Source of the DNA: Acidimicrobiia bacterium
Lineage (GTDB): Bacteria; Actinomycetota; Acidimicrobiia; Spongiisociales; ZC4RG35
Direction: 5' to 3'
Assembly (NCBI GenBank): GCA_009837815.1
Contig: VXSV01000076.1
Coordinates: 29,350-66,219, forward strand
Length of the DNA stretch: 36,870 nucleotides
Shown here piece by piece: positions 1-36,870 of this stretch; positions within the stretch are counted from its first letter, which is position 1; each line of letters opens with the position of its first letter. Position numbers and translations under genes: made by a program. The notes below the pieces were generated by a model. It saw only the letters and a program-made list of their open reading frames with translations, was not told the DNA's origin and did no database searches.

Positions 1-124
1 GGTCGGGGCCTCGGCTCATGTGGGAGGCAACCTCGAATGTCTCGCCCGGTTCCACCCACAGCGTGGGCGGGTTGCGGGGGCCGGTTTCATAATAGAGGGG
101 AGAAGGCCCCTGGCGCTGAAGCAT
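1..124 (-). CDS. Partial CDS (5' end only, runs off left edge), possibly acetamidase/formamidase-like
   Basis: Reverse strand from ATG at 124 reads MLQRQGPSPLYYETGPRNPPTLWVEPGETFEVASHMSRGPD with no stop to the edge; 'NPPTLWVEPGETFEV' resembles the N-terminus of acetamidase/formamidase-type proteins; G-rich stretch just upstream of the ATG. Not in the ORF track. Confidence 0.4.
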   Translation of the reverse strand, partial: MLQRQGPSPLYYETGPRNPPTLWVEPGETFEVASHMSRGPD

Positions 125-243
125 CACCCCGCACCGTCCACACCGGACTTCAGGATCATCAACTGCTCTACCCGGAGACGCCGGCGAATTCTGATATCCA
201 CAATCCGGTCAACCTACCAGACGCGCCGCTGCAATTGCGCCCC

Positions 244-909
244 TCAGCCGGTGTGGTTCGGGAAGAAGTGGCGAGCGATCTCCTCCTGGCGGGAGCGCCA
301 GTATCCCTCCACCTGCTTGAACAAGCTCGGATCGCCCAGGCTCTCGGTGAGCCATGGGTCATCTGCCACGTCGTGGAGTGATCCCAGCGCCCGTACGATG
401 TGATAGACGCTCTGATCGGTTCTTTGGAGTTGATACCGGCGGCAATACCACTCCAGCATCTGATAGACGTCCGCCTCTCCCTGCTCCTCGATGCACATGA
501 GGTCGTAGTAATCCCGCAGTTCCCCCCGGTCCTCCACGACTTTCAGATTAGCGGCGGCGATGTCGGGAAAGGAACCCACCGGCATCTCCCCCACCCTCCT
601 ACCCGGGGCGATCCGGCTTTGCCCGATCGCGTGCAGGAATTGGAGTTTGACGTCTTCAAAAGCACAGTTGAGTGTGCCCTCTTCCACGAACTCGTCTTCG
701 ACCTTGCCCATCCGGCGGAGCCTCCGGAGCAGTTCCGGCGGGTCGAAAGGGCTGTGAACGAACAGATCCAGTTCTTCGGACTGACTGTGCTCCAAATAGA
801 TCGCCAACGCCGTCCCGCCCAGGAGCAGAGAGGAGGTAGGGGTCGCGGAGCCCACGACGTCCCACACCCTCTGGATCTCGGGAGTGAGGACGTTGTTAGC
901 GACGGGCAT
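244..909 (-). CDS. Nucleotidyltransferase AbiEii/AbiGii-type toxin family protein
   Basis: 221 aa; 'SSLLLGGTALAIYLEHSQSEELDLFV' matches the GG(T)xLA...DLF nucleotidyltransferase motif of the AbiEii family; 'DIAAANLKVVEDRGELRDYYDL' also typical. Confidence 0.8.
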   Translation of the reverse strand: MPVANNVLTPEIQRVWDVVGSATPTSSLLLGGTALAIYLEHSQSEELDLFVHSPFDPPELLRRLRRMGKVEDEFVEEGTLNCAFEDVKLQFLHAIGQSRIAPGRRVGEMPVGSFPDIAAANLKVVEDRGELRDYYDLMCIEEQGEADVYQMLEWYCRRYQLQRTDQSVYHIVRALGSLHDVADDPWLTESLGDPSLFKQVEGYWRSRQEEIARHFFPNHTG

Positions 910-1159
910 TCAAAGCGTTGACGATCAAGTCCCTGGTCCGGGGCTTCGTGGAACGCAGAGTCAAGCAGTACTCGAGCGCGCTGTCGGGGAGATGCACCGA
1001 CGCCCAGATGGCGGCGTCCGGCCAGGGACCGTTGAACATCCGCCCGGCGACGTAGTCGGCGTCTTGGGGCAGGCGAAGCGAAGCCGGATCGGGATGGTTC
1101 CAAAACGACTTCCAGAATCTCTCGGGAACGCCTGTCATACCACTACCCTCACTTGCCAT
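896..1159 (-). CDS. DUF6922-like small protein, probable antitoxin partner of the AbiEii-like gene
   Basis: 87 aa; pattern 'FWKSFWNHPDPASLRLPQDADYVAGRMFNGPWPDAAIWA' resembles DUF6922-type proteins; overlaps the AbiEii-like ORF start by 14 nt on the same strand. Confidence 0.65.
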   Translation of the reverse strand: MASEGSGMTGVPERFWKSFWNHPDPASLRLPQDADYVAGRMFNGPWPDAAIWASVHLPDSALEYCLTLRSTKPRTRDLIVNALNARR

Positions 1160-1203
1160 TTTACCAGGTCCCGGGCCTTTGCCCTCGGGATGAGACCGGG
1201 TGC

Positions 1204-2079
1204 TCAGGGCAGGCTGTCAAACAGGATGAGACCGGCTCCGATCACTCCCGCCAGGGGTCCGCAGACACCTGCTGTGACCGGCGTTTCCCGCGCCCGGTCG
1301 GACCAGACAGACCGGCGGGCCACGTCTCCGATTCGCTCAATGAGCCCCGTGACGCCGGCCAGACCTCCCCCGACGATCACCAGCCCGGGGTCCAGGATGT
1401 CGACCAGGTTGGCCACCATGTGTCCCCACAACTCGATGCTCTGGTCCACCACCAGCCGGGCGGCGCCGCCCCTCTCCGCAGCGCGTTCGAACACCTGCTC
1501 GGCCGAAACGACTTGCCCGCTGAAGCGCTCATAGCGCTCTGAAATCCCCCGCCCGGAGGCCACGTCCTCCACACAACCGCCCACCAGAACGTTGCGTTCG
1601 ACGTCGAGGACCTTCATCAGGGTCGAGCCCGACATGAGAGCTCGTCCGTGCCGGCCCTCGAAGGGACGGCCCTCGATCAGAAGGCAGTGGCTGATGCCCG
1701 TTCCGAGGTTGACATAGACCACCACCGGCTCATCGGCGGCGCCTCCCAGGCGAGCTTCGGCCAGCGCGGCGGCGCGGATGTCCGCCTCCACCCGGATCGG
1801 ACCGTAGGCCGAGAACGCCTCCGCTACCCCTGCGTCTGTCCAGGCCACCACGGAGTCGGAGGTGATGCCACCGTCCTCCACCAACTCCGGCATGCCGATT
1901 CCCGTCCCCAGGATCTTCAGACCCTCCTGTTCGGCCATCGCCGCGACCGAGTCGGCGACCTCCGCCCCTCTCCGCAGAGACTCGGCGCCGGGCGCCCCGG
2001 TGGGGACGGTCCGCAGTGACCGAACCCTTCCCCGGCGGTCGACCAGCGCCGCGGCGATCTTGGTCCCTCCCACGTCCAC
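1204..2079 (-). CDS. ROK family sugar kinase/regulator-like protein
   Basis: N-terminal 'MDVGGTKIAAALVDRRGRV' ATP-binding motif and 'VVVYVNLGTGIS' of ROK proteins; GTG start. Confidence 0.85.
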   Translation of the reverse strand: MDVGGTKIAAALVDRRGRVRSLRTVPTGAPGAESLRRGAEVADSVAAMAEQEGLKILGTGIGMPELVEDGGITSDSVVAWTDAGVAEAFSAYGPIRVEADIRAAALAEARLGGAADEPVVVYVNLGTGISHCLLIEGRPFEGRHGRALMSGSTLMKVLDVERNVLVGGCVEDVASGRGISERYERFSGQVVSAEQVFERAAERGGAARLVVDQSIELWGHMVANLVDILDPGLVIVGGGLAGVTGLIERIGDVARRSVWSDRARETPVTAGVCGPLAGVIGAGLILFDSLP

Positions 2080-2109
2080 GGCGAGAGCGACTTTCCGGCC
2101 CGCGATGCT

Positions 2110-2973
2110 TCAGTCCTCCCCCGGAAGGTAGGCGGGCGCCACGCCGAAGAGGATCTCCGACTCCGAGGAGTGGCCGAAGAGCCGGTAGCGGGCGCCCCGG
2201 GGCACATAGAAGCCGTCGCCGACGCCGAGTTCGAACCAACCGGGGGGCTCTGCGGCGTCGGGTAGGAATACGGCGATCTCACCGGAGAGGACCACGAAGG
2301 TCAGATCCCCTCCGTGACGTCTCACCAGGCTGCTCTGTCCCGGGAGGAGCCGGGCCCGCCCGGCGGTGAGGTGCTCGGTGCTGCACACCAGGCCCACCAG
2401 CAGGTCGTCCTCGGGATCGTCGACCCTCCACAGAAGATCGGACTCCCGGACCAGGTGGAAGGAGCGGGCGCTCTCCCGCTCGGCGCGGTCCATCGGCCAG
2501 CGCCCCAGCCAGCGGTCGTCGCCGTAGCGCCACTCGGACAGGTACGGCCGGGTGCGGGCATAGGCCGACGACGCTCCCGTAGAGGGGGGCGGGGCGAACA
2601 ATTCCATCACCCGGAGCGGTCGGTCGTTGCTCCGGTTGACGGCGTGGTGCCAGGTGTCGCGGCGGAAGAACACCGACTCGCCCTCCCCCGCGAGGACCGC
2701 CTCTCCCGTCTCGGGGTTGACCAGGAGCATCTCACCCTCGGTCACATGGAGCACCTCATCGGCGGCGAAGATGGTGCGGTTGTCCTCGGAGTGGGCGAAG
2801 CGCGCCCGGGGCCGGAGGGAGAACTCGATAAGGTGGATAAGCGACGAAGACACATAGATGCGGTCTCCGACATGGCCCGACTCCCCGTCACCCCACAGGT
2901 GAAGGACCGCCTCGTCGTACCCGATGGCGGTGGCCCGGTGGTGCTCGGGCCGCGGGGAAGGTCGCCGACTCAT
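2110..2973 (-). CDS. Bicupin domain protein
   Basis: 287 aa with two cupin-like segments ('LHVTEGEMLLVNPETGEAVLAGEGESVFFRRDTWHHAVN' and 'LTFVVLSGEIAVFLPD...LGVGDGFYVPRGARYRLFG'); start overlaps the stop of the upstream Gfo/Idh gene. Confidence 0.8.
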   Translation of the reverse strand: MSRRPSPRPEHHRATAIGYDEAVLHLWGDGESGHVGDRIYVSSSLIHLIEFSLRPRARFAHSEDNRTIFAADEVLHVTEGEMLLVNPETGEAVLAGEGESVFFRRDTWHHAVNRSNDRPLRVMELFAPPPSTGASSAYARTRPYLSEWRYGDDRWLGRWPMDRAERESARSFHLVRESDLLWRVDDPEDDLLVGLVCSTEHLTAGRARLLPGQSSLVRRHGGDLTFVVLSGEIAVFLPDAAEPPGWFELGVGDGFYVPRGARYRLFGHSSESEILFGVAPAYLPGED

Positions 2974-4112
2974 CCCTCGGCCTCCCTGAGGTGCTCCTCG
3001 GTGCGGATGATCCGGCGGTCATGGACCGGAGCGACCCCCGACAGGTAGATCGAGTCGACATCGAATGCAATCGGGTCGAAGGTGCTGACGAGATCCTGGG
3101 TGGCGCCGGTGGCTGCCGCCCGGTCGGCGGCCAACATGATCTCCAGCACATGGAAGGCGTGGCGGGGTTGGATCAACTGGGTGGCGCCGCCCACCACGTC
3201 CAACAGGTGCTCGAGAGGCCCGGTCCAGTCCCAGCGGGGATCGATCTCCTCGTACACCGCCCAGGCGCCCAGATCGTTGGTCCACATCTCGTACCCTTCC
3301 GGCGCCCAGTCGTCTCCCAGCATCTGGATGGTCCCCTCGCTGCCGTACAACTCCAGGGCAGGGGAACGGTATCGCTCCATGGTGAAGCCGGTGGTGACCA
3401 CCCCGAAGGCGGCGTCGCCGAAGTCCAGGAGTATCTGGTAGTTGTCGTACACCTCCACCTCGATCTCCTCGCCGTCCACCACCCGCCGGGGGTGGGCGAT
3501 GCCCGCCATGGCGGTGACCCGCCGAACCGGCCCCAGCCATCCGGTGAGAGCGGTGATGTTGTAGACGGCCAGGTCGAAGACCGGCCCTCCGCCGGGTCGG
3601 TAGAACCATTGTCCCCAGTCGGGTCCCGACCACCCGTACCTACCCCGGGCAAGGTGGATCCTCCCTATCTCTCCCTGGTGGATCACCCGCTTCCAGATCG
3701 CCTGGAAGGTCGGGCTCAGCACCACCCCCGGCGCGCACATCAGCACCGAGTCGCGTTTTTCGGTCTCTTCCATGATGGCTTCGGCGCCGGCCATCTCCAC
3801 CGACATGGGCTTCTCGACCAGGACGTGCTTTCCGGCCCGCAGCGCCTCGAGGGTGATCCGGCCGTGGGCAGGCATGGAGGTGAGGATCACCACCGCCTCC
3901 ACCCGGGGGTCGGAGATCACGTCCGAGTAATCGGTGGAGAACGGCGCAGGTTCGGCGAGAAGCCTCTCACCCGCATCGGAGCGTTCGGGGTTTACGTCAC
4001 AGGTGCGGACCACCCGGATCCGTCCCTCCGCCCGCAGGCGGCGCATCGACTCCGCGTAGGGCTCGAACACGCTCCCCAGGCCGATTACTCCTACCCGCAG
4101 TTCGTCAGTCAC
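2970..4112 (-). CDS. Gfo/Idh/MocA family oxidoreductase
   Basis: 380 aa; 'RVGVIGLGSVFEPYAESMRRL' Rossmann start and 'ALRAGKHVLVEKPMSVEMAGAEAIM' signature. Confidence 0.92.
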   Translation of the reverse strand: MTDELRVGVIGLGSVFEPYAESMRRLRAEGRIRVVRTCDVNPERSDAGERLLAEPAPFSTDYSDVISDPRVEAVVILTSMPAHGRITLEALRAGKHVLVEKPMSVEMAGAEAIMEETEKRDSVLMCAPGVVLSPTFQAIWKRVIHQGEIGRIHLARGRYGWSGPDWGQWFYRPGGGPVFDLAVYNITALTGWLGPVRRVTAMAGIAHPRRVVDGEEIEVEVYDNYQILLDFGDAAFGVVTTGFTMERYRSPALELYGSEGTIQMLGDDWAPEGYEMWTNDLGAWAVYEEIDPRWDWTGPLEHLLDVVGGATQLIQPRHAFHVLEIMLAADRAAATGATQDLVSTFDPIAFDVDSIYLSGVAPVHDRRIIRTEEHLREAEG

Positions 4113-4136
4113 CGGACCTCCTTGTGCTTTTGTCTC

Positions 4137-5048
4137 TCATCCTTTGATCCCGAACATCCTCATACCCCGGACGAAGTACTTCTGGGCGATGGCGAACAGG
4201 ATCACCAGGGGCGCGGTCATCAGGGTAGCCGCGGCCATCATCAGGTGCCACTCGGTGAGGCGTCGTCCCCGGAAGGCGTACAGGCCCAGGGAAAGGGGAA
4301 ACTGGTCGGGATCGTTGAGATAGATCAGGGGCCTGAAGAAGTCGTGCCAGGTCCACACGAAGGTGAAAACCGCCATCACCACCAGCGCCGGCTTGACCAG
4401 GGGCAGCATGATCTGCCAGAAGATACGGAACTCCCCGGCGCCGTCCACCCGGGCGGCGTCGTCCAGTTCCTTGGGCAGCCCCCGAAAGAACTGGCGCATC
4501 ATGAAAATGAAAAACGCCTCGGCGAAGAACGCCGGGGCGATGAGCGGTATGTAGGTTCCCAGCACTCCCAGGTTCTTGAACAACAGGAAAGTAGGGATGA
4601 AGGTCACAATGTAAGGGACCATCATGGTGGCCAGGGTGAGGCTGAACAGAATCCCCCGCCCGGGAAAGCGCAGGCGGGCGAAGCCGTATCCCACCAGCGC
4701 GCAAGACAGCACCGTCCCTATCGTCACCATCCCCGCATAGAAGAGGCTGTTGCCGAAGAACCGGAAGAACGGGTACCCCGGATAGTTGAGGACCTCAATG
4801 AAGTTACCCCACAGGAAGTCTTCGGGGAACCACTCGACGGGGATGGTGAAGATCTCCTCGTTCCTCTTGAGCGCGGAGCTGAGCATCCACAACAACGGCA
4901 GAGCGAACACCAACGAGAGCCCGCCGAGGATTACATGCCAGGCCGACTGGCGGAATATGCCCATCCGCCCGGCGTAGAACCCCTGGCGAGGCTCGGAATC
5001 GGTGGCCCGCTCCGTCTGGGAGAACGCCCCGGGGCGGAGAATTCTCAT
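4137..5048 (-). CDS. Carbohydrate ABC transporter permease (MalG type)
   Basis: 303 aa multi-pass protein; 'LPKELDDAARVDGAGEFRIFWQIMLPLVKPALVVM' is the EAA motif. Confidence 0.92.
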   Translation of the reverse strand: MRILRPGAFSQTERATDSEPRQGFYAGRMGIFRQSAWHVILGGLSLVFALPLLWMLSSALKRNEEIFTIPVEWFPEDFLWGNFIEVLNYPGYPFFRFFGNSLFYAGMVTIGTVLSCALVGYGFARLRFPGRGILFSLTLATMMVPYIVTFIPTFLLFKNLGVLGTYIPLIAPAFFAEAFFIFMMRQFFRGLPKELDDAARVDGAGEFRIFWQIMLPLVKPALVVMAVFTFVWTWHDFFRPLIYLNDPDQFPLSLGLYAFRGRRLTEWHLMMAAATLMTAPLVILFAIAQKYFVRGMRMFGIKG

Positions 5049-5070
5049 CGGGTCCCTCTATGTGCTCTCA

Positions 5071-5979
5071 TCACACCCCCTCGTACACCCAGCGTCGGGT
5101 GGAGCCGAAGATGGCCCCGGTGACCGCCACGATCACCAGGAACAGCACCATGGCCTGCGCCGAGGCGTATCCCATGTCGAAGTAACCGAATGCGGTTCGG
5201 TAGATGTGAACCATGTACATCAGGGTGGACCCTCCCGGAACCCCGGAGGTGCCGCCCACGATCATGGCCGCGTCGAAGACCTGGAACGAGTAGATGACCC
5301 CGATCACCAGGTTGAACAGGATCACCGGAGTCAGCAGGGGAAGGGTCACGTTGGTGAACCGCCGCCACGCACCCGCGCCGTCGATCGACGCCGCTTCCAG
5401 GAGAGACTCGGGTATCTCCTGCAGCCCGGCCAGAAAGATCAGGGTGGCGGCGCCCACCCCCCACAGGCTCAGGATGATCAGCCCCCATTTGGCGAAGGCG
5501 GGATCCTGGAACCAGGCCGGTCCGTCGATGCCCACCGTCTCTATCGCGGTGTTGAGAGGTCCCGCCCGAGGCTCCAGCAGCAACAGGAACACGATGGTGC
5601 CCGCCACGGGAGGGACTACCGCCGGCATGTAGAAGAGGGTCCGGTGAATGCCGATACCCCGGACCGGGCGGTTGAGCAACAGCGCCAGGACCAAGGCCGC
5701 AGCCAACCCTATCGGTACCGACAAGAGAGCATAAAACAGGCTGTTGCCGGCCGCTTTCCACACGGTGGGGTCGTTCCAGAGCTTCACATAGTTGTCGAAC
5801 CCCTGGAATTCGGGCGGATTGAAGATGTTGTAGTCGGAGAGCGACAGGTAGGTTGCGGCGACTATCGGATAGACGTGGAACACCACGAGAGCTATCAGCC
5901 AAGGGGACACGAACAGAAAGCCTGCCAGTGCCTCCCGGCGGCCAAGCGGTCGGGCCCGAAGCCGCCGCACCCTACCCAT
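5071..5979 (-). CDS. Sugar ABC transporter permease (MalF type)
   Basis: 302 aa; 'IPESLLEAASIDGAGAWRRFTNVTLPLLTPVILFNLV' EAA motif. Confidence 0.92.
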   Translation of the reverse strand: MGRVRRLRARPLGRREALAGFLFVSPWLIALVVFHVYPIVAATYLSLSDYNIFNPPEFQGFDNYVKLWNDPTVWKAAGNSLFYALLSVPIGLAAALVLALLLNRPVRGIGIHRTLFYMPAVVPPVAGTIVFLLLLEPRAGPLNTAIETVGIDGPAWFQDPAFAKWGLIILSLWGVGAATLIFLAGLQEIPESLLEAASIDGAGAWRRFTNVTLPLLTPVILFNLVIGVIYSFQVFDAAMIVGGTSGVPGGSTLMYMVHIYRTAFGYFDMGYASAQAMVLFLVIVAVTGAIFGSTRRWVYEGV

Positions 5980-5997
5980 CAGAGGGGACCGAGTCGA

Positions 5998-7455
5998 TCA
6001 GCCCGCCAGGACAGAGTCGAGTTCGGCTTGCGTAGCCTCCTGTGCCAGGGTCAGCGCTTCCTTGGGAGTCGCCTCCTTGAGCATCACCGAGCTGATCGCC
6101 GTATAGAGCTGATCGTGCATGTAGCTCTGCACCGGGCAGGTCCACATCGGCGCGGCGTCGTCCAACTGCGCCTTGAAGAACTGCGTTATGTCGGTGGCGA
6201 ACTCGTCGCCCCGCTGGTCGGCGACCGACTGCGGAAACAGGTCGGTGGGCGCCAAGCGGTTGGTGGGGATGTCGGGCACTTGTCCGAACCAGGTGCTCAT
6301 CCCATCCACTACCAGGTAGTCGAGCCACGCGAAGGCAGCCTCCGGATTGGCCGAGCCCCTGGGAATCGCGCACCAGTTGGGCCAGAATCCCGAGGCTGTC
6401 GAGGAACCGCTCGGGCCCACCGGGAACTTGGCCACGTTCCACCGTTCCCATCCGGTGAACTCCGAGCCGTACATGTCGGCGGCGAGCCAGAAACCGTTGA
6501 CGACGGCCAAGTGATGACCGCTCTGGAACCCCGGAGGGCGTCCCAGTTCGTCCACGTAGCCGGCGCCCAGGTAGTTGCCGGAGGCGTCCAGAGCCACCCA
6601 GTCGCCCTTGTACTGCTCGTTCAGCCACTGCAGGCCGAAGTCCAGCATCTCGATGTTCTCGTCCGAGTCGAGACGAACCTGGCGGTTCTCGGGGTCGTAC
6701 AGAGTGCCACCGTTGGTGGACGACCAGATCCAACTCTCCACCGCATCATAGGGAGGGATCATCCCGGCCGATATCAGCGTGTCTCCGTCCCACTGGACGA
6801 ACTCGGCCGACAGGGCCTTGAGGTCGTCCCAGGTCTTGGGAAAGTCGTCGCGCCCCGAGGGGATGCCCTTGCTCTCCAGCAACTCTTCGTTGTAGAAGAT
6901 GGCATAGGAACTGGCGGTGGCGGGAAGCCCGAATATCTGTCCGTCCCAGCGGCAGGAGGCAAGCACTCCCTCGGGCCAGTTCTCCAGCTTGGAGTTGGTG
7001 GAAGCGGCCATCAGGCCGTCTATCGGTTCCAGGGCCCCCAGGGAGGCAAACACAACAGGCGGGTCCCAGATTATGACCGCGTCGGGCGGCGTGCCGGCTG
7101 CCAGGTTGGCGAGCAGGCGCTCGTTGAAGTCCTCGTCGTCGGCCACCCCGCACAGGACTTCCCGGACATTTATCCCGGATCCCTCGGCGGCGAAGGCGTC
7201 GGCGACCAATTCAAAGCCCTGGCAGAACGGATCGGAGCCGCCCGGCAGCCAGAAGTCGATCTCGGTCGGCGCCGCGGTGGTGGGCGCCGCGGTGGTTGCG
7301 CTGGTCCCGGCTGCGGCGGTGGTTTGGGCTACTTCTTCCTCTCCGCCACAGGAACCCAGCAACACCGCCGCCCCGCTCATTCCCATCAACTGCAAGAACC
7401 TTCTTCGGCTCACCACCATCGGCGTTGGCCGTCTCAGGTCTGGTCTGGTTCTCAT
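5998..7455 (-). CDS. Extracellular sugar-binding lipoprotein of ABC transporter
   Basis: Signal peptide/lipobox 'MSGAAVLLGSCGGEEE', Thr/Ala-rich linker, 'EIDFWLPGGSDPF...'; start chosen at ATG 7455 (MRTRPDLRRP) behind AAAGGGG, rather than the 7521 start of the track. Confidence 0.88.
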   Translation of the reverse strand: MRTRPDLRRPTPMVVSRRRFLQLMGMSGAAVLLGSCGGEEEVAQTTAAAGTSATTAAPTTAAPTEIDFWLPGGSDPFCQGFELVADAFAAEGSGINVREVLCGVADDEDFNERLLANLAAGTPPDAVIIWDPPVVFASLGALEPIDGLMAASTNSKLENWPEGVLASCRWDGQIFGLPATASSYAIFYNEELLESKGIPSGRDDFPKTWDDLKALSAEFVQWDGDTLISAGMIPPYDAVESWIWSSTNGGTLYDPENRQVRLDSDENIEMLDFGLQWLNEQYKGDWVALDASGNYLGAGYVDELGRPPGFQSGHHLAVVNGFWLAADMYGSEFTGWERWNVAKFPVGPSGSSTASGFWPNWCAIPRGSANPEAAFAWLDYLVVDGMSTWFGQVPDIPTNRLAPTDLFPQSVADQRGDEFATDITQFFKAQLDDAAPMWTCPVQSYMHDQLYTAISSVMLKEATPKEALTLAQEATQAELDSVLAG

Positions 7456-7470
7456 ACTTCCCCTTTCTAT

Positions 7471-7488
7471 TGAGAATCCCGGTTCTCG
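7471..7488. promoter_or_regulatory. Imperfect palindrome upstream of sugar-binding protein gene (operator candidate)
   Basis: GAGAATCCCGGTTCTC (7472-7487): arms GAGAA/TTCTC are perfect; it lies 17 bp upstream of the SBP start codon. Confidence 0.35.
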
Positions 7489-7807
7489 GAACCTTGCTTG
7501 GTCCGATGTTCGAGTGTTCAAGTCAAAGGGTCAGGCCGTCCACTCGAAATGTTGAGATCCTCGCTCTTGGTTATTACCTGCCAACATACAACGAAAACCT
7601 CCGGAACGACCGGAACTCCCCGATATTCTTGCGGCGAAGGCGCATACACTGGCCGTTAAGAGGCGCAGAAAAGCCACCCACCGCCCACAGGGAAGCTCCA
7701 AATGACATTCGACCTTGACGCCGACCTCCAGTGGCGGATAGCGGTTGCAATCCTTGCGGGGGTGGCGTCGTCTACCCGTCCTTGTTGAGAGCCGGGAGGT
7801 TCCGGTA

Positions 7808-8914
7808 GTGGAGGTCGCCCCACCAGGTCTCAAGGGACTGGTTGTGTCCGACACCGAACTGGGTGATGTCCGTGGCGACGAGGGCTATTTCCACTACCGC
7901 CAGCACGACGCCGTTCAACTGGCCAGAACCCGCCCGCTCGAGGACGTGTGGACCCTTCAGTTCGGCGGCGGCCTTCCCCCCGCCGTACCCAGGATCGATC
8001 CCGGTCCGATGCGAGAACTCCCCGCCGAAGCCGCCCGCGTGGTGGATGCGGCCAGCGCCAGGATGGAGGACCCCATGGCGGTGCTGAGAGTGGGATTGCT
8101 GGCGGTTGGGGCGGTGGAAGGCCGCGGCCCGCTCCTTGACCGGTCGGCGGCCCAACGCCGTGACGACGCGGTGCGGCTTGCGGCGGTGGTCCCCACCATT
8201 CTGGCCCGCCACCACCGCCGCCGGGGTGGGCTCGAGCCTGTTCCCCCCGATGCGGGAGTCTCCCATGCGGCCGACTACCTGCGGATGAGCACCGGTGGGA
8301 CAGCCGCCGCCAGGGCTGTCCGGGCGGTGGAGCAGTACCTGGTCGTCACTCTCGACCACGGGTTCAACGTGTCAACCTTCGCCAGCCGGGTGGTGGCCAG
8401 CACCGGCGCCGACATGGCCGGAGCGCTTGTGGCCGGCCTGGGCGCCTTGACCGGTCCCCTCCACGGGGGAGCACCCAGCCGGGTGATCGAGATGATCGAG
8501 GACATCCACACCCCCGAGCGAGCCGCTGCATGGGTGTCGAAGCGCCTGGCCGAAGGGCACAAGATCATGGGATTCGGACACGCCGTGTACCGGGTGCGGG
8601 ACCCTCGGGGGGTGGTGCTCCGCGCCGCTGCCGAGAGCCTTGGAGGAGACTTGGTAGAGCGCGCAGCCGGGATTGAAGAGGAGATACTGTCGGTGTTGGC
8701 CAAATGGAAACCCGGGGTGCGGATCCTCACCAACGTCGAATACTGGGCCTCGGTCGCCCTGGAGTTGGCCGGGGTCCCCCGCCGGATGTTCACCCCCACC
8801 TTCGCGGTCAGCCGCTCGATAGGCTGGGCCGCTCACGTGCTGGAACAGGCCGAGAAAGGAAAACTCCTGCGCCCCGCTGCCCGTTACGTGGGGCCCGAAC
8901 CGGGCCGCTCATAG
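7808..8914 (+). CDS. Citrate synthase (short, CitA-like)
   Basis: 'GLKGLVVSDTELGDVRGDEGYFHYR', 'GPLHGGAPSRVIEM', 'IMGFGHAVYRVRDPR', 'FAVSRSIGWAAHVLEQ'. GTG 7808 is preceded by GGGAGG at a good distance and preferred over TTG 7745. Confidence 0.88.
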   Translation: MEVAPPGLKGLVVSDTELGDVRGDEGYFHYRQHDAVQLARTRPLEDVWTLQFGGGLPPAVPRIDPGPMRELPAEAARVVDAASARMEDPMAVLRVGLLAVGAVEGRGPLLDRSAAQRRDDAVRLAAVVPTILARHHRRRGGLEPVPPDAGVSHAADYLRMSTGGTAAARAVRAVEQYLVVTLDHGFNVSTFASRVVASTGADMAGALVAGLGALTGPLHGGAPSRVIEMIEDIHTPERAAAWVSKRLAEGHKIMGFGHAVYRVRDPRGVVLRAAAESLGGDLVERAAGIEEEILSVLAKWKPGVRILTNVEYWASVALELAGVPRRMFTPTFAVSRSIGWAAHVLEQAEKGKLLRPAARYVGPEPGRS

Positions 8915-8962
8915 ACCTCCACCCCTCCCCGCCAACCCGTGGGCCGGCTCTTTTCAAATCAC

Positions 8963-9373
8963 TTATCGGGAACCCGCCAACCGATAGGGAATAGATGCCT
9001 CGACGAAGCCTTCGGGGGTGCGCTGGGGCTTGCCCTGCCGGTCGACGAAGGCCGCCTTGATCTCGAGGGTCGCCACCGGCACGGTACCCACCTGGGCTCT
9101 CTGGGACCATCGGGTGGAGGCCCGCCGCACCTCCCTGACGCGGGTGGTCACACTGACTTGGTCGCCGAGGCGGGCTGGTGCGTAATAGCGGACTCTTGCC
9201 TCCACCAGCACGATCTGGAGACCCATCTCCGCCAGGCGGGCCATCGAGAAGCCCATCTCCTCCAGGAGTTCCACCCGGGCCATCTCGAAGTAGCTCAGAT
9301 AGCGGGCGTGGTTGACATGGTTGTAGGGGTCGAGGTCGGAAAAGCGGGCCCGCACCACACTCTTATGAGCCAT
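8963..9373 (-). CDS. 4HBT-type acyl-CoA thioesterase
   Basis: 136 aa hotdog protein; 'RFSDLDPYNHVNHARYLSYFEMARVELLEEMG'. Confidence 0.92.
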   Translation of the reverse strand: MAHKSVVRARFSDLDPYNHVNHARYLSYFEMARVELLEEMGFSMARLAEMGLQIVLVEARVRYYAPARLGDQVSVTTRVREVRRASTRWSQRAQVGTVPVATLEIKAAFVDRQGKPQRTPEGFVEASIPYRLAGSR

Positions 9374-9434
9374 ACCGGAAGGCTAGTGAGGTGCTTTTTG
9401 ACTAACTTCCCGACGTCTTTAGCCTTGGGGGTCA

Positions 9435-9827
9435 GTGGCAAGAATCGCCCGCTTCCCCCTGGTTCGCCTCGTCTATTTCATCCTGGGGCTGATCTGTCTT
9501 GGGTTCGTGTTCCTAAGTTGGCTGCCGGGCATCCCCACCGCCGACTTCGTGGTCCTGGCGCTGTTCTTCTTCGCCAGGTCTTCCCGGCGTTTCGAGATGT
9601 GGCTCCGCAACCATCCCGTGTTCGGGAAGATCATCAAGAGCTACCGGGGGGGCCTCACCGTCCGGGCGAAGGCGATCGCGCTGGTGGGCATCACGCTTTC
9701 GATCGGTGTCTCCGCGGTCCTCCTTACCGGCGACACCACCCTCCGGGTGATCCTGGTGGCCGTGGCGGCGGTGGCCTGGTGGTACGTTCTGACCCGCCCC
9801 ACCAAACCGCTTCGAGTCGGCGCCTGA
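9435..9827 (+). CDS. DUF454 (YbaN-like) membrane protein
   Basis: 'VYFILGLICLGFVFLSWLPGIPTADFVVLALFFFARSSRRFEMWLRNHPVFGKII' is characteristic of DUF454; GTG start. Confidence 0.85.
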   Translation: MARIARFPLVRLVYFILGLICLGFVFLSWLPGIPTADFVVLALFFFARSSRRFEMWLRNHPVFGKIIKSYRGGLTVRAKAIALVGITLSIGVSAVLLTGDTTLRVILVAVAAVAWWYVLTRPTKPLRVGA

Positions 9828-10715
9828 TCACAGGCCCCGTCCCGAGACGGGAGCCCCGATCACCTCCGACGCAATCCTCTCCGCCGTCTCGTACTGTCCG
9901 GGACCGGGCTGAGTGATGGTGAACTCATTCGCGCCGGCCTCGGCGTATCGCCCCACCACCTCAGTGAAGGCCCCGTGGCTCGACCAGATGTCGGGAAGGC
10001 CCTGAGGGGCGGTGGTGAAGGCCTCGATGTGGACGGATCGGCTTATCTCGGTGGGGTCTCTGCCAATCCGATCGCATTCGGCGTCCAGGATCCGGTTCCG
10101 CTCGCCTATCTCCTCCACCGTCCCGAATGAGTTCCAGCGGTCACCAAACCGCGCACAGATGCGAAGCATCCGGCGACCGTGGGCAGCCACCGTGAACGGT
10201 GGGCGGGGCCGCTGCACGGGACGGGGACGGAGCCGGGCCTCCGACAACTCATAATGCCGACCATGATGGGAAACCGGCTCCCCCCGCAGCAAGCGGTCGA
10301 TGATCACCATCGCCTCGGAGAACCGGTCCACCCGCACCCCCGGCTCAAAGAGGGGGATCCCGAACCGGCGGTGCTCCTCCTCGAACCACCCGCAACCGAT
10401 TCCCACTTCCAGGCGGCCCTCGGAGATGTGGTCGACAGTGATGGCCTGCTGCGCCAGTAGCGCCGGATGCCGGAGGACGTTGCTGCTCACCAGGGTTCCC
10501 ACCCGGATACGGGACGTCTCGGCGGCCAGGGCGGCCAGCAGGGTCCACCCCTCGAAGAGAGGAGCGGTCGGATCGAGGGAGCGGAGGAGATGGTCGCAGT
10601 GCCAGAGACTGTCGAACCCCAACTCCTCGAAGTACCGCCACTTCTCGGCCAGGACCGGGTAGGGATCCGACTGCACCACGGTGACCCCGAACCTCAGTCC
10701 TTCCATCACTCCCAA
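9828..10715 (-). CDS. LLM class F420-dependent oxidoreductase (paralog 1)
   Basis: 'RFGVTVVQSDPYPVLAEKWRYFEELGFDSLWHCDHLL', 'ALAAETSRIRVGTLVSSNVLRHPALLAQQAITVDHISEGRLEVGIGCGWFEEEH' typical of luciferase-like F420 enzymes. Confidence 0.93.
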   Translation of the reverse strand: MGVMEGLRFGVTVVQSDPYPVLAEKWRYFEELGFDSLWHCDHLLRSLDPTAPLFEGWTLLAALAAETSRIRVGTLVSSNVLRHPALLAQQAITVDHISEGRLEVGIGCGWFEEEHRRFGIPLFEPGVRVDRFSEAMVIIDRLLRGEPVSHHGRHYELSEARLRPRPVQRPRPPFTVAAHGRRMLRICARFGDRWNSFGTVEEIGERNRILDAECDRIGRDPTEISRSVHIEAFTTAPQGLPDIWSSHGAFTEVVGRYAEAGANEFTITQPGPGQYETAERIASEVIGAPVSGRGL

Positions 10716-10776
10716 GCCTCCGATGGGGTCAATCCGGGCGGCCGCGCGGCGCTCCGGACGGTGGGATCAGGGAACC

Positions 10777-11649
10777 TCAGAGAACCTCCGAGGCGATCCG
10801 TTCGGCCGTCCGGTACTGCTCGGGCCGGGGTTGGTCGATTATGAACTCCTCCACTCCCGCTTCCCGGTAGGCGCCCGCCACCTCACAGAAGGCGTCGACG
10901 CTCGACCACGGGTTCGGAAAGCCCCCCGCTACCAGTTTGGGGACCGACACCCGCATAGAGCGGAGTATCTCTTTCGGATCGCGCCCTATCTTGTCGCAGG
11001 CCTCGTCGAGGAGCCGGTTCCGCTCGGCCATCTCCTCTGGCGTGCCGCTGGAGTTCCACCGGTCGGCGTAGCGGGCGCAGATCCGGATCATCCGGGGCTG
11101 GTGGGCCGCCAGGGTGAGGGGCGGGCGGGGCAACTGCACCGGGTAGGGGCGAAGCTTGGCCTCCGACAGCTGGTAGTGGTCCCCTTGGTAAGAGACCGTC
11201 TCGCCCCGGAGGAGCGGCTCGATGATCTCCATCGCCTCGGAGAAGCGGTCCACCCGCTCCCCGGGCTCGAAGAGGGGGATCCCGAACCGCTCATGTTCCT
11301 CCTCGAACCACCCGCAGCCGACCCCCACCTCCACGCGCCCCTGCGAAACATGGTCGACCGTGATCGCCTCCTGGGCCAGGAGGGCGGGATGGCGGAGCAC
11401 ATTGCTGCTCACCAGCACCCCCAAGCGAATCCGTGAGGTCTCGGCCGCCAGGGCGGAGAGAATGGTCCATCCCTCATAGAGGGGAACCGTCGAATCGCCG
11501 GTGAACAGAAGGTGGTCGCAGTGCCAGACGCTCTCGAACCCCAACTCCTCGAAGTACCGCCATTTCCGCACCAACACCGGGTACGGCTCGTACTGCATAG
11601 CGGAAATCCCGACTCTGAAACCTCTCATCACACCATCAACTCCACCCAA
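10777..11649 (-). CDS. LLM class F420-dependent oxidoreductase (paralog 2)
   Basis: Same motifs as paralog 1 throughout its length. Confidence 0.93.
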   Translation of the reverse strand: MGGVDGVMRGFRVGISAMQYEPYPVLVRKWRYFEELGFESVWHCDHLLFTGDSTVPLYEGWTILSALAAETSRIRLGVLVSSNVLRHPALLAQEAITVDHVSQGRVEVGVGCGWFEEEHERFGIPLFEPGERVDRFSEAMEIIEPLLRGETVSYQGDHYQLSEAKLRPYPVQLPRPPLTLAAHQPRMIRICARYADRWNSSGTPEEMAERNRLLDEACDKIGRDPKEILRSMRVSVPKLVAGGFPNPWSSVDAFCEVAGAYREAGVEEFIIDQPRPEQYRTAERIASEVL

Positions 11650-11674
11650 TCATGGGCGCCTTACCGCTCGGCCC

Positions 11675-11730
11675 CGGAAACCGAGAGGCGATCCCCTCGA
11701 CTGTCCCGTACCGGCCGGGGTGGGCTGCTT
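11675..11730 (-). pseudogene. Decayed 3' end of an additional LLM-oxidoreductase paralog
   Basis: Reverse strand CAGCCCACCCCGGCCGGTACGGGACAGTCGAGGGGATCGCCTC aligns with the C-terminal coding segment of paralog 2 (CAGCCCCGGCCCGAGCAGTACCGGACGGCCGAACGGATCGCCTC) with an apparent 1-nt deletion; it lies between paralogs 2 and 3. Confidence 0.55.
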
Positions 11731-11765
11731 TCTCCTCGCATGCCTGCCCGGCGGGCGGTGGCCCC

Positions 11766-12629
11766 TCAACGGCTCTGCTCGATGACCTGGGAGGCGATCC
11801 GCTCGACCATCTTGTACTGATCGGGCCGGGGCTCCACGAACAGGAACTCTTTCACCCCCGCCTCGGCGTACCGCCCCACCACCTCGGAGAAGGCTTCGGG
11901 GCTCGACCACATGTCGGGCAGGCCCTGGGGCGCCAGGGTGGAGTTCCCACCCAGATAGGAGCGGACAATCTCTGCCGGGTTTCTGCCGATCCGCCGACAT
12001 GCCTCGTCGACCAGTCGGTTGCGTCGGGCCAAGTCCTCCACCGTCCCGGTGGAATTCCAGGAATCGGCGTAGCGGGCGCAGATCCCCAGCATGCGGGGCT
12101 TGTGCCCGGCCAGCATGAAGGGCGGGCGGGGCGACTGGACGGGACGGGGGCGGAGCCGGGCCTCCGACAACTGGTAGTGGTCGCCCTCATAGGAGACGGT
12201 CTCCCCGCGCATCAGTGGGTCGATGATCTCCATCGCCTCGGAGAAGCGGTCCACCCGCTCCCTGGGTTCGTACAGAGGGATGTTGAACCACTCATGCTCC
12301 AACTCGTACCACCCCGCGCCCACCCCGAAGTCCAACCTTCCTTCGGAGATGTGATCGAGGGTGATGGCCTGCTGGGCGAGGAGCGCGGGGTGCCGGAAGG
12401 TGTTGCTGCTGACCAGCACCCCCACCCTGATCCGGGAGGTCTCGGCGGCCAGGGCGGCCAACACTGTCCATCCCTCGAAAAAGGGCTTGTCGGGATGGCC
12501 GGGGTTGTGAAAGTGGTCACAGGGCCAGATGCTGTCGAAGCCCAGTTCCTCGAAGTACCGCCAGTTGTCCAAAAGCACCTGGTACGGCTTCCACTGAGGG
12601 GTGTAAATGCCGAACCTCAATCCCTTCAC
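11766..12629 (-). CDS. LLM class F420-dependent oxidoreductase (paralog 3)
   Basis: Same family motifs ('LDHISEGRLDFGVGAGWYELEHEWFNIPLYEPRERVDRFSEAMEII'). Confidence 0.93.
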   Translation of the reverse strand: MKGLRFGIYTPQWKPYQVLLDNWRYFEELGFDSIWPCDHFHNPGHPDKPFFEGWTVLAALAAETSRIRVGVLVSSNTFRHPALLAQQAITLDHISEGRLDFGVGAGWYELEHEWFNIPLYEPRERVDRFSEAMEIIDPLMRGETVSYEGDHYQLSEARLRPRPVQSPRPPFMLAGHKPRMLGICARYADSWNSTGTVEDLARRNRLVDEACRRIGRNPAEIVRSYLGGNSTLAPQGLPDMWSSPEAFSEVVGRYAEAGVKEFLFVEPRPDQYKMVERIASQVIEQSR

Positions 12630-12736
12630 AACGCCAAGACCTCGACTCTCATCTGCTAGCGACTGTCAGAGACTCAAACATAACACGGGCAGGCGCCCGA
12701 CGTCCCGCAAAGGTCGGTCGACAAAACACCGGCCGG

Positions 12737-13645
12737 TCAGCAACGGGGCTCGATCACCTCCGAGGCGATCTTCTCGGCCATCTTGAGCTGCTCGGGGCGG
12801 GGCTGGTCCATGATGAACTCGTTTACGCCCGCCTCGGCGTAGCGCCCCACCACTTCACAAAACGCGTCGAGGCTCGACCAGGCGTCGGGCAGACCCTGGG
12901 CGGCCATGTTGGACGCCCACCCGTAGAAGGAGCGGATTATCTCGGTCGGGTCCCTCCCGATCCTCTCGCAGGCCTCGTCCAGTGCCCGGTTGCGCTCGGC
13001 CATCTCCGCCACCGTCCCGAAGGAGTTCCACCGGTCGGCGTAACGGGCGCAGATGGCCAGCATGCGGGGGCGGTGGGCGCCCAGGGTGAGCGGCGGGCGG
13101 GGAGACTGGACCGGACCCGGGCGGAGCCGGGCGCCCCGGAGTTGGTAGTACTCACCGTCGAAGGTGACCTCCTGGCCGCGGAGGAGGGAGTCGATGATCT
13201 CCACGGCCTCCGAGAAGCTCCGCACGAGCGTCGGCGGGTCGCCGAAGGGGATCCCGAACCGGTCGTGCTCCTCCACGAACCATCCGGCGCCCAAGCCGAG
13301 TTCCAGGCGGCCTTCGGAGATGTGGTCGATGGTGAGGGCCTCATGCGCCAGGAGGGCCGGGTGGCGGAAGGTGTTGCTGCCCACCAGGACCCCCACCCTG
13401 ATCCGGGAGGTCACGGTGGCCAGCGCGGCCAGGAGAGTCCACCCCTCGAAGTATGGATCCGACGGATTGGAGGGTCGGAGGAAGTGGTCGCAGTCCCAGA
13501 TGCTGTCGAAACCCAGTTCCTCGAAGTACCGCCACCGCTCCGCCAGGACCGGATACGGCTCGGCCTGATCGGTGCAGATCCCGTAGAGGATCCTCCCCTC
13601 CGCCATTACGTCACCGACAGCGCCATCCCCGGAGAGCTTACCCAA
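12737..13645 (-). CDS. LLM class F420-dependent oxidoreductase (paralog 4)
   Basis: Same family motifs ('IDHISEGRLELGLGAGWFVEEHDRFGIPF'). Confidence 0.93.
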   Translation of the reverse strand: MGKLSGDGAVGDVMAEGRILYGICTDQAEPYPVLAERWRYFEELGFDSIWDCDHFLRPSNPSDPYFEGWTLLAALATVTSRIRVGVLVGSNTFRHPALLAHEALTIDHISEGRLELGLGAGWFVEEHDRFGIPFGDPPTLVRSFSEAVEIIDSLLRGQEVTFDGEYYQLRGARLRPGPVQSPRPPLTLGAHRPRMLAICARYADRWNSFGTVAEMAERNRALDEACERIGRDPTEIIRSFYGWASNMAAQGLPDAWSSLDAFCEVVGRYAEAGVNEFIMDQPRPEQLKMAEKIASEVIEPRC

Positions 13646-13656
13646 GCGGGTTGTAG

Positions 13657-13854
13657 TCAGATATTGGCCGACAGCACCACGAGAGCTATCACACCGGCGA
13701 TGCCGAAGATGACATAGACCACTCGCGAGGCCACGTTGGTGTCGCCGAACTTTCCCGCGGTGGTGATGGCCGCCACCAGGTCGAGACCGAACAAGCCGAT
13801 CAAGCCCCAGTTGATGGCGCCGATCGCCGCCACCACAATCGCCAGACCCTCCAT
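13657..13854 (-). CDS. DUF378 domain membrane protein
   Basis: 65 aa from internal ATG 13854 behind AAGGAAGGAG: MEGLAIVVAAIGAINWGLIGLFGLDLVAAI... typical DUF378. Confidence 0.82.
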   Translation of the reverse strand: MEGLAIVVAAIGAINWGLIGLFGLDLVAAITTAGKFGDTNVASRVVYVIFGIAGVIALVVLSANI

Positions 13855-14016
13855 CAACAACTCCTTCCTTGCTTCCAGGAGCCGTTCGGCCCCTGAACCA
13901 AAGCTAGTCCCACCGCTCAAGCGCTGCCTTGCGACCCCGGGCTTCGCCTTTCGATTGCGTCTCGGCGTCGGGGTCGTTACCGGGTGACCATGTGCGGAGA
14001 CCATCATTAAGGAACC

Positions 14017-15870
14017 ATGGGAGACCAACCCCCAACCGCCGGGCGCTCACTCCGCAGCCTGATCCTGTTCGGCGTCTCCGGTCCCCCGCCGCCCGACCAG
14101 GCCGAGGACGGGGCCTTCCTGGGCGACCTGGCTTCCCGGGGCATCCGGTCCTATGAACTCTCCTTCGTGAAGGGATTCCCATGGAAGGAGACCCGGTGCG
14201 CTCAGTTCGGCGCCGAGGCCTCGGCGAGGGGCTTTCGGCTGTCGGTCCACGCTCCCTACTTCGCAGTGCTGACCACCGAGGAGCCCGACAAGTCCCGGAT
14301 GTGTCTCTCCGCACTGGAGCACACCATGAAGCTGGGGCGTGAACTGGGGGCGCCCCTGGTGGTCGCCCACCCCGGTCATCTGAGGGGACGGGCCCCCGGC
14401 CAGGTGATGGACCTGATTAGGCGCCGCTTGGACGCCCTGGCTACCAAGGTGGCCGACCTGGGCGTGGGCCTGGGGCTCGAGACCGCCGGACGCCAGGGGG
14501 CCTTCGGGACGCTGGGCGACATCGCTCTCCTGGCCGCCGAGTTTCCCTTTGTCAGGCCGGTGATCGACTGGGCTCACCTGCACGCCCTCTCGGGAGGAGG
14601 ACTGGTGGACGCCGAGCGGTTCAAAACGGTGCTGTCCTTTCTGCGAGACTCCTTTCCGGCCTGGATGCTGTCTCCCCTCCACACTCACTTCACCGACAAC
14701 CGGTTCGGACCTTCAGGCGAGATCAGCCATGTTCCCTACGGCGAGGGAACGCTTCGCGCCGAGCCGCTGGTGGAAGCTGCTTACGAGTCGGGCATCTCCA
14801 TGGTGGTGATCTCCGAGGCCCGGGAGTGGGAGAGCCACTTGGCCATCGGACGGGAAGTCGCCACCACGGTCCGCCGCCTCGAACAGGTTCGGGAGAGGGG
14901 CGGCCCCAGGGCCGCCTCGGGGATGGTGTCCTTTCCCGACCCCGTGCCGGTGGTCCCCATAGAGGATCGCCACCGGCCCCGGGAGGCATCCCTCCCCATT
15001 CGCCTCTCCAACCTGGCAAAGCCCTTCTTTTCCGAGGGTTACACCAAGGGGGACCTGATCAGCTACTACGCCTCGGTGGCAGGGACGCTTCTCCCCCACC
15101 TCCGGGATCGGCCCCTGTCCATGTCCCGCTACCCCGACGGGATCGAGGGACCGTCCTTCTATGAAAAGCGGGCCCCCGGGCATCAGCCCGGTTGGATGAG
15201 AAAGCTCCCGGTGGATTCCCACTCCATGGGCGGGGAAATCGAGTTTCTCTGCGCGGATCATCCCGAGTCGCTGATGTGGTTCGCAAACATGGGCTGTGTG
15301 GAGACCCACCCCTTCCACTCCCGCTATCCCGACCTCGACCGTCCCGACTGGGCGGTGTTCGACTTCGACCCGGCCCCCGGCGCGTCGTGGTCGCAGGTGG
15401 TGGCGGGAGTCAGGCTGTGCGGGGTGGCGCTGGAGCGGCTCGGTCTGCGGTCCTACCCCAAGCTGTCGGGAAGCCGCGGCATGCACGTGTACGTGCCGCT
15501 CCGTCCGGTGCACAGCTATGGGAGGGTGCGGAGATTCGTGGAAGCGGTTGCCCGGCTGCTGGAGGCAGCCAACCCCGAGGACCTGACACTGGCCTGGGAT
15601 AAGCCGAAGCGATCCGGGAAGGTGTTCATCGACTACAACCGCAACGCTTTCGGCCAGACCGTCTCCTCGGTCTATTCGGTCCGCCCCCTCCCCCAAGCGC
15701 CCGTCTCGGTACCCCTCCTGTGGGAAGAGGTGGGCCGATACCGCAACGGCGACATCCACATCGGCAACCTGTGGGACCGCCTGTCCCGCTACGGCGACCT
15801 GTTCCTGGGAGTGCTGGCCGGGGACCAGACCCTCGACTCGGCCGAGGAGTCCCTGGACATCCCCTCCTGA
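14017..15870 (+). CDS. Fusion: endonuclease IV-like TIM barrel + LigD-type primase-polymerase domain
   Basis: 617 aa continuous ORF. N-half: 'LSVHAPYFAVL', 'LVVAHPGHL', 'GLGLETAGRQGAFG', 'PVIDWAHLHAL', 'LHTHFTDNRF', 'YGEG', 'VVISEAR' correspond to endonuclease IV metal-ligand motifs. C-half: 'GYTKGDLISYYASVAGTLLPHLRDRPLSMSRYPDGIEGPSFYEKRAPGHQPGWM', 'WAVFDFDPAPG', 'SGSRGMHVYVPL', 'GKVFIDYNRNAFGQTVSSVYSVRP' are LigD PolDom motifs. Confidence 0.9.
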   Translation: MGDQPPTAGRSLRSLILFGVSGPPPPDQAEDGAFLGDLASRGIRSYELSFVKGFPWKETRCAQFGAEASARGFRLSVHAPYFAVLTTEEPDKSRMCLSALEHTMKLGRELGAPLVVAHPGHLRGRAPGQVMDLIRRRLDALATKVADLGVGLGLETAGRQGAFGTLGDIALLAAEFPFVRPVIDWAHLHALSGGGLVDAERFKTVLSFLRDSFPAWMLSPLHTHFTDNRFGPSGEISHVPYGEGTLRAEPLVEAAYESGISMVVISEAREWESHLAIGREVATTVRRLEQVRERGGPRAASGMVSFPDPVPVVPIEDRHRPREASLPIRLSNLAKPFFSEGYTKGDLISYYASVAGTLLPHLRDRPLSMSRYPDGIEGPSFYEKRAPGHQPGWMRKLPVDSHSMGGEIEFLCADHPESLMWFANMGCVETHPFHSRYPDLDRPDWAVFDFDPAPGASWSQVVAGVRLCGVALERLGLRSYPKLSGSRGMHVYVPLRPVHSYGRVRRFVEAVARLLEAANPEDLTLAWDKPKRSGKVFIDYNRNAFGQTVSSVYSVRPLPQAPVSVPLLWEEVGRYRNGDIHIGNLWDRLSRYGDLFLGVLAGDQTLDSAEESLDIPS

Positions 15871-15881
15871 AAGCCCCGGAG

Positions 15882-15907
15882 CCCGCCGGCGAGGTAGGTC
15901 CGGCGGG
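15882..15907 (+). terminator. Perfect 8-bp hairpin between the repair fusion and the HisA-like gene
   Basis: CCCGCCGG-cgaggtaggt-CCGGCGGG; no U-tract follows, so it may be an attenuator or RNA-stability element rather than a true intrinsic terminator. Confidence 0.35.
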
Positions 15908-15920
15908 TATCCTCTCACCC

Positions 15921-17051
15921 ATGGACGTCTACGGACGCATCAACATTCTGGGGGGCAGGTCGGTCCGCCTCCCCGCCTTGGACGTGACCGAGGCGATCAT
16001 CCTGGACAACGACCCTCTGAGCCGCGCCAAGATGTGGGCCGGCCAGGGCGCCGACTTTCTGCACGTGGTGGACCTGAACGCCGCCGCGCTGGGCGACTAC
16101 CAGAACCGCGACCTCATAGACCGGATCGTGGCGGAACTGGACACGCCGGTGCAGGTGGCGGGAGGCGTCCGCTCCCCCATCGAGGCGGCGCGGCTGATCC
16201 GCAACGGCGCCTGGAGGGTGGTGATGGGCACCGCCGCCATCGAGGAGCAGATCATGATCTGGGACCTGTGCCGGGAGTATCCGGACAAGATCGCCGTCTC
16301 CCTGGACGTCCGTCCCGACCAGGAGATAGTGACTCAGGGATTCTCGGAGAGAAGCGGCCGCTACCTCGAGGAAGTGCTGTTGGAGATGTCGTCGGCAGGA
16401 GTTGCCGCCTTCCTGGTGGCCGAAGCCGGACGCGACTCCCTCACCCAACCGCTCGACCTGGACATCTACGCCGAATGCCTGGAATTGGTGCCCGAGCCGG
16501 TGATAGTGGCCGGTGGGGTGGGGTCGGTGGAGGACCTACGCGCTCTTTCCCGACTGTCGGTCTCGGGCCGCAAGCTGGGGGGAGTGATCGTGGGAAGGGA
16601 GGTCACCCATGGCCGGTTCAGCCTCCAGCAGGCCAAGCAGACCGTGACGGCCGGTGAGGAAGCGCCGCCGCTCGCCCCCCGGGGAGGGATGAGCATGGTC
16701 CTCCGAGTGGACGATCTCGAGAAGATGTCCGCCTTCTACTCCAAGATTCTCGATCTCAGCGAAGTAGTCGCCCCGGCGGTGGCGACCCGCGGCTATGCGT
16801 GGATGGAAATCGGCGGGGGGGCCTACCTCATACTCCGAAAGAGGCGGGAAGGCGAGCCGCCATCGGCAGGAACCGCCGAGATCGTGCTGTGGACCGAAGA
16901 CACGAAACAGTGGGCGGACTACCTGGTCGGCCAGGGCTTGACGGTGATGAACACCTCTTCTGCCGAAACCGGATTGCCGGTCGACCTGACCGGGGTCGTC
17001 GACCCCGAGGGCAACACCGTCTGGGTGAGCAGGCGGCCCCAGACATCGTAG
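15921..17051 (+). CDS. HisA/HisF-related TIM-barrel protein fused to C-terminal VOC (glyoxalase-like) domain
   Basis: 376 aa from ATG 15921. 'ADFLHVVDLNAA', 'VQVAGGVRSPIEAARLI', 'VIVAGGVGSVEDLRALS', 'GVIVGREVTHGRFSLQQA' are HisA-like; 'MSMVLRVDDLEKMSAFYSKILDLSEV...VDPEGNTVWV' is VOC-like. Confidence 0.87.
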   Translation: MDVYGRINILGGRSVRLPALDVTEAIILDNDPLSRAKMWAGQGADFLHVVDLNAAALGDYQNRDLIDRIVAELDTPVQVAGGVRSPIEAARLIRNGAWRVVMGTAAIEEQIMIWDLCREYPDKIAVSLDVRPDQEIVTQGFSERSGRYLEEVLLEMSSAGVAAFLVAEAGRDSLTQPLDLDIYAECLELVPEPVIVAGGVGSVEDLRALSRLSVSGRKLGGVIVGREVTHGRFSLQQAKQTVTAGEEAPPLAPRGGMSMVLRVDDLEKMSAFYSKILDLSEVVAPAVATRGYAWMEIGGGAYLILRKRREGEPPSAGTAEIVLWTEDTKQWADYLVGQGLTVMNTSSAETGLPVDLTGVVDPEGNTVWVSRRPQTS

Positions 17052-17114
17052 GGCGCCCGCCGGGATCCGGATCCCGCGGCGAACTCCCCCAAGGAGTGGC
17101 CGGTCCGAGCGGAA

Positions 17115-17142
17115 TTGAGGCTGAGTGGGCCCGGACTAAACT
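17115..17142 (+). promoter_or_regulatory. Candidate sigma70-type promoter for riboswitch-metX transcript
   Basis: TTGAGG (17115-17120), 16-nt spacer, TAAACT (17137-17142), just upstream of the SAM aptamer. Confidence 0.4.
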
Positions 17143-17165
17143 GGGTCCCGTGGCGTCACCAGACG

Positions 17166-17248
17166 CTCATCCGGAGCGGTGGAGGGACAGGCCCGAAGAA
17201 ACCGCGGCAACCGGTCGCAAGGCACGGTGCCAACGCCTGACCGATGAG
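17166..17248 (+). ncRNA. SAM-I (S-box) riboswitch aptamer
   Basis: CTCATC...GCGGTGGAGGGACAGGCCCGAAGAAACCGCGGCAACCGGTCGCAAGGCACGGTGCCAACGCCTGACCGATGAG: S-box conserved blocks GGUGGAGGGAC-GGCCC, GCAACC, GGUGCCAA; P1 CUCAUC/GAUGAG; upstream of a methionine-pathway gene. Confidence 0.93.
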
Positions 17249-17261
17249 TAAAGGAGAGTCG

Positions 17262-18434
17262 GTGACAAACAGTTCCTCGGACCCGCCCCTCGACCCGGCG
17301 GTAGCCGGCTTGCCGCGCACCGAGACGCGGTTCGTGCGCCTCGGGTCCTACACCACCCTGGGTGGGAAGACCATACCCGACGTCACCCTGGCCTATGAGA
17401 TGTACGGGGAGCTGAACGAGGCCCGGGACAATGTCATCCTGGTGTTCCACGCCCTGACCGGGAGCCAACACGCCGCCGGGTTCAACCCCTCGGTGCCCGG
17501 GGTGGGCGCCCGGTGGACCGAGGAGATGCAGGTGGGATGGTGGGACGGGTTCATCGGACCGGGACGGGCTTTCGACACCGACAAGTACGCGGTGGTGTGC
17601 GTCAACTATCTGGGCGGGTGCTACGGATCCACGGGCCCGTCGTCGCCCGATCCCCGGACCGGACGGCCCTACGGGTCGGCGTTCCCGTCCCTGACCGTCA
17701 CCGACATAGTCGACTCCCAGATGAAGCTCCTCGAGCACCTCGGAGTGGAGCGGATCCAGGCGTGCACGGGAGGCTCGGTGGGCGGTTTGATGGCTCTGGT
17801 GCTGGGCGTCCGCTATCCCGACCGGGTGAAGGTGGTGATCCCAATCGCCGCCGGACTCGGGGTGACCACCCTGCAGGTTATCCACAACTTCGAGCAGATG
17901 TTCGCCATCGTCACCGACCCGCATTTCCAAGGGGGGGACTTCTACGGGGGCCCCAGGCCGGACCTGGGACTGGCCCTTGCCCGGATGATCGGCCACAAGA
18001 CCTTCGTTTCCCTCTCGGCCTTCCGGGAGCGGATCCGCCATGAGATTGTGGAACGCGAGGACCTGGGCGGATACCGGGTACAGCACCCCATGGAGTCCTA
18101 CATGCTTCACCAGGGTCAGAAATTCGTGGAGAGATTCGACGCCAACACCTATCTGCGGGTGGTGCGGATCTGGCAGAAGTTCAACCTGGTGAAGGAGGTG
18201 GGGGGAGAAAGCGTCACCGATCTCCTGAGCCGCTGCCGAGACCAGCAGTGGCTGGTGTTCACCATCGATTCGGACGTGTGCTTCTATCCTGACGAGCAGG
18301 AGAGCATGGTCAGGACTCTAACCGAGGTGGGAGTGCCGGTTCTATGGCGCACGGTGCAATCGGACAAGGGCCACGACGCCTTCCTGTTGGAGCCCGAGAA
18401 GTTCAGACCGGGCATCCACGCCGTCCTAAGCTAG
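17262..18434 (+). CDS. metX: Homoserine O-acetyltransferase
   Basis: 'VILVFHALTGSQHAAG', 'YLGGCYGSTGPSSPDP', 'GGSVGGLMALVLGVRYPDRV', C-terminal 'DKGHDAFLLE'. GTG 17262 preceded by AAAGGAG preferred over ATG 17244, which lies in riboswitch P1. Confidence 0.93.
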   Translation: MTNSSSDPPLDPAVAGLPRTETRFVRLGSYTTLGGKTIPDVTLAYEMYGELNEARDNVILVFHALTGSQHAAGFNPSVPGVGARWTEEMQVGWWDGFIGPGRAFDTDKYAVVCVNYLGGCYGSTGPSSPDPRTGRPYGSAFPSLTVTDIVDSQMKLLEHLGVERIQACTGGSVGGLMALVLGVRYPDRVKVVIPIAAGLGVTTLQVIHNFEQMFAIVTDPHFQGGDFYGGPRPDLGLALARMIGHKTFVSLSAFRERIRHEIVEREDLGGYRVQHPMESYMLHQGQKFVERFDANTYLRVVRIWQKFNLVKEVGGESVTDLLSRCRDQQWLVFTIDSDVCFYPDEQESMVRTLTEVGVPVLWRTVQSDKGHDAFLLEPEKFRPGIHAVLS

Positions 18435-18437
18435 GGG

Positions 18438-19463
18438 TCAAACCAGTTCTATAGACGGCCGGCCCTCGAGCACCGCTCCGATGGTGGCGGCCGTAATCCC
18501 GTCCTCCTTCAGCTGGCCGATGAGTTCCTCGGCCACCGGCGGCGCAACCGCCACCAGGAGTCCCCCGCTGGTCTGGGCGTCGCACATCAGGCGCCGGGCG
18601 GCCTCGTCTCCTCCACCGAGCCTTCCACGGAAGGCCTCCAGATTGCGAAGGCTTCCCCCAGGGTAGAACCCCTCTGAAAGCAGGTCCTCTGTTCCCTTGA
18701 AGAGAGGAAGGCTGCCGACATCCACCCGGGCCGCCGCGCCGGAGGCTTCCAGCATGGAGAGGAGGTGTCCCGCCAAACCGTAACCGGTGACGTCTGTGGC
18801 GGCCGAGGCGCCTGCCGAGATCATCGCCCGAGAGGCGCGGTCGTTGAGAGAGACCATCGAGGCCACCGCCGCGGCGAGGATGTGGGGAGGGCAGCCGTCG
18901 GCCTTGTGGGCGGTGGTGATAATCCCCGTCCCAAGAGGCTTGGTGAGCACCAGCAGGTCCCCGGGCCGGGCTCCGGCATTGGTGGTGAGCCTCACCGCGG
19001 TCCCGGTCACTGCGAAGCCGTACTTGGGCTCGGGGTCGTCCACGGTGTGACCGCCCACCACCGTGCACCCCGCCCGGGCCATCACCTCCGACCCTCCTTG
19101 TATCACCGTGGTGAGGGTCTCGAGCCCCAGGGTCTCGGAGGGCCAGCACACCAACTGGAGGGCGGTGAGCGGCTCCCCGCCCATGGCGTATATGTCCGAC
19201 AGCGCGTTGGCGGCGGCGATCCTCCCCCAGTCCGCCGGGTCGTCCACTACCGGGGTGAAGAAGTCGACTGTCTGGATTAGGACGCGTCCGTCCGGCAGGC
19301 GGTATGCGCCTGCGTCGTCTCGGGTCTCCACACCCACCATGAGTTGGGGGGAAGAGAAGGCGGGATGGTCCCTGAGGGGGCGCAGGACCTGCGCCAACTC
19401 GGCCGAGCCGAGCTTGCACCCTCAGCCGGCGCCGTGACTGAAGCGAGTCAGCTTGGTGTCCAT
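18438..19463 (-). CDS. selD: Selenide, water dikinase, selenoprotein form with in-frame UGA (Sec14)
   Basis: Reverse strand from ATG 19463: MDTKLTRFSHGAG-UGA-GCKLGSAELAQVLRPL... continuing in frame into the 319-aa ORF of the track (18438-19397). Matches canonical SelD active-site motif GAG(C/U)GCK; 'DDAGAYRL', 'QTVDFFTPVVDDPADWGRIAAANALSDIYAMGG'. Confidence 0.94.
19389..19424 (-). promoter_or_regulatory. Candidate bacterial SECIS hairpin following the selD UGA
   Basis: Minus strand UGA GGGUGCAAG CUCGGC-UCG-GCCGAG UUGG: 6-bp perfect stem (8 with AG/UU flank), loop beginning about 15 nt after the UGA. Confidence 0.5.
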
Positions 19464-19504
19464 CGGCCCAAAGCTACCAACTTGATATGCTCTCTGTTGT
19501 TGCG

Positions 19505-19981
19505 ATGGAAACCCCGGCTACTTTTCTCACCCCCGACGCGCACCGACGTCTGATTTCGGAGTTGGAGGACCTGAAGGGTCCCAAGCGCATCGAGATCTCA
19601 GAGCGGATAGCCGAGGCTCGCTCGCACGGCGACATCCGGGAGAACGCCGACTATCAAGCCGCCAAGGACCATCAGGGCTTGATGGAGGCCCGGATCGCCC
19701 ACCTGGAGGCGGTGTTGCGGGACGCGCAGGTGATGGAGGTCGACGACACCGGCCGGGTGGAGATCGGATCGATGGTGACCGTCGAGGATACGGACGGGGA
19801 CCTGATGGAGTTTCTCCTGGCGCCTGCCGAGAACCGGGGATCGGCCGCCCTGGTGGTCTCTCCCACCAGCCCGCTGGGGCAGTCGGTGCTGGCCAAGGCG
19901 CCCGGGGACCTGGTCTCCTATGACGCGCCGGGCGGGACATTCGAGGTCAGGATCACCGCAGTCCGTCCCTTCGCACCCTGA
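19505..19981 (+). CDS. greA: GreA/GreB family transcription elongation factor
   Basis: 'RIAEARSHGDIRENADYQAAKDHQGLMEARIAHLEAVLRDAQV' GreA coiled-coil signature and 'SPLGQSVLAKAPGDLVSYDAPGG' C-domain. Confidence 0.9.
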   Translation: METPATFLTPDAHRRLISELEDLKGPKRIEISERIAEARSHGDIRENADYQAAKDHQGLMEARIAHLEAVLRDAQVMEVDDTGRVEIGSMVTVEDTDGDLMEFLLAPAENRGSAALVVSPTSPLGQSVLAKAPGDLVSYDAPGGTFEVRITAVRPFAP

Positions 19982-20021
19982 GCGGACCTCCTTCTTTTCC
20001 GGGGTCCCCCCGGCTGAGGCG

Positions 20022-20055
20022 CCGCCGGTAGGAAGCACCACGGCCTAACCGGCGG
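20022..20055 (+). terminator. Strong hairpin downstream of greA, upstream of mgtE
   Basis: CCGCCGGTAGG-aagcaccacgg-CCTAACCGGCGG (one bulged A), followed by TCTT; probable terminator or leader structure. Confidence 0.4.
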
Positions 20056-20091
20056 TCTTGGCCGCCAATAGAGCCGTAATCTGTGGGCCAC

Positions 20092-21495
20092 ATGAAGCCT
20101 CGACCCCATCGGCACCGGGAACTGGCCCAGCGTCTTCGCCGGGATGCTCGATTGCGGCCAGGCGAGGTCGAGGAGTATCTGGGCGCCAACCCGGAGGTGT
20201 GGACCGCCCTGGCCGAGGCCTCTCCTCACGATGCGGCCGACATCCTGGAGTCGGTCTCGCCCGACACCGCCGGGGCACTGCTGAGCCCTCTCAACCGTGG
20301 CCAGCGGGCCCCCATCCTCGAGGAGTTGCGCGACGAACTGGCCGCCGAATTCCTGGAGGAACTTCCCCTCGGTGAAGCGGCCTCGGTACTTGAGGAGATG
20401 GCGGCCACCGAGGCCGTGGACATCCTGGAGAACATGGAGACCGAGACGGTCGAGGCGGTGATCGACCTGATGGCCGAACCGGCCGGCAGTGAGGTCAGCC
20501 GGCTGTTCCACTACCCGTCTGACACGGCCGGAGGGCTGATGACAACCGAGGTGGCGGTGCTGCCCATCGGCCTAAGCGCCGGGGAGGCGATCGAGCGGAT
20601 CCGCAACATCCGAGAGATGGTGGATGACCTCACCTACGTGTACGTCACCGACGACTTCGGCGTGCTGCGGGGGGTGCTCTCCTTCCGGGACCTGGTGTTC
20701 GTCAGACCCTCGGTCGGCCTCGACGAGGCAATGGAAGCCAGCCCGGTGGCGGTCCACACGCTGGCGGACCGGGAAGAAGTTTCCGAGTTGATGCAGCGCT
20801 ACCGCCTGATGGGTCTCCCGGTCGTGGACGACCTGGGACACCTCCAGGGAATGGTGACCTATGACGAGGTGATCGACGCAGTGCAGGCCGAGGCCTCCGA
20901 GGACTTCGCCACTTCGGTTGGCGCCGGTGCGGAGGAGACTATCTACACCGCGGTGCTCTCGTCGGTGAGAATGCGGCTTCCCTGGCTGACTCTGAACCTG
21001 CTGCTGGCAATGGTGGTTGCGTTCGTGGTGGAGCGCCAGACCGGAATCATCTCCGCCGAGCCGGTACTGGCCGCACTCATGCCGGTGGTGGCCCTCCTGG
21101 GAGGGAATGGGGGGGTGCAGAGCCTGGCGGTGGTGATCCGCTCCATGGCGGCCGGCGACCTTCCCCGGGCGCGGATCTGGGAGGTGCTGAGACGCCAGGT
21201 GAGCATCGGGCTCCTGAACGGCGCCTTTCTGGCGGTGGCCGCCATGGGCCTCACCGTGGCGCTTCTGTCGCTCGGGGTGTTCTCCTCCAACTACGGCGCC
21301 GCACAGGTGGCGCCGGTGGTGGGGGTGGCGGCTCTGGCCAATCTGACCATCGCCACCCTGGCGGGGGCAGGCATCCCCATGGTTCTTCGCCGGATGGGCT
21401 TCGACCCGGCGTTGGCGTCGAGCATCTTCCTCACCCTGATCACCGACGTGGTGGGCTTCGGCGGGTTTCTGATGGTGGCCGCCGCCCTTCTCTGA
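20092..21495 (+). CDS. mgtE: Magnesium transporter MgtE
   Basis: MgtE N-domain, CBS domains ('GLMTTEVAVLPIGLSAGEAIERIR...YVYVTDDFGVLRGVLSFRDLV') and TM domain 'LMPVVALLGGNGGVQSLAVVIRSMAAGDL'. Confidence 0.93.
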   Translation: MKPRPHRHRELAQRLRRDARLRPGEVEEYLGANPEVWTALAEASPHDAADILESVSPDTAGALLSPLNRGQRAPILEELRDELAAEFLEELPLGEAASVLEEMAATEAVDILENMETETVEAVIDLMAEPAGSEVSRLFHYPSDTAGGLMTTEVAVLPIGLSAGEAIERIRNIREMVDDLTYVYVTDDFGVLRGVLSFRDLVFVRPSVGLDEAMEASPVAVHTLADREEVSELMQRYRLMGLPVVDDLGHLQGMVTYDEVIDAVQAEASEDFATSVGAGAEETIYTAVLSSVRMRLPWLTLNLLLAMVVAFVVERQTGIISAEPVLAALMPVVALLGGNGGVQSLAVVIRSMAAGDLPRARIWEVLRRQVSIGLLNGAFLAVAAMGLTVALLSLGVFSSNYGAAQVAPVVGVAALANLTIATLAGAGIPMVLRRMGFDPALASSIFLTLITDVVGFGGFLMVAAALL

Positions 21496-21590
21496 TCCGC
21501 CGCCAAAGAGATTCCCCTCTCTGAAGTCGGTCGGCTCGGGGTGCGCCGGAATACAGGATCCGCCCCGTACGGCGTCAAACGGAGGTGTGA

Positions 21591-21722
21591 ATGAACCGTG
21601 CCACCATCCAAGTCCATCGAATCGCAGACAGCGACTTCGGTTGGGCGTTCAGGCAGTGCCCTGATCGGCAACAAGGTTCATCGTGGAGGCTGGGGAGGTC
21701 CGACAAAGTGAAAGAGAGTTAA
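21591..21722 (+). CDS. Small ORF (43 aa) with good Shine-Dalgarno; function unknown
   Basis: ACGGAGGTGTGA-ATG; MNRATIQVHRIADSDFGWAFRQCPDRQQGSSWRLGRSDKVKES-stop. Below track length cut-off. Confidence 0.3.
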   Translation: MNRATIQVHRIADSDFGWAFRQCPDRQQGSSWRLGRSDKVKES

Positions 21723-21749
21723 AAAGTGAGAGAAAGTGAAAGAAAGTGA
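21705..21749. repeat. Short AAAGTGA repeat array, partly 10-bp spaced
   Basis: AAAGTGA at 21705, 21723, 21733 and 21743; last three exactly 10 bp apart, immediately upstream of the AAAGGAGG RBS of the ATPase gene. Confidence 0.75.
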
Positions 21750-21768
21750 CAAAGGAGGAGGCTACAAT

Positions 21769-22935
21769 GTGGGCTCGACCCCAAAGCCCGGGAGCCCTCC
21801 CATTCCAAGCAATCCGTTTCATCCGACGTTTGGAACATCGCCACCTCTCCTCGCCGGAAGGGACCGCGAGGTAATTCGGATAGCCCGGGCCTTCGACCAC
21901 GGACCAAGACATCCCGACTATACGTTGCTAATTACCGGACCACGCGGATCCGGCAAGACCGTGCTGCTGAACGAAGCCGAGGACGCGGCCCTTGCTCTCG
22001 GTTGGCGCGTCATCTCGGTATCCGCCTCGGTATCCGACCTGCCATCGAGAATCAGAGCAGCTGCGTGGGAGCATCTGTACGAGATGGATGCGGGTAAGCC
22101 GGCGCGGCGGATATCCTCGGTGCAGGTTCTCGGCCTCGGAGTCTCTTGGGAAGAACGCCCGGTCGCCAGGAGCGGACTCCGGCCGGATCTACGCGGGGTT
22201 CTCACTGCTGTTGCGGAGCGGCTGGCGCCTAGCGGGATGGGTCTGCTGCTCACTGTAGACGAACTGCAAGGCCTACAACTCCCCGAGGCCAGAGAGCTGA
22301 CCGCGGCAGTGCAGCATATCACCCGACGGGAACTGTTGCCCATGGCCTTGGTCGGTGCCGCCTTGCCCGAGATAGAAGCCACCATCCTGAGCGATCGCGG
22401 CATGACCTTCTTCCAACGTTGCGCCCGTATCCGCCTTCGTCCGTTGGAACCCTTCGATACCGAACTGGCGCTCCGCAGGCCCATAACAGATGCAGGGGAA
22501 GCAATCGAGAACGAAGCCCTGCAAGTCATGGTGAAAGCATCTCGGGGACACCCCTTCACCATTCAACTCCTGGGTTATCACGGCTGGGAGGAAGCCTTCG
22601 GGGGCCGGCGGGCGTCTCGGATCAAGGTGGAACATGCCCGGTCGGCGGCCTACGAGGCAGGGTGGGCCGAACTCGAACAGATCGTCAAGCCTATATGGGC
22701 CGGTTTATCCGAGATGGATCGTTCTTTTTTGGTCGCCATGGCTCGAGACGATGGGCCATCGTCCGTCGGAGAAATCGCCCGCAGGCTGGATCGCTCTGCG
22801 AACTATGCACAGAACTACCGGCGGCGGCTCATCGCGGCAGGGATGATCACCAGCGCCGGTCGGGGAAAGGTGCGATTTCTCCATCACGGCACCGCCGAGT
22901 GGCTGACGACCCTTGATTACCACCCGGGCGGTTGA
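21769..22935 (+). CDS. Orphan AAA/STAND-like ATPase with C-terminal winged-helix
   Basis: Walker A 'ITGPRGSGKTVLLNEAE', Walker B-like 'GLLLTVDELQGLQ', C-terminal HTH 'SSVGEIARRLDRSANYAQNYRRRLIAAGMITSAGRGKVRFL'. Likely GTG 21769 start after AAAGGAGG. Confidence 0.82.
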   Translation: MGSTPKPGSPPIPSNPFHPTFGTSPPLLAGRDREVIRIARAFDHGPRHPDYTLLITGPRGSGKTVLLNEAEDAALALGWRVISVSASVSDLPSRIRAAAWEHLYEMDAGKPARRISSVQVLGLGVSWEERPVARSGLRPDLRGVLTAVAERLAPSGMGLLLTVDELQGLQLPEARELTAAVQHITRRELLPMALVGAALPEIEATILSDRGMTFFQRCARIRLRPLEPFDTELALRRPITDAGEAIENEALQVMVKASRGHPFTIQLLGYHGWEEAFGGRRASRIKVEHARSAAYEAGWAELEQIVKPIWAGLSEMDRSFLVAMARDDGPSSVGEIARRLDRSANYAQNYRRRLIAAGMITSAGRGKVRFLHHGTAEWLTTLDYHPGG

Positions 22936-23073
22936 TCTTGTTATACAAGGCCACAGGGGCGGCGCATCCGAAAACGACATCAAACCAGCAGCTGAGGGGT
23001 TGTGAAAAAAACAGACGCAAGATCATAGAAAAACGTCCCACTCTGTGTGCAGATTGATAGGAACAAACACCCG

Positions 23074-23089
23074 ACCGGTCCGGACCGGT
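23074..23089. repeat. 16-bp perfect palindrome
   Basis: ACCGGTCCGGACCGGT equals its own reverse complement; located between two convergent genes. Confidence 0.9.
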
Positions 23090-23115
23090 TGGATCAGCAC
23101 CAAGTCTCGTTCACC

Positions 23116-23202
23116 GGCGGGCGGCCTACGGGCAACGCCCCAAAGGTGGGGAGCGCCAGCCGACGACCAAGAATCCTCGGTTCGGGTAGGCCTGCGCCCG
23201 CC
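23116..23202. other. Predicted structured intergenic element (possible small RNA or element remnant)
   Basis: Long-range helix GGCGGGC-GGCCTAC (23116-23129) with GTAGGCC-tgc-GCCCGCC (23186-23202), 14 bp with one 3-nt bulge, enclosing hairpin CCCC-AAAGGT-GGGG (23138-23151). Confidence 0.45.
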
Positions 23203-23294
23203 CGAATAATTTCGACCGGAACGGCGGAGGCGGGTCGGGAGGGAAATTCCCAAGAATTAAAGCAACCCGGGGGTGGAGGGCGGCGCTGAAACAG

Positions 23295-23870
23295 CTAGGA
23301 GCCTACGATGTATCCCTCCAGGTTGGCGAAGGGGCCCTGGAATCGGAGGATCGATCCCTCTAGGAAACTAACCAGATAGTGGGTCTCCAGCAGGGCCTTT
23401 TGTTCGGGGGTGCGTTCGGAGTCGGGAGTGAGGAGAGCCGCGACCGCCTCGGGGTTGTCGAAGACGTGCAGCTCGTATAGGTTCTCTCGCTCCTCGTACA
23501 TCGACAGCACCAGGTTCTCGAGGTCCACATCGGTGTAGTCGCCCGGAGGGACTTCCAGGTGCAGAACGCTTCCGTCCCTGGTGGATTCCTGCCGGACCAC
23601 CCGGAAGGAGATCTCGCCGCCCTGTTGGCCCCCCGTGGTCGAAGGAGATTCCGTCGCCGACCCCGGCTCGTCAGCGGTGGTGGTGGTGATGATGGGATCG
23701 GGCTCGGTCGTTGTGGTGGGCTCGGGCTGGGTGGTCGGGGCGGCGGTGGTCACCACCCGGGAGGTGGTGGTCACCAGGGCGGGATCGTCTCCGCCGCAGG
23801 ACGTGGCCATCGCCAGGACTGCCAGTCCCGCCAGGACGCCGACCAGGCGACCATTCACCGTCCCTGACAT
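23295..23870 (-). CDS. Thr-rich lipoprotein of unknown function
   Basis: Signal peptide with lipobox 'VLAMATSCGGDD', long TTT/PTT linker, C-terminal globular segment. Confidence 0.78.
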   Translation of the reverse strand: MSGTVNGRLVGVLAGLAVLAMATSCGGDDPALVTTTSRVVTTAAPTTQPEPTTTTEPDPIITTTTADEPGSATESPSTTGGQQGGEISFRVVRQESTRDGSVLHLEVPPGDYTDVDLENLVLSMYEERENLYELHVFDNPEAVAALLTPDSERTPEQKALLETHYLVSFLEGSILRFQGPFANLEGYIVGS

Positions 23871-23926
23871 GTCAAGAAACCGGGGACATCCAATCGGTTC
23901 CGCAGGACTCGGGAGGAACCACTCCC

Positions 23927-24745
23927 TCAGGCTTCATCGATGGACTGTCTGACGCGTCGCACGAAGGCCTCTCTCAGGCGCTTGGTGACCGGTCCCCATT
24001 GGTACTTTTGCTCCCCGACCGCAACCACGGGCGTCACTTCCCGGGTGGTTCCGATCACCATTACCTCTTCGGCTTCCAAGAGCCGGTCGAGGCTGAAACG
24101 TCCCTCCCGCATGGGCACGTCGGAGTCCGACACGAGTTCCAGCACCACCCGCCGGGTTATCGAGTCGAGGATCAACAGGTCCAGCGACGGTGTCTCCCAC
24201 ACTCCTTCATGGACCCAGGCCACCGAGAAGACCGGACCCTCCAGAACAGTCCGGTCGTCAGAGACCAGGAGAGCCTCGTCAAACCCCTCCTTCACCGCGT
24301 GACGAGTGGCGGCCATGTTGGGGGCGTAGGACAGGGTCTTTCCCCCGGCGAGATCCCAGGGCCGACCGGCCGAATGCCATGGAGCGATCAGCGGGAAGAG
24401 CGTCATCGTATCAGGACGGGCGGGAACGGGATGCCAGGTCACTACACACTTCTCAGCGCCGGGCTCTGCTCCCCGGCCCAGGATCACCCTGATCAACCCC
24501 TCCGGGCCGTAGGCCGCCACCTGCTTCACCCACGAGTCGAGATCGGCGCGTGGGGGAGCCTGGAGATCCATCATGGCGGCCGACCGCCCCAAGCGGTCGA
24601 GATGGGCATCGCACTCGAAGGCGACCCCCCCGTAGACGCGCATCACCTCGAAACAACCGTCGCCTCTGGTAATGGTGGGACTGTTCATGTCGAAGACCAG
24701 CGGCCCCGAGGGCTTGCCGTCGACCAGGATGGCATGCCCACTCAT
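23927..24745 (-). CDS. Aminotransferase class IV (branched-chain aminotransferase / aminodeoxychorismate lyase-like)
   Basis: 'PTITRGDGCFEVMRVYGGVAFECDAHLDRLGRSA', 'DEALLVSDDRTVLEGPVFSVAWV', 'EAEEVMVIGTTREVTPVVAVGE'; start at ATG 24745. Confidence 0.88.
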   Translation of the reverse strand: MSGHAILVDGKPSGPLVFDMNSPTITRGDGCFEVMRVYGGVAFECDAHLDRLGRSAAMMDLQAPPRADLDSWVKQVAAYGPEGLIRVILGRGAEPGAEKCVVTWHPVPARPDTMTLFPLIAPWHSAGRPWDLAGGKTLSYAPNMAATRHAVKEGFDEALLVSDDRTVLEGPVFSVAWVHEGVWETPSLDLLILDSITRRVVLELVSDSDVPMREGRFSLDRLLEAEEVMVIGTTREVTPVVAVGEQKYQWGPVTKRLREAFVRRVRQSIDEA

Positions 24746-26388
24746 CGCAGGTTCCAACCGCTGGTGATGGGACGCCGCCTCTCACGTCCGAGGGACTTGG
24801 TAGTGACCTTGGGACCCGGCGCCGACTGGCGCCTCTTGTACTCCGACCCCTCCACCAGCCCGACCACCCGGCGCACCAAAGCCGGATCGAAGCCTGCAGC
24901 AGCTATCTCTTCCATAGAACGTTCCGAGTCGATGTACATGGCCAGGATGGAGTCCAAAACATCATAGGGTGGAAGCGAGTCGGTGTCCAACTGGTCGGGA
25001 CGGAGTTCTGCGGAGGGTGGCTTGGTGAGAATCTCGACGGGGATGACCGTTTCCTGGCGGTTTCTCCACTCCGCCAGACGGTACACCAGGGTCTTGTAGA
25101 CATCCTTCAGGGGTGCGAAAGCGCCCACCATGTCACCGTAGAGGGTGGCGTAGCCCACCGACAACTCCGACTTGTTGCCGGTAGCCAGCACCAGCCCTCC
25201 GTGCCGGTTGGAGAGGGCCATGAGGATCGATCCCCGCGCCCGGGCCTGAAGGTTCTCCCCGGCGACGCCCCACTCGGCGTTTCCCATCACCGGAGACAGT
25301 GTGTCCACGAAGGCGGCGTGGGCCCGCTCGATGGGAACCATGTCGAAGCGGATACCCAGGTTGGACGAGAGCCGCTTGGCGTCGGTCTTGGAATGCTCGG
25401 AGCTGTAGACGCTCGGCATGGAGACCCCCCAAACCCGGTCGGGGCCGAGCGCGTCGGCGGCGAGGCAGGCAGTGACCGCCGAGTCGATCCCACCCGACAG
25501 GCCCACAACCGCCTCACCGAAGCGGTTCTTGCCCAAGTAGTCGCGAACAGCCAGCTTCAGGGCCTCCCAGACCTCTTCCTCGGCCCCCATCCACTCCCGC
25601 TGAGGCCGCGCCGCGGCAGCCTCGGCTCCGGCCGGAGGAAGATCGAGGAGGAAACGCTCCTCGGTGAACTGGGCGGCGCGATAGAGGATGGCGCCGTCGG
25701 ATCCGGCCACCAACGAGGCGCCGTCGAACACCAATTCGTCCTGGCCTCCCACCAGATTGAGGTACACCACCGCCGCTCCCGCCTCCCGGGCGCGGCGGGA
25801 GACCAGCGCCTCCCGCTCGGCTGCCTTGCCCAGGTGGTAGGGGGATGCGTTGATGTTGACGATCACCCCGGCGCCTGCTCCGGCCAGCAACCGCCAGGGA
25901 CCTTCGTCCATCCAGAGATCTTCACAGACCGAGACCCCTACCCGCGTGGGCCCCACCGGCCAGGTGCGGACGGTGTTGCGGCCCGGGTAGAACCAACGCC
26001 GCTCGTCGAAGACCCCGTAGTTGGGCAGGTGCTCCTTGTGATAGACCCCCAGGATGCGGCCCGACCCCAGAATGGCGGCGGCGTTGGCCACCCGGCGGGG
26101 CGCGGCGTCGTCCTCCCCGGCGTCGGAGGGGGAGGAGTCAAGACACCCGACCACGGTGACGGTCCGGTCCGACCGCTCCGCAAGCCGCTCCAGCACGGCC
26201 CGGTCGGCGCTTAGGAAATCGGCCCGGAGCGCCAGATCCTCGGGCGGATACCCGCTGGTGGCCAACTCGGGAAGAACCAGGAGATCGGCTTTTTCGCCGG
26301 AAGCCCAGGCCATGGCGTCGAGGATCCGACGACAATTTCCCTCCAGGTCTCCCACTTTGAAGTTGAGTTGGGCGCCGGCTATTCGCAT
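24742..26388 (-). CDS. nadE: Glutamine-dependent NAD+ synthetase
   Basis: N-terminal nitrilase domain 'MRIAGAQLNFKVGDLEGN...LLVLPELATSGYPPEDL' plus synthetase 'VGLSGGIDSAVTACLAADALG'. Confidence 0.94.
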   Translation of the reverse strand: MRIAGAQLNFKVGDLEGNCRRILDAMAWASGEKADLLVLPELATSGYPPEDLALRADFLSADRAVLERLAERSDRTVTVVGCLDSSPSDAGEDDAAPRRVANAAAILGSGRILGVYHKEHLPNYGVFDERRWFYPGRNTVRTWPVGPTRVGVSVCEDLWMDEGPWRLLAGAGAGVIVNINASPYHLGKAAEREALVSRRAREAGAAVVYLNLVGGQDELVFDGASLVAGSDGAILYRAAQFTEERFLLDLPPAGAEAAAARPQREWMGAEEEVWEALKLAVRDYLGKNRFGEAVVGLSGGIDSAVTACLAADALGPDRVWGVSMPSVYSSEHSKTDAKRLSSNLGIRFDMVPIERAHAAFVDTLSPVMGNAEWGVAGENLQARARGSILMALSNRHGGLVLATGNKSELSVGYATLYGDMVGAFAPLKDVYKTLVYRLAEWRNRQETVIPVEILTKPPSAELRPDQLDTDSLPPYDVLDSILAMYIDSERSMEEIAAAGFDPALVRRVVGLVEGSEYKRRQSAPGPKVTTKSLGRERRRPITSGWNLR

Positions 26389-26455
26389 AGCCAACAAGGA
26401 TACGTAACCAGGTGTGACGGCCATGCCGGTTAACACCGCGATACGCTGATCTTCG

Positions 26456-26842
26456 ATGACCCCGACGCCCGGCAGCCCTGCAACGGCTATCGCGGTGTTC
26501 TGCGGAGGGTCGTTGGGAGCCCTGGCCCGCTACGGGCTCGGCGAGTGGCTGGACCCGGTGGGGCAGGTCCTGACCGCCACAGTGGTCGCCAACCTGCTGG
26601 GGTCGGCGATTCTCGGAGTCCTGGCCGGGATGACGGCGCGGCGGGGGGAGCGAGGGGTGGCTTGGTCGCTCCTGGGCGTCGGGTTCTCCGGGGCGCTCAC
26701 CACCTTTTCGACCCTTGCGGTGGAGGCCATAACCATCTTCGACGAAGGAGGCCCGGCCGCCGCGGCGGTCTACGTGGGCGGCAGCGTGCTCGCCGGCCTG
26801 TGGGTGGCAACGACGGCGCGGAGGAGGAGCCTGGCATGGTGA
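26456..26842 (+). CDS. crcB: Fluoride efflux transporter CrcB (first copy)
   Basis: 'FCGGSLGALARYGLGEWL', 'NLLGSAILGVLAG', 'GFSGALTTFSTLAVEAI'. Confidence 0.92.
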   Translation: MTPTPGSPATAIAVFCGGSLGALARYGLGEWLDPVGQVLTATVVANLLGSAILGVLAGMTARRGERGVAWSLLGVGFSGALTTFSTLAVEAITIFDEGGPAAAAVYVGGSVLAGLWVATTARRRSLAW

Positions 26843-27195
26843 TCCTGGGCGTGGCCCTGGCAGGCGGCGTCGGGGCGGTCATCCGGTGGATCCTTACCTC
26901 GTGGCTGGATAACCGGAGCAGACGGGGCGCCGGCACAGGGGTGGCCAATCTGGCAGGCGCCTTCGCCCTCGGTCTTCTGGTCACCCTGACCGACGCCGGA
27001 AGGATCGACCCGTTCTGGGCAACGGTGCTGGGAACCGGTTTCCTGGGGGCCCTCACCACCTTTTCCACGTGGATGATCGAGACCCTGGAGGAGTCCCGCC
27101 GCGGAGCGGGGAGCATCTGGATAAGGGTCCTGCCCCTCACCCTGGCGGGAATTGCCCTGGCGTGGATCGGGATGCTGACCGGGGGCGGCGTCTAG
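26836..27195 (+). CDS. crcB: Fluoride efflux transporter CrcB (second copy)
   Basis: 119 aa from ATG 26836: 'GGVGAVIRWILTSWL', 'NLAGAFALGLLV', 'GFLGALTTFSTWMIETL'; overlaps first crcB by 7 nt. Confidence 0.92.
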   Translation: MVILGVALAGGVGAVIRWILTSWLDNRSRRGAGTGVANLAGAFALGLLVTLTDAGRIDPFWATVLGTGFLGALTTFSTWMIETLEESRRGAGSIWIRVLPLTLAGIALAWIGMLTGGGV

Positions 27196-27198
27196 AGC

Positions 27199-28227
27199 TC
27201 AGTCTCCCAGGAGACGGAATCCCTCCGCTCTCAGGGCGCGGCGAAGGCTGTTTGATTCTTCAGGCCGGACCGAGAGGGTGAGCACACCTCCGCCGCCGTG
27301 GGTGGCGTGGCGAAGTTGGAGGTCCCGCAGGTCCACGCCGCTCTCGGACAGCGCATGGCCCACCCGGGCGATCTCTCCCGGTCGGTCCTCCAGCAGCACC
27401 CCCAGCCCCTCTCCGGGCGGCGCAAAGGCGGTCCGGGCCCGTCTCGCCGAGTCCAGAAGCTCGCCAACCCACTGGTCTTCGAGCTCATCCAAATGCCTCG
27501 CCCAGTCCTCCAATCCGGCTGACATCTCCCGCAGCACCGAGGAGAGGGACATCCGGTTGGACACCAGCAGGTCAGCCCACCAGTCCGAACTCGACAGAGC
27601 GATCCTGGTTAGGTCGCGGAACCCCCCTGCTACCAGCGCGTCGGCGGCGGGGCCTTCCCGGGACAGCCGCTCGACCAGGGACGCTGCCAGCACCATGGGA
27701 AGGTGGCTGACCAGGGCCACGATGCGATCGTGACGGGCGGCGGCCATCTCCACGGGGAGGGCCTCGAGTGTCCGGGCGACCTCGGCCACCGCCAGAATGT
27801 CCCGGGGATCCGCATGATCGGTGGTGATCACCCAAGTTGCGCCGCGGAACAGCCCCCCGCTCGCCCCCAAAGGACCGGAGACTTCCCGGCCCGCCATGGG
27901 ATGGCCTCCCACGAAGCGGGCGAGACCCGAGGCAGCCTCCACCACCGGCTGTTTGATGCCTGCCACGTCGGTCACCAGCGCATCGGTTCGAAGCTCGGTG
28001 AGCATGGAGATCGTAGCCTTGGGAGACGATGCCAGGATCACCAGTTCGGCGCCTTCGACCGCTTCATCCAAGCTCTCCGCCTGCTTGGAGACCGCTCCCA
28101 CGAAAGCCGCCTGAGCCAGGTGCTCGGGGTTGGTGTCCCAACCACACACCTCCCATCCGGCGACGGAGAGCCCGATCCCGATCGAAGCACCGATCAGCCC
28201 GGTGCCGACAACCGAGACCGAAGGCAT
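27199..28227 (-). CDS. tyrA: Prephenate dehydrogenase with C-terminal ACT-like domain
   Basis: 'VSVVGTGLIGASIGIGLSVAGWEVCGWDTNPEHL', 'FVGGHPMAGREVSGPLGA', 'GLGVLLEDRPGEIARVGHALSESGVDLRDLQLRH'. Confidence 0.92.
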   Translation of the reverse strand: MPSVSVVGTGLIGASIGIGLSVAGWEVCGWDTNPEHLAQAAFVGAVSKQAESLDEAVEGAELVILASSPKATISMLTELRTDALVTDVAGIKQPVVEAASGLARFVGGHPMAGREVSGPLGASGGLFRGATWVITTDHADPRDILAVAEVARTLEALPVEMAAARHDRIVALVSHLPMVLAASLVERLSREGPAADALVAGGFRDLTRIALSSSDWWADLLVSNRMSLSSVLREMSAGLEDWARHLDELEDQWVGELLDSARRARTAFAPPGEGLGVLLEDRPGEIARVGHALSESGVDLRDLQLRHATHGGGGVLTLSVRPEESNSLRRALRAEGFRLLGD

Positions 28228-29241
28228 CTAGAGGGGGATGCCCATCGCTCGGGCCATCACTTTGATGCTCCTCATCAACTCGGCGAACTCCTCGGGCAGT
28301 ATCGCCTGGGCGCCGTCGACCAGGGCCGTGTCCGGGGCGGGATGGACATCAACCATCAACCCGTCGGCTCCCACTGCCAGCCCCGCCCTGGCCAGCGGCG
28401 GCACCAAATGCCTCTTTCCGGAGGCGTGAGAAGGGTCGACTATCACCGGGAGATGAGAAAGTTCCTTGAGCAGGGGAACGGCAGTGATGTCCAAGGTGTT
28501 GCGGGAGGCCGTCTCGAAGGTGCGGATACCCCGCTCCACCAAGATGATCTCCTGGTTCCCCTCTTTGTAGATGTACTCGGCGGCGTTCAACCACTCTTCC
28601 AGGGTGGCGGTGAATCCTCGCTTGAGCATCACAGGGGTCTTAGTCCGGCCCACCTCGGTCAACAGGGCGAAATTGGACATGTTGCGCGTGCCGATGCGAA
28701 GGATGTCGGCATAGCCCGCCACCAACTCCACGTCCCGGGGGTCCAGCACTTCTGCCACGAAGGGCATGTCGAACTCCTCGCGGGCCTCGGCCAGGAGAAT
28801 CAAGGCCTTCTCCTTGAGACCCTGAAAGGAAAACGGCGAGGTGCGGGGCTTGAAAGCGTCTCCCCGCAGCACCGTGGCTCCGGCCGCCCGGACCGCCTCG
28901 GCGGTCTCGAACAAGACATCGCGGGACTCCACCGCGCACGGTCCGGCGACCGGTGTGAAAGATCCGTCACCGATGTGCACCCCCCGCACCTCGATTACCG
29001 TGCCGAAATCCTGGAACTCGCGGCTGACCAGCTTGTAGGACCTCATCACCGGCACTGCGCGCTCCACTCCGGCCAGCGCCTCCAGTGGCAGCTGCAGGAT
29101 CTGGTTGCGGTCGCCCACCGCTCCGATGACGGTACGGAAGCGGCCCACCGAGACATGCGCCTCACAATCTATCGACTCGAGGCGGTTCACCACCGTCTCT
29201 ATCTGGTTCCGGGTGGCGTCTTTTCTCATAACGATGATCAT
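28228..29241 (-). CDS. aroF: 3-deoxy-7-phosphoheptulonate synthase (AroA/AroF bacillus-type)
   Basis: '[23 protein letters not shown]', '[45 protein letters not shown]', '[22 protein letters not shown]'. Confidence 0.94.
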
Positions 29242-29384
29242 CGAGGTCCTCAGGGTCGACCGTATAGATGTTACGGCTTTGCAACCGGCCGATGTTCGCC
29301 CTTTCCATGGCCGGCAAACCCCGCGAAACATCTGCTTGCCGGACAGAACTTGTCGATCCGAGGTGCCGGTAATCTCTTGCCGGT

Positions 29385-29939
29385 ATGCCGATCGACATCG
29401 CCGGATTCATCCACAACGTGAAAGAGCACGCAATCAAACACGGCTTTCACATTCACGACGAGCGCCATTTCGTGGAGACCTACTCTCTCCGCCAGTCCTG
29501 GGAGGTCGATCTCCATCCCGCCGAGTCATGCAGCCAACCGATCGATCTCCATCTGTCGCTGGATGTGGAACCCCGGGCGCTTCTGGCCCTGATCGATCGC
29601 CTGGACGAGATGGAAGACGACTTCGAGGAGCCCGAGGACATCTACCAGATGCACATGTATTTCAACTGGTCGGTCCCTCCTCTCACCAACCCGCCCGACC
29701 TGCTGGTGCTGGCCACGGACCTGGCGGGGGTGGGGGAACTATCCCTCCCCATCGAGGTGCAGGCCATCGACTCCTACGCGCCTCTTGGCGAATCCACCCA
29801 GCGCCGCCTGATGATCACCGGCACCGTGCACATCTCCCTGGTCGACATGGTGATGGGCCGCGAGCAGTTGTGCGAGACCCTGGAACTGGCCAAGGAGGTC
29901 AGCGTCTACCTGGCCGACCGGATAGAAGCCTGGGTCTAG
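29385..29939 (+). CDS. Hypothetical protein
   Basis: 184 aa, no internal repeat, codon usage consistent with coding; family not recognised. Confidence 0.65.
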   Translation: MPIDIAGFIHNVKEHAIKHGFHIHDERHFVETYSLRQSWEVDLHPAESCSQPIDLHLSLDVEPRALLALIDRLDEMEDDFEEPEDIYQMHMYFNWSVPPLTNPPDLLVLATDLAGVGELSLPIEVQAIDSYAPLGESTQRRLMITGTVHISLVDMVMGREQLCETLELAKEVSVYLADRIEAWV

Positions 29940-30124
29940 GCTATTCGGCCGTTGGCGGCCCCCGTAGAACCAACCTGGCAAAAAATCCATCCGGCGGCGG
30001 AAGAATTCCAGGCCGAGTGGTTGACTCTGTCACAGTCATCCACCCATATTGACACCAGGTCACAAACACCTAGCGGTCTGATCCGACGCGTCAGCCGGGC
30101 CGCCTCAGGGTTCATCTCTCGCAA

Positions 30125-30151
30125 CTGCGCCCCTTGGGTGCAGCGCGTTTT
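30125..30151 (+). terminator. Candidate intrinsic terminator
   Basis: CTGCGCCC-CTT-GGGTGCAG hairpin (8 bp incl. one G-U) followed by CGCGTTTT, downstream of the 29385-29939 gene. Confidence 0.4.
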
Positions 30152-30244
30152 GACCTATGGAACGGTGGTGGCGGGGGTGGGCCCAATCAATTAAGAGGCA
30201 GGGGCGATTTTCGCGACTTCAGTTGCCTACAACTCGGGGGCTGC

Positions 30245-31255
30245 TCAGGGGTATGCGACCTGAGGTTGGAGACCCACCACCCGGGGCCGGCCCTGCTCCA
30301 TCTCCAGGAACACCAGCCAGGTAGACCAGTCGAGTCCCCCGAACTCCTCGTTGTCGCCGGGATCATGGATGGCAACCCACGGGAAGTTGGCGAACGCCGA
30401 GGAGATGGCTGATCCCGGCAGGACCGCGTTGGCGCCCAACGTGAGACCTCCCACCTCGATCTCTACCTCCTCATCGAGATAGTCGGCCAGGAAGGGGTCG
30501 GCGATCACCTGCTTCCAGGTGCCGACGGTGGCGTCGCCCTCCTGATCGGCTGAGGCTCCGGTGTTGGACCACCGCAGTTCTGTGTCGTCATCCCCCAGGC
30601 CGGAGAGCTCGTCTGGTTCCCAGCGGCGCAGGTTCTGGTCGTAGTAGATAACGAAGAGGCCTCTCCAGGACACCGTGTCCGCCAGGCCGTTGCCCAGCAC
30701 CAGTGCGTTGGCGAAGTTGTCCAGAGCCGCCTTCCACTCCCATTCGGCCTCGACCTCCTCGGGCGACCAGATCTCGGTGAGGTAGTAACCGTAGGCCCAT
30801 CCCGAGGTGTCCTGGGTTATCAATTCATGCCACACCCGCCCATTCACCACTTCAAGGGCGCCGGTGGGGGCCAGTCCGGCCTGGGCCGGGAGGAGTTCAC
30901 CCACAACGGGATTGTCGGTGCCGGGTCCCTCCCTGAAGTTCAGGCTGTTGTCCGCCTGGTCGGGGGCGAGAAGCACTACTCCCAAGCGGCGTCCGGGTGG
31001 AAGGGTGGTGGTAGTGGTGGTCGGCGGCGGCAGAGTGGAGGTGGTCACCACGTCCGGCCCGGTCCCCTCGGCGCTGGCCGCAGTGGCTTGAGTCCCCGAC
31101 TCCTCGCCGCCCGCGGCGGCTTCTCCCTCCGCTACGGTCTCTCCGCCATCTGGTTCGGCTTCATCGTCCCCGCCGCAGGCCGCCCCCAACAAAGACAACG
31201 CCAGAACCGTCCAGAGCAACAGTCGATGGGGGTACCTGAGCTTGGCTCCAAACAT
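30245..31255 (-). CDS. Lipoprotein with SH3b-like segment and Thr-rich linker
   Basis: 'VLALSLLGAACGGDDEAE' lipobox; 'TSTLPPPTTTTTTLPPG' linker; 'SLNFREGPGTDNPVVGELLPAQAGLAPTG' SH3b-like. Confidence 0.75.
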   Translation of the reverse strand: MFGAKLRYPHRLLLWTVLALSLLGAACGGDDEAEPDGGETVAEGEAAAGGEESGTQATAASAEGTGPDVVTTSTLPPPTTTTTTLPPGRRLGVVLLAPDQADNSLNFREGPGTDNPVVGELLPAQAGLAPTGALEVVNGRVWHELITQDTSGWAYGYYLTEIWSPEEVEAEWEWKAALDNFANALVLGNGLADTVSWRGLFVIYYDQNLRRWEPDELSGLGDDDTELRWSNTGASADQEGDATVGTWKQVIADPFLADYLDEEVEIEVGGLTLGANAVLPGSAISSAFANFPWVAIHDPGDNEEFGGLDWSTWLVFLEMEQGRPRVVGLQPQVAYP

Positions 31256-31324
31256 GCGTGCCCAGAATAGTAACAATCCACCAGAGGCAGCACCATGCAC
31301 CACCCGGCGGCGGCGCAGGCTCGG

Positions 31325-32176
31325 CTAGGGCCGCTCTCCCCTTCCCAGCCGAAGGTTGACGTCATCCACAACCCCCAACAACTCCAACGGCTCATCGATC
31401 ACATAGTGGGCCCCCGCATCCCACAGGATCCGTCGGGCGCCTGCCAGGCGTTCGGAGACTTCCTCGGGTGACCAGGACCGGGCCTCTGACAGGCTGTGGG
31501 CGTTCATGTAGTTGCCGTATCGGGCGATCCCGACCGACCAACACCCGGCCTCCAGCCCCTCCTCGATCCCCGAGGTGGTGTCGTCCACCTTCACCACCGC
31601 CTGGATGGGATGGACATCCAGGAGATCGAGGTTGCGGTAGAGCATGAAAGGACGGGGCCGGGCGCCGTGCGTCACCTCGTCCCCGGCCACCGTGCAGTCA
31701 GGGTGAAACCCCTGGCTGCGGGCCCTCACCAATAAGACGTCCACCATCGAACGGACGAACCCGGTGGTCACGCCGATCTTGACGCCGTAGTCGCCCTGCA
31801 AACTGGCCGCCATCTCCACCACCCCCGGCAGCAACTCCGCATGCTCGGGAAGACACTCGATCGTGAGGGGGACGAAGTCCTCGAACATCCCGCGGGCGGC
31901 GGCCTGGTCGGGGTCCCGCCCATGGACGGCCCGCCAGCGCTCTCGTATGGCGGGCATCTCGAGCAGGCGTCGGATGTGAAGGTCCTTGGTCAAGCCCATC
32001 GGGCCCCGGGCTTCCGACATGGTGATCTCCACCCCCCTCCTCCTGAACACCTCAACGAACACCCGGGCCGGAGCCAGCACATAGGCGTCCACCAAGGTAC
32101 CGCTCCAGTCGAGAATCACCCCTCGAACCGGACCACGGTAGGACCACTCGACACGCCGGTTTTTATCGGACATCAC
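31325..32176 (-). CDS. Phosphonoacetaldehyde hydrolase-like HAD phosphatase
   Basis: 'GVILDWSGTLVDAYVLAPARVFVEVFRRRGVEITMSEARGPMGLTKDLHIRRLL', 'KIGVTTGFVRSMVDVLL', 'VKVDDTTSGIEEGLEAGCWSVGIARYGN' as in PhnX. Confidence 0.82.
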   Translation of the reverse strand: MMSDKNRRVEWSYRGPVRGVILDWSGTLVDAYVLAPARVFVEVFRRRGVEITMSEARGPMGLTKDLHIRRLLEMPAIRERWRAVHGRDPDQAAARGMFEDFVPLTIECLPEHAELLPGVVEMAASLQGDYGVKIGVTTGFVRSMVDVLLVRARSQGFHPDCTVAGDEVTHGARPRPFMLYRNLDLLDVHPIQAVVKVDDTTSGIEEGLEAGCWSVGIARYGNYMNAHSLSEARSWSPEEVSERLAGARRILWDAGAHYVIDEPLELLGVVDDVNLRLGRGERP

Positions 32177-32228
32177 CCCTTACAGTCTGGCAGGTTCGCC
32201 CACCCGATCCGTAGTAATGTCTCAAACC

Positions 32229-32990
32229 ATGTCCGAGACCGTCCAGTTGTTCGTGACCTGCATCATCGACGCGGTCTTTCCCCAGGTAGGACGGGATGTG
32301 GTGGAGGAACTGGAGCGGAACGGAGCGGAGGTGGAGTTTCCGGCCGACCAGACCTGCTGCGGACAGCCCGCCTACAACGCAGGCCACCACCGGGAGTCGA
32401 CGGAGGTGCTGGCGCACAACCTGGAGGTGCTGGACCGGACCGGCGGCCCGATAGTGATCCCGTCGGGGTCCTGCGCCGACTTTCTCATCCATCACGGCCC
32501 GCGTCTGGCGTCCGGAGACCCGGAGAAGGCCGCCATGGCCGAACGGGTTGCGGCGCGGATCCGGGAGTTCACCTCATTCGTCGCCGAACAGCGGGAGCGG
32601 GCCTCGGCGGAGGAGACCGAAACCCAAGACCGCTCCCCCGCCCGCCGGGCCTTCTATCACCCCTCATGCCACGCCCTGCGCGGCCTGGGCCTGCGACGGG
32701 AGGGGGAGTCGCTTCTGGAATCGGTGCGGGGGGTGGAACGGGTTGAGATCGAGGGCGCCGAGGAGTGCTGTGGGTTCGGCGGCCTGTTCGCCCTGGAGAT
32801 GCCCGAGGTCTCCACCGGGATTATGAACACCAAGCTGGACCGGCTGGAAGAAGCCGGCGTGGAGATGCTGGTGGGAGGGGATGCGGCTTGTCTGATCCAC
32901 CTGGAGGGGGGACTCCGGCGGCGTGAGAACCCCATGCAGGTGGTCCATATCGCCTCGGCGATCGCCCCCCGCCGCGAAAACCTCCGATGA
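32229..32990 (+). CDS. lutA: Lactate utilization protein A ((Fe-S)-binding)
   Basis: 'VQLFVTCIIDAVFPQVGRDVVEELERNGAEVEFPADQTCCGQPAYNAG', 'EECCGFGGLFALEMPEVSTGI'; first gene of the lutABC set. Confidence 0.92.
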   Translation: MSETVQLFVTCIIDAVFPQVGRDVVEELERNGAEVEFPADQTCCGQPAYNAGHHRESTEVLAHNLEVLDRTGGPIVIPSGSCADFLIHHGPRLASGDPEKAAMAERVAARIREFTSFVAEQRERASAEETETQDRSPARRAFYHPSCHALRGLGLRREGESLLESVRGVERVEIEGAEECCGFGGLFALEMPEVSTGIMNTKLDRLEEAGVEMLVGGDAACLIHLEGGLRRRENPMQVVHIASAIAPRRENLR

Positions 32991-34387
32991 ACCGGCCGGT
33001 TACCTTCCGCCGCCGGGCCGTCGGGGAGATGGACACCCCCAAACCGGCGGCAGTGGGACGGGCGGCCCGGAGGTTCATGGGTAAGCGCCAGTGGGCGGTA
33101 GACGACTTCACACCCATGGAGGAGACCCGAGATCGGGCCCGGATGATCCGACTCCACACCCTGGCCAACCTCCATACCTATCTCGACCAGTTCGCCGACT
33201 CGGTGGAGCGCAACGGGGGCCAAGTGCTCTGGGCGGCCGACGCGGCGGAGGCCAACCGGCTCATCTCCGAGGTGATCGGGAGGAAGGAGGGCTCCCTGGT
33301 GATCAAGTCCAAGTCGATGGTCACCGAAGAACTCGACCTCAACGCCCACCTGCAGGCCGAGGGGCACACGGTGGTGGAGACCGACCTGGGGGAGTTCATC
33401 GTTCAGTTGGCGGAGGACCACCCATCTCACATCATCGCCCCGGTGATGCACCTCACCCGCCAGGACATCGGGGAGTTGTTTCACAAGCGGCTGGAAATTC
33501 CCTACACCGACGATCCTGAGGAACTCAACGCGGTGGCCCGCCGCCACCTGCGCCGTTTCTTTCTCTCCGCGGACGTGGGCATCTCGGGAGTGAACACCGG
33601 AGTCGCCGAGACCGGGTCGATCATCACCGTAACCAACGAGGGCAACGGATGGCTGACCACCGCCGCCCCCCGCACCCACATCGCCGTCATGGGCATGGAA
33701 AGACTGGTCCCCACCTTCGCCGACGCGGCCACCATCGTGGAGGTGCTGGCCCGCTCCGCCACCGGCCAGCGGCTCAGCGTGTACACCAACGTGGTGTCCG
33801 GGCCGAGAAGGCCCGGCGATCCGGACGGACCCGACGAGTTGGTGGTGGTGATCGTGGACAACGGACGCAGCCGAGTCCTATCCAGCGACGCCTCCGAGAT
33901 CCTGGCCTGCATCCGCTGCGGGGCGTGCCTGAACGTCTGCCCGGTGTTCCGGGAGGTGGGCGGCCATGCCTACGGGCAGGTCTACTCGGGTCCCGTCGGG
34001 TCGGTGCTGGCCCCCGGGCTGGCGGATTTCACCGAGGCGGTGGACCTGCCCTTCGCCTCCAGTTTGTGCGGCGCCTGCCGGGAGGTGTGCCCGGTGCGGA
34101 TCGACATTCCCAAGCTGCTGGTCCACCAGCGGGTGCGGGCAACCAGGGAGAACGACCCCTTCCGGTGGCTGGGACCCGGGCTGGGGCTCTATGCACAGGC
34201 AGCCAAACGCCCGGCGGCGTGGAAGACGCTTCTAGCCGCCACCCGGATGGCGGGACGGCTGAAGGGGGACGGATGGTTTCATCGACTTCCCTTACACGCC
34301 AAGGGGTGGACTCAGAGCCGGGACTTCCCCCCACCGGCCCGAGAGTCCTTCCGACAGTGGTGGAAGGCGAACCGCAGTGGAACGTAG
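32987..34387 (+). CDS. lutB: Lactate utilization protein B (LUD + 4Fe-4S)
   Basis: 'KSKSMVTEELDLNAHL', 'CIRCGACLNVCPVFREVGGHAYGQVYSGPVGSVL', 'SLCGACREVCPVRIDIPKLL'. Confidence 0.93.
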   Translation: MNRPVTFRRRAVGEMDTPKPAAVGRAARRFMGKRQWAVDDFTPMEETRDRARMIRLHTLANLHTYLDQFADSVERNGGQVLWAADAAEANRLISEVIGRKEGSLVIKSKSMVTEELDLNAHLQAEGHTVVETDLGEFIVQLAEDHPSHIIAPVMHLTRQDIGELFHKRLEIPYTDDPEELNAVARRHLRRFFLSADVGISGVNTGVAETGSIITVTNEGNGWLTTAAPRTHIAVMGMERLVPTFADAATIVEVLARSATGQRLSVYTNVVSGPRRPGDPDGPDELVVVIVDNGRSRVLSSDASEILACIRCGACLNVCPVFREVGGHAYGQVYSGPVGSVLAPGLADFTEAVDLPFASSLCGACREVCPVRIDIPKLLVHQRVRATRENDPFRWLGPGLGLYAQAAKRPAAWKTLLAATRMAGRLKGDGWFHRLPLHAKGWTQSRDFPPPARESFRQWWKANRSGT

Positions 34388-35030
34388 CCGGTTTCTCAGC
34401 CGGGTCGAAGAGGCGGTGGGCGCAGCCACCCTTCCAGGTTTACCCGCGCCACATCCCGGCGATGCGGTTCCCGACCTGGCCGAGGTGGATCTGACCCCCC
34501 ACTTCGTCGAGGCCTTCGAGCTGCTGGACGGGGTGGTGCACCACCGGCCGCCCTTGGAGGTGATCTCTCAGGTCATGGAGGAGCGGGGCGCCCAGGAATT
34601 CCTGGCCTGGGACCAGGAGCACCTCCCCGCCGACGGACTGCTGGCCGCGCTGGCCGAGAGCGGATACCGGCGGGCGTCGACTTGCCTGCCGTCCGACCCC
34701 GAGGGCCGGGTCGCTCATCAGATGGGCTACATGCACGCGGTGGTGGGGGTTTCGGCGGCGCTTGCGGCCTTTGCGGAGTCCGGCTCGGTCGTCGTCGGCT
34801 CCGGGCGAGGACGCTCCCGCCTGGCCTCGGTAATCCCGGCTGTGCATGTGGTGCTGGTTCCCACCGACCGGATCTTTCGCTCCCTCTCCCACTGGGCGGC
34901 CCAGGCCGACTCGCCGGGCAGTCTCGCCAACCTGGTGTTCGTCACCGGCCCGAGCCGCACCGGCGACATAGAGTTGACCCTCACCAAAGGCGTGCACGGT
35001 CCCGGCGAGATCCACGCCGTGCTGCTGTGA
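34377..35030 (+). CDS. lutC: Lactate utilization protein C (LUD domain)
   Basis: 'GVSAALAAFAESGSVVVGSG...' and 'VTGPSRTGDIELTLTKGVHGPGEIHAVLL' C-terminus of LutC. Confidence 0.9.
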   Translation: MERSRFLSRVEEAVGAATLPGLPAPHPGDAVPDLAEVDLTPHFVEAFELLDGVVHHRPPLEVISQVMEERGAQEFLAWDQEHLPADGLLAALAESGYRRASTCLPSDPEGRVAHQMGYMHAVVGVSAALAAFAESGSVVVGSGRGRSRLASVIPAVHVVLVPTDRIFRSLSHWAAQADSPGSLANLVFVTGPSRTGDIELTLTKGVHGPGEIHAVLL

Positions 35031-36181
35031 CCGTCGCCAGCCGTCTGCGGCCGTTCGGGAACACCATCTTCACCGAGATATCCCATCGGGCCCGCCGGCG
35101 CGGGGCGATCGATCTCGGGCAGGGCTTCCCCGACTTCGAGGGTCCGGACTTCGTGAAGAAGGCCGCCAAGTCGGGGATCGACGCCGAGTCCAACCAGTAC
35201 CCGCCTTCCATGGGCCTTCCGGTCCTGCGGGAGCGGATCGCCGCCGGATTCGGCGCCCAAACCGGGATCGGAGTGGACCCGGACAGCAACGTGACCGTCA
35301 CATCCGGGTGCACCGAGGCGCTGGCGGCCTCCTTCCTGGGGCTCGTGGAACCGGGCGAGCGGGTAATCCTCCTCGAGCCCTGGTACGACGCCTACCCGGT
35401 GGGCTGCGCCCTGGCCGGGGCTCTCCCCCGGTTCGTGACACTCCGCCCTCCCGACTTCCGGCTGCCCGAGGCCGAGTTGCGGGCGGCGTTCGCCGAGGGC
35501 GCCCGAGCGATCGTGTTCAACACGCCCCACAACCCGACCGGGCGGGTCTTCGATCACGATGAGATGGCGCTGGTGGCCGAACTGTGCGTCTCCCACGACG
35601 TCATCGCCTTCACCGACGAGGTGTACGAACACATCCGATTCGACGGGAAACCCCACCTCTCCCTGGCGTCCTACCCGGGGATGTGGGAGAGGACCGTAAC
35701 CATGTCATCGGTGGGCAAAAGCTTCTCTTTGACCGGATGGAAGACCGGCTGGGCGGTGGCCCCCGAGGACCTCACCGCGGGAGTGAGAGCCGCCCACCAG
35801 TTCCTCACCTTCACCACTCCCAACCCCATGCAGCACGGGACAGCCGTCGCCCTGGCTGCCCCCCGGGAGTACTTCAAGGAGTTACGGGCCCTGTACACCT
35901 CCCGGAGAGACCTTCTGGCGGAGGGACTTGACCGCCTGGGCTTCGGCGTCTACACCCCCGAGGGCACCTACTTCCTGCTGGCCGACCACCGCCCGTTCGG
36001 CTTCTCCGACGACGTGGCCTTCGTCAACCACGTCATCGAGCATCTGGGGGTGGCGGCCATCCCGCCGTCGGTGTTCTACAACGATCCGGCGGACGGCGCC
36101 GAACTGGTGCGCTTCGCCTTCTGCAAGAGCGACGACACCCTGCGCTCGGCCCTCCGGCGGTTGGAGGGCATCAGGGGATGA
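35027..36181 (+). CDS. PLP-dependent aminotransferase class I/II
   Basis: From GTG 35027 (GTGA overlap with lutC stop): 'AIDLGQGFPDFEGPDF', 'NTPHNPTGRVFDHDEM', 'SVGKSFSLTGWKTGWAVAP'. Confidence 0.9.
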   Translation: MTVASRLRPFGNTIFTEISHRARRRGAIDLGQGFPDFEGPDFVKKAAKSGIDAESNQYPPSMGLPVLRERIAAGFGAQTGIGVDPDSNVTVTSGCTEALAASFLGLVEPGERVILLEPWYDAYPVGCALAGALPRFVTLRPPDFRLPEAELRAAFAEGARAIVFNTPHNPTGRVFDHDEMALVAELCVSHDVIAFTDEVYEHIRFDGKPHLSLASYPGMWERTVTMSSVGKSFSLTGWKTGWAVAPEDLTAGVRAAHQFLTFTTPNPMQHGTAVALAAPREYFKELRALYTSRRDLLAEGLDRLGFGVYTPEGTYFLLADHRPFGFSDDVAFVNHVIEHLGVAAIPPSVFYNDPADGAELVRFAFCKSDDTLRSALRRLEGIRG

Positions 36182-36870
36182 GGATCACCTTTCCGGTGGT
36201 CTCCCTGCCTTCCAGCATCCGGTGGGCGCGGGCGGCTTCCCGCATGGGGAGGCTGTGACCGATCCGCAGGCCCAACTCGCCGCTGATCACCATCTCGAAC
36301 AGCGATGATGCTCTCCCCAGCAACTCGGCGCGGGTGGACACGTAGTCGGCCCCCGTGGGGCGGGTCAGGAACAGCGACCCCTCCTGGGTGAGGCGCAGCG
36401 GCGCCACGGGAGGAACCGGCCCGCTGGCGTTCCCGAAGGTGACCATCATCCCCCGGGGGCGAAGCACCGACAGTCCCCGGTCGAAGGTGGCCGCGCCCAC
36501 TCCGTCATAGACGACGTCGATCGGGCGGGGACCGGCGATCTCCTCAACCGCCTCGGCGAAGTCGGTCTCCCGGTAACAGATGACATGGTCGGCCCCGGCG
36601 CTCTCGGCCAACCGGGCCTTCTCGGCGCTCCCCACCGTGGTGAACACCTCCGCCCCGCGGCGTTTGGCCAGTTGGATCAGGAGCAGCCCCACTCCTCCCG
36701 CCCCGGCATGCACCAGCGCCCGGTCGCCCTCCGAAAGCGGGAAGGTGTCGTTGGCCAGGAAGTGGGCGGTTATCCCCTGCAGCAGCAACCCGGCCGCCGA
36801 CTCGATCTCCACGCCAGGAGGCACCGGGACCATCCTGTCGGCCGGCCCCACCACCTGCTCGGCATAGGAG
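36171..36870 (-). CDS. Zn-type alcohol dehydrogenase / quinone oxidoreductase (partial; 5' end off right edge)
   Basis: 'LLQGITAHFLANDTFPLSEGDRALVHAGAGGVGLLLIQLAKRRGAEVFTTVGS'; reading frame stays open to the right edge. Confidence 0.9.
   Translation of the reverse strand, partial: SYAEQVVGPADRMVPVPPGVEIESAAGLLLQGITAHFLANDTFPLSEGDRALVHAGAGGVGLLLIQLAKRRGAEVFTTVGSAEKARLAESAGADHVICYRETDFAEAVEEIAGPRPIDVVYDGVGAATFDRGLSVLRPRGMMVTFGNASGPVPPVAPLRLTQEGSLFLTRPTGADYVSTRAELLGRASSLFEMVISGELGLRIGHSLPMREAARAHRMLEGRETTGKVILIP

Follow-up and report, generated by a model that had tools for sequence, protein, structure and literature searches.

An endonuclease IV-type domain fused to a LigD-type primase-polymerase recurs in one order of Acidimicrobiia

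What would a single protein that carries both an endonuclease IV (EndoIV)-type barrel and a LigD-type primase-polymerase (Prim-Pol) do in the cell, and would it belong to NHEJ or to the repair of single-strand gaps? The question is raised by one gene in a 36,870-nt stretch of DNA (called the window here) from an Acidimicrobiia bacterium (contig VXSV01000076.1, assembly GCA_009837815.1). A preliminary description of the window had reported a single uninterrupted frame of 617 aa. This was borne out: the ORF at 14017-15870 (+) runs from an ATG to a TGA with no stop codon inside, and the same two-domain ORF is present in dozens of MAGs. These independent full-length fusions rule out chance, and also a frameshift or a false join in assembly between the two domains; in the two genomes where the fusion looks split (G253 and G186), the assembly has runs of N at that point. 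The G+C and the third-position G+C are similar in the N- and C-half of the gene, so there is no sign of a recent junction. The features of the gene and its product are listed in Table 1.

Table 1. Features of the fusion gene and its product. Positions are those of the window, and residue numbers are those of the 617-aa protein.
Feature	Position	Strand	Basis or remark
AGGA, ribosome-binding-like	14010-14013	+	directly 5' of the fusion gene, by eye
Whole fusion gene	14017..15870	+	617 aa plus stop; homologues known
EndoIV-type TIM barrel, ~residues 16-290	14062..14886	+	Pfam, AlphaFold model, Foldseek, profile matches to EndoIV structures
H78, counterpart of Nfo H69	14248..14250	+	conserved in 32/33 fusions, invariant in A3
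H118, counterpart of Nfo H109	14368..14370	+	conserved in fusions, invariant in A3
E155, counterpart of Nfo E145	14479..14481	+	conserved in fusions, invariant in A3
D184-W-A-H187; D184 matches Nfo D179, H187 matches Nfo H182	14566..14577	+	conservation and alignment
H222-T-H224; H222 aligns with Nfo H216	14680..14688	+	varies between His and Gln in the fusions
E235-I-S-H238; H238 matches Nfo H231, and E235 may stand in for D229	14719..14730	+	alignment
E267, counterpart of Nfo E261	14815..14817	+	conserved in fusions, invariant in A3
Linker, ~residues 291-327	14887..14997	+	moderate model confidence
LigD-type primase-polymerase domain, residues 328-596	14998..15804	+	Pfam, NCBIfam, structure-profile match, Foldseek
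5'-phosphate pocket, N332, K335, K344	15010..15048	+	alignment to Prim-PolC; pocket residues named in PMC5663958
Catalytic D449-F-D451 (DxD)	15361..15369	+	invariant
H490 of the SGSRGMHVYVPL motif	15484..15486	+	nearly invariant
D539, third catalytic Asp	15631..15633	+	nearly invariant

The identities first proposed for the two domains, EndoIV-like and LigD-type, were confirmed. On the 617-aa protein, Pfam AP_endonuc_2 covers residues 38-272 (92.7 bits, cut-off 31.1) and LigD_Prim-Pol (PF21686) residues 343-596 (282.8 bits, cut-off 27.4). The NCBIfam model ligD_pol (TIGR02778) is passed with 234.1 bits (cut-off 214.7), and the nfo model (TIGR00587) is matched at 26.4 bits, far under its cut-off of 129.65. 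AlphaFold predicted the full protein with a pLDDT of 89.6 and a pTM of 0.84; both domains were modelled confidently, and Foldseek agreed with both assignments. Pfam and NCBIfam found no ligase domain in the fusion. A LigD_N phosphoesterase (PE) domain was absent from the protein (Pfam) and from its own genome. On both counts the protein is not a canonical LigD.

The N-terminal domain could be read as a sugar isomerase- or epimerase-type barrel, joined to the polymerase in an accidental or metabolic fusion; the Pfam family PF01261 takes in sugar isomerases, and the Foldseek list has epimerases. We regard this as very improbable. The predicted model has the EndoIV fold (TMt 0.78 to 4hno and 0.74 to 1qtw), with Foldseek TM scores of 0.78 to T. 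maritima EndoIV and 0.74-0.78 to E. coli EndoIV, against 0.58-0.62 for most sugar epimerases. A profile of 21 sequences (the A3 set, which combines fusions with archaeal proteins that are 22-30% identical) scores 2.6e-12 to 1e-9 against structures of endonuclease IV, and UV endonucleases rank lower. A His at the H216-type position is common to EndoIV and sugar epimerases. In the fusions this shared His is the variable one, whereas the counterparts of H69, H109, H182 and H231 are invariant; the EndoIV-specific ligands are thus kept, which disfavors the isomerase reading. Ligands, profile matches and fold together led us to reject it.

All nine metal-ligand positions of EndoIV have candidates in the N-domain. 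Seven of the tri-metal ligands (H78, H118, E155, D184, H187, H238, and E267) are invariant in the A3 set and nearly invariant across all fusions; these are the counterparts of Nfo H69, H109, E145, D179/H182, H231, and E261 that the preliminary description had picked out by motif. It had also placed H216 in the motif THFTD, at H224. A counterpart does exist, but it is H222, the earlier of the two His in 'LHTHF', that lines up with H216 when the profile is aligned to EndoIVs of solved structure, and an HMM-HMM alignment to the canonical Nfo of relatives gives the same result. D229, said to lack a clear match, has a candidate after all in the nearby E235. This Glu is invariant in the fusions and their archaeal relatives. 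In the alignment to 1QTW it falls opposite D229, with one residue inserted ahead of H238. The HMM-HMM alignment to the canonical Nfo of relatives has the same insertion near E235, shifted by one residue.

Positions 222 and 224 were read by eye in 33 fusions and are His/His in 7 (including that of the window), His/Gln in 9, and Gln/Gln in 17; both are His in the archaeal relatives. With Gln at the H216 counterpart in 17 of 33 fusions, the nuclease activity may be altered. Taken further, the N-domain might have no working nuclease and serve for DNA binding or as a structural platform, or be in decay, which would leave a tethered gap-filling Prim-Pol. The same Gln, the replacement of D229 and the low nfo score fit such a protein, as does the fusion of one genus (L036 478-2073, equivalent to L104), in which the N-domain ligands are lost and the Prim-Pol is intact. 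We nevertheless judge an inactive N-domain improbable, given the seven conserved ligands and the fact that L036/L104 is the lone exception. Judged from its sequence, the N-domain would be an AP endonuclease.

A separate canonical-type Nfo is encoded in nearly all sampled relatives. In the window's own assembly it appears as two partial matches on different contigs. Most canonical-type Nfo proteins of the order fall below the TIGR00587 cut-off, yet they score 95-130 bits. The searches also returned a set of mainly archaeal, stand-alone EndoIV-like barrels (L042-L074) with the signatures DWAHLHA and GE-x-x-H. Four were tested and all were below the Nfo family cut-off; they are possibly an uncharacterised nuclease family. 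Prim-Pol, Ku and ligase genes were looked for near these archaeal barrels, with no convincing match.

The C-terminal domain keeps the PolDom elements described for it at the outset, namely the DxD, the SGSRGMHVYVPL motif and the third Asp. Residues D449/D451, H490 and D539, together with N332, K335 and K344 of the phosphate pocket, are invariant or nearly so among the fusions, and the domain is predicted to act as a polymerase. The closest solved relatives are, in order, M. smegmatis Prim-PolC (1.2e-55), a Methanocella NHEJ polymerase and the LigD polymerases. Prim-PolC gives the best matches in both sequence and fold, including its complex with gapped DNA. The protein ends about 21 residues past F596, and the C-terminal Loop 3 extension of Prim-PolC (PMC5663958) is therefore absent. 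In a tree of 60 domains, in which the deep branches are weak, the Prim-Pols of the fusions form one clade (support 98/95). The sister of this clade (92/90) consists of the unfused Prim-Pols of G216 and G164 (L080 and L081). Prim-PolC stands apart from the fusion clade and groups with L082 and L083, which are separate proteins of two genomes (G236 and G160) of the window's genus. The unfused sister proteins (L080/L100 and L081/L101) represent either the state before fusion or a loss of the N-domain.

The two-domain architecture recurs across one order. A scan in which each GTDB species was represented by one genome gave 71 loci, around 36 of which belong to the Prim-Pol lineage of the fusion with 52-91% best-segment identity (48% for L036); almost all of these are full or contig-cut fusions. 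In whole-genome searches (genome set counted by hand), 53 of the 71 sampled genomes of the window's order had the fusion, and these represent 8 families. The 176 genomes searched from other orders of Acidimicrobiia gave no instance of it. Among plasmids, 623 records match the query, none covering at least 80% of it. Two contigs titled 'Acidobacteria bacterium' (L013 and L026) have the match coordinates of G192 and G125, from the window's own family and order, and their record titles look wrong. The literature searched, which had partial coverage, holds no description of this architecture.

The preliminary description had noted that the window encodes neither Ku nor a ligase. Both are indeed absent there, but both are encoded elsewhere in the genome, the ligase as one stand-alone ATP-dependent enzyme of 343 aa, the size of LigC. 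Ku and an ATP ligase thus occur together, as in non-conventional NHEJ, in which the domains of LigD are split and which is known and enriched in Actinobacteria (PMC7719229). In Streptomyces, for example, kuA is paired with a stand-alone polK (PMC5124664). No second Prim-Pol was detected in the window's genome, which is 94.4% complete; other species of the genus have two. The fusion is also the sole detected Prim-Pol in three genomes with Ku (G001, G113 and G183), and many fusion genomes have additional stand-alone Prim-Pols. Immediately 5' of ku in the window's genome (L003) is a 250-aa ORF that resembles, by eye, the C-terminal part of a helicase or restriction enzyme; a defence island is possible at this locus.

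Across 119 genomes of the order (tables transcribed by hand), 77 have both the fusion and Ku, 11 have the fusion but not Ku, 13 have Ku but not the fusion, and 18 lack both. For genomes at least 90% complete, the corresponding numbers are 57, 4, 5 and 14, with a Fisher p of 1.7e-8 for fusion versus Ku, a value that ignores phylogenetic relatedness. At the genus level, with kinship otherwise ignored, they are 29, 3, 3 and 7 (p 4e-4). All five Ku-only genomes of the set that is at least 90% complete have a three-domain LigD (ORFs of 833-897 aa) beside ku, and no genome of the order has both a canonical LigD and the fusion. Among Ku-positive genomes of this set, 57 have the fusion and the other 5 a Ku-linked canonical LigD; none has both, and none lacks both. 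The tracking of Ku and the exclusion of LigD point towards NHEJ and not away from it. This phyletic pattern, which is one of co-occurrence rather than interaction, favors a Ku-associated role.

An operon link to Ku or ligase was sought at the fusion locus and was absent, and in none of the loci examined did the fusion adjoin a ku or ligase gene, which weighs against the Ku link. In its favor, 8 of 18 ku neighborhoods sampled from fusion genomes contain a gene for an ATP ligase at 0.2-1.5 kb from ku and have no Prim-Pol. Directly 3' of the fusion in the window, one 376-aa ORF (15921-17051, +) combines a HisA-like barrel (PF00977) with a glyoxalase domain (PF00903), and in 22 related loci a homologue of this ORF is likewise matched 3' of the fusion. 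The unfused sister Prim-Pols of G216 and G164 are likewise close to histidine biosynthesis genes. Upstream of the fusion, four luciferase-like monooxygenase genes (PF00296) stand in a row (9828-13645, -).

The fusion is not confined to genomes with Ku. Four near-complete genomes (G038, G062, G213 and G273) have it without Ku, and G038 and G062 have neither Ku nor any ATP ligase. The fusion can thus be kept without Ku, and a role in gap repair is likely as well. It could even be a dedicated Ku-independent enzyme of BER and single-strand gaps, equivalent to a fused mycobacterial EndoIV, Prim-PolC and LigC system, that would cut at AP sites and fill 1-3 nt with NTPs. In mycobacteria, Prim-PolC and LigC take part in BER, where EndoIV is the end processor of greatest use to them (PMC5663958), and the matches of the C-domain to Prim-PolC and its gapped-DNA complex, like the Ku-less genomes, are consistent with this. 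The strong co-occurrence with Ku and the exclusion of LigD argue against it, as does the tree, which parts the fusion clade from Prim-PolC and places the relatives of Prim-PolC in separate proteins of the same genus. We consider an exclusively Ku-independent enzyme possible but doubtful. The early suggestion that the protein may act outside classical NHEJ thus fits the Ku-less genomes and sits poorly with the rest of the pattern.

We favor, with modest confidence, a split, non-conventional NHEJ in which the fusion both cleans ends and fills gaps, and it probably has a Ku-independent role at gaps too. From the observed architecture, predicted fold, conserved residues and phyletic pattern, we infer two catalytic activities, a partnership with Ku and a nucleotide preference. 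The EndoIV-type domain would convert blocked 3' ends (AP sites, 3'-phosphate, phosphoglycolate) to 3'-OH. The Prim-Pol domain would hold the 5'-phosphate across the gap or break and add one or a few nucleotides, probably ribonucleotides, and a separate ligase would carry out the final sealing. In this order, the fusion would supply the polymerase and end-cleaning jobs done elsewhere by canonical LigD, working with Ku and the stand-alone ATP ligase. It would probably also work independently of Ku at single-strand gaps, which another ligase, such as the NAD-dependent LigA, may seal.

That the nuclease module takes the place of the LigD 3'-phosphoesterase, as first proposed, is plausible, because PE is undetectable in 76 of 88 fusion genomes, the window's included. 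Against it, 12 of the 88 have PE, 11 in a PE-ligase protein without polymerase and one (G007) as a separate PE. The PE of LigD produces 3'-OH ends (PMC8656161), and mycobacterial gap repair by Prim-PolC and LigC is best served by EndoIV as 3'-end cleaner (PMC5663958), so the exchange of one for the other is chemically sensible. More tentatively, we suggest that the whole order carries out NHEJ largely without LigD, with an EndoIV-type nuclease fused to the polymerase in place of PE, and that this one enzyme serves both Ku-dependent joining and Ku-independent abasic-site and gap repair. If true, a single natural polypeptide would attest that the cleaning of 3' ends and the filling of gaps are coupled in one step, and the LigD phosphoesterase would be replaceable by an unrelated nuclease. 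The fusion would also be a 'Rosetta stone' link between EndoIV and Prim-Pols, as suggested by the mycobacterial BER work. The order, which is actinobacterial and poorly cultured, would offer a testable variant of NHEJ, and other Ku-positive genomes without LigD are worth re-examining for such substitutes.

Four known systems resemble the fusion in part. It shares with LigD (POL-PE-LIG) and Ku the Prim-Pol family with its catalytic and 5'-phosphate residues, a predicted 3'-end-cleaning nuclease in the same chain and a distribution tied to Ku; it differs in having no ligase domain, in having a non-homologous EndoIV-type barrel and no PE, and in not lying next to ku. The mycobacterial system of Prim-PolC/LigC and EndoIV (PMC5663958) contains the closest solved Prim-Pol, and the same pair of activities is expected on 1-3 nt gaps. 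There, however, nuclease and polymerase are separate, and the fusion lacks the Loop 3 extension and forms a separate clade. In the split NHEJ of Streptomyces (kuA-polK, ligC-polR; PMC5124664), polymerase, ligase and Ku are also on separate genes, and a stand-alone Prim-Pol is able to serve instead of LigD; those Prim-Pols are PolDom-like with no nuclease fusion described, and the polymerase genes are beside ku or ligC. Finally, Nfo/Apn1 and the EndoIV-like barrels of Bathyarchaeota, Thermoprotei and Desulfurococcales have the TIM barrel predicted for the fusion and a metal-ligand pattern that corresponds at seven positions, and the archaeal barrels share the DWAHLHA and GE-x-x-H signatures with the fusion. 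All of these are stand-alone proteins, whereas in this order the barrel is fused to a Prim-Pol in genomes that also encode a separate canonical-type Nfo.
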